NCBI RefSeq assembly: GCF_033344935.1
Contig: NZ_JAWPMM010000001.1
Coordinates: forward strand, 3,582,001-3,646,000
Reading direction: 5' to 3'
Length of the DNA stretch: 64,000 bases
Origin: Reichenbachiella sp.
GTDB taxonomy: Bacteria; Bacteroidota; Bacteroidia; Cytophagales; Cyclobacteriaceae
Positions 1 through 64,000 of this stretch are shown here, in pieces. A program made the translations under genes and the position numbers. A model generated the notes under the pieces. It was not told where the DNA came from. It did not search any database and saw only the letters and a program-made list of their open reading frames with translations. Within the stretch, counting starts at the first letter, position 1. Each line of letters begins with the position of its first letter.

Positions 1-88
1 CGCCTAATAGCAATGAAATAAGTACTTGTGAGTGAGCATGCCAAGAAAAGCATGCAAGGAATAAAAATAGTAAGGCAGATTTTTTCAT
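1..88 (-). CDS. Exported protein, 5' fragment (porin-family-like)
   Basis: Only the first 29 codons are in the window; the gene runs off the left edge. The fragment starts with MKKSALLFLFLACFSW and ends a signal peptide at HAHSQ, followed by VLISLLLG. An ISLL(L/F)G start right after the signal peptide is common in small Bacteroidota outer-membrane beta-barrel proteins, so such a protein is my guess. The signal peptide is seen directly; the family is inference from a very short stretch. Confidence 0.5.
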   Translation of the reverse strand, partial: MKKSALLFLFLACFSWHAHSQVLISLLLG

Positions 89-154
89 GAGCGTAGATTA
101 ATTTACTCAAATAAAAATAGACCAAAATCAATTATCTCAATTATTCCCTATTAT

Positions 155-667
155 TTATAAAACAATTTTAACATTTGACATCATAGCTCTTTTCAGCATT
201 AATCTAAAAGTTTTATCTGTCACTTCAAGCCAATTCACTGTCATAGCCAACAATAACTCTTTCGCCATTTTATAATTGGCGAATCCATAATGCAAGGCTA
301 CTTTTTCCAATGCCTCTTTGTCTTTAATTCTTCTGCCTCTTGTTAATTTTTGAATTTCGGCCAGCACCTTTTTAGAAGACCCCAAAATTAATGGTTCACC
401 AGTGGAAGATGAGATTACAAATACCCCAGACAAATCATTGAGTCTTCCGGTTTTTTGAATTAAGGTATTGATACCATTGCCTCTTTTTTGAAATATGCTC
501 AACTCATAGCCTTGCAAGAGTTTCCTTTTGAGCAAATTCACCTTCGCTATGATCCTCTTCGAACGATTGAGCTGCTTTGCCGAATAATTTGGGGCAAGCA
601 CATCTAATTTATTGATTATTGAATGTTCCATGATGTAAGTGTTTGCACAATTGGTTGCCAATTCCAT
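155..667 (-). CDS. Small uncharacterised protein, possible degenerate GIY-YIG fold
   Basis: A basic protein of 170 residues with no signal peptide or membrane segment. Around residues 80-105 there is SGVFVISSSTGEPLILGSSKKV, spaced like the GIY...YIG strands of GIY-YIG nucleases but with GVF and ILG in place of the two motifs, so catalytic residues look lost. The C-terminus (WLEV...LKRAMM) is compatible with the final helix of that fold. This is pattern inference only. An internal ATG at codon 13 is an alternative start. It lies alone, head-to-head with queD. Function unknown. Confidence 0.55.
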   Translation of the reverse strand: MELATNCANTYIMEHSIINKLDVLAPNYSAKQLNRSKRIIAKVNLLKRKLLQGYELSIFQKRGNGINTLIQKTGRLNDLSGVFVISSSTGEPLILGSSKKVLAEIQKLTRGRRIKDKEALEKVALHYGFANYKMAKELLLAMTVNWLEVTDKTFRLMLKRAMMSNVKIVL

Positions 668-858
668 TCCAAACTGAAAATCAGCACCGTAAGCGATCCA
701 AAGCGCTTTGAGCTCTATTCACAACCCTAAAATGGGAAACAAATTCCCCAAATGGGAATTTCATAGAAGACAGTCAGTCAAACCATGTAGGATTTTAACT
801 CATGATTTTCAGGGTTGATAGAAAATCAGCTAACTTCGCGGATTAAACAGCAGGTAAG

Positions 859-1215
859 ATGGTTATTTATAAAAAGTTCGCATTTGATTCAGCACATTTT
901 CTCCCGAACGTACCGGAAGGACATAAGTGCAAAAACATGCATGGTCATACCTATAATTTGACGGTGTATTTAGAAGGCGACTTGGATACCGAGCTACAAT
1001 GGGTGATGGACTTTAAGGAATTGAAAGACGTAGTAAAACCAGTGATCGAAAGCATCGACCACCAACTGCTCAATGACATAGAAGGCCTGGAGAACCCTAC
1101 GGCAGAAAGAATAGTGGTATGGATTTGGGAACAAATACAACCTAAACTGCCTCTTTTGAGTAAGCTAGAACTAAACGAAACCCCTACATCTGGAGCCATC
1201 TACGAAGGAAAATAA
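859..1215 (+). CDS. queD: 6-carboxy-tetrahydropterin synthase QueD
   Basis: A 118-residue protein of the PTPS/QueD family, which turns dihydroneopterin triphosphate into 6-carboxy-tetrahydropterin on the queuosine/7-deazaguanine path in the cytoplasm. Zinc ligands are visible as H13 (DSAHFL), H28 and H30 (MHGHTY). The probable catalytic Cys is C24 and the acid/His pair is D67-H68 (IDHQLLND). A late conserved Glu occurs in NETPTSGA. Length is normal. The U32-family gene starts 7 nt after the stop, so the two are very probably one operon. A weak -7-like element TAACTTCG lies at 831-838. Confidence 0.93.
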   Translation: MVIYKKFAFDSAHFLPNVPEGHKCKNMHGHTYNLTVYLEGDLDTELQWVMDFKELKDVVKPVIESIDHQLLNDIEGLENPTAERIVVWIWEQIQPKLPLLSKLELNETPTSGAIYEGK

Positions 1216-1222
1216 GACGACA

Positions 1223-2464
1223 ATGGAAGCAAAAACACACGATATCGAAATCATGGCACCGGCAGGCTCATACGAAAGCCTTCATGCAGCCATCAAAGGA
1301 GGAGCTAATTCCATCTACTTCGGCGTAGAGCAGCTCAACATGCGCGCCAGATCGTCCAACAACTTCACGCTTGAGGATCTAAGGAAAATCGCTGAAATCT
1401 GTACCGAAAACAACATGAAGTCCTACATCACGCTCAACACCGTGATGTACGATCATGACATGAACCTCATGCGTTCGATCGTGGATGCAGCTAAAGAAAG
1501 TGGCATTTCAGCTATTATCGCGGCTGACCACTCGGTCATGAACTACGCGAAGAAAATTGGTTTCCCTGTCCACATCTCTACCCAAGCCAATATCAGCAAC
1601 ATCGAAACAGTAGAATTCTACGCCATGTATGCCGATGTCATGGTTATGGCACGTGAACTCAGCTTGATGCAAGTAGCTGATATCACCAGAGAAATCAAGA
1701 AAAGAAATATCACCGGCCCTGCTGGTGAATTAGTCCGAATCGAAGTATTCGCTCATGGTGCGTTATGTATGGCCGTTTCTGGCAAATGCTACTTGAGTTT
1801 GCACTCTGATATGGCTTCAGCTAATAGAGGCGCCTGCGTACAAAACTGCAGAAGAGAATACACAGTCAAAGACGAGCAAGGCAACGAACTCAAAATTGAC
1901 AACGAATATATCATGAGTGCCGCAGACCTCTGCACCATTGATTTTATGGATAAAGTAGTAGAGGCTGGAGTTTCCGTATTCAAAATTGAAGGACGAGGAA
2001 GAGCGGCTGACTATGTATATACCACCACCAAGTGCTATAGAGATGCCGGCGATGCTATCAATGAAGGCACTTACACCGCTGATAAATTCGAGCATTGGAA
2101 AACCGAACTAGAAAGAGTCTACAACCGTGGATTCTGGGATGGCTATTACCTAGGCCGAAAAATGGGTGAATGGAGCGAAGTACATGGCTCGAAAGCCACC
2201 ACTAAGAAAATATTCTTAGGCAAAGGCGTAAAATACTTCAACAAACTAGGCGTAGGCGAATTCCTCATGGAAACTCACGCACTGGAAAAAGGTGATGAAA
2301 TCATGATCACGGGGCCTACTACAGGTATCGTAAAAGCGACTGTCGAAGAAATGAGAGTTGCCGATTCCACTGTAGATAAAGTGAAAAAAGGCGACAGCTT
2401 CTCTATCAAGATTGATGAGACCATTCGCCCTTCTGACAAACTATACAAAGTAGTACCTGCCTAA
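1223..2464 (+). CDS. U32 family protein (TrhP/YegQ-like tRNA hydroxylation)
   Basis: A 413-residue protein with the U32 signature: EVFAHGALC, then SGKCYLS, then RGACVQNCRREY at about residues 174-213. It therefore carries the Cys-rich set conserved in the YegQ (TrhP) branch. TrhP is known to help make 5-hydroxyuridine at tRNA wobble position 34, while other U32 members are called proteases. The N-terminal part (IEIMAPAGSYESLHAAIKGG) is the usual TIM-barrel start. It lies between queD and a ferredoxin, which fits a tRNA-modification role better than proteolysis. The exact substrate is inference. Confidence 0.88.
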   Translation: MEAKTHDIEIMAPAGSYESLHAAIKGGANSIYFGVEQLNMRARSSNNFTLEDLRKIAEICTENNMKSYITLNTVMYDHDMNLMRSIVDAAKESGISAIIAADHSVMNYAKKIGFPVHISTQANISNIETVEFYAMYADVMVMARELSLMQVADITREIKKRNITGPAGELVRIEVFAHGALCMAVSGKCYLSLHSDMASANRGACVQNCRREYTVKDEQGNELKIDNEYIMSAADLCTIDFMDKVVEAGVSVFKIEGRGRAADYVYTTTKCYRDAGDAINEGTYTADKFEHWKTELERVYNRGFWDGYYLGRKMGEWSEVHGSKATTKKIFLGKGVKYFNKLGVGEFLMETHALEKGDEIMITGPTTGIVKATVEEMRVADSTVDKVKKGDSFSIKIDETIRPSDKLYKVVPA

Positions 2465-2465
2465 T

Positions 2466-2693
2466 ATGCACAAAATCACCCACTATCGTGATCGATGCAT
2501 TGGGTGCAATGCCTGCGTAGAAATTGCGCCGGATCGATGGCGTATTTCCAAGAAAGATGGGAAATGTACATTAGTGGGTGGTAAAACGAAAAAAGGCATC
2601 TATCACGTAGATATTCATGAAGTAGAGTTGGAAGAAAACAAAAGAGCAGCAATAAGCTGCCCGGTCAACATCATTAAGATCGACGGTAAGTAA
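2466..2693 (+). CDS. Single-cluster [4Fe-4S] ferredoxin
   Basis: A 75-residue ferredoxin of the single [4Fe-4S] type. C11, C14 and C17 form a CxxCxxC motif (RCIGCNAC) and C65 precedes Pro (SCPV), the standard four ligands. There is an extra C34. Its ATG follows the U32 stop by one base, so it is translationally coupled to that gene. This suggests it delivers electrons or a cluster to the U32 protein, which is inference; the ferredoxin fold itself is clear. Confidence 0.88.
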   Translation: MHKITHYRDRCIGCNACVEIAPDRWRISKKDGKCTLVGGKTKKGIYHVDIHEVELEENKRAAISCPVNIIKIDGK

Positions 2694-2722
2694 CTCTTCG
2701 CCTCCATTCTTAAAACTTAAAA

Positions 2723-2736
2723 TTGCCATTTCGCAG
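2723..2736. promoter_or_regulatory. Imperfect CTGCG-N4-CGCAG dyad upstream of the FNR-like gene
   Basis: The sequence TTGCC-ATTT-CGCAG is a degenerate copy of the perfect dyads at 3527-3540 (CTGCG-TTAT-CGCAG) and 7004-7017 (CTGCG-TTTT-CGCAG). It is centred about 60 bp before the expected transcription start of the FNR-like gene, a class I activator position. Binding is inferred from recurrence only. Confidence 0.35.
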
Positions 2737-2764
2737 ATGAACTTCTGTCATGGACTTTTTATTT

Positions 2765-2801
2765 TACGTAGTTTACGTATATTTGTACGTAGTTATACGT
2801 A
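2765..2801. promoter_or_regulatory. Four TACGTA boxes and -7 element of the FNR-like gene
   Basis: TACGTA occurs at 2765-2770, 2774-2779, 2786-2791 and 2796-2801. The last two are separated by 4 nt (TACGTA-GTTA-TACGTA). A perfect Bacteroidota -7 element TATATTTG occupies 2778-2785, directly against this pair, so the pair covers the expected start site. The same arrangement precedes narK. The position suggests repression, perhaps autoregulation. Confidence 0.6.
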
Positions 2802-2811
2802 TTTAAAAGTT

Positions 2812-3519
2812 ATGGAAGGAGCAAATTGTATCACATGTCAAAACCTTGAATGTATTATTAAGAAAAATAGTCATGACAAGGATGTTGAACAGTATCTAAG
2901 TAAAAAACACACCATTCAATGCAAAAAAGGACAGCAGTTCATTTTGGAGGGTGCACCAGTTCACGGGCTTTACTTCATCAACAAGGGCAAGGCAAAAGTG
3001 GCCAAAACAGGCTTTCAAGGTAGAGAACAAATTGTTCGATTTGCCAAGGACGGAGAGATCATTGGACATCGTGGATTCGGTATAGGTGAATCATATCAAA
3101 TCAATGCTGTAGCCTTGGAGGATACGGTTCTTTGCAATTTTCCTAATGAATTGATGCAAGACATGCTAAAACATGCGCCAAATCTCACTTACGATTTCAT
3201 GCTGTTTTATGCCGATGAGCTGAACAGAAGTGAGACAAAAGTGAAAAAATTTGCTCAAATGACGGTACGAGAAAAAGTTATCGATGCCATTCTTTATATC
3301 CACCGCAAATTCGGACAGAGCAACGATTATTTAAACATTCAGCTTTCAAGAAAGGAAATAGCAGATTTTGCTGGCACTACAGATGAGCAAGTCATTCGCG
3401 TCATATCCGCATTGAAAAAAGAGAACCTATTACGTGCATCGGGTAAGAAGATTGGAATTGTAGACCTCGACTTACTCAAAAAAGAGATCTCTGAGCATAA
3501 TTTCTTCCTAGATAGTTAA
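2812..3519 (+). CDS. Crp/Fnr-family regulator with FNR-like cysteine set
   Basis: I place the start at ATG 2812 (MEGANC), giving 235 residues. The longer frame from 2737 would run through the promoter boxes. Domains: cyclic-nucleotide-type sensor barrel about 25-130, dimer helix, C-terminal winged helix (LSRKEIADFAGTTDEQVIRVIS). The N-terminus has C6-x2-C9-x4-C14, and a fourth cysteine C108 sits in DTVLCNFP. E. coli FNR has C20/C23/C29 and C122, a nearly identical spacing, so an oxygen-sensitive [4Fe-4S] cluster is plausible. In the recognition helix the FNR Glu and Arg are kept but the Ser is Ile. It sits next to narK and the nrt genes, so it probably controls nitrate uptake. Cluster binding and target sites are inference. 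Confidence 0.85.
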   Translation: MEGANCITCQNLECIIKKNSHDKDVEQYLSKKHTIQCKKGQQFILEGAPVHGLYFINKGKAKVAKTGFQGREQIVRFAKDGEIIGHRGFGIGESYQINAVALEDTVLCNFPNELMQDMLKHAPNLTYDFMLFYADELNRSETKVKKFAQMTVREKVIDAILYIHRKFGQSNDYLNIQLSRKEIADFAGTTDEQVIRVISALKKENLLRASGKKIGIVDLDLLKKEISEHNFFLDS

Positions 3520-3522
3520 TTA

Positions 3523-3544
3523 AAACCTGCGTTATCGCAGGTTT
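3523..3544. promoter_or_regulatory. CTGCG-TTAT-CGCAG dyad (operator and/or terminator)
   Basis: A perfect 9-bp inverted repeat AAACCTGCG / CGCAGGTTT with a TTAT loop begins just after the regulator stop. It could be the terminator of that gene, but no clean T-run follows. Its core CTGCG-N4-CGCAG recurs upstream of the nrt operon (7004-7017), where no gene ends nearby. I therefore favour a protein-binding site, about 63 bp before the presumed narK start. Confidence 0.5.
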
Positions 3545-3584
3545 ACATTTGTCTTTTACCATACTACGTGAAGTTTTTTCGCAC

Positions 3585-3608
3585 TTAATTTGTACGTATT
3601 ACTACGTA
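3585..3608 (+). promoter_or_regulatory. narK promoter -7 element with abutting TACGTA-N4-TACGTA operator
   Basis: TTAATTTG (3585-3592) matches the TAnnTTTG -7 consensus at all but one position. It is directly followed by TACGTA-TTAC-TACGTA (3593-3608), the same order and spacing as at the FNR-like gene. The dyad ends 13 nt before the narK ATG. An activator bound at -41.5 is impossible here, because transcription would start inside the gene. A repressor role is therefore more likely. Confidence 0.6.
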
Positions 3609-3621
3609 ATAATTTATTGCA

Positions 3622-5115
3622 ATGGAGTTTCAATCAGGACAAGCCAACAAAACATTATTTATTAACACACTTGCGTTTACCATCTGCTTCGGTGCCTGGA
3701 TGCTCAATGCTATCCTGGTTACCTTTTTGGTGGATAACCAACTATTCAATTGGACTGCAGTTGAAATGGGCTGGCTGATGGGAATTCCAGTATTGACAGG
3801 TGCAATTTTCAGGTTGCCTGCGGGCATTTTAACAGATAAATATGGTGGCAAACCTGTATTCACTGGCTTGCTACTAGTTTGCGCCATTCCGATGTGTTTA
3901 CTCTCCTATTCCAACAGTTTCTGGACTTATGCCCTATGTAGCTTAGGGTTTGGCTTGGCCGGCACTAGCTTTGCAATTGGTATTGCATTTAGTTCTGTCT
4001 GGTTTCCAAAAGAAAAACAAGGAACTGCTTTAGGTATATTCGGAGCCGGAAATGCAGGAGCAGCCATCACAACCCTTCTTGGGCCAAAAATTCTAGACTT
4101 TCTAACCGATGGAAAAACAAACCCGGTAGGCTGGAGACAAATGCCGTTGATTTATGCCGGCTGTTTGGTAGTAATGGCTATCATCTTCTTCCTTTCCACC
4201 ACAAACAAAAAACCTTCAGGAGAAGTACGCTCGATTCCTGTCCTACTGAATCCTCTTAAAAGTATCAGGGTATGGAGATTTGGGCTTTATTATTTCCTGG
4301 TTTTCGGCTGCTTTGTTGCATTTGCCGGATGGCTGGTTCCATATTATACCAACGTGTATGGTTTTGATTTAGCTACTGCTGGCCTTTTGGCTTCTTGCTT
4401 CAGTATTCCTTCAGGAGTTATTAGAGCTTTTGGCGGCTGGCTCTCGGATAAGTTCGGAGCCAGAGCGGTCATGTATAGAGTATTAGGAGGAAGTATGATT
4501 ATCTCAATGGCATTGCTTCTTCCTCGTATGGACATCTATTCAGCCGGCAAGGGTTTCTCTGCTCCTCAGAGCGGCACCATCACAGCCATTAGCTCAGATT
4601 TCATTACCATCAATGATCAACCCTACCCCATTGTTGCCAAAACTTTCAAACTAGAAAACACCGAAGATGAATTCCATTTTTGGCCCATCAAAGAAACCTG
4701 GCAATAGCCTGTGGTGTCTGTTGGTAACCAGGTCACTAAAAAGCAATTATTAGCAGAAGGCGTTACTCATATTTACTTTCAGGCCAACGCATGGATATTT
4801 TCTATTCTTGCCATTCTCTTGGGTTCTGTTTGGGGAATAGGCAAAGCAGCTGTATACAAACATATTCCGGACTATTTCCCAGACCAAGTGGGAGTTGTTG
4901 GCGGTATGGTTGGAGTACTTGGTGGATTAGGCGGTTTTGTATGCCCCATTATTTTTGGCTATCTATTGACAGAAACAGGTCTTTGGTCAAGCTGCTGGCT
5001 GCTCATGCTCGGGCTATCTGTAGTTTGTCTAGGCTGGATGCACAGCGTTGTGCAAAAGATGAGCGACGAAGCCTCTCCAAGCCTAAAAGAAAACTTCGAA
5101 GTAGTACAGAATTAA
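3622..5115 (+). pseudogene. narK: Nitrate/nitrite MFS transporter NarK, interrupted by one in-frame TAG
   Basis: One reading frame of 498 codons encodes a 12-helix NNP-family nitrate/nitrite transporter. Codon 362 (4705-4707) is TAG, and the same frame continues intact to 5115. Family marks: nitrate signatures GAGNAGAAITTLLGP (about 141-155) and GVVGGMVGVLGG in the last third, with substrate arginines R64 (TM2) and R268 (TM8). Between TM9 and TM10, about residues 302-385, lies an extra domain that holds the stop. After the stop comes PVVSVGNQVTKKQLLAEG, lipoyl-like in look. Family members commonly have Trp-Gln-Glu-Pro here, so GAG to TAG is the simplest explanation. Outcomes: inactive gene, sequencing error or readthrough. 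Without readthrough, helices 10-12 are lost. Confidence 0.85.
4705..4707 (+). other. In-frame amber codon within narK
   Basis: The codons read TGG-CAA-TAG-CCT-GTG. Both sides are in the same frame and both continue the transporter fold. The first base of an expected GAG glutamate codon appears to be T. No other lesion is visible in the gene, so the change is recent, an assembly error, or read through. Confidence 0.85.
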
Positions 5116-5134
5116 TCTTCAATTAGAATGAGGC

Positions 5135-5176
5135 ACAAGTTGTACCTAGATCCAACCTATTAGTACAAGTTATACC
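5135..5176. repeat. Pair of 12-bp direct repeats after narK
   Basis: ACAAGTTGTACC (5135-5146) and ACAAGTTATACC (5165-5176) differ at one base and lie 30 bp apart, about three helical turns. They sit in the 283-bp stretch between narK and the first porin gene. A regulatory role is possible but not supported by other copies. Confidence 0.3.
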
Positions 5177-5330
5177 GTACCTGAGCTATCTACCATCTAG
5201 ATCAAACTATATCATGGAAGACTTATTTTACTTTTCAAGATTCCTTAATTTTCATAAAGGAATAAGTAAAATCTGATCAATATTAATTTTTGAGCTGTCG
5301 GAAATCATATTCTACTCCAAAACTCTCTAC

Positions 5331-5338
5331 TAGGTTTG
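5331..5338 (+). promoter_or_regulatory. Candidate -7 element of the first porin gene
   Basis: TAGGTTTG is a perfect TAnnTTTG -7 element 60 nt before the porin ATG. The same octamer occurs before the second porin at 7085-7092. I see no good -33 TTG at standard spacing and no TACGTA dyad at this copy. Confidence 0.45.
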
Positions 5339-5398
5339 CTTCATTCCGATATCTGTAATTGAGATTCAAAGCCAAACAAAAACCAAACAAACTTTATC

Positions 5399-6676
5399 AT
5401 GAAACATCTACTCACTACCATTTGCATCCTTTGCATCTCCATTTCCTCCCATGCTCAGTTTTCCTTATCGGGCGAGGTCAACGCCAGATCAGAATTTAGA
5501 AATGGTTTCAAAAAACCAATAAGCGAAGGTCAAGACCCTGCATTTTTCACAGAACAGCGTACCAGACTAAATGCCGGTTACAAAACTGATGAATATGAAA
5601 TGCAAGTAGAATTGCAGGATGTTCGGATGTGGGGAGAGGATGGTATCGTGGACAAAGATTATAGTGGGTCCTTTGGTGTCTCCCAAGCTTGGGCACGATA
5701 CTATATGTCTAACAAAGTATCAGTAAAATTTGGTCGCCAAATGATCTCCTATGACAATCAAAGAATGTTCGGTGGATTAGAATGGGCCATGCAAGGTTTG
5801 AGACATGATGCGGCGCTTTTCATGTACGAAGACTCTTCCAAACTAAAAATACACGTGGGACTTGCCTACAATCAAAACCCTGAAACGGGTGCTGAACCTG
5901 TGAGGCTTACAGGCACCTACTATCCACCATTTACTGGCAATGGGGCTTATCACGCTACCGGCAACTACAAACATATGGAATTCGCCTACCTAAACAAGCA
6001 ATATGATGAAGGAAGCTTATCAGCTTATTTAGTTAACGATGGACGACAGTACGGATTGGAAGACTCGGTAGCCAATCGGCAAACCTATGGTTTGATGGGA
6101 ATGAAAAAACTGGGCAACACAAAGTTAAATGGAGAGGTATTCTATCAGGGAGGAAAATACGCGCTCAGCGATCTTAGTTCTTATATGTTTTCTCTTTCTA
6201 CTACTTTTAAAACTGCAGCCACGCCTCTCACCATTGGTTATGATCATTTATCTGGACAAGATCCTAACAGCAGCAAAGTCACAGCTTTTTCTCCACTGTT
6301 TGGCACTAATCACGCACTCTATGGATACATGGATTATTTTTATGTAGGTAATGGTCACAGTGACGTAGGCCTACAGGACATCTATCTTAAAACTAAATTT
6401 AAAATAGGGAAAGGCGCATTATCTGGACATGTACACTACTTTTTAGGAGCCAGCACGATTTATGAAGCCGACGGAGTAACTGAAGCTAGTGCCTCACTAG
6501 GAACAGAACTTGATTTGGTATATGTAAGAAAGCTAGGTAGTGCTGGCACATTTAAATTGGGCTATTCTCAAATGTTTGACACTGACTCCATGGATCTGAT
6601 CAAAAACACACCGAATTCAAAATCACTTAATAATTGGGCTTGGGTACAATTGATTTTCAAGCCTACGTTCTTGTAA
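5399..6676 (+). CDS. Outer-membrane porin, alginate-export-like family (copy 1)
   Basis: A 425-residue exported protein. The signal peptide is MKHLLTTICILCISISSHA before QFSLSGEVNAR. The body is a run of alternating polar/hydrophobic beta strands (FGRQMISYDNQR, YLNKQYDEGSLSAYLVND) and ends in a hydrophobic C-terminal strand with terminal FL, typical of a single beta-barrel. It resembles alginate-export-type porins. About four of five residues match the second copy at 7169. Its position between narK and nrtABCD suggests a channel for nitrate or another small anion, which is inference. It has its own promoter and a strong terminator at 6718. Confidence 0.8.
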   Translation: MKHLLTTICILCISISSHAQFSLSGEVNARSEFRNGFKKPISEGQDPAFFTEQRTRLNAGYKTDEYEMQVELQDVRMWGEDGIVDKDYSGSFGVSQAWARYYMSNKVSVKFGRQMISYDNQRMFGGLEWAMQGLRHDAALFMYEDSSKLKIHVGLAYNQNPETGAEPVRLTGTYYPPFTGNGAYHATGNYKHMEFAYLNKQYDEGSLSAYLVNDGRQYGLEDSVANRQTYGLMGMKKLGNTKLNGEVFYQGGKYALSDLSSYMFSLSTTFKTAATPLTIGYDHLSGQDPNSSKVTAFSPLFGTNHALYGYMDYFYVGNGHSDVGLQDIYLKTKFKIGKGALSGHVHYFLGASTIYEADGVTEASASLGTELDLVYVRKLGSAGTFKLGYSQMFDTDSMDLIKNTPNSKSLNNWAWVQLIFKPTFL

Positions 6677-6717
6677 GACTTCATCGGCTTCATGACGAGT
6701 CTCACATTTTTACATCC

Positions 6718-6759
6718 AATCCGCTCTTAATCATAAACACTTTAGGAGCGGATTTTTTT
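6718..6759 (+). terminator. Rho-independent terminator after porin copy 1
   Basis: A perfect 9-bp stem AATCCGCTC / GAGCGGATT (6718-6726 with 6746-6754) with a 19-nt loop runs into seven Ts. It separates porin copy 1 from the nrt operon. Confidence 0.8.
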
Positions 6760-7002
6760 ATGCTTTTCTATATCAAAATATCAAACAGCAATCTCTATTC
6801 CTTTCAATCATATATTGCCTTAGAAATTCAGTATTCTCATCTCACCATCTAAGTAATTTAAGAACCAACCAGTTTGCTCCTTCAACACATTCGGGGGTTT
6901 TCAATTACTCAGTTTTAATTAGAAAATCACCTTAAAACACCAATATGACTACTTAATTGACTCAATCAAACTACGTAGATACTAAAACCAACCTTCAACT
7001 TA

Positions 7003-7018
7003 TCTGCGTTTTCGCAGA
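7003..7018. promoter_or_regulatory. CTGCG-TTTT-CGCAG dyad upstream of nrt operon
   Basis: TCTGCG-TTTT-CGCAGA is a perfect inverted repeat in the 492-bp intergenic region before porin copy 2. It repeats the core of the 3523-3544 dyad. It lies about 85 bp before the start predicted from the -7 element at 7085. No terminator role is likely here. Confidence 0.5.
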
Positions 7019-7084
7019 AATAAAAGCCGAATAAAAAAGATTCCAAGGCTGTCATATACCATTTCATCACTCGCAAGGCCCAAC

Positions 7085-7117
7085 TAGGTTTGCCATACAA
7101 TTACGTAATAGTACGCA
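7085..7117 (+). promoter_or_regulatory. nrt operon promoter: -7 element and TACGTA-N4-TACGCA dyad
   Basis: TAGGTTTG (7085-7092) is a perfect -7 match. TACGTA-ATAG-TACGCA (7102-7117) follows 9 bp later and repeats the dyads upstream of the FNR-like gene and narK with identical 4-nt spacing and one changed base. A further single TACGTA lies at 6972-6977. The rest of 6760-7084 shows nothing else I can name. Confidence 0.6.
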
Positions 7118-7168
7118 AACATTGTTAACCCAGCCAAAACAATAATTTAAGTACTAAACTAAAGAGTC

Positions 7169-8449
7169 ATGAAAAAACTAATACCGGCTTTGTTCGCCAT
7201 TATCCTAACCATCACCTCAGCACAAGCTCAATTTTCTTTGAGTGCGGAAGTTAATGCCAGATCTGAATTTAGAAATGGATTTAAAAAACCAATTACCGAT
7301 GGTCAGGATCCGGCCTTCTTCACAGAACAGAGAACGCGACTATACGCCAATTACAAGGCCGATGAATATGAAGTAAACATCGCACTACAAGACATTAGAA
7401 TGTGGGGAGCGGATGGAATCGTAGACAAAACTTACGGTGGTTCATTTGGTATCTCCGAAGCATGGGCCAGATACTATATGTCTGATAAATTCTCTGTGAA
7501 ATTTGGCCGTCAAATCATCTCCTATGACAATCAAAGAATGTTTGGTGGATTGGAATGGGCGATGCAAGGTCTAAGACATGATGCGGCACTATTCATGTAC
7601 GAAGATTCACTTGGATTGAAAATACATGCTGGCTTGGCTTACAACCAGAATCCAGCCACAGCAGGCGAACCTGTGAGATTAACAGGCACCTACTATCCTC
7701 CTTTTACAGGAAATGGCCCATATCATGCCACCGGCAACTACAAGCACATGCAATTTGCTTACCTAAACAAAAAGTATGAAAGCGGAAGTGTATCAGCCTA
7801 TTTAGTGAACGATGCCAGACAGTACGGGTTAGAAGATTCTGTAGCCAATAGACAAACCTACGGATTGATGGGTATGAAAAAAGTAGGCGGAGTTAAACTG
7901 AATGCTGAGTTTTTCTACCAGGGTGGAAAAGTAGCCCTGAGCGATTTGAGTGCCTATATGTTCTCTGTTTCAGCTACGTTAAAAACAAGCGCTACGCCAG
8001 TGATTATAGGATATGATAGATTATCCGGTCAGGATTCAGAATCTACCAAAAACACCACATTTGCACCATTATTCGGAACCAATCATGCCTTTTATGGTTT
8101 CATGGATTACTTCTATGTTGGCAACGGCAATAGCAACTCAGGATTGCAAGACATTTACCTAAAAACAAAATTCAAAATTGGTAAAGGAGCCATCCTGGGA
8201 CATATTCATCAATTCCTAACAGCAAGCACCATCTATGAAGCAGACGGCACAACTGAAGCCAGCGCTTCTTTGGGTACAGAGCTTGACTTGGTGTATGTGA
8301 CTCCTGTAGGAAAAATAGGAACCTTTAAAGTGGGCTACTCGCAAATGTTCGCTTCGGACAGCATGGACATCATCAAAAACACTACCAATTCTAAATCGCT
8401 CAACAACTGGGCTTGGGCACAGTTGATCATCAAACCAAAATTCTTGTAA
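7169..8449 (+). CDS. Outer-membrane porin, alginate-export-like family (copy 2)
   Basis: A 426-residue close paralogue of the 5399-6676 protein, matching over its whole length including signal peptide and C-terminal strand. The signal peptide is MKKLIPALFAIILTITSAQA before QFSLSAEVNAR. It is the first gene of the nrt operon, 32 nt before nrtA, and lies behind the shared TACGTA dyad, so it is the better candidate for the nitrate entry channel. Transported substrate is inferred from context only. Confidence 0.82.
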   Translation: MKKLIPALFAIILTITSAQAQFSLSAEVNARSEFRNGFKKPITDGQDPAFFTEQRTRLYANYKADEYEVNIALQDIRMWGADGIVDKTYGGSFGISEAWARYYMSDKFSVKFGRQIISYDNQRMFGGLEWAMQGLRHDAALFMYEDSLGLKIHAGLAYNQNPATAGEPVRLTGTYYPPFTGNGPYHATGNYKHMQFAYLNKKYESGSVSAYLVNDARQYGLEDSVANRQTYGLMGMKKVGGVKLNAEFFYQGGKVALSDLSAYMFSVSATLKTSATPVIIGYDRLSGQDSESTKNTTFAPLFGTNHAFYGFMDYFYVGNGNSNSGLQDIYLKTKFKIGKGAILGHIHQFLTASTIYEADGTTEASASLGTELDLVYVTPVGKIGTFKVGYSQMFASDSMDIIKNTTNSKSLNNWAWAQLIIKPKFL

Positions 8450-8481
8450 ATCATCCATTCTAAATCAGAAAATCTAAAAAC

Positions 8482-9888
8482 ATGAATAAATTAACCACAC
8501 TCATCACCCGAATAGTTGCTTTCTCGGTCCTCTTAGCTGGAATGGCTGCTTGTAGCAGCGGTACCTCAAAATCCACCGAAACCGAAGTGGCCATAGAGGC
8601 ACCAAGTAAGACCATACAATTGGAAATAGAAAAGCCACAGCTGACTTTTGGCTTCATCAAATTGACCGACATGGCTCCATTGGCTATAGCCAAAGAATTG
8701 GGTTTTTTCGAAGACGAAGGGCTCTACGTCACCATCGAAGCTCAATCCAACTGGAAGAATGTACTCGACCGAGTAATCGATGGTCAATTAGACGGCTCGC
8801 ACATGCTCGCTGGCCAGCCGATCGCAGCTGGTGCTGGATTCGGTAGACAAGCCAATTTAGTTACTCCTTTTTCCATGGATTTGAATGGAAATGGTATCAC
8901 CGTATCCAATGATGTTTGGTCTAAAATGAAAGAGAATATACCCATAGATGCTGAAGGCAAGCCGGTACACCCGATCAAAGCTGATGCCTTAAAGCCTGTA
9001 ATCACTGATTACAAAAACAATGGTAAAGCATTCAAAATGGGTATGGTATTTCCAGTCTCTACGCACAATTATGAAATCAGATATTGGTTAGCAGCCGCAG
9101 GGATTAATCCTGGCTTCTACACTTCAGACAATATCCAAGGGCAAGTAGATGCCGAAGTATTGTTATCCGTAACACCTCCACCACAAATGCCAGCAACATT
9201 GGAAGCAGGTACTATTTATGGTTACTGTGTAGGCGAACCATGGAACCAGCAAGCAGTATTTAAAGGTATAGGTGTGCCTGTCACTACCAACTACGACGTA
9301 TGGAAAAACAATCCTGAGAAGGTGTTTGTAATGACCAAAGAGTTTACTGAAAAGTACCCAAATACGGCAGTAGCAGTAACCAAAGCGTTGATCAGAGCAG
9401 GTAAGTGGCTCGACACGCCAGGTAACAGACCAAAGGCTGTAGGCATCTTATCTATGCCGGAATATGTGGGTGCAGATTCAGTAGTAATCGCCAACTCCAT
9501 GACAGGAACTTTCGAGTTCGAAAAAGGAGACAAGCGTTCTATGCCTGATTTCAACGTATTCTTTAGATACCACGCTACATATCCATTCTACTCAGACGGT
9601 ATCTGGTTCTTGACTCAGATGAGAAGATGGGGACAGATTCCTGAAGAAAAACCAGCCGAATGGTACGAGTCTACAATCAAAGACATTTACAGACCTGACA
9701 TCTGGAGCAAGGCTGCTGGATTATTAGCAGAAGAAGGCTACCTATCGGCAGATGAGATTCCTGAAACTGATGGTTTCAAACCAGCTACAGCTGAATTCAT
9801 CGATGGTATTACCTACGACGGCAAAGATCCAATCGGGTATATCAACAGCTTTGAAATAGGCAACAAGGACGAGAAAATTCTTCCTTAA
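8482..9888 (+). CDS. nrtA: ABC nitrate-type substrate-binding lipoprotein NrtA
   Basis: A 468-residue lipoprotein of the NrtA/CmpA family, binding nitrate (or a similar anion) in the periplasm and handing it to NrtB. The lipobox ends at C24 (GMAAC), followed by a Ser/Thr/Glu-rich linker. The binding fold begins with [23 protein letters not shown], typical for the family, and continues through [11 protein letters not shown] and a C-terminal TSWK-like region. Neighbours are porin copy 2 upstream and the permease downstream, with a large stem-loop in the 152-nt gap before nrtB. Nitrate rather than bicarbonate or cyanate is inferred from narK nearby. Confidence 0.88.
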
Positions 9889-9922
9889 ATCAAATGATTT
9901 TAAAAACTGAATTCTTATAAAC

Positions 9923-9993
9923 CTGTCACACTGAGGTTCTCGAAATGTCTGTCAGCTTCTGGCAGCGAGGCTTCGAGGACCTCAGCCTGACAG
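9923..9993 (+). repeat. Large imperfect stem-loop between nrtA and nrtB
   Basis: A 22-bp inverted repeat with 19 matches (9923-9944 and 9972-9993, arms starting CTGTCACACTGAGG and ending CCTCAGCCTGACAG) encloses a 27-nt loop. The loop holds a second hairpin CTGTCAG-CTT-CTGGCAG. It looks like a REP-type extragenic palindrome. An ATG in the loop opens a spurious extension of nrtB. A likely effect is mRNA stabilisation or partial termination, letting NrtA exceed the membrane subunits. Confidence 0.75.
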
Positions 9994-10040
9994 CCCTGTT
10001 TTTAAAATCACTTTTCACTAATCCAATAAAGAATACAATC

Positions 10041-11141
10041 ATGAAAGATAAAATCATCAAGGTCATTCGCTTTATCGGTCTCGGATTTCTCGAGCCATTA
10101 GTCAGACTATGTTATGGAGAAGAAACGCAAAAGAATGCCACCAACTTTGTCAAGCAAGCCTTGTTCCCGGTGTTTTCGATTCTTTTGTTTTTAGCCATCT
10201 GGCAATCTGGTGCCACACACCTCTACAACAAAGAAGCTGATAGAAAAATTGAAAAGGCACTAAAAGACCAAGGGGAAGAAGCCGCCGCTGATATGGAAGC
10301 CTGTATCGAGTCGGGTGACGTAAGTTGTCAACCAAATACTCTACCATCCCCTGCACAGGTCTGGGGAGCGTATCGCTCTCTGCTGGCGGATCACAAGATC
10401 ATTGCCTCAAAGAAGGATGAGTTTGCAGAGAAAACGGCCAAGACCAATGCCAAGCGAGCTGAAAAGGGCCTCGACCCAATCACATACACAGGACGTCCTT
10501 CATTTGTTGACCAAATACTAACCAGCCTAAAGACTGTCTTTGCTGGCTTTCTTTTGGCGGCGATAGTAGCCATTCCCATCGGAATCATTATTGGCTTAAG
10601 CCAAACTTTGAGAACGTCATTCAACTGGTTGATTCAAATTTTTAAGCCTGTTTCTCCCGTGGTTTGGTTACTACTAGTCTTTATGATCATCAAAACCTTG
10701 ATCACTGACCCAGACATGGACAAGTCGTTTATGATCTCCTTCATCAGTGTAGGGCTATGCGCCATGTGGGCCACATTAGTCAATACGAGTATGGGTGTTT
10801 CGTCTGTCGACAAAGACTTCATTAATGTATCGAAAGTATTAAGACTCTCGGTTGGGAAAAATATTTTCAAGGTTATTCTACCCGCTTCAATTCCACTGAT
10901 TTTTACGGGACTTAGAATCACACTATCAGTAGCATGGATGGTACTTATTGCCATTGAATTGTTGGCGCAAAGCCCGGGACTTGGCTCTTTCGTATGGGAG
11001 GAATTTCAGAATGGAGCTAACGACTCCAACGCCAAAATCATCGTGGCCATGTTCGTCATCGGCATCATCGGTTTTGCCTTGGATCGTATCATGCTTACCA
11101 TTCAGAAGTTCATGTCTTTCAATAAAGCCGAAATCGCTTAA
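10041..11141 (+). CDS. nrtB: ABC nitrate permease NrtB
   Basis: I start at ATG 10041 (MKDKIIKV), giving 366 residues; the longer frame from 9945 begins inside the stem-loop. The protein has one N-terminal membrane helix (about 39-58), a periplasmic insert of roughly 100 residues with two cysteines ([12 protein letters not shown]), then a five-helix permease core. The EAA loop that docks the ATPases is visible as [18 protein letters not shown]. The insert makes it longer than classical NrtB. It works with the two ATPases that follow at 12-nt and 11-nt gaps. Confidence 0.87.
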
Positions 11142-11152
11142 ACCCAATCACT

Positions 11153-12037
11153 ATGGCATTTTTAGAACTGAATCATGTGAGCAAGTCCTACGGGACTGGC
11201 AAAGAAAAAGTAGAAGTACTGGACGATATCAATCTTCATGTAGAAGAGGGAGAATTTGTAGCCATTGTAGGCTTTACTGGTAGCGGAAAAACCACCCTGA
11301 TCAACTTGATCAATGGCCTGCACTTCCCTGACGCTGGAGAAGTTCTTCTAAACGGCAAGCACATTGCAGGCCCTGGTCCTGATCGAGGCGTAGTATTCCA
11401 AAACTATTCCCTCCTCCCCTGGCTTAGCGTTCGTGGTAATGTAAAGCTGGCAATAGATCAAGCTTATCCCAACGCCTCAAGCAAGGAAAAAGACGAAAAG
11501 GCGGAAACGTATGTAGACATGGTGCATCTGAGCCATGCCATAGACAAAAAGCCTGCAGAACTGTCTGGTGGCATGCGCCAACGGGTTTCTGTGGCCAGAG
11601 CACTAGCTATGAATCCCGAAATGCTACTCATGGACGAGCCGCTCTCAGCACTCGATGCACTAACGAGAGGCAGTTTGCAGGAAGAAATCGTTAACATCTG
11701 GAGCAAAGACAAGAAGACTTGCTTACTGATTACCAACGACGTGGATGAGTGCATCATCATGGCGGATCGCATCATTCCGCTCAAACCTGGACCAAAGGCG
11801 ACCTTAGGACCAGAATTCAAGGTGGACTTCCCGAGACCACGCGTGATCACTGAGATCAACAAAGATCCTGAATACAAAAAGCTCCGAAACGAAGTGTTCG
11901 AATACTTGATTGAAGTAGGTGCTTCACGAAGCTCTTCAAGCGACGAGTCTTATGAACTCCCAGATTTACAACCAGTCATGCCTGGTCGCATACAGTGGAG
12001 AAAGAAAACAGAGAAAGAAAAAACTAAATTCTTTTAG
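11153..12037 (+). CDS. nrtC: ABC transporter ATPase NrtC-type, altered H-loop
   Basis: A 294-residue ABC ATPase. Walker [10 protein letters not shown] (40-48), Q-loop [11 protein letters not shown], signature LSGGMRQR (138-144), Walker [12 protein letters not shown] (D161/E162). The H-loop reads LLITNDVDE, so N195 replaces the switch histidine found in the partner (H217 in THDVDE). A tail of about 45 residues follows but no NrtA-like domain is fused, unlike cyanobacterial NrtC. It likely pairs with the next gene product to drive nitrate import. The Asn suggests one weakened ATP site; this is inference from the sequence. Confidence 0.87.
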
Positions 12038-12048
12038 AACCTATAGAT

Positions 12049-12879
12049 ATGGAAGTATTAGAAAAAAAAGAAATCATCAAATCGAGCTTGGGAGTACCCA
12101 TGCTTGACTCACGACCAGACCGATTGGTTTGCAAAGACTTAACGAAAATTTACCATACGCCGAATGGTGACTACACTGTACTATCCGAACTAGAACTTCA
12201 TGTGAAACAAGGCGAATTCATCTCCATCATTGGTCATTCTGGATGTGGAAAATCCACCCTCCTATCAATGATTGCAGGCCTCAATGACATCAGCGCAGGC
12301 AAAGTTCTGGTAGATGATGAGGTGGTGAGAGGTGCCGGGCCAGATCGTGCCGTGGTGTTTCAGTCCCCCAGTTTATTTCCTTGGCTCACGGCTTTGCAAA
12401 ATGTTTTGATTGGAGTGAAACAAGTATTTCCTCATGCCAGCAAGTCGCAAAAACTAGATATCTGTAAATACTATCTAAGCAAAGTTGGCTTGGGTAAGGA
12501 CATGAACAAACGGGCCAGCGAACTAAGCCAAGGCATGCAGCAGCGTGTAGGCATCGCTAGAGCCTTTGCACTGAAACCTAAAGTACTACTACTAGATGAG
12601 CCTTTTGGTATGTTGGACTCATTAACTCGGGGCGAACTACAAGACGTATTGCTCGAAGTGTGGCAGAAAGAAAAAATTACCGCCTTGATGGTGACTCATG
12701 ACGTAGATGAATCCATCTTCTTGGCCGACCGAGTGATCATGATGACCAGTGGTCCGTTTGCTAAAATCGGAGATGAACTGACTATCCCATTTGAGCGACC
12801 GAGAGATCGCGTGCATGTACTTGAGCATCCGGATTATTACGAATACAGAAGCTATTTAATGAATTTTTTAAACCATTGA
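12049..12879 (+). CDS. nrtD: ABC transporter ATPase NrtD-type
   Basis: A 276-residue ABC ATPase. Walker A GHSGCGKST (62-70), Q-loop VVFQSPSLFPWL, Walker B LLLDEPFGMLD, and an intact H-loop MVTHDVDE (H217). The signature is LSQGMQQR rather than LSGGQ. Together with the preceding ATPase, whose signature is canonical but whose H-loop is not, it would form an asymmetric heterodimer. The sensor gene follows after one base, so it is in the same operon. Confidence 0.87.
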   Translation: MEVLEKKEIIKSSLGVPMLDSRPDRLVCKDLTKIYHTPNGDYTVLSELELHVKQGEFISIIGHSGCGKSTLLSMIAGLNDISAGKVLVDDEVVRGAGPDRAVVFQSPSLFPWLTALQNVLIGVKQVFPHASKSQKLDICKYYLSKVGLGKDMNKRASELSQGMQQRVGIARAFALKPKVLLLDEPFGMLDSLTRGELQDVLLEVWQKEKITALMVTHDVDESIFLADRVIMMTSGPFAKIGDELTIPFERPRDRVHVLEHPDYYEYRSYLMNFLNH

Positions 12880-12880
12880 T

Positions 12881-13825
12881 ATGAAAAAATTAACGATTCA
12901 GTACCTCATGTTTTTAGGTGTTTTGACCCTGGCCATTGTGGCCAGTCAAATTCTCATCCAACGCACCATTTCCGATAGCCGAACGGATTCCCGAATTATC
13001 AACATCTCAGGTAGACAGCGGATGCTCAGCCAAAAGATCACAAAGTCTGCGTTAAAACTGCCATTGAGTAAAAGTAAGGAGGAGTTTAACCGGACTAAAT
13101 CGGAATTGACCGATGCCGCCAGACTATGGACAGACTCTCATCAAGCACTTAAGTATGGAAACGAACGTCTGGATGTAAGCAAAATGAATGAGTCAGTGTT
13201 TCTTGCGCGGTTGTTTACCCAGATTCAACCGTATTTTCAGTCTATCACCGAGGCGGTTATTGAGTTGGATCAATTCAACTATGATCAGTTAGAAGCGGAT
13301 GCTATTCCTCCTCAAATGGAAGAAGCCATTCAGGCGATCTCCGATCATGAGAAGGATTTTCTAAAGCTCATGAATGACATCACCTTTGAGTACGACAGAA
13401 TAGCCTCCGAAAAGGTAGAAAAGCTATCCACTTCGGAATACTATCTACTAGCTGGCACTTTGCTGCTGATACTGCTTGAAGCATTTTTTATTTTCCGACC
13501 AATGGTAAAAACGTCGAAGCGAAAGGACCATGTGATTTCAGAGTTCAATGATTATGTACAGCAAAGCATTTCTGCATTGGGACAAACCCATCAGGAAAAA
13601 GAACTGGCGGACAACATCATTGCTGAAGCTAACGAAAAGATTGACGCACTGTCTACGGTAAACAACAACTTGCGCAAGCGAATCAAGCAAACTAAAAATG
13701 AATACGAAAAGAAACTCAGCGAAGAGATCATCAACTACACAGAAATCAGCGAACTGAACACTACTTATGAAAACAAAATTGCTATGCTCGAAAAAGAACT
13801 AAAGCGCATGAAGAAAACTGTCTGA
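12881..13825 (+). CDS. Membrane sensor with NarX/PilJ-type input domain, no output domain
   Basis: A 314-residue protein with two membrane helices (about 7-27 and 186-206) around a periplasmic helical domain. Just after TM1 it carries RIINISGRQRMLSQKITK, which matches the P-box style motif of nitrate sensors NarX/NarQ and PilJ-type domains. After TM2 there is only a short segment and a long charged coiled coil to the C-terminus, with no kinase, cyclase or chemotaxis signalling domain. As last gene of the nrt operon it probably senses nitrate and acts through a partner or on the transporter. The function is inference; the domain layout is seen. Confidence 0.75.
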   Translation: MKKLTIQYLMFLGVLTLAIVASQILIQRTISDSRTDSRIINISGRQRMLSQKITKSALKLPLSKSKEEFNRTKSELTDAARLWTDSHQALKYGNERLDVSKMNESVFLARLFTQIQPYFQSITEAVIELDQFNYDQLEADAIPPQMEEAIQAISDHEKDFLKLMNDITFEYDRIASEKVEKLSTSEYYLLAGTLLLILLEAFFIFRPMVKTSKRKDHVISEFNDYVQQSISALGQTHQEKELADNIIAEANEKIDALSTVNNNLRKRIKQTKNEYEKKLSEEIINYTEISELNTTYENKIAMLEKELKRMKKTV

Positions 13826-13846
13826 ATTAACCAGCAGTGGTTAGTG

Positions 13847-13884
13847 AAAGTGGGGTGAGATCGCCAGATCAATAGCCTCACTTT
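13847..13884. terminator. Terminator hairpin between convergent genes
   Basis: AAAGTGGGG (13847-13855) pairs with CCTCACTTT (13876-13884) with one G-U, followed by ATTTCTTTATTTA. It ends the nrt operon and may serve the minus-strand gene as well. Confidence 0.5.
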
Positions 13885-13890
13885 ATTTCT

Positions 13891-14214
13891 TTATTTAGGT
13901 GGAAGTGAAAGAACAAACTCATAACTCCTCTGAAGGTATTTCGCTGCCTGATCCATATTATCTAGCATGTTGTCCGGAACCACGACATAACCTTTCATCA
14001 CGGCACCATAAGACTTGAATAATGCAGATTGATACTTTTCAATAAACTCTTCCCCATCTTCTTTTGATAATCGGATTCCGATCTCACCAGCTTTATTCAA
14101 TTGCGAAAACATATGGCCATTTGCTGAGGTAAAAAGCATACTTTTTCCCTTCAGCTCGATATTTGGATTGGTAGCAATAAGCTGTTCGTACAGTGTCTTT
14201 TTATCCTTGGACAT
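13891..14214 (-). CDS. TfoX N-terminal-domain-like small protein
   Basis: A 107-residue soluble protein containing ELKGKSMLFTSANGHMFSQLNKAGEIGIRL and KSYGAVMKGYVVVP, a pattern I associate with small stand-alone proteins related to the TfoX N-terminal domain. TfoX/Sxy is linked to competence in gammaproteobacteria, but the role of these short homologues is unknown. It lies 43 nt beyond the end of oxyR on the same strand. Family call is moderate; function is unknown. Confidence 0.65.
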   Translation of the reverse strand: MSKDKKTLYEQLIATNPNIELKGKSMLFTSANGHMFSQLNKAGEIGIRLSKEDGEEFIEKYQSALFKSYGAVMKGYVVVPDNMLDNMDQAAKYLQRSYEFVLSLPPK

Positions 14215-14257
14215 TCAATTAAGTTAAAACAAACAGTTCAAAATATCAACCTACGAT

Positions 14258-15187
14258 TCATTTCCAATCAAAACCCACAATCGACTGCTTTTTCAATAAT
14301 TGTTTAGGTACGCTTTGTTGAATTGAAGACTTGAGTCGGTTGATAACCGAATCTTTGATATAACTATTGTGTACTACGATACTCACCTCTCTCACCGGTT
14401 CTGGAGCCGTAAACCTCCGAACATGAAGTCCATCCTTTCCTTCACTCACTGAAAGCTCTGGTACCAGCGTATAGCCCACTCCCTTCTGCACTAGACTCTT
14501 CAATGCTTCAATGGAACCACTTTGATATTCAAATCCAATAGATGAACCATGTTTAGCGTCTCGACATATAGACAAAGCTTGTTCTCTAAAACAATGCCCT
14601 TCATCCAAAACCAATACTTCACTGGGATCCAGATCATCAGCTAGCATAAGTTTCTCTTCAAGGAAACGGTGCTTTTCTGGTAAATAAAGCAAAAACGGTT
14701 CGTAAAATACCGGTATCTCCCTTATCGAAGATTCGTCAAGTGGAGTCACCAATATGCCAATATCGATAATCCCATTTTCGAGCTGTGAAATTATCTGACT
14801 GGTTTGAAGTTCCCTTATCTTCAAGTGAACCTTAGGATTCTCTTCGATAAACGATGGTAAAAATTGTGGCAATAAATATGGAGCCAACGTGGGGATAATT
14901 CCTACTGTGAATTCACCTTCGAGTGATTCTTTTTCATGGGTAACAAATTCTTTAAGCTGTTTAGTTTCTCGAAGGATCTGTCTTGCTCTGAGAATGATCT
15001 CCTTTCCTATTTTAGTTGGTTGAAGTGGTTTCTTATCCCTATCAAAAATCCTGACACCAATTTCCTCCTCCAGTTTTTTGACTTGCATAGTCAAATTAGG
15101 TTGAGAAACATAACAATGCTCCGCAGCACTCACATAGTGCCTATATTCATCCAGGGCAACGATATATTCAAATTGCTGTAAAGTCAT
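14258..15187 (-). CDS. oxyR: LysR-type peroxide sensor OxyR
   Basis: A 309-residue LysR regulator. The N-terminal winged helix (MTLQQFEYIVALDE...VSQPNLTMQVKKLE) is followed by the ligand-type domain. The redox pair is at C199 (DEGHCF) and C208 (LSIC), exactly the positions of the disulfide-forming cysteines in E. coli OxyR. It is divergent from katG with a 103-bp shared control region, the classical arrangement, and probably activates katG on peroxide. C25 in the HTH is unlikely to matter. Confidence 0.95.
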   Translation of the reverse strand: MTLQQFEYIVALDEYRHYVSAAEHCYVSQPNLTMQVKKLEEEIGVRIFDRDKKPLQPTKIGKEIILRARQILRETKQLKEFVTHEKESLEGEFTVGIIPTLAPYLLPQFLPSFIEENPKVHLKIRELQTSQIISQLENGIIDIGILVTPLDESSIREIPVFYEPFLLYLPEKHRFLEEKLMLADDLDPSEVLVLDEGHCFREQALSICRDAKHGSSIGFEYQSGSIEALKSLVQKGVGYTLVPELSVSEGKDGLHVRRFTAPEPVREVSIVVHNSYIKDSVINRLKSSIQQSVPKQLLKKQSIVGFDWK

Positions 15188-15198
15188 ATAAATTTATA

Positions 15199-15232
15199 TT
15201 ATACAAGTATAACAATTATTGATTTGAATAAT
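15199..15232. promoter_or_regulatory. Two palindromes in the oxyR-katG control region
   Basis: TTATAC-AA-GTATAA (15199-15212) and ATTATT-GATTTG-AATAAT (15215-15232) are adjacent dyads between the divergent genes. Tandem dyads are what a LysR tetramer such as OxyR would bind. The first lies 12 bp from the oxyR ATG, which would fit autorepression. Binding is inferred; both are AT-rich and could be chance. Confidence 0.45.
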
Positions 15233-15257
15233 AACTTTTAAATGACCAGATTTATAG

Positions 15258-17486
<2,229 letters not shown>

Positions 17487-17504
17487 TCCTTAAAATTATA
17501 GATT

Positions 17505-17538
17505 AAGTAAGCATGCTACTTTCATAGCACGCTTACTT
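17505..17538 (+). terminator. Hairpin after katG
   Basis: AAGTAAGCATGCTA pairs with TAGCACGCTTACTT (13 of 14 bp) around a 6-nt loop, 19 nt after the katG stop. The T-run is weak (ATCTTTAG), so termination may be partial. Confidence 0.55.
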
Positions 17539-17561
17539 ATCTTTAGTCATAACCCAACAAC

Positions 17562-18098
17562 ATGATACATCTGATCACTATCACTGGTCCTAGTGCCAGA
17601 AAGTTGTATTTGGAGGAAAGTCAGACGTCAGACTTCAAATCTCTGATGAGAACGATCACATCAGGTCGAGTCATGATTGTTTCAACTAAGTTTAGGTCAG
17701 ATTTATTCTATAGCGCTGAAAAACCAAAACATGATACCATATTAAAACTATGGGCGTTTTATGCTAAAACAGAATTACCCACAATTCTCAATCATAACCT
17801 TCAAACTTATATAGGGCGAGAAAACTCGTTTACCAGATACTTTCAGTCCATCAACAAACTCGCTTCTAACTGGCATTTCTACCATTTATATCAAAAGTCT
17901 TTCTTTCAGACTTTCAATAATGATCAGCAAAATCCAGTGGCCTTGGTTGTAATTGGATGTGATCAACATTTGCTCAAACATCCGAGTATCAACAGAGAAC
18001 CTTTACTTGGCTCCAAAAGTCAAATTACCCCCGTATTAACAGAAGACACTTTCGCATTAGCTATGCATATTATTCATAGTGAATCGCATATTAACTAA
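17562..18098 (+). CDS. Uncharacterised 178-residue protein
   Basis: I do not recognise this protein. It has no signal peptide or membrane segment. Seen features: a start MIHLITITGPSARKLYLEE that resembles a nucleotide-fold beta strand and turn but lacks a Walker lysine, an aromatic-rich middle (NWHFYHLYQKSFFQTF), and a hydrophobic strand VALVVIGCDQH. It follows katG after a hairpin and ends at a strong bidirectional terminator, so it is bounded as its own unit. Peroxide-stress function would be a guess from position only. Confidence 0.6.
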   Translation: MIHLITITGPSARKLYLEESQTSDFKSLMRTITSGRVMIVSTKFRSDLFYSAEKPKHDTILKLWAFYAKTELPTILNHNLQTYIGRENSFTRYFQSINKLASNWHFYHLYQKSFFQTFNNDQQNPVALVVIGCDQHLLKHPSINREPLLGSKSQITPVLTEDTFALAMHIIHSESHIN

Positions 18099-18110
18099 AT
18101 AGCTTTAAAA

Positions 18111-18148
18111 AAAGAGCGGCCATCAGGTCTATCTGATGGCCGCTCTTT
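18111..18148. terminator. Strong bidirectional terminator
   Basis: A perfect 16-bp stem (AAAGAGCGGCCATCAG / CTGATGGCCGCTCTTT) with loop GTCTAT has an A-run on the left and T-rich flank on the right. It lies between the convergent 17562 gene and the CHAT gene and would serve both. Confidence 0.88.
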
Positions 18149-18153
18149 ATAAA

Positions 18154-21100
18154 TTAGTCTAACCCAATCATAATGAAAGGGCCCCAGAAAATTGGGTCTT
18201 TATATTCGTCTCGAATTTCTTGCTTGGCTTCAATAAAAGAAGCTCTCTTGTCTCCAGTAGCTAGCCATTTCGAGTAAAACTTAACCATTAGTTTTTGCGT
18301 GGCTTCATCGGAGACTTTAAACAAACTCATGATAATGGTACGCGCTCCAGCTACCAAGAAAGCTCGCTGTAAACCATACACTCCTTCACCAGCCTGAATC
18401 TCCCCTAATCCAGTTTCACATGCGGAGAGCACTACTAAATCTGTTTTATCCAGGTTTAAGTTCATAGCCTCATAAGCGGTCAGGATACCATCATCTAAAT
18501 TGAAGTTGGAGGTCGTTTCATTAAGAATATCTCCTGCCCCACTCATCAACAATCCTGTCTTTAGCAATGGATTTTGCGCAGCAAGGTTTTCATTCATTGC
18601 AATATCCTCAGAACTTAAATCAGCATCCGGCTGAAAAAACCCATGCGTAGCGATATGGAAAATCTTAGGATTATCCATTGCTTTTATGGCTTGCTCCGTG
18701 GCTTGCTTTTCTTTATGATCTGTAGTTACCCATCCATCTCGTCTAAGTAAATCTTTAAGTTCTGTTACTTCCTTTTCGGTACCAGGCAATTGTCCAATCA
18801 CGTCAGGATTACCTCCTCGGGTAGTCGCACGTCCGGTCCAACTTCCCGGTTTGGATGAAACATAGTACGTAGGATTTCCGAACATTTCAGCAGTGTTTGC
18901 CTCTTGTATCACATTGGTTGTAATTTTATCATAGTACAAATCTTTTGTATTACTCACCAAAATAATATTTGACCGATCAAGGACGTAACTACCATCCTCC
19001 AACTTAATGGCTTCCAAATTCAGCTGATTATACACCCCATCCGCAGAGACGTATATTCTATTCGGGTTGCCAATTACATCCTGTATAGGTCTCCAGAAAT
19101 TATCGTAGGATTTCTGATCTTCAATTCTAAACTTGATACTATTTCTATAGAGTTTCAAGTATTTAGATTCCATATCCTTTCCATTCTTTAATAGAATTAA
19201 CCCAGGAGTGCTTTTCTTTTCATTTTTCACATACATCACCGCATACATCACAGAATCCTTAGAGAACCCATGATCGAAAACACGGAACCTAACCATTTCC
19301 AAGGCTACTTCATTTGGATTCAGCGATCTTTGCACATCTTGCCAAGTCACTACCTTAGAGTCAAAACCAGAACTAAAATCCTCTGATTGCTGACTGAGTT
19401 GCTTCTCAAGGTCCTCTACCTCCACTTGTAGAACATTACCATCTATCCCCGCTTGTGCCAGCTGATCAGCACTCATGGATAATACTTGTGTTAGCGTTTC
19501 CTTTTTAGCCTCCCATTCACGATAGGTAGATATCAATGCTTCGTCACCAGAGGACAGAATTCGTTGTCTGATTTTAATCGATGAGCTCAACAACAAAGCT
19601 TTTGTAAGCAGTGCATTATTGTACAACGTTCCAACCAGCTCGCCATCCTTCCCACTGTAGTTGATAACAATGGTATTGTAAAACTCATAGTCCTGCTTAA
19701 TGGTATTCCAAAACTTAGCTTTTTCTCTTTCAGACAAAGAAGGAAAGTAATCTTTGATGAATACCGCATAATTTTCCAACACTTCCTCAATAGATTCTTG
19801 AGAGCGTTTGATGTCCCCTTGCATGAAATAGGTCTTACTCATTTTAGAAAGCACCTTTACATATTCTGGGTGAGATTTACTGAAAAAGCTCTCATAGAGA
19901 CTCTTTGCTTTACCATAATATCCTTCAGCTTCATCGTACTGTTTTTGATTATAGTAAATGTCTCCTCGAAGAATATTAATCGTAGCTGCATTGATATTAT
20001 TTCTACGGCCTATTCGTCTGTCCCAAATGTTAGCTGCGTCTTCCAAATAAACGAATGCTTCATCAAACCTTCGCTCCGCTACATATACTATAGCCAAGTT
20101 TTTTAGCACTTCAGCATAATGGGGATTAGAACCGCCCAATTTCTTTCCAATAATCTTTTCTGCCCTCAAGAATAGATCTTCAACCTCAATCGTTGGCGCA
20201 TTATTATAAAAGCGAACCAAAGCCAAATCAGACACCGCCCGAGCCACATCAATATGATCTCTTCCGAATTGCGCTTCTCGGATTTCGATCACTTGTTCTA
20301 GCAGCGTTTCTGCAGCATCATAATCACCAATCGTAGTATTGATTTTTGCCAGTGTAACTAAACTTGGAGTGATCTTGGAAGACTCTTCACCGAATATACT
20401 GTTGGTAATATTAAAGGCTCTATTAGCAACTTGTTCGGCTAATGTATAATCCCCAAGAATCATTTTTAATCTAGCCTTCAAAATGAGAGGATCATTGAGA
20501 TGACGACTCGTAGGTCCGAATCTTTTTTCTTTTTTCTTTAAGTCTCCTTCGATCAATTTTTCCGCCTCTCGATATCTACCAATATCGACATATACCTCTG
20601 CTAGTTCATCTTCGATTTCAATCCCTGAAGTTTCTACCGTTCGAATACCAGCTTTTTGAAGTCTCTCTGACTTGTTGATATTATCTTCAGCCTCATCATA
20701 CTCCCCTTTAATGGCAAACAAAGTCGCTTGAGTAATCAACGATTGAGCATAGTATCCACCTGCGAGTTCTTTGTCGGCTTTTTCTAATATCCTCAGTGCT
20801 TCCTCAATATTCTTCTCCGCTTCGCTATAGAGTCCAATTTTAAATTGGAGATTGGCTATTTTGTCTAGCTCGATAGCATATTCTACATCTTCGTTGTCAT
20901 ATTTTCTTCTAGAGGCTTCGAGTGCTACGTCCAGAATTTCAGATGCTTTATCATACTGATCATTCTCTTCATAAAATACGGCTTGATGATCCAAAATATC
21001 CACATAGTCCAAATGACCTTCGTGAATTTCCTTCTTCACGATTTGATCCCAACTGGTATTATATATTTCTAAAGCCTCATCAAATTTTTCCGTAAAGTCT

Positions 21101-22368
21101 ACATAGTAATTGGCTAGTCTCACCTTAGACAAATTGTACTCAGGAGATTCTTCCCCATAGAGCTTTTCCTTTATATTTAAAATTTCAGACAAATATTGAT
21201 AAGAATTATCGTGCCTTCCGTTTATCACTGCTACGCTATTGGCAAACTCCAACATTTCAATTCGCTTTTGGTGAAATTTAGGTATGACAGATTCAGCGCC
21301 TAGAATTTCGGCCACTTCATTTTCCAACCCAACATCTTTTCCTCCAAGCAGTACATCGTAATCAATAGTTTCTAGCATCACACTATTGAGACTATTCTTG
21401 TCATAATTCTGCTTAATAACTTTTTTAAACTCCGTGATGTGATTGTTGAGTTTCGCTTTGTTACCATTTTTAATGTAACTTTTTATTAATCGCTCTCGAA
21501 TTTGTATAGTCACATAGTGCTGAGGTAGGTATTTTCTAATCGTATGTATGTAGGCTTTTTCGTATAAATCAACTACTGCATCTATTTCCAATCCATTTTC
21601 TTCCAGAAGTAGTGTATTGAGATACTGTGCTTCACTGTATAGGATATCAGCTTTTCCGAGATTATCTTTCACCCATTCTGTGGTATACACAAAAGCTGAA
21701 TCTGCACTAAGGTAATCTCCCATCTTACGATAGGCATTCCCTTTAAACATCATCATTCTTGCAAATTCTCTTTTACGCTCACGCTCTACACTTTTCTTCG
21801 CACCATCATCCAGCATAGCCCTTCCTCGGTAGAAATCCATCTTACCATTTACCAGTTGGATTGCCTCTGTGTAGTAGCCTCTACCTACCTTAATCTGAGC
21901 TTCCAAAACATCTACGGCTGCTGCTAGATTTTCATCCATTCCTGCTTCTTCGAGTATGGGACGAGCAGCATCCAAATACTCTTTGGCTTTTAGATAATCG
22001 CCATATAGGATCATTACTTCGGTAGATTCTTTCAAAAGTAATGCGTGGACCTCAGAATCCTCCCCATTAACTACAACGCTCATTTCTAAACCTTCAGCCA
22101 CAGACTGATGAACACCCCCTATAATACCTAGAGCAACATCATATTTTGCCTCTTTGATTCTCGCAATAGGAAGGAACTCATTTACACCTCCAATTTTTTT
22201 GGTTGATTGTTTCTTTATTTTTTCAATCTCGTTCCTGGCGCCCGAGTAGTTACCTATTTCATATAGGTCAGCTGCCTTTTCAAGCTTCTTATCGTATTTG
22301 GTCTGCCCAAAAGCAGAAGAAAAAGATAAGAGGATGAGAAATAGAGATAAATGCTTCATTTGTTTCAT
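18154..22368 (-). CDS. Exported TPR-CHAT protease-like protein
   Basis: A 1404-residue protein with a clear signal peptide (MKQMKHLSLFLILLSFSSAFGQ). About 900 residues of TPR-type helical repeats follow (for example EYDEAEDNINKSERL, GDYDAAETLLEQVIEIRE). A coiled-coil linker and a C-terminal CHAT domain complete it. The caspase-type dyad is intact: His about 1242 (IATHGFF) and Cys about 1317 (LSACETG). Family knowledge: CHAT domains are caspase/separase-like proteases, several activated through TPR sensors. The signal peptide places this one in the periplasm or beyond, unlike the cytoplasmic CHAT proteases of defence systems. No obvious partner gene adjoins it; priA lies 182 bp upstream. Substrate unknown. 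Confidence 0.88.
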   Translation of the reverse strand: MKQMKHLSLFLILLSFSSAFGQTKYDKKLEKAADLYEIGNYSGARNEIEKIKKQSTKKIGGVNEFLPIARIKEAKYDVALGIIGGVHQSVAEGLEMSVVVNGEDSEVHALLLKESTEVMILYGDYLKAKEYLDAARPILEEAGMDENLAAAVDVLEAQIKVGRGYYTEAIQLVNGKMDFYRGRAMLDDGAKKSVERERKREFARMMMFKGNAYRKMGDYLSADSAFVYTTEWVKDNLGKADILYSEAQYLNTLLLEENGLEIDAVVDLYEKAYIHTIRKYLPQHYVTIQIRERLIKSYIKNGNKAKLNNHITEFKKVIKQNYDKNSLNSVMLETIDYDVLLGGKDVGLENEVAEILGAESVIPKFHQKRIEMLEFANSVAVINGRHDNSYQYLSEILNIKEKLYGEESPEYNLSKVRLANYYVDFTEKFDEALEIYNTSWDQIVKKEIHEGHLDYVDILDHQAVFYEENDQYDKASEILDVALEASRRKYDNEDVEYAIELDKIANLQFKIGLYSEAEKNIEEALRILEKADKELAGGYYAQSLITQATLFAIKGEYDEAEDNINKSERLQKAGIRTVETSGIEIEDELAEVYVDIGRYREAEKLIEGDLKKKEKRFGPTSRHLNDPLILKARLKMILGDYTLAEQVANRAFNITNSIFGEESSKITPSLVTLAKINTTIGDYDAAETLLEQVIEIREAQFGRDHIDVARAVSDLALVRFYNNAPTIEVEDLFLRAEKIIGKKLGGSNPHYAEVLKNLAIVYVAERRFDEAFVYLEDAANIWDRRIGRRNNINAATINILRGDIYYNQKQYDEAEGYYGKAKSLYESFFSKSHPEYVKVLSKMSKTYFMQGDIKRSQESIEEVLENYAVFIKDYFPSLSEREKAKFWNTIKQDYEFYNTIVINYSGKDGELVGTLYNNALLTKALLLSSSIKIRQRILSSGDEALISTYREWEAKKETLTQVLSMSADQLAQAGIDGNVLQVEVEDLEKQLSQQSEDFSSGFDSKVVTWQDVQRSLNPNEVALEMVRFRVFDHGFSKDSVMYAVMYVKNEKKSTPGLILLKNGKDMESKYLKLYRNSIKFRIEDQKSYDNFWRPIQDVIGNPNRIYVSADGVYNQLNLEAIKLEDGSYVLDRSNIILVSNTKDLYYDKITTNVIQEANTAEMFGNPTYYVSSKPGSWTGRATTRGGNPDVIGQLPGTEKEVTELKDLLRRDGWVTTDHKEKQATEQAIKAMDNPKIFHIATHGFFQPDADLSSEDIAMNENLAAQNPLLKTGLLMSGAGDILNETTSNFNLDDGILTAYEAMNLNLDKTDLVVLSACETGLGEIQAGEGVYGLQRAFLVAGARTIIMSLFKVSDEATQKLMVKFYSKWLATGDKRASFIEAKQEIRDEYKDPIFWGPFIMIGLD

Positions 22369-22550
22369 GTTCGATTAGTTTTCTTTAGATCAAAGAATAA
22401 ACTCGACCACCTTTCTTTCTGGTCTTTGTATAAAATTAAATAATTTTTATTCAACCCTTCTCTCATAAAATGTTGAATTCATTCTTAATTCAATCATATT
22501 CGATGAATTACCAATAAGATAAGCTAAATCACACGAAATCAGCAATAAGA

Positions 22551-25076
22551 TCATACCGGATCCACATCAAAATATAGTCTTAGTGTCTTGAATTCATTGT
22601 GCTGCTTTACTTCCAAACCTAGCTTATAAACCAACTCTTTTACCTTATTGATACTAATTTTTTTCTTTTCAATTTTGATATATATCTCCTCAATATACAA
22701 GTTCCGAATTCTGGAAATCACCGGTTGCTGAGGTCCAAGCACCCGCTGTCTACCTAATTCCCCAATTAAGCGACTTGCATATTTCTTTGAAGCGTCTTGG
22801 AGTATGTTTTTCTCTTTGTGTTTGAGGATTACCTTGATTAATCTATAAAACGGAGGATACTTGAAGTTCTGCCTTTCGAGAATCTCTGCTTGAAAAAAAG
22901 ATTTATAATCGCCTGTTCTTATCTTATACAGTAATGGTTCATCTGGTTCACCTGTCTGTAGAATTACCTTCCCTTTGTCGTCCTTTCTTCCTGCTCTTCC
23001 ACTGACTTGGGTGATGAGTTGGAAGGCTCGCTCGTGCGACCTGAAGTCTGGAAAATGCACAATTCGATCATAATCAAAAACACCAACCAAAGAAACCTTA
23101 TCAAAATCCAACCCTTTGCTCAACATCTGAGTTCCAACCAGTATATCTGTTTCCCCTCGTTCGAATCTATCAATAATATGTTGATAGCTATACTTACTTC
23201 TCGTAGTATCCTGATCCATTCGTTGGATATGTGCCTCAGGAAATAATAATTTCAAATCTTCTTCCAACTTTTCAGTACCGAATCCTACGGTCTTAATAGC
23301 TGTTGACCCACAAGCATCACAGATTGCTGGCACAGATTCTTTATGACCACAATAGTGACAGATGAGTACATTGTTGTGCATGTGATAGGTTAAACTCACA
23401 TCGCAGCTCTGACATTTAGGTACATGATTGCAATCATTGCAGATTAAATATGGAGAGTAACCTCGTCGGTTTTGAAATATAATGACCTGCTCTTTTTTCT
23501 CCAACGCAGACTTGATTCCCTCCAATAGCTCCGGAGTAAAATCGCCCTTCATTCGTTTACTTTTTCGAGAAGTAAGAATATTAGCTAGTTCAAATTCTGG
23601 CAATTTTCCTTCACCAAACCGTTGACCTAACTCGACCAATTGGTATTTACCATCCAAGGCATTTTGATAACTATCTATAGATGGTGTGGCCGTTCCCATC
23701 AAAACATTTGCCTGATGCAAATGAGCCAACCAAATCGCAGCATCTCGTGCATGATAACGCGGAGCAGGCTCATACTGTTTGAAGGAAGATTCATGCTCTT
23801 CATCCACTATGATCAAACTGAGATTATCAAATGGGAGGAAAACTGAAGACCTTACACCAGCTACCAAATTGATCTTACCATTGTTTACTCCATTCCAAAT
23901 CTCTACTCTTTCATTGTCGGAATATTTCGAATGATAAACACCCAAAGCACTACCAAATACTTTATGCAGTCTGGAAACAATCTGTGTTGTCAAAGCGATT
24001 TCAGGAAGCAGATAGAGCACCTGTCCACCATTTTCTAAAGCTTCTTGAATAAGATTGATATAAATTTCAGTCTTTCCACTACCTGTCACTCCGTGCAAAA
24101 GAACAGGTTTATTTTTTTCGAAGGCCTGAAGCGTTGCTAACCTTGCCTCCTCTTGCCCAGTTGAAAGCACATGATTTTCCTGAAGTATTCCTTCGATTTC
24201 GTCGAGCCTGGAAATAACTTTTTCTGTTTCAACGAAAATCTCATTTTTGACTAAAGTCTTTAATGAAGAAGCAGAAAGGTCTCCAGTCAACAAGCTCGAT
24301 TTTAATATTTCTTTGTCTTCTGACTCTCCTTCATCCATTCGAGTCAAGCTCAAATACTTGAGAAGAATCGCTTGTTGTTTTTGTTTCTTTTCCAGCTGCT
24401 CAAACAAGAGTTGCATGGCCGTCTCATCTTCCAAAAACTGATCGCTCAAACGGATAGTTTTGACTGTCTTAGGCTTGAACTTATCTTTGACTTGCTCGAA
24501 CAAAAGAATACTCTCTTTTTGCAATAAGGACTTGAGCACTGGGTGGATCATTTTCACCCCCAACACATCTGACACCTGATCAAAACTCAATCGATCACTG
24601 TTTTTGAGGGCGCTCAATATAGTCAGTTCCTTTTCTGAATATTCAACTTCAGATCGAAAAACATCTGACTCAGGATTTAGCTGAATTAAAGATTCACTCG
24701 TAAGTTTCAACCCACTCGGCATGGCTGCATTGAGCACCTCACCTACGGTACACATGTAGTATTGTGCCAACCATGCAAAAAAATCAAGTTGATAAGAATT
24801 GACAACTGGTGCATGGTCCAAACTGTCCAAGACGTATTTAGCCTCATATACCTTGGGAACCGTCTGATGCACTTCTTTGACTACACCAGTCAGTATCTTC
24901 TTTTTACCAAATTGAACAACCACCCGGCTACCTCGCTCAATGTGCTCTTCAAGGTTTTTGGGAATACGATAGGTATAAGTCCCTGGTAATGGAATAGGCA
25001 GAATCACATCTGCGAAATAGGTGATCCGCTCCTCGAAATTTTCGTCTATATCACTATTTAGTTCTAGCTGAGACAA
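22551..25076 (-). CDS. priA: Primosomal helicase PriA
   Basis: An 841-residue replication-restart helicase. An N-terminal DNA-binding domain (TYFADVILPIPLPGTYTYRIP) precedes the superfamily 2 core with Walker A GVTGSGKTE and box DEEH (IIVDEEHESSFKQ). Eight zinc-binding cysteines follow (NDCNHVPKCQSCD ... CHYCGHK ... CDACG), then helicase motifs V/VI (GTQMLSKGLDFD, QVSGRAGR). The start codon is TTG at 25076, directly after the hemL stop; I see no upstream ATG, so translation is probably coupled to hemL. Transfer of the TTG call to the cell is untested. Confidence 0.95.
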   Translation of the reverse strand: MSQLELNSDIDENFEERITYFADVILPIPLPGTYTYRIPKNLEEHIERGSRVVVQFGKKKILTGVVKEVHQTVPKVYEAKYVLDSLDHAPVVNSYQLDFFAWLAQYYMCTVGEVLNAAMPSGLKLTSESLIQLNPESDVFRSEVEYSEKELTILSALKNSDRLSFDQVSDVLGVKMIHPVLKSLLQKESILLFEQVKDKFKPKTVKTIRLSDQFLEDETAMQLLFEQLEKKQKQQAILLKYLSLTRMDEGESEDKEILKSSLLTGDLSASSLKTLVKNEIFVETEKVISRLDEIEGILQENHVLSTGQEEARLATLQAFEKNKPVLLHGVTGSGKTEIYINLIQEALENGGQVLYLLPEIALTTQIVSRLHKVFGSALGVYHSKYSDNERVEIWNGVNNGKINLVAGVRSSVFLPFDNLSLIIVDEEHESSFKQYEPAPRYHARDAAIWLAHLHQANVLMGTATPSIDSYQNALDGKYQLVELGQRFGEGKLPEFELANILTSRKSKRMKGDFTPELLEGIKSALEKKEQVIIFQNRRGYSPYLICNDCNHVPKCQSCDVSLTYHMHNNVLICHYCGHKESVPAICDACGSTAIKTVGFGTEKLEEDLKLLFPEAHIQRMDQDTTRSKYSYQHIIDRFERGETDILVGTQMLSKGLDFDKVSLVGVFDYDRIVHFPDFRSHERAFQLITQVSGRAGRKDDKGKVILQTGEPDEPLLYKIRTGDYKSFFQAEILERQNFKYPPFYRLIKVILKHKEKNILQDASKKYASRLIGELGRQRVLGPQQPVISRIRNLYIEEIYIKIEKKKISINKVKELVYKLGLEVKQHNEFKTLRLYFDVDPV

Positions 25077-26372
25077 TTACCGTTTGTGAATCTCCTTCAA
25101 AGAATCATAATTCGCCTGTATTATCAAATCTGCCTCAATCTCGTCTATAGCTGATGAAACAAACAAAGTTTCAAACTGAGAGGGTGCCAGATAAATGCCT
25201 TTTTCCAGCATAGCATTGAAATATTTCCCAAACATATTAAGGTCTGATTTTTTAGCGCCTTCAAAATCAATTACCTTCTCATCTGTAAAAAACAAGCTAA
25301 ACATAGACCCCACAGAATTGACCGTATATTTTAACCCAAGTTTCAACACGTTCAACTTGATCCCTTGTACAATGTACTCGGTCATGGTTTCCAACCGAGT
25401 ATATACCTCAGTATTTTCATTCAAGTACTTCAACATCGCCAGTCCAGCAGCCATGGCCACCGGATTTCCAGACAATGTACCCGCTTGATACACCGGCCCG
25501 CTTGGTGAAACCATATTCATAATATCCGCTCTACCACCATAGGCGCCTACAGGCATGCCTCCGCCTATTATTTTACCCAGCGTAGTCAAATCTGGTTTGA
25601 CACCATAATGTTGTTGAGCACCAGCTTTTGATATTCTAAAACCGGTCATCACCTCATCAAATATGAGTACAATATCATTTTCGTCACAAAGTGACCTTAG
25701 TCCTTCTAAATAACCCGTAACAGGAGGAACACATCCCATATTACCACCAATAGGCTCTAGGATTATCGCTGCAATCTGATTGGGATTCTCCATCACTACT
25801 TCTTGCACCTTTTCCAAATCGTTGAAAGGTACAGTGATCGTATCTTGGGCTGTGCCCTTCGTCACTCCTGGACTATCAGGTTCGCCCATCGTAGCGGCCC
25901 CGCTTCCAGCTGCAATTAAAAAGGAATCACCATGTCCATGATAGCATCCTTCAAATTTTATAATCTTATCTCTTTTGGTAAACCCTCTGGCCAAACGTAT
26001 GGCGGACATGGTAGCTTCCGTGCCGGAGTTCACCATTCTTACCTTTTCAATACTTGGCATCATGTTAGCGATCAGATCGGCCATTTCGATCTCTGAAGTG
26101 GTAGGTGTTCCGAAAGAAAGTGACTTCTTCACGGCTTCAATCACCGCACGTTCGATCTGCTGTTTACCATGACCAAGAATCATAGGCCCCCATGAGTTAA
26201 TCAAATCGATGTATTTGTTTCCATCCACATCATGCATGTAAGCTCCTTTGGCTGACTTCATGAAAATAGGCTCTCCTCCCACTGCCTTAAATGCCCGGAC
26301 AGGAGAATTTACCCCACCTGGAATATGGCTTTGCGCTTGCTTAAAACTTCTGAGGCTATTGGTTTTGTCCAT
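25077..26372 (-). CDS. hemL: Glutamate-1-semialdehyde 2,1-aminomutase HemL
   Basis: A 431-residue PLP enzyme converting glutamate-1-semialdehyde to 5-aminolevulinate for tetrapyrrole synthesis. Family marks: N-terminal PGGVNSPVRAF, the acidic LIFDEVMTGFR strand, and the PLP lysine in TTLGKIIGGG. Length is normal. Its ATG overlaps the end of the upstream LpoA-like gene by 17 bp and its stop abuts priA, so the three genes form a tightly coupled operon. Confidence 0.96.
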   Translation of the reverse strand: MDKTNSLRSFKQAQSHIPGGVNSPVRAFKAVGGEPIFMKSAKGAYMHDVDGNKYIDLINSWGPMILGHGKQQIERAVIEAVKKSLSFGTPTTSEIEMADLIANMMPSIEKVRMVNSGTEATMSAIRLARGFTKRDKIIKFEGCYHGHGDSFLIAAGSGAATMGEPDSPGVTKGTAQDTITVPFNDLEKVQEVVMENPNQIAAIILEPIGGNMGCVPPVTGYLEGLRSLCDENDIVLIFDEVMTGFRISKAGAQQHYGVKPDLTTLGKIIGGGMPVGAYGGRADIMNMVSPSGPVYQAGTLSGNPVAMAAGLAMLKYLNENTEVYTRLETMTEYIVQGIKLNVLKLGLKYTVNSVGSMFSLFFTDEKVIDFEGAKKSDLNMFGKYFNAMLEKGIYLAPSQFETLFVSSAIDEIEADLIIQANYDSLKEIHKR

Positions 26373-28185
26373 TACTCTTTGGATTAACTACTTTTTGTTT
26401 CGAATCTGATAAAATTGTGATTGGCACGTATTGGTTGCTATTTCTGAAATTGAATTCTGTTCCTTGAAGCAATTGTCCCTTTACAAATCCCACTTCTGGG
26501 TTTCCTTTCTGAAAATAGTGCCCAAATTCTTTCAGCATATTGCCCACATAGTACATCATTTCATAGCCGATGATTGCATTGAAAGATGGTTCGGTTTTAT
26601 AATTTCTCAAGTAGGACTTACGGAAATTCCTGAAGACTTGATTATTCAAATCAACATACTCGGGATCAACAAAATAGATACCCAACCTTTCCATCTCCTC
26701 TAGGGTTAGGGTTGGAAATTCCTTCCAATTGCCTCTGCCGATCAGTTTCGTACTATCGGCACGAATCGATAGCGCACTAATGAAATTAGAAGCGAAAAGT
26801 GCCTCTGAAGAAGCTACATAAATATGACCAATACTATCTGGTGCTAATGTGAAAAACTCTTCGTAGTACTCAATACTGTCTTTGGTAATGCTCGATTTTC
26901 TTTCTTTAATGTATCTGTCATCTCCCGGTAAAATCATCGCCATTACTGAATCTACTTGATCTTCTGAATAGCCCACTTCATATTTTTCAGTAAGTAGCTC
27001 ATAAGCCCGACGTACCGTTGTATCCACTACTGCAGCGTTGATCAACACCTCAAATCCTGCTTCCTGAATACGTTGACTATAAGTATATGCACTTAGAGAG
27101 TCTCTTTCATTATTTTCATAAAAGATCATTGCATACTTATTCTTCACGCTATCGATGGCTAGTTGCGCAGCGGCTAATGCCTGAGTCTCTGTATCTGCTT
27201 TAAAAAGGAATGCAAAAGGGTTGTTTTGTATCGCATCAGAATTAGAGATCAGTGGATTGATCATATTTATCTGATTTTCGAAACTGAAGTTATTAGCTAC
27301 TGTCGAAGGCCCAGGGAACAAAGGACCAACAATCAAATCCATAGACTTCATCTCTGGTTGATTGAATATAGCTTCTGTAATGTCCGCATTTCGTTTGGTA
27401 TCATACGGAAAAACATTCAAATATTTTCCATCCAAGTTGAGCGAGTCTACAGCCATCAACATGCCGGCGTACAATTCCATCACAAATTTGTTTCTTTCAG
27501 TCCGAGCGGTGTAACTCAAATCTTCGAACATAAATGGGAGCAGAATGGCGATATTGTAAGATTCTTTTAATTCACTTTCTCCAATTTCAGGCAGACCATA
27601 CGTGGTCTTATCTAAGTCGAATTGATTGACCAACCTATTGAGTAATTGAAAGTCACGATCAGACATCTGCTGATCATTGATTTTGTCTGCTGTGATTTTT
27701 GCAATGATTTCATCACCTGGAAATTGCTCATTCAATACTTCTAATATCGCCAAGCTATCCACTTGATTAAGCTTTTGCTTCATCAAAGCTTTGGATTCAT
27801 CTAAGCCAGCTTTTTTCGCAAAATATACACCCTGTTGGTAGTTTTCTTCAGCAAAATATATCTCTGCTAAGAAATGGCGTACTTCTTTGATTTGTTTCCA
27901 GTTACCATTTCGCTCATCCATTTGCAACCACATGGCCTTAGCATTGGTGGTATCTCCATTGCGATAAGCGGACAACCCATAATAGTAGGCGGCGTAGTCC
28001 TTAAAAGCATGCGTCTGATTATTTCCAGCCAATCGCCGAAAATAATCCATAGCAAACGTGTAATTCTCCTCAGAGAAATATTGCTTCGCTTTTAAGAAAT
28101 CTGATTGCTCGTCTTGTGCTTGAACCTGCGTGGCAAGCAACACAAACATTGGACAAAATAGGGCAAATTTTAATAGTCGTAACAA
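26356..28185 (-). CDS. Exported TPR and periplasmic-binding-fold protein (LpoA/LppC-like)
   Basis: A 609-residue exported protein. The signal peptide ends at VQAQ, near residue 24. Residues about 25-160 are TPR-like (FLKAKQYFSEENYTFAMDYFRRLAG). The rest is a type I periplasmic-binding fold from about 210 (YNIAILLPFMFEDLSY ... MKSMDLIVGPLFPG). TPR plus binding-fold is the build of LpoA, the lipoprotein activator of peptidoglycan synthase PBP1a, but no lipobox cysteine is seen here. A role in cell-wall control or amino-acid-type ligand sensing is inference. It is co-transcribed with hemL and priA. Confidence 0.75.
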   Translation of the reverse strand: MLRLLKFALFCPMFVLLATQVQAQDEQSDFLKAKQYFSEENYTFAMDYFRRLAGNNQTHAFKDYAAYYYGLSAYRNGDTTNAKAMWLQMDERNGNWKQIKEVRHFLAEIYFAEENYQQGVYFAKKAGLDESKALMKQKLNQVDSLAILEVLNEQFPGDEIIAKITADKINDQQMSDRDFQLLNRLVNQFDLDKTTYGLPEIGESELKESYNIAILLPFMFEDLSYTARTERNKFVMELYAGMLMAVDSLNLDGKYLNVFPYDTKRNADITEAIFNQPEMKSMDLIVGPLFPGPSTVANNFSFENQINMINPLISNSDAIQNNPFAFLFKADTETQALAAAQLAIDSVKNKYAMIFYENNERDSLSAYTYSQRIQEAGFEVLINAAVVDTTVRRAYELLTEKYEVGYSEDQVDSVMAMILPGDDRYIKERKSSITKDSIEYYEEFFTLAPDSIGHIYVASSEALFASNFISALSIRADSTKLIGRGNWKEFPTLTLEEMERLGIYFVDPEYVDLNNQVFRNFRKSYLRNYKTEPSFNAIIGYEMMYYVGNMLKEFGHYFQKGNPEVGFVKGQLLQGTEFNFRNSNQYVPITILSDSKQKVVNPKSNGQNQ

Positions 28186-28268
28186 GCCGGTTTTATTTGA
28201 TAATAGAAATCAATAAATGAGGGCTTAAAACTATAAAATTTGCCTATCTGAATCTATGAATGTGGTAA

Positions 28269-29693
28269 TTATTTTACCACATCGAGTTTCATCATATTGG
28301 TTCTTTCTTGCCAGTGCAATGGCATCGAAGCAGTGTTTATATACACATCTCCACTCTCAACCAAACCTTTACCTTTCAATATCTCTAATACTTCATCGAA
28401 AGTTTCGTCGATTGGCTTCTGTTTATCATAGAAAAAGCCCTTTACTCCCCAGATCAAATTGACCGTTTTAAGTAAATGCTTGTCGCTGGTGAATATGTAG
28501 ATATCCGCTTCTGGTCTGTTTTTCGCCAAACTAAAAGCGGTATAACCAGACTTTGTCATGCCAATAATCGCCTTGGCTCCTACAGACTTACTTAATTGAC
28601 ATGCTGATTTTACAAGCATATCATTTTTAGCTGTTTCGCTCTGATTGTCTTCCCAGAATTTATTGAAGACTACGCTAGCGCGATCTTCAATAGACAATAT
28701 ACATCTAGACATCGCTTCTACGGACTCAACAGGAAAACTTCCTGACGCAGATTCAGCTGAAAGCATAACCGTATCAGCACCATCCAAAATTGAATTGGCT
28801 ACATCATTGGCTTCCGCTCTCGTAGGACGTGGATTATCAATCATACTCTCTAACATCTGAGTAGCGATGATTACAGGCTTTCCGAGTTTGTTACATTTGG
28901 CCACAATTCGTTTTTGAATCATCGGCACATCCTCCATTAATACTTCCACTCCAAGGTCACCACGTGCCACCATGATAGCGTCTGTTGCGTCGATGATTTC
29001 ATCGATATCTGCCACAGCCTCAGGCTTTTCAATTTTAGCAACAATCTTAGTCTGCTTGCCTTTGCTGTTGATTATTTCTCTAAGCTCATGAATGTCTTTG
29101 GCATTTCTTACGAAAGAAAGTGCTACCCACTGCACATCGTGCTCGAGGCCAAATTCTAAATCTTCTCTATCCTTTTCTGTCAATGAAGGAGCGGAAATAG
29201 CTGTGTTTGGAAGATTGATGCCTTTTCTGGATTTAAGCATACCACCATGAACGACCTCAGTCGTTACGTCCTTTCCATCTGAAGAAGTCACTTTTAATTG
29301 CAACTTTCCGTCATCTACCAGAATCAAGTCGCCAGGTACGACATCTGTAGCCAAAGGCTTGTAAGTAGTACTCACTTTGTCGCTGGTACCCATCACATCC
29401 TCTGTGCTGATAATTAGCTGCTGACCAGGTATGATCTCCGCTTCACCATTCTCCATTTGACCGATTCTAATTTTCGGGCCTTGGAGATCCTGAAGCGTAC
29501 AGATATTGGTTCCTAACTCTTCATTAATTTCATTGATCATGTTGATCCTTTGTAAATGATCATCATGCGTACCATGGGAAAAATTGAGTCGAAAGACGTC
29601 TGCTCCAGCCTCAATCAATTGTATGATAACTTCCTTTTTCTCACTTGCCGGACCCAGTGTGGCAATGATTTTCGCCCGTTTCGATTGCATCAA
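28269..29693 (-). CDS. pyk: Pyruvate kinase
   Basis: A 474-residue pyruvate kinase, making pyruvate and ATP from phosphoenolpyruvate and ADP. Visible family marks: KIIATLGPAS at the N-terminus, FRLNFSHGTHDDH, the active-site lysine in KIVAKIEKPEAV, metal-binding MVARGDLGVE, and MLESMIDNPRPTRAEANDVAN. It follows an IPExxxVDY-family gene after 13 nt, a neighbourhood common in Bacteroidota. Confidence 0.96.
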   Translation of the reverse strand: MMQSKRAKIIATLGPASEKKEVIIQLIEAGADVFRLNFSHGTHDDHLQRINMINEINEELGTNICTLQDLQGPKIRIGQMENGEAEIIPGQQLIISTEDVMGTSDKVSTTYKPLATDVVPGDLILVDDGKLQLKVTSSDGKDVTTEVVHGGMLKSRKGINLPNTAISAPSLTEKDREDLEFGLEHDVQWVALSFVRNAKDIHELREIINSKGKQTKIVAKIEKPEAVADIDEIIDATDAIMVARGDLGVEVLMEDVPMIQKRIVAKCNKLGKPVIIATQMLESMIDNPRPTRAEANDVANSILDGADTVMLSAESASGSFPVESVEAMSRCILSIEDRASVVFNKFWEDNQSETAKNDMLVKSACQLSKSVGAKAIIGMTKSGYTAFSLAKNRPEADIYIFTSDKHLLKTVNLIWGVKGFFYDKQKPIDETFDEVLEILKGKGLVESGDVYINTASMPLHWQERTNMMKLDVVK

Positions 29694-29706
29694 TATGTGT
29701 GTTTGT

Positions 29707-30147
29707 TTAGAATAAAAAACTCTCTTTTTCCTTGATTTTATTCACATCCAATTTCACGATAGAGTCGATCTTTTCGGATCGTCTTAACGCTGAGAAGAGC
29801 ATTTCCAAATCGGAGGTTTCTTCAAACTCTTCTATCTTCAGTAAAAAATCAAAAGTTCCCAGAGACGGAACAAATAGTTTTTGGGTCATTGCAGTCTCAG
29901 TCACCACCTTGTTAGCCAGAAGGGTAAAACGTCGAAAATCATTTTCAAAAACAAAGTTTGAAACAATCAATTTTTCAGCATTTTTCAAATCCACTTCAAG
30001 ATCTGACTCTTTACTCAATCCAATGCCTAGTGCTTTGTTAATAGCCCACGAAACTGTATAGTCTTTGGATTGAGAAATGATACCTATCAGATGAAAATCA
30101 TAGCTATAATCTGCTTTTAGTTTTAGCTTCTTCACTGACCGGCTCAT
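29707..30147 (-). CDS. IPExxxVDY-family protein
   Basis: A 146-residue cytoplasmic protein matching a small Bacteroidota family that usually lies next to pyruvate kinase. In typical members the name-giving motif is IPExxxVDYFL. Here the aligned segment is VPSLGTFDFLLKI, so only Pro, Asp and aromatic positions are kept. It is probably co-transcribed with pyk. Biochemical function unknown; a link to glycolysis is inferred only from gene order. Confidence 0.75.
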   Translation of the reverse strand: MSRSVKKLKLKADYSYDFHLIGIISQSKDYTVSWAINKALGIGLSKESDLEVDLKNAEKLIVSNFVFENDFRRFTLLANKVVTETAMTQKLFVPSLGTFDFLLKIEEFEETSDLEMLFSALRRSEKIDSIVKLDVNKIKEKESFLF

Positions 30148-30206
30148 TGAAGGTCAAAATTGACAACATTTTCAATGAATTCAAACTTTCGTTGCAACTA
30201 TTAGTA

Positions 30207-31274
30207 CTAATCCAGTATTTTATTAAGAATAGGCAGCCTAATTGGCTTATTCAGTACAAATCGTTTGATTAAGTTTATTCGTACATTTCCAGGATTTTGT
30301 GTAATCAGTGAATGATCCAAGGGTGTATGATTCGTCATAAAGGTCTGTACAGTTGCTAATCCAATTTGAAAAGTCTTGCTATTGTAGCCCAATCCCACTT
30401 TTGTGGAGTAATTGATATTGAAGGTCAATCCATCCACATCATTCTGAGTAGCATCATCAGACTCCAAAACAGTAAAAGACCCTCCCAAGGCCATAGTAGC
30501 TACAATCGAAAAATAGAAATGCCGTGCCATGACGAATGTATGCCCATACCCTCCACTAATTGCTAAGTTCACTATTGTACTTTTTTTTATTTGATAGTTA
30601 TCAAAATAATCAGACTCTTTAGTGTTTGAAGGAATAAATGAACTATCTCCTTTAGAAAACATCATATTGTATTCCATGCCTATCAAAAATGAGCCGGCAC
30701 TTTTTTTCTGCCATTCATCCTGGGCAAATGCTGCTCTAAACGAGAACTTTCCACTGTTGAGTATGCGAACCAGATTAAAACTAAAATTTGTATTTCTCAT
30801 CTCTGGTCGAATCGGAAAAGAGCTGTCGGACAAATCCTGCGTGGTTGTTTCATGGGGGTTAGTCAAGTGATACCCCCTATAGGTACTCAACCATGCATCA
30901 AAGACGTATTTATCCAAATAATAATGTATCTGCGCATCTAAATATTTGGTTTTCCCTTTATCCTTTTCATCCCAACTATTCACAAACGGAAAATTCAGCC
31001 CTAGATTGAAAGTTGCTCTTCGATAGCTGACTCCTACCCCGATAATAAGATTTTCATTCGAAGCATACCTCAAACGCTCCTCGTATCTGGAATCTCTAAG
31101 CACATATCTCGAAAACTTCACTGAATTATAGAAGCGCGTAGTAAGATCTAATTTAGATGTATATGACGCTATATAATTGGTGTCCTGTTTATGCTCAAAT
31201 TCCTTGGTTGAATTATTCTGCGCAAAAAGTATGTGCCCTAAAATCAGAAAGCCTGACAGCATCAAATATTTCAT
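30207..31274 (-). CDS. DUF4421 outer-membrane-type protein
   Basis: A 355-residue exported protein. The signal peptide (MKYLMLSGFLILGHILFAQ) precedes a beta-strand-rich body with DTNYIASYTSKLDLTTRFYNSVKFSRYVLRD, the usual opening of DUF4421 proteins, which look like outer-membrane barrels. It follows the LytS/LytTR pair on the same strand with a 35-nt gap, so it may be a target or partner of that pair. Function unknown. Confidence 0.75.
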   Translation of the reverse strand: MKYLMLSGFLILGHILFAQNNSTKEFEHKQDTNYIASYTSKLDLTTRFYNSVKFSRYVLRDSRYEERLRYASNENLIIGVGVSYRRATFNLGLNFPFVNSWDEKDKGKTKYLDAQIHYYLDKYVFDAWLSTYRGYHLTNPHETTTQDLSDSSFPIRPEMRNTNFSFNLVRILNSGKFSFRAAFAQDEWQKKSAGSFLIGMEYNMMFSKGDSSFIPSNTKESDYFDNYQIKKSTIVNLAISGGYGHTFVMARHFYFSIVATMALGGSFTVLESDDATQNDVDGLTFNINYSTKVGLGYNSKTFQIGLATVQTFMTNHTPLDHSLITQNPGNVRINLIKRFVLNKPIRLPILNKILD

Positions 31275-31309
31275 AATCGAAAATATTCAAAAAAATCAAG
31301 CTTGAACAA

Positions 31310-32032
31310 TCAAAGAATCAAATCATTCAAAACTTCAAGAACTTTCTGCTTATAATGCCTCCCTATTGGAATAGTAACATCTCCTACCTCCGCTTCGGAT
31401 GAGGTGTAACCTTGTATCGCCTCAATGCGCACAATAAATGATTTGTGAATTCGAACAAATTGATTGACTGGCAAATTGCCCTCTAAGTAATTCATTTTAA
31501 GGTAGGTCAGAACAGTATCTTTTCTGGTAATAATTTTAACATAATCCTTAATACTTTCTACAAATAGAATATCAGCCAACAGCACCTTCTTCATTCGCTT
31601 ATCTTCACGAACAAAAATGTAATCTCTTGTTATTGTTTGGCTACCCACTTCATTCATCAATTTTGGATCGCTTACATAAGAGACGCTCACCTTCCCAACT
31701 GCTTTCATAAACCTTTCAAATGAAATCGGCTTGAGCAAATAATCAACGGCATCCATTTCAAACCCTTCTAGTGCAAAATCTCGATAGGCCGTTGTAAAAA
31801 TCACAGCCGGTGGATTGTTGAGAGATTTTATAAAATCAATACCTGTAATTTGAGGCATTTTTATATCAAGAAACATCAGATCAATACGTTCTGAATTTAT
31901 CAGATTGAAAGCTTGAATAGCATTTTCTGCTTTGCCAACCAGATTCAAATGATCAAGTCTTTGAACATATTTCTCCAATACATTAGCGGCCAGTGGCTCG
32001 TCATCTACTATGATACAACTAAGCTTTTTCAT
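31310..32032 (-). CDS. LytTR response regulator
   Basis: A 240-residue regulator. The receiver domain starts MKKLSCIIVDDEP with phosphoacceptor D56 (MFLDIKMP) and Lys in LLKPIS. The C-terminal LytTR DNA-binding domain (FVREDKRMKKVLLADILFVESIKDYVKI) follows. I start at ATG 32032 rather than the TTG nine bases upstream. The start overlaps the end of the kinase gene by 14 bp, so the two are coupled and act together. Targets are unknown; the DUF4421 gene next door is one candidate. Confidence 0.92.
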   Translation of the reverse strand: MKKLSCIIVDDEPLAANVLEKYVQRLDHLNLVGKAENAIQAFNLINSERIDLMFLDIKMPQITGIDFIKSLNNPPAVIFTTAYRDFALEGFEMDAVDYLLKPISFERFMKAVGKVSVSYVSDPKLMNEVGSQTITRDYIFVREDKRMKKVLLADILFVESIKDYVKIITRKDTVLTYLKMNYLEGNLPVNQFVRIHKSFIVRIEAIQGYTSSEAEVGDVTIPIGRHYKQKVLEVLNDLIL

Positions 32033-33056
32033 CGAGATCAATAATTAGTTCTACCTTATAGATTTCACTTGTTTGAATTATGTTTAGTTGGTATTGCTCA
32101 GGGTATTCTCTTTCTAGCCTTTTTCGTACATTCGACAAACCGATCCCAGATTTACCACCTGCATTTGCCGTTTTTTCAGCTATGTTGTTGCTCAAATTCA
32201 AATGTATTTTTTGATTTTCCACTTTTAAATGGAAATGAACAAAACACGCCTCAATACTATCCCCAGCGCCATGTTTAAAGCAATTGTCTACAAATGGAAG
32301 AAGAATTAATGGAGCAACCGTTACTTCGTGCAAATTGCCTTCTACTTGAAACTGAAGATCTAAGCGCTCACTATACCGTAGTTTTTCCAGGTTGATATAG
32401 TTTTCAATTAGTTCAATTTCCTTCTTCAAAGAAATCCTATCCACATTACATTCATAGAGCATGTAGCTCAACAGATCCGACAATTCTAATAAAGCTTGCG
32501 AGGTCTTAGGGGACTGATCTAATGATAAAGAATAGATGTTATTGATGGTGTTGAATAAAAAATGAGGATGGACCTGTGCTTTTAGATATTTAAGCTCGGT
32601 CTGAAGTTTTTCTTGCTGTAGCTGAGTTCTCATTTGGTAATCTTTGATCCAATGTGACATCAGATAAATAGCCGTACCTAAACCTACCACTGGATAGACA
32701 AACACCAAATTCCTAAACGCCGTACTTAAATCCCAAAAATCAGCTTTATCAAAATAGAGCATACTAATTGGGTAGGTAATATAAATATCCGTCACTCTGC
32801 GGGCAAAGGCAGCAAAGACTACCAGAATCACCAACCAAGCGGTAAATTCTAAATAGCGCTTTTTGAGTAAAAATCTCGGAATCAAGTAAAAGATCAAGGC
32901 ATACACCAGAAACATTTTGAGTGGCAAGCTGATCAGCTCTACAAGAAGTACGACCCCAAAATCTTCTCTAAAAAACTCTACGATGAAAATTTTGATTAGC
33001 AAATAGCCTAACCAAAACAAAACATGCCAAACCCACTCTTTCTTAAATTCTTGCAT
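32019..33056 (-). CDS. LytS-type sensor histidine kinase
   Basis: A 345-residue membrane kinase with four hydrophobic helices in the first ~130 residues and no large periplasmic domain. It carries the His_kinase motif QVHPHFLFNTINNIYSL (phosphoacceptor in HPHFLFN) and a degenerate ATPase domain with FVDNCFKHG and GIGLSNVRKRLE. It partners with the overlapping LytTR regulator. The input signal is not evident. Confidence 0.92.
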   Translation of the reverse strand: MQEFKKEWVWHVLFWLGYLLIKIFIVEFFREDFGVVLLVELISLPLKMFLVYALIFYLIPRFLLKKRYLEFTAWLVILVVFAAFARRVTDIYITYPISMLYFDKADFWDLSTAFRNLVFVYPVVGLGTAIYLMSHWIKDYQMRTQLQQEKLQTELKYLKAQVHPHFLFNTINNIYSLSLDQSPKTSQALLELSDLLSYMLYECNVDRISLKKEIELIENYINLEKLRYSERLDLQFQVEGNLHEVTVAPLILLPFVDNCFKHGAGDSIEACFVHFHLKVENQKIHLNLSNNIAEKTANAGGKSGIGLSNVRKRLEREYPEQYQLNIIQTSEIYKVELIIDLDEKA

Positions 33057-33178
33057 ATATAGAGGTACAAAGATGAAGAATTCACGACAATAGCACAGAC
33101 CACGAAGTACGCACTCCTACAGACAGCAGTCTAGCAACGTCTATCTAACGAATGTCGAAGACGAAAAACAATAATTGA

Positions 33179-33940
33179 TTAAAAGGAAACTAGTTCTGTA
33201 GAAGCATTCAAAATCGGTCCGAATATATCTCTCCCAACCATTTCCATCAACTCAGTCTTTCCGACTGGGTTATGCAATGGGATTGTTTTTACCATATTAA
33301 AATGATAAGTAGAAATCATTACTCCTGTTTCCAATTCCACCCATTTGTCCCAGCTAAATCTCATGCCTCCAATAGGTATAATTGACACCCAAAGTTTCCA
33401 GCTTGTCGGCCTTCCGTTTTGGTCAAGAATCCACAAATAAGAATCTCCTGGCGTTGACCCTCCGGATGTGTAAGTAACTAACAACGCTTTCTGCCCATGC
33501 CAGTCAACCACTCTACGCTCTGTTCCAGGGTCAAAAACTTTGCTAATTGGATTTAGCCAGAAAGAATCATTACACCAATATCTCCAGGCCCAATGACAAA
33601 TTTCAATCTTTTCTTCTTCGGTTAATTCATTATTTACTCCGACAATAACTCCCAATCGATTGTTTAAATCCAACAACACTTGATGCCCTTCATAAATAAC
33701 TTCCGTCAGATGCCTCTTGCGATCCCAGATATAGGTTCGATCATCATAGCCCCAACTCACAGCACCTGTATTTTGCCAGGCCTTGTCATTGATAGAAGTA
33801 AGCATTTTTTGAGCCAGCGTATCGGCTTCATCACCCAATTTACCTTCAGGTAAGCTCTCATCCATATATTCAAACAATAAGAAACAGGTTAAGAAAATAG
33901 CAAGAAGGGTGATCCAAAGTATTTTAAGCTTTTGAAGCAT
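33179..33940 (-). CDS. Membrane-anchored uncharacterised protein
   Basis: A 253-residue protein with one N-terminal membrane helix (about 7-25) and a periplasmic remainder rich in Trp (WGYDDRTYIWDRKRH, CHWAWRYWCNDSFWLNP). The strand pattern with a late WKLWVSIIPIGG loosely suggests a lipoprotein-carrier-like beta sheet, but I do not recognise a family with confidence. It begins 4 nt after the PqiA-like gene ends, so the two are an operon. Function unknown. Confidence 0.65.
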   Translation of the reverse strand: MLQKLKILWITLLAIFLTCFLLFEYMDESLPEGKLGDEADTLAQKMLTSINDKAWQNTGAVSWGYDDRTYIWDRKRHLTEVIYEGHQVLLDLNNRLGVIVGVNNELTEEEKIEICHWAWRYWCNDSFWLNPISKVFDPGTERRVVDWHGQKALLVTYTSGGSTPGDSYLWILDQNGRPTSWKLWVSIIPIGGMRFSWDKWVELETGVMISTYHFNMVKTIPLHNPVGKTELMEMVGRDIFGPILNASTELVSF

Positions 33941-33944
33941 TGGG

Positions 33945-34445
33945 TCAGTTGGTCTTTGGTTTGTCTATAGTAGTCATCTGAATCCCAAGAAGTGACAGGA
34001 TGCAGTAAAAAGCAAAATAGTTGAATCCTTCGAGTAGATTAGCCTCAATAGAACTATTAGATTGGGTAGACAAATAGGCCATGAATACACCTACCACAAA
34101 TACGTCAGCCATCGACCATTTTCCTATAATGAATACAAATCGGTATAATTTGGACTTAAAAGCGAAATTTTTAACCAAAAGAACAGCTAAAATGATCACC
34201 CCTTTGGTGAAAGGAATAATTACACTAAACAGGAAGATCAGAATAGCTACAAACTTGTTATTTGTGTTGTAAAGCGTATCTACCGTTTCTAAAATACTCT
34301 GCGTCTGTTCATAAAATGTAGTTTTTCCAATAATCGGTAATTCAGCTGAGATAACAACCTGAAGAATAGGCTTAGTAAGCCCGGGATACAGTAGGCACAA
34401 AGACACTATAGTGAGTATTAATGCTGCAATATTTCTCTTAAGCAT
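33945..34445 (-). CDS. PqiA-family membrane protein
   Basis: A 166-residue protein with four membrane helices. The motif IGKWSMADVFVVGVFMAYL is characteristic of paraquat-inducible protein A family members, which work with MCE proteins in lipid transport in proteobacteria. It is short, a single PqiA unit, and no MCE gene is nearby; instead it is coupled to the downstream membrane-anchored protein. Confidence 0.8.
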   Translation of the reverse strand: MLKRNIAALILTIVSLCLLYPGLTKPILQVVISAELPIIGKTTFYEQTQSILETVDTLYNTNNKFVAILIFLFSVIIPFTKGVIILAVLLVKNFAFKSKLYRFVFIIGKWSMADVFVVGVFMAYLSTQSNSSIEANLLEGFNYFAFYCILSLLGIQMTTIDKPKTN

Positions 34446-34658
34446 CGGGAGTTTATTTTGTAATTTTTGACATGAAGGTTAGGCTGCAAATAGTTCAGGA
34501 TATACAAGTATAAGCATATTATGACAATTGCCTACCCGAATTAAAATAGAACCATATTTATCAGATATAAGTGTCAATTTATTACTAATATTAATTTTTA
34601 TTCTTAAATTTTATATAGGACTCAATCAGCTACCCTAATTTAAAACTTGATATTCAAC

Positions 34659-36143
34659 ATGGATAAGTACGACGTATGCGTAATAGGCGGTGGACCAGCA
34701 GGGTATGCTGCAGCGATGAGAGCGGTAGATTTCAAAAAGAAAGTATTACTCATAGAGAAGAATAAGATTGGTGGTGCAGGGATTCACAATGGTGCACTTT
34801 CTAGTAAAACCTGGTGGGAATTGTCCCGAGAAGCTTTTGCACTTAGGTCACACTGTAAAGCCACTAATGTTCCTACACCGAAGCACAACTTTCAAATATT
34901 AAAAGAAGAGGTCAATAAAGCAGTAAGCAAAAGACGCGAGCTGTTGGAGCACCACATGCACAATATCAATCTCAATGCTGGAGCAGACTTGTTCCATTTC
35001 CGCCAAGGCATAGCCAAAGTGGTCGGGGAAAACGTGGTCGTAGTTCGCACGGAAGATGGTGAGTTTGAAATTGAAGCTGACAATATCATTTTAGCTACTG
35101 GAAGTCGACCAAGAAAATTGGACAACATTCCAATTGATGAAAATATTATACTGACTAGTGATGGTATTGAAAACCTGAAAGAATTTCCTAAAAGCATGGT
35201 GATTGTTGGAGCAGGAGTTATCGGGTGTGAGTTTGCTACGATTTTCTCCAACTTCGGACAAACCAAAGTGCACATGATCGATAAGGGCGATCGTATTCTT
35301 CCTTTCGAGGATGAGGACATTGTAAAAATCATCGAGCAAAACCTCGAAAGCAAGGAAGTACTGATTCATAGAAATTCCAAACTGATGGATATGAGAGTGG
35401 AAAATGGCATGGTCGTTTACACTTTAGAATATGAAAATGGATCAAAAGAAATTTTCCATGTAGAGAAAGCCTTAGTATCTGTCGGTCGTATCCCTAACTA
35501 TGAAAATCTACTCTCCGCTTCTGTGAAAATCAATATGGATAGCAGAGGTATTATTGATGACCTGACTCAAACATCTGTACCAAACATTTATGCTGTTGGT
35601 GATATCACCGCTGATATTGCGTTGGTGAATGTGGGTGAACTTGAAGGTCGATATTCTATTGAAAAGATATTTGGCAAGCCTGAAAAAGATCTGATTTATG
35701 AAAATATTTCAACGATCATGTTCTTAGCACCAGAAGTTGCCGGTGTAGGACTAAACGAGATCAGGGCACGCGAACAAAACATTCCTCATAAAGTAGTGAG
35801 TTTGGACTACAGCTGTATTTCCAGAGCTATTGCGATGCGAAATACCGAAGGTTTTATCAAGGTTATTGTGTCCAATGATGAAGAAATGAGAGTCCTTGGT
35901 ATGCGGGTAGTTGGAGAGCATGCATCCAGTTCGATTGAAGCTGTTGCCCTATTGATTTCTATGAACAAAGGAATCGAAGAGCTGGCCGAACTCATACACC
36001 CTCACCCTTCGATCATCGAAGGTATTCAGGAATGTGTACGTATGCTTCTCAACAAGTCTATGCTGAAGCCAGGCGTGCTTAGAGATGCTATGAGATGTAC
36101 CAGTTTTGAAAATGGTGAATTAAAAAATGTAGCGTTCGCTTAA
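34659..36143 (+). CDS. FAD-dependent pyridine-nucleotide oxidoreductase (SthA/Lpd-like, no redox disulfide)
   Basis: A 494-residue two-dinucleotide-fold flavoprotein. The FAD motif is VCVIGGGPAGYAAA, the NAD(P) motif is VIVGAGVIGCEFA, and a late FAD contact is IYAVGDI. The usual CxxxxC is replaced: GGAGIHNGALSSK has G41 and A46 where dihydrolipoyl dehydrogenase has Cys. The C-terminal dimer motif HPHPSIIE is kept. Without the disulfide it cannot act as lipoamide dehydrogenase. Soluble transhydrogenase SthA also lacks the pair, so NAD(P)H transhydrogenase is one possibility. Start is ATG 34659 (MDKYDVC); TTG 34647 is less likely. It overlaps the convergent photolyase gene by 4 bp. Confidence 0.82.
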   Translation: MDKYDVCVIGGGPAGYAAAMRAVDFKKKVLLIEKNKIGGAGIHNGALSSKTWWELSREAFALRSHCKATNVPTPKHNFQILKEEVNKAVSKRRELLEHHMHNINLNAGADLFHFRQGIAKVVGENVVVVRTEDGEFEIEADNIILATGSRPRKLDNIPIDENIILTSDGIENLKEFPKSMVIVGAGVIGCEFATIFSNFGQTKVHMIDKGDRILPFEDEDIVKIIEQNLESKEVLIHRNSKLMDMRVENGMVVYTLEYENGSKEIFHVEKALVSVGRIPNYENLLSASVKINMDSRGIIDDLTQTSVPNIYAVGDITADIALVNVGELEGRYSIEKIFGKPEKDLIYENISTIMFLAPEVAGVGLNEIRAREQNIPHKVVSLDYSCISRAIAMRNTEGFIKVIVSNDEEMRVLGMRVVGEHASSSIEAVALLISMNKGIEELAELIHPHPSIIEGIQECVRMLLNKSMLKPGVLRDAMRCTSFENGELKNVAFA

Positions 36144-37414
36144 TTTGAGTTGATCCCCGCTTTGTAAACTTCCAAAGCTCTTTTTCTTGCGAATGAATGA
36201 TCTACAATGGGTGGCAAGAATTCTGTCACCCATTTTTTTGTGTATTCCATTTTAGGGTCAAATTTTCTGAGTTGTTCTGAAGGATTGAAGACTCTAAAAT
36301 ATGGAGCAGCATCACATCCAGTTCCGGCTGACCACTGCCAATTGCCGTTATTTGATGAAAGTTCATAATCTAATAGCTTCTCAGCAAAATATGCTTCTCC
36401 CCATCTCCAATCAATCAGCAAATGTTTGCATAGAAAACTAGCTACCACCATTCGCACTCTATTGTGCATATAGCCTGTTTCATTCAGTTGACGCATGCCA
36501 GCATCAACCATTGGATAACCTGTCTCTCCGTTCTTCCATTTCTCAAAATCATTTTCATCATTTCTCCATTCAATACCGTCATACTTGGATTTGAAGTTTT
36601 GGCCTACGACATCCGGAAAGTGATATAAGATCTGCATAAAAAACTCCCGCCAAACCAACTCACTTAAAAACACCTTATCCTCAGACTTGAGTTGATGTAT
36701 AACTTGCCTGATACTAACTGTACCAAATCTCAAATGCACACTCAAATAACTGGTAGCATCCTTCGCGGGAATATCTCTGCTGCTTTCATAGTCATCTAGC
36801 TGAGACAAATCGTATGGTCTTACCTTGATCGTACTTCGCGTGAAACCGAGTGATTCCAAACTAGGAAATTCAATATCCAAAGGATGAAATCCGCTTTTAT
36901 CAATTTTTGGTAAGATTTTACATGGATGGGATTGGTACTTTTCCAGCCACTTATTTTTGTATGGTGTATAAATGGTATAAGGTTTTCCATCAGAAGGTTT
37001 GAGCACTTCATTTGGATGAAAAACCACCTGATCTATAAAAGAGTGAAATTCTACTCCATGCGAAATCGCTAGTTGCTTGATCGACTCATCTCTTTGGATT
37101 GCGTATGGTTCGTAGTCTTCATTGACATAAATGCTTTTAATTGAATACTCCTTCATCAACTCTTCCCACACCTCCCGTGGGGTGCCTATCCGAACACATA
37201 AAGAGCTCCCAGCTTTTTTCAATTGAATATGAATATCTGCCAACGAATCATAAATGAATGACACTCGTGCATCATTGTTTGGCAATTCAGACAAAATTTG
37301 TTGATCAAAGATAAATACTGGCAATACCTTTTTTCCTGATTGCATGGCATGATAAAGGGCAGTATTATCCTCCAATCTCAAATCTCTTCTTAGCCATAGT
37401 GCGACTAGTTCCAT
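36140..37414 (-). CDS. phrB: Deoxyribodipyrimidine photolyase
   Basis: A 424-residue class I photolyase-type protein that repairs UV pyrimidine dimers using light and FAD. Family marks: N-terminal LWLRRDLRLEDNTAL, FAD-site GETGYPMVDAGMRQLNETGYMHNRVRM and CKHLLIDWRWGE, and the W-rich NNGNWQWSAGTG. Length is a little short of the E. coli protein. It is the last gene of a minus-strand cluster with SDR-DUF2867 and SRPBCC genes, 1 bp after the SDR stop. A pure photoreceptor role (cryptochrome) cannot be excluded but is less likely. Confidence 0.92.
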   Translation of the reverse strand: MELVALWLRRDLRLEDNTALYHAMQSGKKVLPVFIFDQQILSELPNNDARVSFIYDSLADIHIQLKKAGSSLCVRIGTPREVWEELMKEYSIKSIYVNEDYEPYAIQRDESIKQLAISHGVEFHSFIDQVVFHPNEVLKPSDGKPYTIYTPYKNKWLEKYQSHPCKILPKIDKSGFHPLDIEFPSLESLGFTRSTIKVRPYDLSQLDDYESSRDIPAKDATSYLSVHLRFGTVSIRQVIHQLKSEDKVFLSELVWREFFMQILYHFPDVVGQNFKSKYDGIEWRNDENDFEKWKNGETGYPMVDAGMRQLNETGYMHNRVRMVVASFLCKHLLIDWRWGEAYFAEKLLDYELSSNNGNWQWSAGTGCDAAPYFRVFNPSEQLRKFDPKMEYTKKWVTEFLPPIVDHSFARKRALEVYKAGINSN

Positions 37415-37415
37415 A

Positions 37416-38831
37416 CTATTTCGAAAGTTCCTTCAACATTCCACTAAAAACGACCCCGTGAAAGGGATATACCATGTACCAATACAATCGGCCCCAGATA
37501 CCCTTTGGCCGAAATGTAGCTGTTTGTATCAATTCTTTGCCGACAATTTTAAATTCCAGCCAAGCCTCTCCTGGCAATTTCATTTCTGCAAACAAAAGCA
37601 ACCTTCCTTTGGTTTTGTCTGCGAGAAGGACTCTCCAAAAATCTACCGCATCCCCTGTGGCTAACTGATCCGGGTGCGACCTTCCTCTGCGAAGTCCCAC
37701 ACCTCCAAATATTTTGTCCATAAATCCTCGTAATTGCCAGAGCCATGTAGCATGATACCAACCTCTATCTCCACCTATTTGCCAAATTCGATCCACCGTA
37801 ACCTTTTGATCAGATATCAATGAAGTCCTTTGATCCACAAAACAACCAAATGATGGTACTTTCATAAAATCAGATAAATGTTGCGTCAGAACTCCGCTAC
37901 CTAAAGCATCTTTCCAGCTGGAAACTATTTCATGATCTTCAATTTTCATGAAGGTTTTTCTGAGACATTCTTGATATGAGCTTGGTTGGACATTAAGAAT
38001 CTCATTGATTTGGGTATCTCGGCAAATTACTTCCACTTTCATACTACTGACCAACGCAGTAGCCAATTTATACGACGTAGAAGTAACAAAGTACAGCCAA
38101 TAAGAGGATAAGCGTGGAGTCATTACTGGTACGGTATAAATATATCGTTTCAATCCACGCACCTCTGCGTATTGCAAGAGCATTTGCTTATAACTCAGCA
38201 CATCCGGACCACCTATGTCCAAATTTCGATCATAAAGTTTTTGTTCGCCTAAACTCTTAGACAAGATATCAATGACATCTTTGATACCGATAGGCTGACT
38301 TTTGGTATTTAACCATTTAGGAGTGATCATCACAGGAAGCTTCTCGACCAAGTCACGGATGATTTCAAAAGAAGCGCTTCCTGATCCAATAATAATCCCT
38401 GCTCTCAGGGTGGTCAAATGATATTTTCCTTCTGAAAGTACTGCTTCTACCGCTTTCCTGGAAGAGAGGTGCTTCGATAAAGCAGTTTCATTAACAATCC
38501 CACTTAGATAAATGACCTGCTTGATTCCTTTGTTTTCAATAATTGATTTGAAATTATTAGCCACTCTATACTCCAACTCTTCATAATCTGAAGAAGAAGC
38601 CATAGAATGCATGAGATAATAAGCCGCATCTATATTGTCAGGAAGACGAATTGTATTAGATGGGTTTAGGAAGTCAATTTCAATAACTTCAAGATTTTTT
38701 CGTACCGCATTCGGAGGATTGAAACGGTTCTTATCCCTCACACAGCATACTACATGATGGTCATTTCTGACCAATTCTAAAAGCAGTCTTTTTCCAATAT
38801 ATCCAGTAGCTCCTGTAAGTAATATCTTCAT
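37416..38831 (-). CDS. SDR-family protein with C-terminal DUF2867
   Basis: A 471-residue fusion. Residues 1-290 are an atypical short-chain dehydrogenase fold with TGATGYIGKRLL nucleotide motif and YLSGIV. Residues about 325-465 are DUF2867, a START-like domain with GGDRGWYHATWLWQLRGFMDK and WLEFKIV. This architecture commonly accompanies photolyases in light-response clusters. Substrate unknown. The SRPBCC gene ends 18 nt upstream. Confidence 0.88.
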   Translation of the reverse strand: MKILLTGATGYIGKRLLLELVRNDHHVVCCVRDKNRFNPPNAVRKNLEVIEIDFLNPSNTIRLPDNIDAAYYLMHSMASSSDYEELEYRVANNFKSIIENKGIKQVIYLSGIVNETALSKHLSSRKAVEAVLSEGKYHLTTLRAGIIIGSGSASFEIIRDLVEKLPVMITPKWLNTKSQPIGIKDVIDILSKSLGEQKLYDRNLDIGGPDVLSYKQMLLQYAEVRGLKRYIYTVPVMTPRLSSYWLYFVTSTSYKLATALVSSMKVEVICRDTQINEILNVQPSSYQECLRKTFMKIEDHEIVSSWKDALGSGVLTQHLSDFMKVPSFGCFVDQRTSLISDQKVTVDRIWQIGGDRGWYHATWLWQLRGFMDKIFGGVGLRRGRSHPDQLATGDAVDFWRVLLADKTKGRLLLFAEMKLPGEAWLEFKIVGKELIQTATFRPKGIWGRLYWYMVYPFHGVVFSGMLKELSK

Positions 38832-38849
38832 TCTTCAAGATATCAATAA

Positions 38850-39338
38850 TTACACGATTGTCATTTGTGTACTATCGACTTTACCAAAATAGTCGTCAAC
38901 AGCCTTTTCTCTGTAATCGAATATTTCATCCAGTTTTTTCTTTATAAATAGACTATTTGCTATAGCTCCTAAAAAGCCAAATGGCGGCTGATAGGAAATA
39001 ATATCTTTCATTACCACCACCCCATCTATTACATCCAAAATATGCTGATGATGCCACATGACATACGGCCCGATTCGCTGCTCATCCACAAAAAATTCCT
39101 GATCTCTTATATGTGTGATTTCAGTTACCCATTCTGTTTTCAACCCCAGCAAAGGACTGACCTCATATGAAATAATCATGCCCTCGTACATCTTTTCTTC
39201 CGCATGCGAAGAGGTGATATCAAACCCCATATGATCCGGAGTAATCAACTTGAGATTCCTTGGAGAGGATATAAAATCCCAAAGCTCCGCCTTACTTGCA
39301 TCGATCACCTGTGCTTTGAAGTATTGATAAAAAGCCAT
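38850..39338 (-). CDS. SRPBCC-family (START-like) protein
   Basis: A 162-residue single-domain helix-grip protein: MAFYQYFKAQVIDASKAELWDFISSPRNLKLITP, then TEWVTEITH and a long C-terminal helix (LDEIFDYREKAVDDYF). Such proteins bind hydrophobic ligands. No catalytic residue can be assigned. It lies 2 bp from the upstream small gene, so they are one transcript, and it recurs in photolyase clusters of other bacteria. Confidence 0.85.
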   Translation of the reverse strand: MAFYQYFKAQVIDASKAELWDFISSPRNLKLITPDHMGFDITSSHAEEKMYEGMIISYEVSPLLGLKTEWVTEITHIRDQEFFVDEQRIGPYVMWHHQHILDVIDGVVVMKDIISYQPPFGFLGAIANSLFIKKKLDEIFDYREKAVDDYFGKVDSTQMTIV

Positions 39339-39340
39339 GT

Positions 39341-39520
39341 CTAGAGCTGTGATATTTGTTGAAACAAGCGCTGAGCCTCCATTAGCTTTTGCTCTAATCT
39401 CCGGTCTATAAATTGCCCTTTTTGGGTAGTGAATTCGTGAACTTCAGACATTATTCTGTCGTACCTTTCTTCCAATTTCTCCTTTGCAGACTTAGATTTT
39501 TTTCTAAAAAATGACACCAT
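39341..39520 (-). CDS. Small charged helical protein (59 residues), copy A
   Basis: The frame from ATG 39520 to TAG 39341 encodes MVSFFRKKSKSAKEKLEERY and on to FQQISQL. It is a basic N-terminus followed by a helical, coiled-coil-like stretch. It is about as long as, and similar in pattern to, the gene at 39531-39689, with KxKLEEry/KKYaKL and a final QQ(I/L) in both. This resembles the short DUF6435 type. It sits 10 nt after copy B and 2 bp before the SRPBCC gene, so it is well embedded in the operon. Function unknown. Confidence 0.68.
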   Translation of the reverse strand: MVSFFRKKSKSAKEKLEERYDRIMSEVHEFTTQKGQFIDRRLEQKLMEAQRLFQQISQL

Positions 39521-39530
39521 AGTTGTAGGA

Positions 39531-39689
39531 TTAAGTATTTAATTGTTGAAGTACATGATCAGCTTCTGCCATCTTCTGGTCGCTCAATGCTCGATTGATT
39601 GTTGACAATCGGTGAGCCTCATTTAGCAGTTTTGCGTATTTCTTTTCCAGTTTTCTTTTTGCTGACCTTTGAAAATAACTTCTGAACAT
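39531..39689 (-). CDS. Small charged helical protein (52 residues), copy B
   Basis: The frame from ATG 39689 to TAA 39531 encodes MFRSYFQRSAKRKLEKKYAK and on to LQQLNT. The layout is the same as copy A: hydrophobic-basic start then amphipathic helices. It begins 22 nt after a hairpin terminator behind the fasciclin gene. Similarity between the two, and the conserved operon position, support real coding. Function unknown. Confidence 0.65.
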   Translation of the reverse strand: MFRSYFQRSAKRKLEKKYAKLLNEAHRLSTINRALSDQKMAEADHVLQQLNT

Positions 39690-39710
39690 ATTTCTAAAAA
39701 TTTAAAAATG

Positions 39711-39735
39711 ATCGAGGACGCGTCTCGTCCTCGAT
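39711..39735 (-). terminator. Terminator after the fasciclin gene
   Basis: ATCGAGGACG / CGTCCTCGAT is a perfect 10-bp stem with a 5-nt loop. On the minus strand it is followed by ATTTTTAAATTTTT. Only 22 nt separate it from the next minus-strand gene, so partial readthrough may feed the photolyase cluster. Confidence 0.75.
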
Positions 39736-39766
39736 CTTCACTCTACAATAACCAATTACGTTTCTT

Positions 39767-41545
39767 TTATGGGATCAACAACACTTCGTCAATCACATGT
39801 ATTACACCATTCGTAGCATGAACATTTGTACCCGTAATGTTGGCACTCGTGTTAATGGTTAATTCTGTTAAATCGAATGTTAAATCCGTTCCTTCTACAG
39901 AGGCTACTTTGTTGGCAGTTAGTGCTCCAGCCAAGTCTACATCATACACTCTACCCGATACAACATGGTATTTCAAAACATCTACCAATGTAGCAATCGG
40001 AATGTCATTCAAAGTAGTCCATGACTCATTGCTGTCCAACAATTCGGTAAAAGCAGCGTCCGTAGGTGCAAAAACTGTGTAAGGACCTGCGCCATTCAAA
40101 ACAGCAACTAAATCTTGTGGAGATCCTTCTCCTGCCGTCCTTGTTAGGGCAGCTAATAGAGAAGTAAATGATCCATCGTCGGCAAGTGCTGAGGTTACAT
40201 CCACTATTGTTCCAGCTGCTGGCTCCAATACTTCGTCAATGATATGCACCACACCAGTACCAGATTCCACATCCACTGTGGTGATCTCGGCTGACCCATT
40301 GATGAAATTTCCTGCATCAACTAAAGAAAAGTAGATGTCATCACCTTGCAAGGTTTCAGCGTTCGCTGGAATTCCGGAACTTAATACCTTAGATCCTACC
40401 ACATGATATTTTAATATATCTGCTACTGCTGCTGAGGTTGCAGCATCCAAATCGATACCCGATGCTGTAAATGCCTCATTTGTAGGAGCAAAAATTGTTA
40501 GTGCTTCTGCATCTAAAATGGTAGTAACTAAGTCTGCTTTTACTGCAGCAGTTATTAGAGTGGTAAAGTTCTTGTTGAAATAAGCTGGTTCGAGAACAGT
40601 TCCTACGAATGCCAATACATCCTCAGGCACAAGTACGGCATCGATAGTATGAATAATGCCATTAGTCGTTTCTACATCAAATGGGCTAACAACCTTCGCT
40701 CCATTCACCGTAATTCCACCCTCAGTTGCCAATGTAATTTCGTCACCTTGAAGTGTAGCTACATTACCAGCTGTAACCGCTGAAGAAGGTACTTCTCCAC
40801 TTACTACATGATACTTCAGAATCTCTACAAGGACGTCTACAGGGACATCATCAATGCTCTCCTGGCCAATTGTAGTCAATAACGTTGCAAATGCAGCATC
40901 TGTCGGAGCAAAAACTGTGAATGGTCCGTCAGCCTGTAATGCACTTATTAAATCAGCTCGAGTTAAAGCAGCGGCTAATGAACTATAACCGCTAGCTACT
41001 GCAGTTGCTACAATATCTTTGGTTGGAGATAATTCGAAGCCCTCAGGTACTAATACTTCATCGATAGCATGTACAACGCCATTAGAAGCAGCTAAATCAA
41101 AAGGAGAAACTACAGAAACGCCATTGACTGTAATGCCATCTGAAGTAGCTAATGTAATATCGGCTCCATTCACAGTAGTTACGTCTCCATCAGCTACATC
41201 CGCGGAATAAACCTCTGCAGCGACCACGTGATAAGTCAAAACTTCGACCAAGTCTAAGTTTGAGATATCTCCTAAACCATCTACACCTAGATCAATCAGC
41301 AATTGTGCAAATGCGGCATCCGTTGGTGCAAAAACAGTGAAAGGACCATCACCTTGCAAAGTTTCAATCAATCCAGCCTGCGTTGCTGCAGCAGCTAAAA
41401 TATTGAAATCATTAGCCTGTAGTACAGCGACGATATCATTTGATGAATCGTCTCCATCCATGTTGTTGTCATCGTCATCACAGCTTACCATGACTAACGA
41501 AACTGAAAATAATAATAAGAAGGATAATAAGAATGTATTTTTCAT
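39767..41545 (-). CDS. Fasciclin (FAS1) lipoprotein, four domains
   Basis: I start at ATG 41545 (MKNTFLLSF), giving 592 residues. The lipobox ends at VMVSC and an Asp-rich linker follows (DDDDNNMDGDDSS). Four tandem FAS1 domains cover the rest, at roughly 35-165, 170-300, 305-435 and 445-590. Each has the GPFTVFAPTDAAF and (I)HVIDEVL(V/L)P motifs, degenerate in the third (EALTIFAPTNEAF). FAS1 domains mediate adhesion. It is probably surface or periplasmic. It is divergent from the MerR/B12 regulator and first in line of the light cluster. Confidence 0.93.
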   Translation of the reverse strand: MKNTFLLSFLLLFSVSLVMVSCDDDDNNMDGDDSSNDIVAVLQANDFNILAAAATQAGLIETLQGDGPFTVFAPTDAAFAQLLIDLGVDGLGDISNLDLVEVLTYHVVAAEVYSADVADGDVTTVNGADITLATSDGITVNGVSVVSPFDLAASNGVVHAIDEVLVPEGFELSPTKDIVATAVASGYSSLAAALTRADLISALQADGPFTVFAPTDAAFATLLTTIGQESIDDVPVDVLVEILKYHVVSGEVPSSAVTAGNVATLQGDEITLATEGGITVNGAKVVSPFDVETTNGIIHTIDAVLVPEDVLAFVGTVLEPAYFNKNFTTLITAAVKADLVTTILDAEALTIFAPTNEAFTASGIDLDAATSAAVADILKYHVVGSKVLSSGIPANAETLQGDDIYFSLVDAGNFINGSAEITTVDVESGTGVVHIIDEVLEPAAGTIVDVTSALADDGSFTSLLAALTRTAGEGSPQDLVAVLNGAGPYTVFAPTDAAFTELLDSNESWTTLNDIPIATLVDVLKYHVVSGRVYDVDLAGALTANKVASVEGTDLTFDLTELTINTSANITGTNVHATNGVIHVIDEVLLIP

Positions 41546-41594
41546 GTCTAACATATTTTTGTTTTTCTTAGACAATATTACGAGACCGTTACAT

Positions 41595-41639
41595 TTTTGT
41601 TTAATTTATTTAATATTTTTTTAGACATTTTAAACAAAA
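41595..41639. promoter_or_regulatory. Inverted repeat in the fasciclin/CarH-like control region
   Basis: TTTTGTTTAA (41595-41604) and TTAAACAAAA (41630-41639) are perfect 10-bp inverted arms 25 bp apart, between the divergent fasciclin and MerR genes. The arms could be two half-sites, or two single sites, for the MerR/B12 regulator. The region is AT-rich, so chance is possible. I did not find a second copy before the small genes. Confidence 0.45.
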
Positions 41640-41710
41640 GTGCCTCTAATGAGTATTAGTAAGGGGTAACAAATATTTTTTGTTCATCTTTACGTACATA
41701 AAATCTAGAC

Positions 41711-42592
41711 ATGATTACTTATACCGTAGCACAAGTTGAATCATTAACAGGTATTTCTGCACATTCTCTTAGAGTATGGGAGCGACGATACAACTTCATT
41801 AAACCTCATAGAACCGAGACTAATATTAGATACTACTCCGATAAACAATTGAAAAAATTGATCAATGTGGGTATTCTACTCAAGCATAATTATAAGATAT
41901 CCAAAGTCGCAGCCATGGACGACAACAAAATCCATGATCTTATAAGTAGCATTCTCCTAGGCCAGCAGGAAAACTATCAAGACGATATTAAATCTCTGAC
42001 CGTGTCGATGATTGACCTGGATGAAGCTGGATTCAACAAGCTATTCAACACACACATCAATAAAAATGGGTTGGTCAATACTTTCATTCAGCTCATTTAT
42101 CCCTTTCTTCAACATGTAGGTGTGCTATGGGGGATTAATAAAACTATGCCTGCCCAAGAGCATTTCATTTCTAACCTCATCAGACAGAAGTTGATCTCTG
42201 CAACCGAAAATTTACCTTTAGCAAGGTCTGAAGCCCCGAGTCTATTACTTTATTTATTTGAAGGTGAAGACCATGAGATTGGTTTATTATTGGCCAATTA
42301 CATCGCCAAGGAATTGGGATGGAAAACCTATTATTTAGGTTCAAATGTCCCTTATGAAAATATTGAGATCATATCTAAACAAACGTCGCCTGATCTCCTG
42401 TTTACCATGTTCGTATCTCCCCGAAAATCCAAATTTGCACAAGCTATGGATGATTTTTTAAAGAATATCAATACCAAAATGCTTTATTCGGGTCACGGCG
42501 ACATCATCAAAAAATCCCAACATCAGAACAAAACACACTTTCTACAATCACCAGAAGACTTTCGCCAATTTCTATCAGAATACAAGAAATAG
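41711..42592 (+). CDS. MerR-family B12-binding light regulator (CarH/LitR-like)
   Basis: A 293-residue regulator. The MerR winged helix is at 1-70 (YTVAQVESLTGISAHSLRVWERRY), the four-helix cap about 90-165, and the cobalamin-binding fold about 175-275. Two CarH hallmarks are present: Wx9EH in the cap (W140, E150, H151) and an ExHxxG lower-ligand motif (H188 in GEDHEIG). CarH proteins bind adenosylcobalamin, repress in the dark and release DNA when light breaks the Co-C bond. Next to a photolyase cluster, that role is likely here. Light response is inference. Confidence 0.88.
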   Translation: MITYTVAQVESLTGISAHSLRVWERRYNFIKPHRTETNIRYYSDKQLKKLINVGILLKHNYKISKVAAMDDNKIHDLISSILLGQQENYQDDIKSLTVSMIDLDEAGFNKLFNTHINKNGLVNTFIQLIYPFLQHVGVLWGINKTMPAQEHFISNLIRQKLISATENLPLARSEAPSLLLYLFEGEDHEIGLLLANYIAKELGWKTYYLGSNVPYENIEIISKQTSPDLLFTMFVSPRKSKFAQAMDDFLKNINTKMLYSGHGDIIKKSQHQNKTHFLQSPEDFRQFLSEYKK

Positions 42593-42645
42593 CATGAACT
42601 TATACTTAGCTATGTTGTTCTATAAATGAATCAAACAATCAGACC

Positions 42646-43071
42646 ATGAGCACTTTTGCTGTTGCAATTACTAAAGATGAACTTACCACCCAAGTCAGTA
42701 CAGATGGCCACATGGGACTAGTAGATGAACCCGTTGAAATTGGAGGATTAAACAAGGGACCCACGCCCTATGACCTATTATGTGGTGCGTTAGCAAGTTG
42801 CACGTCAATTACCCTTCGTTTATATGCCAATCGAAAAGAATGGGATGTTACTCGAATTAGAGTTGAGGTAAAGCACGCTAAGGATTATAAAGAGGTTTGT
42901 GAAGACTGTGAAAATCAATCTCAAAAAGTAGATGTTTTTGAACGCATCATAAGTCTGGAAGGTAATCTTGATGAAAAACAAAAACAGCGAATGCTGCAAA
43001 TTGCAAATGCCTGTCCAGTACACAAGACACTAGAAGCAGAGGCTATTGTTGAATCTAAATTGAAGGAATAA
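42646..43071 (+). CDS. OsmC/Ohr-family peroxiredoxin-like protein
   Basis: A 141-residue OsmC-family protein. The two redox cysteines are in ALASCTSITLR and NACPVHKTL. Such proteins reduce organic hydroperoxides using thiols. An additional CEDC (about residues 86-89) lies in the middle. It is 53 nt after the MerR gene on the same strand and ends at a clear terminator, so it may belong to the same stress/light unit. Confidence 0.92.
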   Translation: MSTFAVAITKDELTTQVSTDGHMGLVDEPVEIGGLNKGPTPYDLLCGALASCTSITLRLYANRKEWDVTRIRVEVKHAKDYKEVCEDCENQSQKVDVFERIISLEGNLDEKQKQRMLQIANACPVHKTLEAEAIVESKLKE

Positions 43072-43074
43072 AAA

Positions 43075-43097
43075 AAATCCTACCAGAAGTAGGATTT
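43075..43097. terminator. Terminator between osmC-like and SiaB-like genes
   Basis: AAATCCTAC / GTAGGATTT is a perfect 9-bp stem with a 5-nt loop, with an A-run on one side and a T-rich flank on the other. It can serve both convergent genes. Confidence 0.75.
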
Positions 43098-43122
43098 CAT
43101 GTTTCTTATATTTAAGAAGGAA

Positions 43123-43800
43123 TTATACTCTGTTGATTTTGATCTGAAAGGTGAAATAAGAATACTCACTGTTTACCTTGTCGAATTTATAATTCAAACG
43201 TTCTCCAGTTTTTCTGGCTAATTGAATTAATCCCAATCCAGCCGTACCTTTTTCAGAAAACTCCCCATTACTAAGTGTTTCCTTATAGAGTGCTCTAAGG
43301 CCGTTTTTATCCGTATTGTTCACTTCTTCAATCTTATCCTTCAAATCATAAGTATGTTTGGTTGGAATAAAATTGCCAGTGATGATATTGTAATATTTTT
43401 CCTTCGCAATTACTGTGATCAACCCTGATTTGGCATCATGTTCGGAGATTTCCTTGAAATGGCCTTTCACTTCATCCATATGGTGATAAAGATTATGCAC
43501 ACATTCAACCGCCGCACTATAAAAAAGCTTTTGTACTTTTTTATCGGACTCGGTCATGTTCACCTTTCTATCTAGCGTTTCAATTACTGAGGTAACCAGG
43601 TCAAACGTAATAGCCCCCTTGTACATGAGCAACACGTTCTCATTATATATCTTATTATACAAATCGAAGCTGTTAGCACTAGGATTATCTGTCACAGATT
43701 CGCTTTTTTTCTTTACGTCTTCAGTCATATTCTTTTGAGTAATTTTTTCATCCTTCCATTCATCGAAGGCGCCTAGCATTTCATTTGATTCTTTATCCAT
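43123..43800 (-). CDS. SiaB-family protein kinase
   Basis: A 225-residue cytoplasmic protein with the GHKL-type ATPase outline of the SiaB family: a helix FYSAAVECVHNLYHHMDE (N-box position), VIAKEKYYNIITGN, and the glycine-rich GTAGLGLIQLARKTGERL. Family members such as SiaB regulate partners by serine phosphorylation, usually beside a phosphatase (SiaA) and an anti-sigma antagonist (SiaC). Neither is adjacent here. It is divergent from the binding-domain kinase at 43984. A charged N-terminal stretch of about 45 residues precedes the core. Confidence 0.82.
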   Translation of the reverse strand: MDKESNEMLGAFDEWKDEKITQKNMTEDVKKKSESVTDNPSANSFDLYNKIYNENVLLMYKGAITFDLVTSVIETLDRKVNMTESDKKVQKLFYSAAVECVHNLYHHMDEVKGHFKEISEHDAKSGLITVIAKEKYYNIITGNFIPTKHTYDLKDKIEEVNNTDKNGLRALYKETLSNGEFSEKGTAGLGLIQLARKTGERLNYKFDKVNSEYSYFTFQIKINRV

Positions 43801-43951
43801 ATAGCTGAAAACTAATACTACGGCATTGTATATACTCGGCTTTAAATCTACAAAAATAATATGTTAAACTCCAATTATTTGGATTTTGCAAAGAATAGCC
43901 TCTGATTTTTATGATTCTCATTAGGAGTTTAATAAAAGTCAAGCAAAGATT

Positions 43952-43979
43952 TTTGCTCTGAGGAGATTAGCTATCTTTG
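43952..43979 (+). promoter_or_regulatory. Promoter of the binding-domain histidine kinase
   Basis: TATCTTTG (43972-43979) is a perfect -7 element with TTTG (43952-43955) 16 bp upstream as a candidate -33. The start codon GTG is only 5 nt further, so the transcript should begin at or beside the start codon and be leaderless or nearly so. Confidence 0.5.
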
Positions 43980-43983
43980 ACTC

Positions 43984-45771
43984 GTGAGGGTAATTAGAAG
44001 CATTTTCTTTACAATTTTATACTTTTCCTGCCTTTTGGACACGGTAGGGTCTGGAATAAGTTGGTCAGAGATTCAAAAGAAAAAAGAAGGATCAATAACT
44101 ATATACTATCGTAGTACAGAACCCTTTCTAATCGAAGAATCAGACGGCTCATTACGAGGTCTTGAATACGAAATGATGGTTGGATTCAAGTACTTTTTAT
44201 GGAATAAATACGGCATACGCATCGATTTGGACTGGCAATCTAAAGAAAGCTTCAAATATGTTTTTGGACTGATCAAAGACAATCCCAAAGAAGGCGAGTT
44301 TGGATTAGATATTATCTCCAGAACAACAGTTCGTGAACAGTCGGTTGGCTTTTCGGACCCATATTTTCCAGACATCCAGGTGCTGGTCTCAGATAAATCC
44401 ATTCCTACGGTCAGTTCTTTAGCTGAGTTTCAAGAACAATTTGGTGAATATACAGCAGTCTCCGTATCGGAAACCACCTATGATCAATACCTTAAGAACA
44501 TTAGGAAAGAACATGCGATTGATTTTAATATTATATACAAAGAATCGAGTAATGACATTCTAACTGGAATATTGGAACAGTCAGGGAGGTTTGGCTATAT
44601 GGACCTACCAAATTACCTTATAGCGCTCAACCAAAATTTAGCTATCAAACGACAACCTATCCTACCGGTTAAAGGCATTGGCTTCAGCATTATTTTCAAA
44701 AAAGGTAGTGATTGGGAAACACCCATCAATGAATATCTGGGAAGTGCTGAATACGAAATATTGAGAAATAAGGGTATTCAAAAATATTTAGGAAGTGATG
44801 TATATGATCTGATTGAGAGTATTTCGCAAGGTGAGGATGAAGAAATGGTCTTGCTTCTCAAGGAAAAAGAGCTTGTCGACCGAGAACTTTTGGAACGGTC
44901 GAAACAGGTTCAACAGCAGGAATACATTACTAATATGCTAATCGCCTGCGTTGTTATTGTATTCTTAATTGCCTTCGCCTTGTACAATAGAAGCAAAATA
45001 AAATCTAAGGCCAACAAAATATTGACTGCCCATCGGGAGATGATTGAAAATCAAAATGAATTGTTGAGCAAGCGAAACAATGAACTCCTGGAATTGGATG
45101 AAGAAAAAAACAACTTTATTAATATTCTTTCACACGACCTGAGGGCTCCAATCAATAATATTACTGCACTAGCAGGCTTATTGGCGATGGATGACAATTT
45201 ATCAGAAAGTCAAGTAGGGTCCATCAAGCACATTGCTGCCGAATCGAGGAGGCTTAACAAAATGGTGACTAGAATTCTGGATGTAGAGCGAATAGAATCA
45301 AAATCCACAGAAGATTTTCGCATTATTAATTTGACCAATGTCATTGATAAAGTAATAGCCAATTATGAAAAACAAGCCCTCGACAAAAAAATTACTTTGG
45401 CCTTTGATTCTGAAGGAGAGCACAACGTGATGGGACTGGAGCAATATCTATTTCATGTATTTGAAAACCTCCTATCCAATGCTATCAAGTTCTCTCCTCT
45501 TGGAGAAGCTATTTGGATTAGAGTAATAAAAAAGGGAGATCACCACTTGATCAATTTTACAGACGGAGGGCCTGGAATGACAGAAGAAGATCAACAATTG
45601 ATGTTCAAAAAATTCCAACGATTAAGTGCTAAACCTACAGCAGGAGAACGATCGACTGGCCTTGGACTTTCTATTGTGGCCAAATACACCGAACTATTAG
45701 GAGGTAAATTGACCTGGGAATCAGCACCTAATGAGGGGACTACATTCACTGTTTCATTGAAGGCAGTATAA
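43984..45771 (+). CDS. Histidine kinase with fused periplasmic solute-binding domain
   Basis: A 595-residue transmembrane kinase starting at GTG. A signal peptide (about 1-22) precedes a family 3 solute-binding domain, about 35-270 (GSITIYYRSTEPFLI ... GFSDPYFPDIQVLVS). A coiled coil, one membrane helix (about 317-334), another coiled coil and the kinase core follow. The phosphoacceptor is H384 (ILSHDLRAPINN). The ATPase has N-box ENLLSNAIKFSP, G1 DGGPGMTEED and G2 STGLGLSIV. The binding domain probably detects an amino acid or similar small molecule. No response regulator adjoins it. A terminator follows the stop. Confidence 0.92.
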   Translation: MRVIRSIFFTILYFSCLLDTVGSGISWSEIQKKKEGSITIYYRSTEPFLIEESDGSLRGLEYEMMVGFKYFLWNKYGIRIDLDWQSKESFKYVFGLIKDNPKEGEFGLDIISRTTVREQSVGFSDPYFPDIQVLVSDKSIPTVSSLAEFQEQFGEYTAVSVSETTYDQYLKNIRKEHAIDFNIIYKESSNDILTGILEQSGRFGYMDLPNYLIALNQNLAIKRQPILPVKGIGFSIIFKKGSDWETPINEYLGSAEYEILRNKGIQKYLGSDVYDLIESISQGEDEEMVLLLKEKELVDRELLERSKQVQQQEYITNMLIACVVIVFLIAFALYNRSKIKSKANKILTAHREMIENQNELLSKRNNELLELDEEKNNFINILSHDLRAPINNITALAGLLAMDDNLSESQVGSIKHIAAESRRLNKMVTRILDVERIESKSTEDFRIINLTNVIDKVIANYEKQALDKKITLAFDSEGEHNVMGLEQYLFHVFENLLSNAIKFSPLGEAIWIRVIKKGDHHLINFTDGGPGMTEEDQQLMFKKFQRLSAKPTAGERSTGLGLSIVAKYTELLGGKLTWESAPNEGTTFTVSLKAV

Positions 45772-45775
45772 AAAA

Positions 45776-45797
45776 GGGAATGCCCCCCGACATTCCC
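45776..45797. terminator. Terminator between kinase and amylase genes
   Basis: GGGAATG / CATTCCC around a C-rich 8-nt loop, with an A-run before and TGTTTTTATTATTTTTT after. It probably terminates both convergent genes. Confidence 0.7.
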
Positions 45798-45818
45798 TGT
45801 AACCCAAAACTGTTTTTA

Positions 45819-47432
45819 TTATTTTTTATATATCACACTACCTCTAGCCTGCAATTCAATTGCCGACTCCGTGCGCTCTACCTTTCCTTCTTGCCATACC
45901 AAGGTATTGTAGCCTTTGAGTAGTTCTGCATTAAGTGTTTGTGACTGATCAGCGAGATTATGCACTACAGCGACAGATTCATCTCCATATCTCCGAGTGA
46001 ATGCAATAATGGATGTCCCTTCAAAAGCAAGGTTCTGAATATCACCCAAAGAGAAAACATCTTGTTTTTTAAGGTTAATTAATCCTTTGTAATGATTTAA
46101 AATAGACTTCTTTTCTTTTTGTTGAAATGCCACTGAACGGACAGATTCATCGGTAGTATAAGTGGCTTCCATCCAGGAAGTTCTCATTTCATCATTGGAC
46201 AGCTCATCCCAAAGCATTGGCTCCCTAATGTTCTCATCTGGCTTCATACCCAGCATGCCAATTTCCTCACCATAGTATATATATGGTGTACCCGGCAAAG
46301 TGAATAGCAACGAAGCCGAAAGTTTAATTTTAGACGCGTCATCTCCTAATACTGAAGCTACTCTATTTTGGTCATGATTACTCAAAAAACTTGCTTCGAC
46401 GAAATCAGAGTTATACTTTTTGAACCAAGGTAAAGAAGTGTTGATCACCTCCGTCAGGTTCGCATTAGAGTCTATTTCATAGCCATGACCTGCGATATTT
46501 GCAGCCACTACTCTTTCCTTATTTATTGACTCCAGAATACTAAAGGCGCGATCAAAATTGAATAATGAGGTAAATCCCGCTGCATATGGTGAAGCGGTGG
46601 CGGCATCGGCCCATACCTCACCTATCAAGTATACATCAGGATTAACCTCCTCCATTTTAGTTTTAAACTCCTTCCAAAAAGCATGACTATCTGTAGCTCT
46701 GTCGTCCGGATAAATATGCTTGGCAGCATCCAATCGAAACCCATCCACTCCTATTTGTTCCAACCAGAATTTGCCAGCATCATACATTTCCTCTCTGACT
46801 AAAGGGTTATCATAATTGAGATCCGGCATGCCGCCATAAAAGAATCCATAATAATGTTCTCCCACTGGATTGTCCTCCTCAACAGGATGCCACTGGCGAA
46901 TGTTATCTGAATCGAACGAGGTTTCTTTTTTAGCAATTTGCTCGGCTATGGAGTCCTTGTCTGCCCATACATAGTAATCTCTGTATTTCGCATGCTTACC
47001 GGTCATCGCATCCTGAAACCATGGATGATCATAACCACTGTGGTTAATAACAAAATCCATCACCACTTTGATGTTTCGTTTATGCGCCTCATTGATGAAA
47101 GTTTTGAAATCTTCCATCGTACCATAATCTGGATGTATCGCTCTATAGTCAACCACATCATACTTGTGATAACTCGGTGATGGAGACATAGGCATCAACC
47201 AGATGGCATCTACTCCAAGATCACTCAGATAGTCCAGCTTTGAGGTCATTCCTGGAATATCCCCGATTCCATCTCCGTTGGAGTCAGCAAAGGACTGTAC
47301 GAAAATTTCGTAAAACACCTTTTTATTCCAGTTGGTCAACGAGGCAGGTTCTTCTTTTATGGATTGATCCGATGTACAGGAAGCAGCCATAATCAAACCT
47401 AAAATTACAATAGAAAGTTGTTGTAGTTTCAT
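45819..47432 (-). CDS. GH13 alpha-amylase-family lipoprotein
   Basis: A 537-residue lipoprotein with lipobox AASC (C19). The GH13 barrel shows region I DFVINHSG, region II nucleophile DGFRLDAAKH, region III acid in IGEVWAD, and region IV SNHDQNR, so all three catalytic acids are present. It is likely an alpha-glucan hydrolase held on the membrane (periplasmic or surface). It is last in the minus-strand starch operon, 24 nt after the secreted amylase. Confidence 0.93.
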   Translation of the reverse strand: MKLQQLSIVILGLIMAASCTSDQSIKEEPASLTNWNKKVFYEIFVQSFADSNGDGIGDIPGMTSKLDYLSDLGVDAIWLMPMSPSPSYHKYDVVDYRAIHPDYGTMEDFKTFINEAHKRNIKVVMDFVINHSGYDHPWFQDAMTGKHAKYRDYYVWADKDSIAEQIAKKETSFDSDNIRQWHPVEEDNPVGEHYYGFFYGGMPDLNYDNPLVREEMYDAGKFWLEQIGVDGFRLDAAKHIYPDDRATDSHAFWKEFKTKMEEVNPDVYLIGEVWADAATASPYAAGFTSLFNFDRAFSILESINKERVVAANIAGHGYEIDSNANLTEVINTSLPWFKKYNSDFVEASFLSNHDQNRVASVLGDDASKIKLSASLLFTLPGTPYIYYGEEIGMLGMKPDENIREPMLWDELSNDEMRTSWMEATYTTDESVRSVAFQQKEKKSILNHYKGLINLKKQDVFSLGDIQNLAFEGTSIIAFTRRYGDESVAVVHNLADQSQTLNAELLKGYNTLVWQEGKVERTESAIELQARGSVIYKK

Positions 47433-47456
47433 TCTTTATGAGTTCGTTCTTGAGGT

Positions 47457-50219
47457 TTAGTTTTTGATGAATTTCCTTGAAATGGATTGATTACCATTTT
47501 TCAACCTAAAAGTATATAGCCCTTTGGTCAAAGTCGATACATTGAGCGTGGTTGTCTGAGTAGGCACCAGCCTACCACTTTGTACTGCTTGCCCCAAGAT
47601 ATTTGAAATCACCCACTCATACTCCTTGGCTTCAACTCTCAAACCAGCCAGATCAATGTTCAAGACATCATTTGCTGGATTTGGATAAAACATCAACTGC
47701 TCATTCAGCTGCCTTGAATCAATCGACGTAACAATTCCCGCCGCAGGCGTGTGAAGCTTCTTATCGGTATAGATGTGAAATTCACCCGGACTAAGTTTAA
47801 TCGTATTGCTAGTGTTGGTCACCTCAATTTCCTCTCCAGAGATAAAATCATACCAGGTGCCTGTATGTTGAAACTCAGGATTTATTGAACCCGAACTCAC
47901 ATCAAAGTTTCCAATCACTGTGACGCTGGTATCCGAATTAGAAATATGGATAGACTTCTGAACACCATCAGGCGACCACGTAAAATCACCTTTGGTAAAC
48001 ACATCGTATTCGTTTCTTAATTTCATCAGTTCCTTGTAGGTCAAATACAACTCTCTTCTTTTGGCATTTTCTAAGTACTCCCATTTCTCGGGTTTTCGTC
48101 CGGTTCGTCCATTTTCGTCAATGGGAATATCATAAGCATATTCTCCCCATTGCCAGATCATCTTCGGTCCGGGCACAGTAAAAAAGAAAGCAGCCGATTG
48201 TTTCAAACGATCTATGGCCGTATTAAAATCTTTGATGCTATAACTGCCGCTCGTTTTTCCAAAATTCTGCAGTTGATACATTTGTCTTTCCTCATCATGG
48301 CTCTCCATGTAAGAAATTAAGTAATTATTGGTCCAACCTCGATCCTCATAATAGGCCAATTCAATAGACCCTCCGAATCCCATAGCAGCCTGATTGTAAT
48401 CATGATAAATATTACCCCAAAGCATCATACCATAATCTGATAATTCCTTTTCCTCATCATTATCAGCAAAGTGTTCAAGAATCACATAAGCATCTGGAGT
48501 ATGAGACCAAATTTCATCAGCCATGCGTTTCAAGAGGGCAATTCTCGAATCATCCTTTTTACCCCATGCACTCACATCATCATCCGAATCTACTTGCGTA
48601 AACCCTTTGGATAAATCAAATCGATAACCATCAAATTTGAATTCATTCAACCAATAATGATTGACAGAATCCAACCAGTTTTGGGTATAGATGCTTTCAT
48701 GGTTGATATCTGAAAACACGTTAAAAGGATGTTTAGGTTCCTGGTTGAACCACGGGTTTTCCGCCGTGGGCTTGAATTCATCAAAATCAAAATACATTTG
48801 GGCATAGGGAGATGGGATATCATTTTGATTCATAACCATATCCAGTATTACTGCCATGCCCTTTCCATGTGCTTTATCCACAAACTCTTTTAAATCGTTT
48901 TTTGTACCATAAGCTTTGTCTGCTGCAAACATGAACGTTGGGTTATAACCCCAACTATCATTTCCACCAAATTCCATAATAGGCATTAGCTCTATGGTAT
49001 TTACTCCCAGGTCTTTAATGTAATCTAGTGTATCTATCATCGCCTGGTAATTCATATGATCCTCACCTAAAAAGTCCCTTACCAGCAATTCATAAACCAT
49101 CAAATCTTCTTTCTCCGGCTTCTTAAAATTCGTATTTTCCCAAGTATAGGTAGTTTGATTGGTTTGCAAAACAGCCGCTCTATTCTCGTACCATTTAGAA
49201 TGCAACGCCCCTTCGGGATAGTCCATAAGCCCAGGGTAGGTCGATTCAGAAATCCATTGATCATCTGGGTCTAATATTTTGTCGGCATGAGGATCTGCAA
49301 TCCAAATGGCTTCGTCCACCAAATATTGGAAAGCATACTCTTGACCACTGGTCAAACCAGTCACCTCTAACCAAAAATGTTCGCCATCTTTGGCCATTTG
49401 ATAATCAGGGTCGATTTTCCAATCAGTAAAATCCCCAACCACATAGACAGAGGTTTTCAATGGTGCCAACAGGCTCAGCGTTACTTTGGTTTTATCTGTG
49501 TGATAATTAATACCATCAATGACACCGGCAGGTCTGGCCGCTTCTACAGTGGCCGATCGGACCGTATAAGTAAAGCTTTTTTCCACTACTTCTGATCCAT
49601 TGTTGGCTTCAATAGTTACTTCGTGTATACCCTCTGTCTCGGCTGTCAGCGTATGGTCTAATGTGGTAGTATTGCTTGCAGAAGTAACTTGGACATCATT
49701 TACTTTCAGTGTCAAAGTAGCCGATTCAGAAGCGACTACAGCTACCTCAATAGCCGTCGAGGCATCCACTAGAATAGGAAACAAAGATGGACTAGTAAAG
49801 CTAACAGCAAATTGATCGGACAATACATCAAAATCATAATCTGGCGTTTGTCCATCACTCCAGTCTGCTCCTTTTAAAAGAAGCCCAATTTTTTCAATTT
49901 CATCATCCGCTACTCCAAAAAATGTAGTGGGTGTGAACGTAATAGTATAAATATCACCGTCACTATCCGATCGGGTCATTAACGCAGCACTTTGGGCTGC
50001 TGTGGCTGGATTTACATTGGTGGGGGCATCTATGTCGCCCGAGGTCTTATCCACCCAAGTCCAAATCCATAAATCATCACTATAACCTGCCAAGCCAGTG
50101 CTGGACACATCCACAGTAATAGTGACCTCTTGATCAGCGATTGGAAAAACAGGATCGGTAGTAACCTGCCCAAAACTTAGGGTAGATATAAAAATTAGAC
50201 AAAGTAAGATTTTGTTCAT
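47457..50219 (-). CDS. T9SS-secreted GH13 amylase (multi-domain)
   Basis: Start chosen at ATG 50219 (MNKILLCLIFISTLSFGQ), giving 920 residues. A signal peptide is followed by beta-sandwich repeats (about 20-230), a CBM48/E-set-like domain (VYVVGDFTDWKIDP, about 240-330), then a GH13 barrel. Catalytic regions: II FDGYRFDLSKGF, III acid in VILEHFADN, IV ESHDEER. The final ~80 residues are a type IX secretion signal: FYPNPANDVLNID ... LTKGLYTFRLKNG ... RKFIKN. It probably cuts starch outside the cell for the SusCD pair. It lies after a hairpin behind susE. Confidence 0.92.
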   Translation of the reverse strand: MNKILLCLIFISTLSFGQVTTDPVFPIADQEVTITVDVSSTGLAGYSDDLWIWTWVDKTSGDIDAPTNVNPATAAQSAALMTRSDSDGDIYTITFTPTTFFGVADDEIEKIGLLLKGADWSDGQTPDYDFDVLSDQFAVSFTSPSLFPILVDASTAIEVAVVASESATLTLKVNDVQVTSASNTTTLDHTLTAETEGIHEVTIEANNGSEVVEKSFTYTVRSATVEAARPAGVIDGINYHTDKTKVTLSLLAPLKTSVYVVGDFTDWKIDPDYQMAKDGEHFWLEVTGLTSGQEYAFQYLVDEAIWIADPHADKILDPDDQWISESTYPGLMDYPEGALHSKWYENRAAVLQTNQTTYTWENTNFKKPEKEDLMVYELLVRDFLGEDHMNYQAMIDTLDYIKDLGVNTIELMPIMEFGGNDSWGYNPTFMFAADKAYGTKNDLKEFVDKAHGKGMAVILDMVMNQNDIPSPYAQMYFDFDEFKPTAENPWFNQEPKHPFNVFSDINHESIYTQNWLDSVNHYWLNEFKFDGYRFDLSKGFTQVDSDDDVSAWGKKDDSRIALLKRMADEIWSHTPDAYVILEHFADNDEEKELSDYGMMLWGNIYHDYNQAAMGFGGSIELAYYEDRGWTNNYLISYMESHDEERQMYQLQNFGKTSGSYSIKDFNTAIDRLKQSAAFFFTVPGPKMIWQWGEYAYDIPIDENGRTGRKPEKWEYLENAKRRELYLTYKELMKLRNEYDVFTKGDFTWSPDGVQKSIHISNSDTSVTVIGNFDVSSGSINPEFQHTGTWYDFISGEEIEVTNTSNTIKLSPGEFHIYTDKKLHTPAAGIVTSIDSRQLNEQLMFYPNPANDVLNIDLAGLRVEAKEYEWVISNILGQAVQSGRLVPTQTTTLNVSTLTKGLYTFRLKNGNQSISRKFIKN

Positions 50220-50279
50220 ATGGTTTTCCATTGAATGGTTGAGAAAAGCGCATCTCGGATGCAAAAAGAAAGGCATAAA

Positions 50280-50305
50280 CCGACAGAGGGTCAGTCCTCT
50301 GTCGG
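50280..50305 (-). terminator. Hairpin between susE and the secreted amylase
   Basis: A perfect 10-bp stem CCGACAGAGG / CCTCTGTCGG with a 6-nt loop, 15 nt after susE. On the minus strand only TTTATGCCTTTC follows, so this may attenuate rather than stop transcription into the amylase genes. Confidence 0.65.
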
Positions 50306-50320
50306 TAATTTTAGATCGAA

Positions 50321-51370
50321 TTAATTGGCAATCAATTCGTATTTTTCGTTGTTCAAATCTAGTCTGATGGTGTAGTTACCTGCCGTAACGGCAATATCAG
50401 AACCTCCGCCATCTATTGTTCCGTCAGGCTCGTCGTCACCATAATTCAAATCCCAGCCATCATTAGCTCTAAATTTAAGGAAGCCATCAGTAAGGGCTGT
50501 GGTGATTTCCCAAACTTGTCTCTGACCGTTGTACATCATATCCGTATCTGGGTCCGACCAACCATTTGGAGTTGCATCTCCAATAATCCCCCAATCATCC
50601 GTTTTTTCTAGTTCTATCGTTAAAGCACTTACATCTACCGTAACCATATAAGTCCCAGCATCAATCGAATAATCTCCTCCTGAAGGATCGAGTGAACCAG
50701 TGAATTTAGAGCCGTCGGCAGTTAACACTCCTCCCCATGCGTTGTCCCAATTAGCTTCTGGAGTTACTTTGAAGGAAGATGACGGATTAGCACCATCAAC
50801 TATTCTCAAAATACCTTCATACACACTATTAAACCCATAAGAATATAATCTTCCGTTTTCATCTCCCGGCGACCATCCCTGATAGGCTCCAGGTACATAA
50901 ATCATTGGATAATCAATCAAAGTTTCATAAGGAGTAACCGTATAGTCAGAGACAGTAGAAAAGATGGTGTCTACATTAGTATTCACAGTAGAAAAAACTC
51001 TGGCCTTAATCGTAGCTTGCTCATCGATAGGCAGTCCCCATGAAAGCAATATACCGTTGATATCACCCACCACTGCGGATCCATTCAGCTCTTGTGATGA
51101 TACGATATTAGCCGCACCTGCAAATGAGTCATCCATGGCAATTTGCACAAAATAAGTAACCGATGCATCAAATCCGTAATCAGCTTCTGTCCAGGTATAT
51201 TCGATAGACTCCGCTGCTTCATCTTTTTCAAACTCCATTCCGCCATCCCCAGGCCCACTAAGTGTAGGACCTTCAGGGTTGCTGCTGATGGCAACTTTTT
51301 CAACCTCATCTTCACATGCACCAAATAGCACAGCCAGAGCGAGGATATATATGTATGTTAATTTTTTCAT
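50321..51370 (-). CDS. susE: SusE-like starch-binding lipoprotein
   Basis: Start chosen at ATG 51370 (MKKLTYIYI), giving 349 residues. The lipobox ends at FGAC, followed by an acidic linker. An N-terminal Ig-like SusE domain (SSNPEGPTLSGPGDG ... YFVQIAMDDSF) is followed by two repeats with starch-binding character. They are marked by YVPGAYQGWSPGD and IIGDATPNGWSDPDTDM, each with the Trp pair typical of SusE/SusF carbohydrate sites. It would hold starch at the outer surface beside SusCD. Confidence 0.87.
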   Translation of the reverse strand: MKKLTYIYILALAVLFGACEDEVEKVAISSNPEGPTLSGPGDGGMEFEKDEAAESIEYTWTEADYGFDASVTYFVQIAMDDSFAGAANIVSSQELNGSAVVGDINGILLSWGLPIDEQATIKARVFSTVNTNVDTIFSTVSDYTVTPYETLIDYPMIYVPGAYQGWSPGDENGRLYSYGFNSVYEGILRIVDGANPSSSFKVTPEANWDNAWGGVLTADGSKFTGSLDPSGGDYSIDAGTYMVTVDVSALTIELEKTDDWGIIGDATPNGWSDPDTDMMYNGQRQVWEITTALTDGFLKFRANDGWDLNYGDDEPDGTIDGGGSDIAVTAGNYTIRLDLNNEKYELIAN

Positions 51371-51399
51371 TGCAATATTTTTTGATTCAAAAAGGTTCA

Positions 51400-51428
51400 C
51401 TTGAGAGCCCTTGTATCAGACTCTCAAG
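51400..51428 (-). repeat. Intercistronic hairpin between susD and susE
   Basis: CTTGAGAG / CTCTCAAG is a perfect 8-bp stem with a 13-nt loop, beginning 10 nt after the susD stop. No T-run follows, so an mRNA-stabilising or attenuating hairpin is likelier than a terminator. Confidence 0.5.
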
Positions 51429-51437
51429 ATCATTTTC

Positions 51438-53039
51438 TTAATTAGAATAACCGTTGTTTTGCTCCAAGTTTGGATTGGCAGTCAATTGAGCTGCCGGTAT
51501 AGGGAAAAGTGCTCTATAGTCATCAAAACCTGCACCTGCCTGAGAATTCCCTTTCCATTCCCATACATAGCTACCGCTCGAGTATTTCCCAAATCGAATC
51601 AAATCCGTTCTTCGTTGTGCTTCCCAGTAAAGTTCTCTGGCTCGCTCGTCAAGTAAGAAATCCAGCGTAAGATCAGCGTTGGAAATATTTCCAGAAACAT
51701 CGCCATAAGCTCTTTCTCTTAAGTCATTGATATAACCTGTTGCAGTATTGGCATCTCCGCCTCCTCCTCTGAGGAATATTTCCGCATACATTAAATAAGC
51801 ATCTGCCAATCTAAACATAGGGAAGTCAGTGCTTACAAAATCAGGATTATAATACTCTGGCTGAGAACCGTCAGAGTTTAGATTGCTGAATTTATACACA
51901 CCAATACCTTCAGTAAAAGTGCCTACATTTTCTACATTCCACTCCCATGCATCATTAGAATTGAAGTAAAACAAGGCTCTGCTATCTGGGATGTCCGCCA
52001 AAGGCGCTGCCAAGGTAAAATCTCCAGCAGCTAATCCAAACTTTTCAGGAAGCTCTTTGACCGCTCTAAAGCCACCCCATCCTGATCCACCTACACCACG
52101 TACGTTGGCTACATCTAATCCACCTCCACTCGAGGCATGTACCAAAAAAGTAGTTCCATGAGACTGGCTATGAATTCCATTATATACTAATGGAAATATG
52201 ATCTCCGGACTCGTGTTATTATCTGCTCTGAAAACATTTTCGTAGACTGGATCCAGACTATAACTGGAAGAAATAACCTGATTAGTGTAGTTTAAGGCAT
52301 CTGAGTATCTGTCCTCACCAACAAAAACTTCGGCATTAAGGTACAATTTGCCTAACAACATCCAGGCCGCCACTCTATCCACTCTACCGTACTCATTTGC
52401 CTGAGGTGCTGCCAAAGCAGACTCAATCTCTGTCAACTCTGTTTCTACAAAACTGAAAACCTCAGCTCTGGTGGCCTGTACCGGCAAATCACTTAAAGAA
52501 GCCTCTTCATCAATGATTGGAATATTTCCGTAAAAATCAACTGCAATGTAGTAAGCAAATGCTCTTAGGAATCTAGCCTCCGCTACAAACAACGCCTTAT
52601 CCTCTTCGGATACTGGAGAGTTGTCTACGTTTCTTAAAAACTCATTGGCTAAAGCTACAGAGAAGAAGAGTCTAGAATAAACAGCTTCATTAAAAACATC
52701 ATTAGCTTGCCAAGTGTGCCAGTGAAAGTTTTTGATCGTCTGATCATCCCATGCCACAATAGATTCTTCGGTGGTACATTCCTGAAGCACGAAGTATTGT
52801 CTCAGGAAATTACTAAAGTCTTCACGGATTCCTTGGATCTCCTGCTCACCAGCGCCCTGGCCATTGTATGCAAAAGAGGCATAAATTTTTGCCAAAGCAC
52901 CTTTCGTACCTTCTTCGGTAGAAAAGACTGTAGTTGCATTGTTAGAATCAGGGTCTATCGGTGTTACCTCCAAGTCGTTGACACACGACGTAAAAATAAT
53001 CGCTGCCAGTACTATATATATATATTTAATTTTTTTCAT
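51438..53039 (-). CDS. susD: SusD-family starch-binding lipoprotein
   Basis: A 533-residue SusD/RagB lipoprotein with lipobox FTSC (C19). The TPR-like helical frame shows ARFLRAFAYYIAVDFYGNIPI, and the C-terminal motif has LDERARELYWEAQRRTDLIRFGK. It forms the lid over the SusC transporter at the outer membrane and binds the imported oligosaccharide. Starch specificity is inferred from the GH13/GH31/GH97 neighbours. It starts 11 nt after the susC stop. Confidence 0.95.
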   Translation of the reverse strand: MKKIKYIYIVLAAIIFTSCVNDLEVTPIDPDSNNATTVFSTEEGTKGALAKIYASFAYNGQGAGEQEIQGIREDFSNFLRQYFVLQECTTEESIVAWDDQTIKNFHWHTWQANDVFNEAVYSRLFFSVALANEFLRNVDNSPVSEEDKALFVAEARFLRAFAYYIAVDFYGNIPIIDEEASLSDLPVQATRAEVFSFVETELTEIESALAAPQANEYGRVDRVAAWMLLGKLYLNAEVFVGEDRYSDALNYTNQVISSSYSLDPVYENVFRADNNTSPEIIFPLVYNGIHSQSHGTTFLVHASSGGGLDVANVRGVGGSGWGGFRAVKELPEKFGLAAGDFTLAAPLADIPDSRALFYFNSNDAWEWNVENVGTFTEGIGVYKFSNLNSDGSQPEYYNPDFVSTDFPMFRLADAYLMYAEIFLRGGGGDANTATGYINDLRERAYGDVSGNISNADLTLDFLLDERARELYWEAQRRTDLIRFGKYSSGSYVWEWKGNSQAGAGFDDYRALFPIPAAQLTANPNLEQNNGYSN

Positions 53040-53050
53040 GGTCTACTAGC

Positions 53051-56000
53051 TTAAAAGTTGAAATTAACTCCCAGTACATATGTTCTAGGTCGTGGATAAA
53101 CATTCTTATCTATACCTGGTGCTAATGCATCATTGATCTCAGGATCCAGGCCTGAATAATTAGTGATCAGGAATGCATTTTGGACCGTAAAGCTTACACG
53201 GGCTGTGATCTTGTCAGAAAATACTTTAGGGAAGTTATAACCCGCACTGATGTTGTCCATTCTGAAAAATGATCCATCTTCCAGATAGAAATCACTCTTA
53301 TATTGTGCATTGAAGAATTGAGACTCTTCCACAAATGTTGAGATGTTAGACAAGTAACCTGACTGGTTGTATAGATTAGCATATAACCCCTTGCTCGAAG
53401 CAATGTTGTTGTAAACATCATTGCCTACACTTAGTCTACCAGCAAAAGAGAAGTCAAAGTTTTTATAAGCAAACCTTGAAGAAATACCGATCAAAAAGTC
53501 GGGAGCCGGATTACCTAAATGGTATCTATTCAAGTCATTACCGTCTACTTGTCCTCCTTGTCCCGAACGATCTACATAAAGACCCTCGATAGGCATGCCC
53601 TCGTTGTCATACACTTGTTGGAATAGATAGAAAGAGTTGGTAGGATATCCTACACTATTGATTTGAACTCTGTTGTTACTTCCTCCATCAATCTCACCTA
53701 CTTCATAACCTATGTAGTCTGGATCAGAGAATGCTGTTAGTTTGGTAATCTTGTTCGTATTTTTCGAGAAATTCACTCCAATTTGCCAGCTCATATTACC
53801 ATTTGAAATTGGATAACCATTTAAGGAAATTTCATAACCTTGATTTTCCAAAGATCCAACGTTAGTTACTACTCTGTTGGCAAAGTTTGTTCCTACCGGT
53901 ACCGGTATCTCATTCAATAAATCGTCTGTAGTTCTTTGGTAGTAATCGAATGAACCTGAGATTCTATTTCCTAAGAAACTAAAGTCCAAACCAGCGTTTA
54001 TGGTAGTGGTCTCTTCCCATTTGATATTCGGGTCATAAGCTAAAGGCTTCCACAATTGATACAACTGACCACCAAATCCATATTGTGAGTTAGCCGTACT
54101 CCCATTGTAACTTGCAATCGCTGGATAATCATTATCTGTGATATCTTGCTGTCCAGTGATTCCGTAACCTGCTCTGATTTTCAACTCGTCCAATGCATCC
54201 ACACTTTGAAGAAATGACTCTTCACCCATCTGCCAGGCAACAGCCACAGATGGAAATAAGCCCCACCGATTGTCATCTGAGAATCTCGATGAACCATCTC
54301 TTCTCAATGTACCTGTCACCAAATATTTTCCTTTGAAAGTATAATTTACACGACCAAAGAAGGAAACAAGGTAACTCTCAGTTTTATCTACTGTAGTGTC
54401 AGAGCCAATATATTCTCCTGAATCATTGGCTTCCCAAGGTCTATTGGCGTTTTCTTTTTCTTCATAAAAATGCTGCCAAGAGTAGCCTGCGGTTACATCA
54501 AGTTTGCTGTCTATTGAACTAAGGTCTTTTGAATAGTTCAAATAGGCATCCAGAAGCTCGTTTTTACCAATAACTTCATAGGATTTCACATTGTTTTGTG
54601 GTTCTCTGTATGAAAAAGCCGCAGTAGAATCCGTATTATCGGTGCCTTCACTCTTGTAGTAATCATAACCGGCATTAACCACAGCTTTTAATTCAGGTAA
54701 GAATGGCATTCTATAAGTTGTGCTCACATTTCCTATACTTCTAGCCACTTGAGACGTATTGTCTTTTTGATTGATCATAGCAACCGGATTGTCAGTAGCA
54801 ATGAAGTTTGGCGTACCATCTACCTCGTTTACCCAGGTAAAGTATCCACCGTAGGGAGAGTTCTCATCATAAATAGATTGAGAAGGATCGAAACTGGTAG
54901 ATGCACCAATAGCACCGTCATTTGAAAAGTTGTTGTCTGTCAACATTCCCTTCAAATTGATATCAAAGGTCAAATCACCATCGAGTAAACTTGGACTTGC
55001 ACCAATAGAAAGAGTTGTTCTTTCCATGTTAGATTCCTTCAGCATACCATTCTGGTTGGTATATCCTACCGAAGCTCTATAGGGCATGGAATTCAATGAA
55101 CCTGTCAAACTTACATTATGATCAGTAGATATAGCATTTCTATAGACTTCATTTTGCCAATCTGTGTTGCCATTACCTAAGAGCGGAGTGGTAATCGAAG
55201 GGTCCACCGTATGATTAGCTACTACCTGTCTGAACTCCTCTCCAGAGTACACGTCTGTATACTCAATAGGCACGCCTAATGAGAGGTTTCCATTATAGCT
55301 CACTTGCAAATCCTGTCCTGAGCTACCTCTTTTGGTAGTAATTAAGATTACTCCGTTTGAGGCTCTTGAACCATAAATAGCAGTTGCCGAAGCATCCTTT
55401 AAGACCGTAAAAGTTTCAATGTCATTAGGATTTACAGTGGCCAAAGGATTGGCAAAACCATCAATTGATTTATTTGTCAAAGGAACTCCATCAACAACGA
55501 TTAAAGGATCATTACTTGCTCTCAGGGAAGATCCACCTCTAATTCTAATGGTAGAATTGCCTCCAGGCTGACCTGTTGGGGCGGTAACGACCACACCGGC
55601 CACCTTACCCATGAGTAGCTCCTGAGGAGTTGAGATAGCACCCTTATTAAAGTCATCAGAGTCAATAGCAACTACTGAACCAGTCACATCTCCTCTATCA
55701 ACTTCACCGTAGCCGATAACCACAACTTCACCCAACTGAGACACATCATACCCGAGGTCAATGTCGATTGTTGAACGAGTACCAACAGCGATTTCTTGTG
55801 TTTCAAATCCCACATAAGAGATCACAAGAATTGTGTTGGAATCTACATTTACGCTGTAATTCCCATCAATATCAGTAACAGCACCATTCGAGGTACCCTT
55901 TGCAACTACATTTACTCCGGGGATGGGCTCGCCGGACTCTGCATCTTTGATTGTTCCAGATACTAGACTTCCCTGTGCGTAGACACTGGAAGTAGGAAGA

Positions 56001-56059
56001 GAAAGTAAGATCCCCATTCCAAACAGCAAACTGAAAACTAACTGGTAATAGTTCTTCAT
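53051..56059 (-). CDS. susC: SusC-family TonB-dependent transporter
   Basis: A 1002-residue outer-membrane transporter. A signal peptide is followed by a carboxypeptidase-like domain (GTIKDAESGEPIPGVNVVAKGT ... IDLGYDVSQLGEVVVIGYG). Then come a plug with RIRGGSSLRASNDPLIVVDGVPL and DASATAIYGSRASNGVILITTKRG, and a 22-strand barrel ending in VLGVNFNF. It imports malto-oligosaccharides using TonB energy, with SusD as lid. The upstream region holds a shared repeat (56110-56146) and LacI-like half-sites (56324-56345). Confidence 0.97.
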   Translation of the reverse strand: MKNYYQLVFSLLFGMGILLSLPTSSVYAQGSLVSGTIKDAESGEPIPGVNVVAKGTSNGAVTDIDGNYSVNVDSNTILVISYVGFETQEIAVGTRSTIDIDLGYDVSQLGEVVVIGYGEVDRGDVTGSVVAIDSDDFNKGAISTPQELLMGKVAGVVVTAPTGQPGGNSTIRIRGGSSLRASNDPLIVVDGVPLTNKSIDGFANPLATVNPNDIETFTVLKDASATAIYGSRASNGVILITTKRGSSGQDLQVSYNGNLSLGVPIEYTDVYSGEEFRQVVANHTVDPSITTPLLGNGNTDWQNEVYRNAISTDHNVSLTGSLNSMPYRASVGYTNQNGMLKESNMERTTLSIGASPSLLDGDLTFDINLKGMLTDNNFSNDGAIGASTSFDPSQSIYDENSPYGGYFTWVNEVDGTPNFIATDNPVAMINQKDNTSQVARSIGNVSTTYRMPFLPELKAVVNAGYDYYKSEGTDNTDSTAAFSYREPQNNVKSYEVIGKNELLDAYLNYSKDLSSIDSKLDVTAGYSWQHFYEEKENANRPWEANDSGEYIGSDTTVDKTESYLVSFFGRVNYTFKGKYLVTGTLRRDGSSRFSDDNRWGLFPSVAVAWQMGEESFLQSVDALDELKIRAGYGITGQQDITDNDYPAIASYNGSTANSQYGFGGQLYQLWKPLAYDPNIKWEETTTINAGLDFSFLGNRISGSFDYYQRTTDDLLNEIPVPVGTNFANRVVTNVGSLENQGYEISLNGYPISNGNMSWQIGVNFSKNTNKITKLTAFSDPDYIGYEVGEIDGGSNNRVQINSVGYPTNSFYLFQQVYDNEGMPIEGLYVDRSGQGGQVDGNDLNRYHLGNPAPDFLIGISSRFAYKNFDFSFAGRLSVGNDVYNNIASSKGLYANLYNQSGYLSNISTFVEESQFFNAQYKSDFYLEDGSFFRMDNISAGYNFPKVFSDKITARVSFTVQNAFLITNYSGLDPEINDALAPGIDKNVYPRPRTYVLGVNFNF

Positions 56060-56109
56060 AGTGTTTTAATTAATTACGAGTTTTGTTAATTGTACTTTTC
56101 TAAGATTTG

Positions 56110-56146
56110 CTTTCTGAACATCTCGTCCTCTTCGAAAAAAACATCT
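56110..56146. repeat. Conserved 37-bp element, copy 1 (susC side)
   Basis: The sequence from CTTTCTGAACATCTCGT through CCTCTTCG to ACATCT matches 57844-57881 over nearly its entire length, with small gaps (CTTTTTGAAACATTTCGT, CCTCTTCG, ACATCT). It lies 51 bp before the susC start, in opposite orientation relative to its gene compared with copy 2. Two matching blocks before two starch genes suggest a shared binding site or promoter-like element. Confidence 0.6.
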
Positions 56147-56323
56147 AATTCAAGCGCTAATAATTAATTAATGTTAACTTCTTGCAAAAGCGATTCATAC
56201 GCTGCTGACTGCCTAGTATTATAAGGAATTCAACTACTTTTCTTCGTTCTTGCATATTCAATAATAAACCTAAAAACATAGAATACAACTCATATTCACA
56301 GTTTTTTTCATGCCATTTCGCAT

Positions 56324-56345
56324 GCAAACGATTCCGCAAACGATT
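56324..56345. promoter_or_regulatory. Tandem LacI-type half-sites between susC and lacI-like gene
   Basis: GCAAACGATT occurs at 56324-56333 and again at 56336-56345, 12 bp apart. GCAAACG is the typical half-site of LacI-family operators such as PurR. A third identical copy is at 57729-57738 before GH31. The 629-bp region also holds the 37-bp element and a candidate lacI promoter (56541-56571); I see nothing else to name in it. Confidence 0.6.
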
Positions 56346-56540
56346 TCGGAAGCCATTTTTTTTTCACTCTTTTTTTCATAACCCAGATCTCTCCTAGTTC
56401 AGGGTCGCTCAAGAGCCAATGGCTTCCAATTCACTTTTAAATTGTACTATTGCAATAATCAACTAAACTCAATTTCTTGTAGGTTGAAGGTTTATGTTTT
56501 ACTTTTCCGCTCTGTAACGTCTAAATGTATAGACACGCCA

Positions 56541-56571
56541 TTGGGAATTGAAAGATTATACATTAGGTTTA
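56541..56571 (+). promoter_or_regulatory. Candidate promoter of the LacI-family gene
   Basis: TTG (56541-56543) and TAGGTTTA (56564-56571) with a 20-bp spacer resemble the Bacteroidota -33/-7 pattern with one mismatch, 117 nt before the regulator ATG. Weak call. Confidence 0.3.
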
Positions 56572-56688
56572 ACACCGAAGTGTAAAACTTCAGTTCATAC
56601 TTTATACGTTTCGAGTATGGTCCAGGTGTGGCAGATTTACGAAACCAGCAGTTTAGATAGGTCAGCTACAAAAATAAAGCATTAGAGA

Positions 56689-57711
56689 ATGAAAAGTAGT
56701 CAAGTAACAATCAAGGACTTAGCCAAAGCGTTGGGGGTTTCCCCCTCTACAGTTTCTCGTGCCTTAAATGACCACCCAGACATTAGCCCAGAAACGAAAA
56801 AGGAAGTCAATGACCTCGCCAAGCAATTGAACTACGAGCCTAATGTAGTGGCTCAAAACCTGCGAAGCCAAAAAACAAATACGATCGGGGTTATCATACC
56901 GGAAATTGTGCATTTCTTCTTTTCAACGGTGATTTCGGGTATTGAAGAGGTAGCTTACAAAGCTGGCTACACCGTGATGTTTTGTCAAACGAGTGAATCC
57001 TTTGAACGTGAAGTAAAAGACACCAAAGCTTTACTCAATCAACGAATTGATGGATTGATCGTCTCCTTTTCTAAGGAAACTCAAAACTTCGAACACTTTC
57101 AGGAAGTAGCCAAAAAGATACCTGTCGTACTGTTTGACCGTGAAACCGATGAACTGAATGTTAGTAAGATTGTGGTGGATGACTATGATGGAGCCGCGAT
57201 GGCTACCCAACATTTGATCAATCAAAAAAGTAAGCGTATCGCCCATTTGGCTGGACCAGACAATCTAACCATCGGAGCAGAGCGTAAAAAAGGCTATCAG
57301 GATACCTTGAAGAAAAACAACATGAAAGTGGACCCTGACTATATTCTACCCTGTTTCCGCGGCACGTTGGATGAAGGCTTTCACGCCATGCAGAGACTTT
57401 TGGATTTACCTCAACCGCCCGATGCTGTATTCTGCACCAACGATACTGCAGCTTACGGGGCGATGAAAGCCATCAAAGAAGCAGGATTAGAAATACCAAA
57501 AGACATTGCTATTGTCGGCTTTAGCAATTGGCAATTTTCCTCACTCATAGAGCCTCAACTGACTACGGTCTCACAACCTGGTGTGGACATGGGGAGAGCG
57601 GCGGCCAAGCGACTAATTGCCGAACTTCAAGACAAAGAATTAAGAGAACAACCCATCCGTCAAGTGCTAAAAACGGACCTCATTATCCGAAAGTCTTCCA
57701 AACGTCCTTAA
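56689..57711 (+). CDS. LacI-family regulator of the starch locus
   Basis: A 340-residue regulator. The N-terminal helix-turn-helix VTIKDLAKALGVSPSTVSRALN and hinge helix PNVVAQNLRS are followed by the sugar-binding fold (TIGVIIPEIVHFFFSTVISGIEEVAYKAGY ... FCTNDTAAYGAMKAIKEAG). It is divergent from susC and 200 bp ahead of GH31. The GCAAACGATT half-sites flank the gene on both sides, so it probably controls both arms of the locus in response to maltose-type sugars. The effector is inference. Confidence 0.93.
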   Translation: MKSSQVTIKDLAKALGVSPSTVSRALNDHPDISPETKKEVNDLAKQLNYEPNVVAQNLRSQKTNTIGVIIPEIVHFFFSTVISGIEEVAYKAGYTVMFCQTSESFEREVKDTKALLNQRIDGLIVSFSKETQNFEHFQEVAKKIPVVLFDRETDELNVSKIVVDDYDGAAMATQHLINQKSKRIAHLAGPDNLTIGAERKKGYQDTLKKNNMKVDPDYILPCFRGTLDEGFHAMQRLLDLPQPPDAVFCTNDTAAYGAMKAIKEAGLEIPKDIAIVGFSNWQFSSLIEPQLTTVSQPGVDMGRAAAKRLIAELQDKELREQPIRQVLKTDLIIRKSSKRP

Positions 57712-57728
57712 TTATTTTGCTTTTCTCC

Positions 57729-57738
57729 GCAAACGATT
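57729..57738. promoter_or_regulatory. LacI-type half-site upstream of GH31
   Basis: GCAAACGATT, identical to the two copies at 56324 and 56336, lies 18 bp after the regulator stop and 174 bp before GH31. Confidence 0.5.
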
Positions 57739-57843
57739 GAAACTAAGCAAAAACCCTCATATTCACTCCTAAACGCTTCTTTTCGTCACTTAGACTAAAG
57801 AAATTATTTGTATTTGATTCGGAAACGGGTCTAGCTTTAAAAG

Positions 57844-57881
57844 CTTTTTGAAACATTTCGTGTCCTCTTCGGAAAACATCT
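57844..57881. repeat. Conserved 38-bp element, copy 2 (GH31 side)
   Basis: Near-copy of the element at 56110-56146, ending 30 bp before the GH31 start. Adjacent left sequence AAAAGCTTTTT is palindromic. See copy 1 for the alignment. Confidence 0.6.
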
Positions 57882-57911
57882 TTCGAGCACTTATACAAGA
57901 TATAATTGTTT

Positions 57912-60329
57912 ATGATTGTTGAAGAGAGAAAAAATATAAGGACCAACGGCACACTCGTTCGAGGGTCATTATTATCTTATCAGCTGGACGCCTTCGGCTT
58001 CTATGGCCGTACTGATTCCGAAAACATATGCCTCGAAGTATATGAAGAAGGAATGATCCGAGTAAGGATTTCTAAAAAGGAGAAGTTTGATAATTTCCAT
58101 TACGCACTAGATAAAAATCTCAGCCAGAAGTCTATCGATTATCTGGAAAAGGAAGATAGCATTGTCATATCTACTGGCAAGGTGGAGGTTTCTATCATGA
58201 AAGCACCCTTTCGTCTGGTTTTCAGAAATGAGAAAGGTGAGATCATAAATGAAGATGACGCCTCCTTCGGCACTTCCTGGATAGGCGAACAAGTCACTAC
58301 CTACAAAAAATTACAACCTGACGAAAAATTTATTGGACTAGGCGAAAAGACCGGTCCGCTCAATAAAAAGGGCCACGGCTTTCAAAACTGGAATACAGAT
58401 CACTTTGGGTATGGAGCTAATACCGACCCATTATACTGTTCTATCCCATTCTATATGGGCATCCACAGCAACATGGCCTATGGCATCTACCTCAACAACT
58501 CTTACAAGACACACTTCAACTTCGGTGCGTCGAACAATCGTTTCTCTAGTTTCTCTGCGGATGCAGGAGATATGGATTACTTTTTCATGCACTATGATTC
58601 AGTAAATGAAATTATAGGAGCTTACAGCCGTTTGACGGGTAAAATGAGCCTTCCTCCTAAATGGTCTCTGGGCTACCAGCAGTGCAGATACAGTTATTAT
58701 CCTGAAGCCGAAGTGCTCAACACGGCTCAAAATTTCAGAGACAAAGAAATTCCTGCGGATGTGATTGTATTGGACATCCATTACATGGAGAAATACAAAA
58801 TATTCACTTGGGACAAGGAAAGATTTCCCTGCCCCGAAACCATGATCAACAAATTAAAAGATCTAGGTTTTAAAGTGGTGGTGATGTGTGATCCAGGTAT
58901 TAAAGTGGAAAAAGGTTATTCTTCTTATGAAGACGGTCTGGAAAAAGACGTATTCATTAAGTACCCCGATGGTACCAACTATGAAGGCGAAGTGTGGCCG
59001 GGATGGTGTCATTTCCCTGACTTCACGAAACCTGAAACCAGAGACTGGTGGACAAAACAACTCCAATCATACAGCGACATAGGAATAGAAGGCTTCTGGA
59101 ATGATATGAATGAGATCGCCACTTGGGGACAATCCTTACCAGAACTCATAGAGTTCGACTTTGACGGGGAAAAAGGAACCACACGAAATGCCCGAAATAT
59201 TTATGGCCTTATGATGGCCAAAAGCACCTGGGAAGGCGCCAAAGAAAACTTGGCAGGCAAAAGACCATTCAATCTCACCCGGGCAGGTTTTGCAGGCATT
59301 CAAAAATATGCTGCCGTTTGGACTGGCGATAACGTCGCCTCTGATGAGCATATGCTTTTAGGTATGCGCATGCTTAATAGCATGGGACTTTCTGGTGTTC
59401 CATTCGCAGGGTTTGATGCCGGCGGATTTATCGGAAATGCATCAGAAAACCTCTTTGCCAGATGGATTTCAATGGCGGCCTTTACGCCATTCTTTAGAGG
59501 ACATTCGAATGTAAATACCAAATCAAGTGAGCCTTGGACGCATGGGGAACATACAGAAGAAATCTCAAGAAACTATATCAGTCTTCGTTATCGGTTGATG
59601 CCTTATGTGTATGCTGCATTTTATGAGGCTAGTGAGACAGGTACGCCTGTTAATCGTTCGCTGGCCATCGATTATACTTTCGATGACAATATTTACAAGA
59701 CGGCTTACGAAAATGAATTCCTTTTTGGAGAGTCTATTCTTGTAGCTCCTGTATCAAGTGAGAAAGAAATAGAAAAAATTTACTTCCCTAATGGTGAATG
59801 GTATGATCTATTCACAGACGAAAAATACAGCGGTAACAAAGAAACATTAGTTGAATGTCCGATGGAAAAGCTGCCGGTATTCGCTAAAGCCTCTGCCATT
59901 ATTCCAGTTCAGTCGCAGGTCTATAGCAACCAAGAAAGACCTAACGAGCAACTGGAAATCCATCTTTATAAAGGAGCAGAGAACAATAGTTTTCTCTACT
60001 ATGAAGATGATGGCGATTCCTTTGCTTTTGAAAGCGGTGAATATTACAAAAGAAGCATTGTTTACCACCCGCAGACAAACCGCTTGACTTTTGGCTCTGT
60101 GCAAGGGAGCTTTGATAGCGTGTTTAATGAGGTGAAATTATACTTCCATGGCTTTGAGAATGAAGAGCTAACTTCATTAGCTATCGATCGTGAAGATTAC
60201 CACTTCATTTCGCCGTTATCTAATTTTGATCCGATTGCTACAGATCTTCATCAAGATTATAAAATTAAGCACCTACCCTATACCACATTCAAACTTAAAA
60301 ACAACGAATTTTCAATCAATTGGAAATAA
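57912..60329 (+). CDS. GH31 alpha-glucosidase
   Basis: An 805-residue GH31 enzyme, start at ATG 57912 (MIVEERKN). Catalytic nucleophile is the Asp of GFWNDMNE; the acid/base Asp is in WTGDN. The N-terminal galactose-mutarotase-like beta domain and C-terminal beta domains (DLFTDEKYSGN, LYYEDDGDSF) are complete. There is no signal peptide, so it likely works in the cytoplasm, hydrolysing maltose and malto-oligosaccharides delivered by the MFS carrier. GH97 follows 10 nt later. Confidence 0.93.
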   Translation: MIVEERKNIRTNGTLVRGSLLSYQLDAFGFYGRTDSENICLEVYEEGMIRVRISKKEKFDNFHYALDKNLSQKSIDYLEKEDSIVISTGKVEVSIMKAPFRLVFRNEKGEIINEDDASFGTSWIGEQVTTYKKLQPDEKFIGLGEKTGPLNKKGHGFQNWNTDHFGYGANTDPLYCSIPFYMGIHSNMAYGIYLNNSYKTHFNFGASNNRFSSFSADAGDMDYFFMHYDSVNEIIGAYSRLTGKMSLPPKWSLGYQQCRYSYYPEAEVLNTAQNFRDKEIPADVIVLDIHYMEKYKIFTWDKERFPCPETMINKLKDLGFKVVVMCDPGIKVEKGYSSYEDGLEKDVFIKYPDGTNYEGEVWPGWCHFPDFTKPETRDWWTKQLQSYSDIGIEGFWNDMNEIATWGQSLPELIEFDFDGEKGTTRNARNIYGLMMAKSTWEGAKENLAGKRPFNLTRAGFAGIQKYAAVWTGDNVASDEHMLLGMRMLNSMGLSGVPFAGFDAGGFIGNASENLFARWISMAAFTPFFRGHSNVNTKSSEPWTHGEHTEEISRNYISLRYRLMPYVYAAFYEASETGTPVNRSLAIDYTFDDNIYKTAYENEFLFGESILVAPVSSEKEIEKIYFPNGEWYDLFTDEKYSGNKETLVECPMEKLPVFAKASAIIPVQSQVYSNQERPNEQLEIHLYKGAENNSFLYYEDDGDSFAFESGEYYKRSIVYHPQTNRLTFGSVQGSFDSVFNEVKLYFHGFENEELTSLAIDREDYHFISPLSNFDPIATDLHQDYKIKHLPYTTFKLKNNEFSINWK

Positions 60330-60339
60330 GGATTTCAGC

Positions 60340-62349
60340 ATGCTTATGAAAAAAATACTACTATTTGCTCTCGCACTAAACCTCATCGGTTGCGGTGTGG
60401 ATCAATCTGAGAAAAACAAAACTGCCCTTTCTTCGCCAGAGGACAAACTCTCCATGCAGTTTTACCTTGAGGCTGATGGCACACCCGGATACTGGGCTAA
60501 TTACGGAGAGAAAATCATCGTAGACAGTTCCAGACTAGGCTTTGAACTCGGAGATAACATCAGCCTGAAAAATGGATTTGAACTCGTCAATGTTCAAACT
60601 TCGAGCTTTGACGAAACCTGGGAACAACCCTGGGGTGAACAACGATTGATCAGAAACAACTACAACGAATTGAAAGTTGAATTGGTCAACGCGAATCAAA
60701 TCAAACTGAATATCATCTTCCGTTTATTCGACGATGGTATAGGCTTCAGATATGAATTTCCTGAGCAGGAAAAGCTGAAGGAGTTTGAAATCATGGACGA
60801 GTTGACTGAATTCAACTTATCTGACGATCACGACGCCTGGTCGATTCCAGCCTACGCAGGCAATAGGTACGAGTACTTGTACAAAAAAGCGCCAGTTTCA
60901 GAATTCGAAATGGTACACACTCCCCTAACTATCGAAGGGAAAAACGGTCTGTTCTTTCATATGCATGAAGCGGCATTGTACGACTACCCAAGTATGGTGG
61001 TGAAAAATGTAGGTGGTACCAAACTGAAGTGCGATTTGGTTCCTTACAGCAAAACCAATCCAATTAAAGCTTATTTGAAGGCTCCATTCTCTACGCCATG
61101 GAGAACCATTCAAGTAGGTGAAACGCCAGGTGATTTGATTACTAACTACATGATTTTGAACTTGAATGAGCCAAGCAAAATCGAAGACACTTCCTGGATC
61201 AAACCAGGCAAATACATCGGCGTTTGGTGGGAAATGTTCATCAACCTCGGCACCTGGCACCAAGGCCCAAAGCATGCCGCCAATACCGAAAACGTAAAGA
61301 AATACATCGACTTTGCAGCAGCCAATGGCTTCTCAGGTGTACTAGTCGAAGGCTGGAACTACGGCTGGGACGGCAACTGGATGGGTGGCGGCACCAAGTT
61401 CGAATTTTCTAAACCGTATCCGGACTACGACATCGAATTCCTAAGTAAGTATGCCGCAGACAAAGGCGTTTACATCATCGGTCATCACGAGACTGGTGCA
61501 GATACCGAAAACTACGATGAGCAGCTAGAAGACGCTTATCAGTTCCTAGAGGATCATGGCATGAAGGCAGTAAAAACGGGTTATGTAGAAAATGGAGACA
61601 CTTTGCCGAATGGCATTTACCATCATGGTCAGTATTTCGTACAGCACTTTCAGCGGGTAATAGAAATGGGTGCTAAACACAAAACCATGATCGTCGCCCA
61701 CGAACCGATCAAAGACACTGGCAAAAGAAGAACCTGGCCCAATATGGTCTCTCGAGAAGGCGCCAAAGGGCAAGAATACAATGCCATGGGTGGCAGCCCA
61801 ACGGATCATGTGGTTACTATTCCATTTACAAGATCATTATCAGGTCCATTCGATTACACACCGGGTGTGTTTGACATCAGAATCAAAACCAGTCCCGATC
61901 AGGTAAAAACGACTATTGGAAAAGAACTGGCATTATACACCATCATCTATGCACCGATGATGATGGCCAATGACCTTCCAGAAAACTACGAAGGTCATCC
62001 TGCTTTTGAGTACATCAAAGCAGTACCCACAGATTGGGAAACTACTCAAGTCATTGATGGGAAAATTGGTGATTTTGTGACGATCGCTCGTCAAGAACGT
62101 GAAACAGACAACTGGTTTGTAGGAACGATTACCGATGAGAACCCAAGAGCATTTAAATTGTCGCTGGATTTCTTGAAGGAAGGTGTAACCTACAATGCAA
62201 CCATTTATGCGGATGGAGAAGGTTGTCATTATGTAGACAACCCAACTTCTTATCAAATCAATGAAATGGAAGTAACGAAAGCCACTATATTAGATATGAA
62301 ATTGGCTGCCGGTGGTGGTGCAGCCCTCAGCCTATACCCTAAGAACTAA
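60340..62349 (+). CDS. susB: GH97 alpha-glucosidase lipoprotein (SusB-like)
   Basis: Start at ATG 60340 (MLMKKILL), giving 669 residues; a second ATG at 60346 is possible. The long frame from 60190 runs through GH31 and is spurious. The lipobox ends LIGC, so it is a periplasm- or surface-facing lipoprotein. An N-terminal beta super-sandwich (DKLSMQFYLEADGTPGYWANY) is followed by the barrel with GVLVEGWNYGWDGNW and IIGHHETG. Glutamates in IVAHEP and SREGAKGQEYN match GH97 inverting enzymes such as SusB. It trims imported malto-oligosaccharides to glucose. Confidence 0.93.
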   Translation: MLMKKILLFALALNLIGCGVDQSEKNKTALSSPEDKLSMQFYLEADGTPGYWANYGEKIIVDSSRLGFELGDNISLKNGFELVNVQTSSFDETWEQPWGEQRLIRNNYNELKVELVNANQIKLNIIFRLFDDGIGFRYEFPEQEKLKEFEIMDELTEFNLSDDHDAWSIPAYAGNRYEYLYKKAPVSEFEMVHTPLTIEGKNGLFFHMHEAALYDYPSMVVKNVGGTKLKCDLVPYSKTNPIKAYLKAPFSTPWRTIQVGETPGDLITNYMILNLNEPSKIEDTSWIKPGKYIGVWWEMFINLGTWHQGPKHAANTENVKKYIDFAAANGFSGVLVEGWNYGWDGNWMGGGTKFEFSKPYPDYDIEFLSKYAADKGVYIIGHHETGADTENYDEQLEDAYQFLEDHGMKAVKTGYVENGDTLPNGIYHHGQYFVQHFQRVIEMGAKHKTMIVAHEPIKDTGKRRTWPNMVSREGAKGQEYNAMGGSPTDHVVTIPFTRSLSGPFDYTPGVFDIRIKTSPDQVKTTIGKELALYTIIYAPMMMANDLPENYEGHPAFEYIKAVPTDWETTQVIDGKIGDFVTIARQERETDNWFVGTITDENPRAFKLSLDFLKEGVTYNATIYADGEGCHYVDNPTSYQINEMEVTKATILDMKLAAGGGAALSLYPKN

Positions 62350-63707
62350 TGACAAAGATTCAAGTTATCGCCATCATCCTTTTGGCTTCTTTAAGCTTCC
62401 TGTTTGCCTGTGAGCCAACGGAACAAAAAGCAGTAGAACCAGTCGTTACGTTCCCAGAGCGTGCAGCTGACATGACTGTATATGAAGTCAATATTCGTCA
62501 GTATACGCCAGAAGGCACCATCAATGCTTTTGCAGAGCATCTTCCAAGATTGAAAGAATTGGGTGTAGAGATGCTTTGGATCATGCCGGTGCAGCCCATA
62601 GGAAAGGAAAAGAGAAAAGGATCATTAGGAAGTTACTATTCTATTTCGGATTACTCAGAAGTCAACCCTGAGTTTGGCACACTGGAAGACTTCAAAGCCC
62701 TCGTCAAAAAAGTGCATGAAATGGACATGACGATCATCCTGGATTGGGTACCGAATCACACAGCCTGGGATCATCCTTGGATCCAATCCAATCCTGAGTA
62801 TTACGCCAAAGACAGCTTAGGCAACATCACCTATGAGGCGGATTGGGAAGACATCGCCCTACTCGATCACACCAATGAAAGCACGCGCCAAAGCATGATC
62901 GAAGAAATGAAGTTTTGGATTACCAAAACGGATATCGATGGCTTCCGATGCGATCATGCGGCTCATGAGATTCCGCTATATTTCTGGGAAGAAGCCAGAG
63001 CTGCCTTAGACCCGCTAAAGGATTTGTTTTGGTTGGCCGAATGGGATGAGCCTAGACTGCATAGCAACTTTCATGCGTCTTACTCTTGGGAGCTGTTGCA
63101 CTTAACAGAGCATGTCGCCAAAGGCGAAAAGACCGCGCATGACATTGACCAATTCATCAATAAAGATTTGGCATTGTATGGTAAGAACCCATTTCGTATG
63201 ACGATTACAACCAACCACGACGAAAACTCATGGGCAGGAACAGTCTTCGAAAGATACGGCGACGGACATCAGGCTTTTGCTACTTTTATCTTCACGGCCT
63301 ATGGTTTTCCTATGATCTATAGCGGGCAGGAAGTAGGGCTGGACAAACGGCTACTCTTTTTCGAAAAGGACACCATCAACTGGGAGGACCCTAAAAACTT
63401 GACTCCCTTCTATCAGCAGCTGGTGCAATTGAAAAAAGACAATGAAGCCCTCTGGAATGGCGGTTACGGAGGCACACCTCAGCGTATCAACAACGACGAA
63501 TGGATTTATGCTTTCAGCAGAGAGAAAAACGGCAATCAGGTGATTGGCTTGATTAATATGTCCGGTGAAAAGCAAACTTTTAACCTGACAGATGAAACCG
63601 CTTCTGGCACGTATTCAGATACTTTTACCAAAGTGTCGTATACCTTGGCCAAAGACCAACCAATCGAAATGGAGCCTTGGCAGTATTTAATTTTTGAGAA
63701 GAACTAA
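62349..63707 (+). CDS. GH13 alpha-amylase-family lipoprotein
   Basis: A 452-residue lipoprotein with lipobox FACE (C21). GH13 regions: DWVPNHTAWD, nucleophile DGFRCDHAAHE, acid in WLAEWDEP, and TTNHDEN, so the catalytic triad is complete. It is compact, with a barrel and short C-terminal beta domain. Its ATG overlaps the susB stop (TAATG), so translation is coupled. Both probably process oligosaccharides in the periplasm. Confidence 0.93.
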   Translation: MTKIQVIAIILLASLSFLFACEPTEQKAVEPVVTFPERAADMTVYEVNIRQYTPEGTINAFAEHLPRLKELGVEMLWIMPVQPIGKEKRKGSLGSYYSISDYSEVNPEFGTLEDFKALVKKVHEMDMTIILDWVPNHTAWDHPWIQSNPEYYAKDSLGNITYEADWEDIALLDHTNESTRQSMIEEMKFWITKTDIDGFRCDHAAHEIPLYFWEEARAALDPLKDLFWLAEWDEPRLHSNFHASYSWELLHLTEHVAKGEKTAHDIDQFINKDLALYGKNPFRMTITTNHDENSWAGTVFERYGDGHQAFATFIFTAYGFPMIYSGQEVGLDKRLLFFEKDTINWEDPKNLTPFYQQLVQLKKDNEALWNGGYGGTPQRINNDEWIYAFSREKNGNQVIGLINMSGEKQTFNLTDETASGTYSDTFTKVSYTLAKDQPIEMEPWQYLIFEKN

Positions 63708-63710
63708 TTG

Positions 63711-64000
63711 ATGGAAAAGAGACGCCTAAGCTTTTGGGAAGTATGGAATCTAAGTTTTGGATTCTTGGGTATTCAAATGGGCTTTGCCCTGCAAAGTGCC
63801 AATGCCAGTAGAATTCTCCAAATATTCGGCGCAGATGTCGAAGAACTCTCTTGGTTTTGGATAGTAGCACCGCTAATGGGATTGATTGTGCAACCTATTG
63901 TAGGTCACTATAGCGATAAAACATGGACCCGAATGGGTAGAAGAAAGCCCTTCTTCCTCACTGGCGCTCTGATTTCAGCTATAGGGCTGATCGCCATGCC
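63711..64000 (+). CDS. MFS sugar transporter (maltose/glucose type), 5' part
   Basis: The first 96 codons from ATG 63711, cut by the window end. MEKRRLSFWEVWNLSFGFLGIQMGF starts a membrane protein; GHYSDKTWTRMGRRKPF is the MFS loop 2-3 motif in the form typical of sucrose/maltose (GPH-like) carriers. It begins 3 nt after the GH13 stop, so it is the next gene of the operon. It would import maltose or glucose across the inner membrane for the cytoplasmic GH31 enzyme. Confidence 0.85.
   Translation, partial: MEKRRLSFWEVWNLSFGFLGIQMGFALQSANASRILQIFGADVEELSWFWIVAPLMGLIVQPIVGHYSDKTWTRMGRRKPFFLTGALISAIGLIAM

Follow-up and report, generated by a model that had tools for sequence, protein, structure and literature searches.

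Introduction

NtcA is the Crp-family protein of the cyanobacterial nitrogen regulon, and its site is GTA-N8-TAC; FNR sites have a 5-4-5 geometry, with contacts made by a glutamate and an arginine of the recognition helix. By the account in PMC4549865, NarL favours 7-2-7 sites, 16 bp long in the example given there, and it represses frdA from -4/+6 and activates napF from -40/-49. For FixJ, the site is reported as GTAMGTAG, obtained by SELEX, or TAAGTAATTTCCCTTA (PMC4999443). In Bacteroidetes, a two-component pair, narHK-narRR, has been described (PMC8199190), together with G-x-x-R as the nitrate motif of PilJ sensors; the main text of that article contains neither the word "promoter" nor the word "nirB", and we met with no DNA site, regulon or FNR-like target in its account of the pair. 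Searches of open-access papers yielded no description of a DNA code that governs nitrate assimilation in this phylum.

Results

A sequence-only reading had reported three TACGTA-N4-TACGTA dyads, two exact and one with a single change, in the window (the whole 64,000-nucleotide stretch of Reichenbachiella sp. DNA that was analysed), and all three are found there (Table 1). The -7 elements, assigned on the consensus TAnnTTTG, were recovered as well. Those of the first two promoters abut the dyads, and the repressor-type position claimed for these dyads, directly 3' of the -7 box, holds; it fails as a general rule, the dyad lying near -40 at nas and, in other lineages, at the FNR-like gene. Three further TACGTA, absent from the earlier list, stand at 2765, 2774 and 6972; the one at 2774 shares its last TA with the TA of the -7 box of the FNR-like gene. 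When up to two mismatches are allowed, at least three dyad matches arise in 5 of 100 shuffles of the window, so this loose test is weak; the exact dyads, not the mismatch-tolerant ones, are the unusual part. In the window two exact dyads fall within 0.82 kb of sequence, and the reversed control pattern has 11 exact copies over 39 whole genomes, with none in the window's genome.

Table 1. Positions of the promoter elements, genes and candidate regulators discussed in the text.
Feature	Coordinates	Strand	Remark
Exact dyad TACGTA-N4-TACGTA	2786-2801		0 mismatches; adjoins -7 box of FNR-like gene
Exact dyad TACGTA-N4-TACGTA	3593-3608		0 mismatches; adjoins narK -7 box
Dyad with 1 base changed, TACGTAATAGTACGCA	7102-7117		porin-nrt promoter; starts 9 nt past -7 box
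-7 box TATATTTG, FNR-like gene promoter	2778-2785	+	from sequence
-7-like box TTAATTTG, narK	3585-3592	+	second base T, not A
-7 box TAGGTTTG, porin-nrt promoter	7085-7092	+	from sequence
Two extra TACGTA, 3-nt spacer	2765..2779		5' of -7 box; starts 2765 and 2774
FNR-like Crp/Fnr regulator, 235 aa	2812..3519	+	predicted dyad target
narK-type MFS nitrate/nitrite transporter	3622..4707	+	best match, under curated cut-off
Outer-membrane porin (Alginate_exp-like)	7169..8449	+	first nrt operon gene
Nitrate-type ABC transporter, whole	8482..12879	+	
ABC binding protein	8482-9888	+	
ABC permease	10041-11141	+	best match ntrB, under curated cut-off
ABC ATPases	11153-12037 and 12049-12879	+	
Stand-alone PilJ-domain protein	12881..13825	+	nitrate motif G-x-x-R (SGRQRML)
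Kinase	G000:C1:1015983-1017356		lacks PilJ
Response regulator (RR) gene	G000:C1:1017361-1018038		outside window; in nirB-nirD-kinase-RR, then nas

The FNR-like protein has cNMP-like and Crp HTH domains and four cysteines (6, 9, 14 and 108), invariant in 9/9 aligned orthologues. Cys 6, 9 and 108 align with the cluster-binding cysteines of FNR and Cys 14 is one residue off, the spacing being CX2CX4C as against CX2CX5C in FNR; the NCBIfam Fnr score is 77.6, under the cut-off of 228. The narK frame stops at an in-frame TAG (4705-4707) and reopens at 4711-5115.

Genome-wide, the dyad keeps to one pathway. The 4.88-Mb genome of the window contains five exact dyads, and 5/5 lie 5' of nitrogen genes (narK, nirB, nas and amt) or of the FNR-like gene. 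There are four one-mismatch sites: two precede transporter genes that belong to this pathway (porin-nrt, L009; a second NarK, L007), and two are inside unrelated genes (L006, L008). Nine related genomes, defined as those encoding an orthologue of the FNR-like protein at ≥70% identity, hold 29 exact dyads against 2 control-pattern matches; 28 of the 29 precede nitrogen-assimilation genes or the FNR-like gene, which supports the proposed Bacteroidota regulon code for assimilating nitrate. The same arrangement is met again in Reichenbachiella, Marinoscillum, Flammeovirga, Echinicola and Wenyingzhuangia, with variants carrying TAAGTA or TACTTA (for example TAAGTA-N4-TACGTA), and over 22 named loci, including four from genomes that the counts above already cover, 47/47 sites with at most one mismatch are at nitrogen genes or the FNR-like gene. 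Thirty relatives without the FNR-like orthologue have 18 exact dyads versus 9 control matches. Nitrate genes of G019 and G022 account for four of the dyads; G018 has six, none of them next to a gene that we recognised as nitrogen-related; and among the remaining eight, several appear to be chance occurrences. R. versicolor (G006) has both the RR and the FNR-like gene; its one exact dyad adjoins an unrelated gene, and single TACGTA hexamers remain at its nirB. As far as sequence can tell, the regulon and its conservation are clear.

The dyad is most likely read by a nitrate-linked two-component RR encoded elsewhere, not by the adjacent FNR-like protein. The RR gene often stands in the order nirB-nirD-kinase-RR across genomes; its product belongs to the NarL/FixJ family (Pfam Response_reg 8.3e-29, GerE 2.2e-19; similarity to VraR 5.8e-36, to NarL 4.9e-30), and its recognition helix resembles that of FixJ, RTVEVHRANVMAKM of 1X3U aligning with RTVEVHRFNLMKKL. 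Where this helix reads E[TV]HRFN, a TACGTA lies within 220 nt 5' of nirB in 45/45 genomes, versus 0/14 where the helix differs or no such RR is present (Fisher 7.5e-14, kinship ignored), the helix classes having been defined after the data were seen. Among the 14, three have a nirB-linked RR of helix DNHRAN or ANQRAS and 11 have a best RR match of only 133-221 bits. The 60 nirB genomes are a non-random sample (31 from a phylum draw in which 31/392 genomes matched and all were kept, the rest gathered via kinship or the FNR-like orthologue), with classes assigned by hand and ten nirB counts hand-entered; the phylum draw alone gives 20/20 versus 0/11, hand-counted. The tally leaves out G432, and G436, which has the RR and no nirB match, is in no count. 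In G432 the helix reads ETQRFN; nirB and a narK each have a single TACGTA, and no copy is present at the porin, nrtA or FNR-like gene of this genome. Some RR helices in TACGTA-free genomes barely differ (ETHRQN, ETHRLN, EVHRHN). In the RR tree, the HRFN group (28 rows, support 93/87, not a starred branch) includes G432 and has two HRLN paralogues as nearest neighbours; a more distant clade unites the RRs from G028, G034 and G284 (96/85).

The sequence-only reading had suggested that the FNR-like protein itself reads the dyad, and would then regulate its own gene. There is something to be said for this: read as ACGTA-N4-TACGT, the site is spaced 5-4-5 as for FNR and its half-site has a G as third base, the glutamate and arginine are retained in the recognition helix TT[DE]EQVIR, and a site with at most one mismatch lies 5' of the orthologous gene in 18/22 named loci. 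The co-occurrence expected between the dyad and this Crp/Fnr clade was found on one side, 39/40 genomes with the orthologue having TACGTA at nirB, but broke down on the other, 7/20 without it having the hexamer too. In these seven genomes (G019, G022, G210, G214, G218, G229 and G426) sites occur where the proposed reader is absent, and among the 20 the hexamer follows the RR (RR present, 7/7; RR absent, 0/13). G442 shows the reverse, an FNR-like orthologue with no RR of the family found and no TACGTA at nirB, although the RR may just be missing from the assembly because G442 is a 2.5-Mb MAG. Two loci, L098 and L088, keep helix TTEEQVIR and lack the dyad, and to our knowledge helically spaced single hexamers are unusual for Crp/Fnr sites. 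We therefore rejected the FNR-like protein as leading reader and regard that role as unlikely, the RR helix separating the genomes where the orthologue does not. The protein's own site was not found, since, of the FNR-, CRP- and TTGC-type inverted repeats, TTGAT-N4-ATCAA and TGTGA-N6-TCACA gave 0 matches in 265 upstream stretches, TTGA-N6-TCAA 1 and TTGC-N6-GCAA 2; this set, from which duplicated 80-nt ends and anything shorter than 100 nt had been removed, contains orthologues that are not independent, and includes some stretches inside genes (the nirB-like domain of nas; the kinase upstream within nirD).

Given that the case for the RR is a correlation with a gene cluster, some other regulator co-inherited with the nirB-linked two-component system could read the code, the more so because the seven genomes with the RR and no FNR-like orthologue also carry the kinase. 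We hold this to be quite improbable. The hexamer goes with the residue identities of the RR recognition helix: G028, G034 and G284, whose nirB-linked RRs have other helices, lack TACGTA at nirB. FixJ, moreover, has a helix of similar sequence and a site in which TAMGTA is contained. Barely credible is an RNA hairpin in the leader. In its favour, the dyad lies 10-13 nt ahead of two start codons and, in Reichenbachiella, near the ATG of nirB, narK and the FNR-like gene; against it, at nas and in other lineages the dyad stands 5' of the -7 box and would escape transcription, and TAAGTA-N4-TACGTA and the altered site at 7102 weaken the pairing. Two candidate elements were dropped: CTGC-N6-GCAG as an operator, present 18 times ahead of genes for narK, porin and nrtA, in copies most of which look by eye like A-tract/stem/T-tract terminators of the preceding gene, and TACGTAnnTTTG as a general promoter type, which in the window's own genome has 3 matches against 11 for the control and hence no enrichment.

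The RR, our preferred reader, also fits the geometry. Counted from the final G of TAnnTTTG, most hexamers begin at -11, -21, -32, -42 and +9 (the Rayleigh test left out -7 to 0), and 59 TACGTA pairs are spaced 10 nt start-to-start; part of this helical period comes from the dyad's own 10-nt spacing, and the block shuffle used here is approximate. The link of RR helix to TACGTA and the helical phasing can both be read directly in the genomes. The dyad, at 16 bp, has the 7-2-7 half-site arrangement of NarL/FixJ sites; TACGTA contains the FixJ core TAMGTA, its flanking G not being fixed, and departs from the NarL heptamer TACYYMT by its G at position 4.

The kinase varies in its sensor. Relatives have PilJ plus PAS: in G006, G014 and G019 a PilJ-type domain with G-x-x-R is joined to HisKA_3/HATPase, and in G022 Pfam finds PilJ and the G-x-x-R pattern is unmatched. 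The Pfam tables of five kinases contain neither HAMP nor GAF. Seven Reichenbachiella genomes encode the PilJ half as a protein of its own; in the window's genome the kinase lacks PilJ, and the stand-alone PilJ protein of the window is a candidate for the missing sensor half.

Discussion

From these patterns we infer RR binding and a nitrate signal, together with a cascade and the direction in which the promoters are regulated. Nitrate would be sensed by the kinase, and phosphorylated RR dimers would then bind TACGTA pairs one helical turn apart; a dyad close to -40, as at nas and, in Wenyingzhuangia and the g43 genomes, at the FNR-like gene, would lead to activation, while a dyad over the start site (the FNR-like gene, narK and porin-nrt in Reichenbachiella) would lead to repression or fine-tuning. 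The FNR-like gene is probably a target of the RR, by analogy with fixK and FixJ, and its product would act as a second-tier regulator. We put the probability of this whole explanation, with the RR as reader, a nitrate kinase, position-set sign and an FNR-like second tier, at roughly three in four. A broader joint reading is more tentative and in our view somewhat short of probable: in Bacteroidota, helically spaced arrays of a FixJ-like TACGTA code would cover the core promoter and partly overlap the -7 box, a two-component system feeding an FNR-like cascade would thereby run nitrate assimilation, and in most Reichenbachiella the sensor would be split, the PilJ half encoded in the nrt operon signalling to the kinase without PilJ.

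The analysis yields a named motif and a candidate reader whose recognition helix can be put to the test, along with a target list that spans at least two orders and a simple promoter grammar, in which the placing of a site with respect to the -7 box is what counts. The nirB-linked RRs, some having the HRFN helix and others not, amount to a natural specificity experiment, and the split sensor offers a direct test of signalling by nitrate kinases that lack HAMP and GAF.

Like NtcA, the regulon features a Crp-family protein in nitrate and ammonium assimilation; unlike NtcA, the Crp/Fnr protein here appears to be a target. With NarXL/NarQP of E. coli (PMC4549865, PMC4886647) it shares a PilJ-type sensor with G-x-x-R, in relatives, a NarL-similar RR with 16-bp 7-2-7 geometry, and, as far as those accounts go, sites near -44 for activation and over the start for repression; it differs in (i) TACGTA in place of TACYYMT, (ii) assimilation rather than respiration, (iii) helically spaced arrays and (iv) neither HAMP nor GAF in the Pfam tables of the five kinases. 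The Bacteroidetes narHK-narRR pair (PMC8199190) is probably the same two-component family, PilJ plus PAS without HAMP or GAF, in contrast to which the PilJ half stands apart in the seven Reichenbachiella genomes. FixLJ-FixK of Rhizobiales comes with a NarL/FixJ-family RR of similar helix, TA[AC]GTA within the site and sites upstream of a Crp/Fnr-family gene; by the account in PMC4999443, FixL is a haem oxygen sensor and FixJ acts on fixK and nifA, whereas here relatives pair a nitrate-type PilJ domain with a PAS kinase and the predicted targets are the nitrate-assimilation genes of Bacteroidota.

The dyad marks nitrogen genes in the genome and its relatives

The sequence-only reading had placed a TACGTA-N4-TACGTA dyad at three promoters of the window, and a pattern search confirms two exact copies and a third with one base changed (Table). 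It was also right that the dyad abuts the -7 element at the FNR-like gene and narK, where its first base directly follows a TAnnTTTG-like box; the third copy begins 9 nt past its box. Genome-wide (a single contig of 4,878,078 bp), the five exact dyads lie at the FNR-like gene, narK, nirB, nas and amt, while the four one-mismatch copies comprise one at porin-nrt, one at a second NarK and two within unrelated genes; the reversed control pattern has no exact match in this genome and 11 across 39 genomes. The names nirB and amt passed NCBIfam cut-offs; for narK, the nrt permease, the second NarK and nas the best hit falls short of the cut-off, and nas and nirB were scanned as partial frames. An in-frame TAG closes narK after 361 codons, the orthologue in G002 being one 497-aa frame, and this break may be a pseudogene or a sequencing error. 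The two tandem porin genes are 79% alike, with a dyad at the second only.

Table. Features of the window, with the kinase at locus L078
Feature	Coordinates	Remark
Extra TACGTA hexamers	2765 and 2774	
Exact dyad	2786-2801	FNR-like gene
Exact dyad	3593-3608	narK
In-frame TAG	4705-4707	narK
Frame open again	4711-5115	narK
First porin gene	5399-6676	
One-mismatch dyad	7102-7117	porin-nrt
Second porin gene	7169-8449	
Stand-alone PilJ protein with G-x-x-R	12881-13825	nrt cluster
Kinase without PilJ	L078:4984-6357	other half of putative split nitrate sensor

The proposed regulon code for nitrate uptake in Bacteroidota holds up in relatives. Nine genomes with an FNR-like orthologue (at least 70% identity) contain 29 exact dyads against 2 control matches, and 28 of the 29 are upstream of nitrogen genes or the FNR-like gene, the exception being a lone R. 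versicolor site; the other 30 genomes hold 18 against 9. The 22 named orthologue loci include representatives of Reichenbachiella, Marinoscillum, Flammeovirga, Echinicola, Wenyingzhuangia and Ochrovirga. Each of the 47 sites in them that have no mismatch or one lies upstream, by no more than 281 nt, of one of these genes: FNR-like, narK, porin, nirB, nrtA, nas, second narK or kinase; L081, L088 and L098 have no such site. A search of the open-access literature found no account of a TACGTA nitrate-assimilation code.

Dyads also occur in other settings. G018, in which searches gave no nirB and no close FNR-like orthologue, carries six exact copies (L048, L059-L062), of which four read TACGTATAAATACGTA; none lies beside a recognised nitrate gene. 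The g43 genomes (family f19) have exact dyads by genes named by eye as sucA-like (2-oxoglutarate dehydrogenase E1-like; L187, L192, L195, L196) and sdhC-like (L188, L189, L191, L194), which might link nitrogen uptake with the TCA cycle.

A response regulator is the most likely reader

The nirB operon of the window's genome reads nirB-nirD-kinase-RR, followed by nas, and we therefore compared this response regulator (RR; receiver plus GerE) with the FNR-like protein as candidate readers, scoring TACGTA within 220 nt before nirB in 60 genomes that carry this gene. The hexamer is present in 45/45 genomes whose RR has the recognition helix E[TV]HRFN and in 0/14 of the others, that is, three whose nirB-linked RR has a different helix and 11 with a best RR match of only 133-221 bits; G432, with helix ETQRFN, has one TACGTA. 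The suggested co-occurrence with the FNR-like protein stands in part: 39 of 40 genomes with an orthologue have the hexamer, but so do 7 of 20 without, which argues against the FNR-like protein as reader. Five of these seven genomes (G019, G022, G210, G218, G426) carry the exact dyad at nirB, nas, narK, nrtA or porin; the remaining two, G214 and G229, show hexamers or copies with one mismatch. The RR gene need not adjoin nirB: a genome search located it elsewhere in G059 and G369, it adjoins nas in Flammeovirga, and in Wenyingzhuangia it lies apart from the FNR-like gene. In the RR tree, HRFN-type proteins cluster together (28 rows, support 93/87, on an unstarred branch). Outside them, the RRs linked to nirB in G028, G034 and G284 form a separate clade (96/85). 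From these sequence comparisons, the reader is most likely the RR and not the FNR-like protein.

Four nirB clusters without RR (L210, L212, L213, L226) lack TACGTA at nirB and contain instead a more distantly related FNR-like gene (32-38% identity), which may serve as another regulator of this pathway.

Promoter grammar

Across 265 upstream stretches of RR-encoding genomes, TACGTA occurs 388 times, compared with some 21 times in shuffled sequence, and its start-to-start distances peak at 10, 21-22, 31-32 and 41-44 nt. Hexamers (including TAAGTA and TACTTA) begin mainly at -11, -21, -32, -42 and +9 from the last G of TAnnTTTG. Collapsed by lineage and gene (n=197), these offsets have a period of about 10.2-10.5, partly reflecting the dyad's own internal spacing (Rayleigh test, 6e-16 at 10.5 and 9e-10 without the -11 peak, the offsets not being independent). 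Dyads start 42-44 nt before that G at nas (Reichenbachiella, Wenyingzhuangia), at the FNR-like gene (Wenyingzhuangia, g43 genomes) and at the Marinoscillum second narK; with transcription assumed to start 4-5 nt past the G, they are centred near -40, which suggests activation. Among the promoters examined, the FNR-like gene and narK of Reichenbachiella except R. versicolor have the dyad directly after the -7 box, a position that suggests repression.

A possible split nitrate sensor

The kinase of G006 (R. versicolor), G014, G019 and G022 combines PilJ, PAS, HisKA_3 and HATPase. In G000-G005 and G007, seven genomes of Reichenbachiella, the kinase has no PilJ (by Pfam for G000, by alignment and absence of the motif for the remaining six), and the nrt cluster encodes a separate PilJ protein bearing G-x-x-R. 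R. versicolor keeps the joined form, with no separate PilJ copy within the stretch examined, and Marinoscillum furvescens has both.

Comparison with known systems

Bacteroidetes kinases have been described, with genes labelled narHK and narRR, and the accessible text gives no DNA site for them (PMC8199190). NarL prefers 7-2-7 sites, repressing from the start site and activating from about -44 (PMC4549865); the TACGTA of the dyad does not match NarL's own heptamer (PMC4886647). The RR helix can be aligned with the FixJ helix, and in-vitro selection gave GTAMGTAG as the FixJ site (PMC4999443). Cysteines of the FNR-like protein coincide with those of FNR or lie one residue off, a search for its own DNA site found none, and its gene is preceded by a dyad-type site in 18 of 22 orthologue loci. 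The simplest arrangement would place the FNR-like protein downstream of the RR, which would control its gene in a cascade like that of FixJ and FixK.
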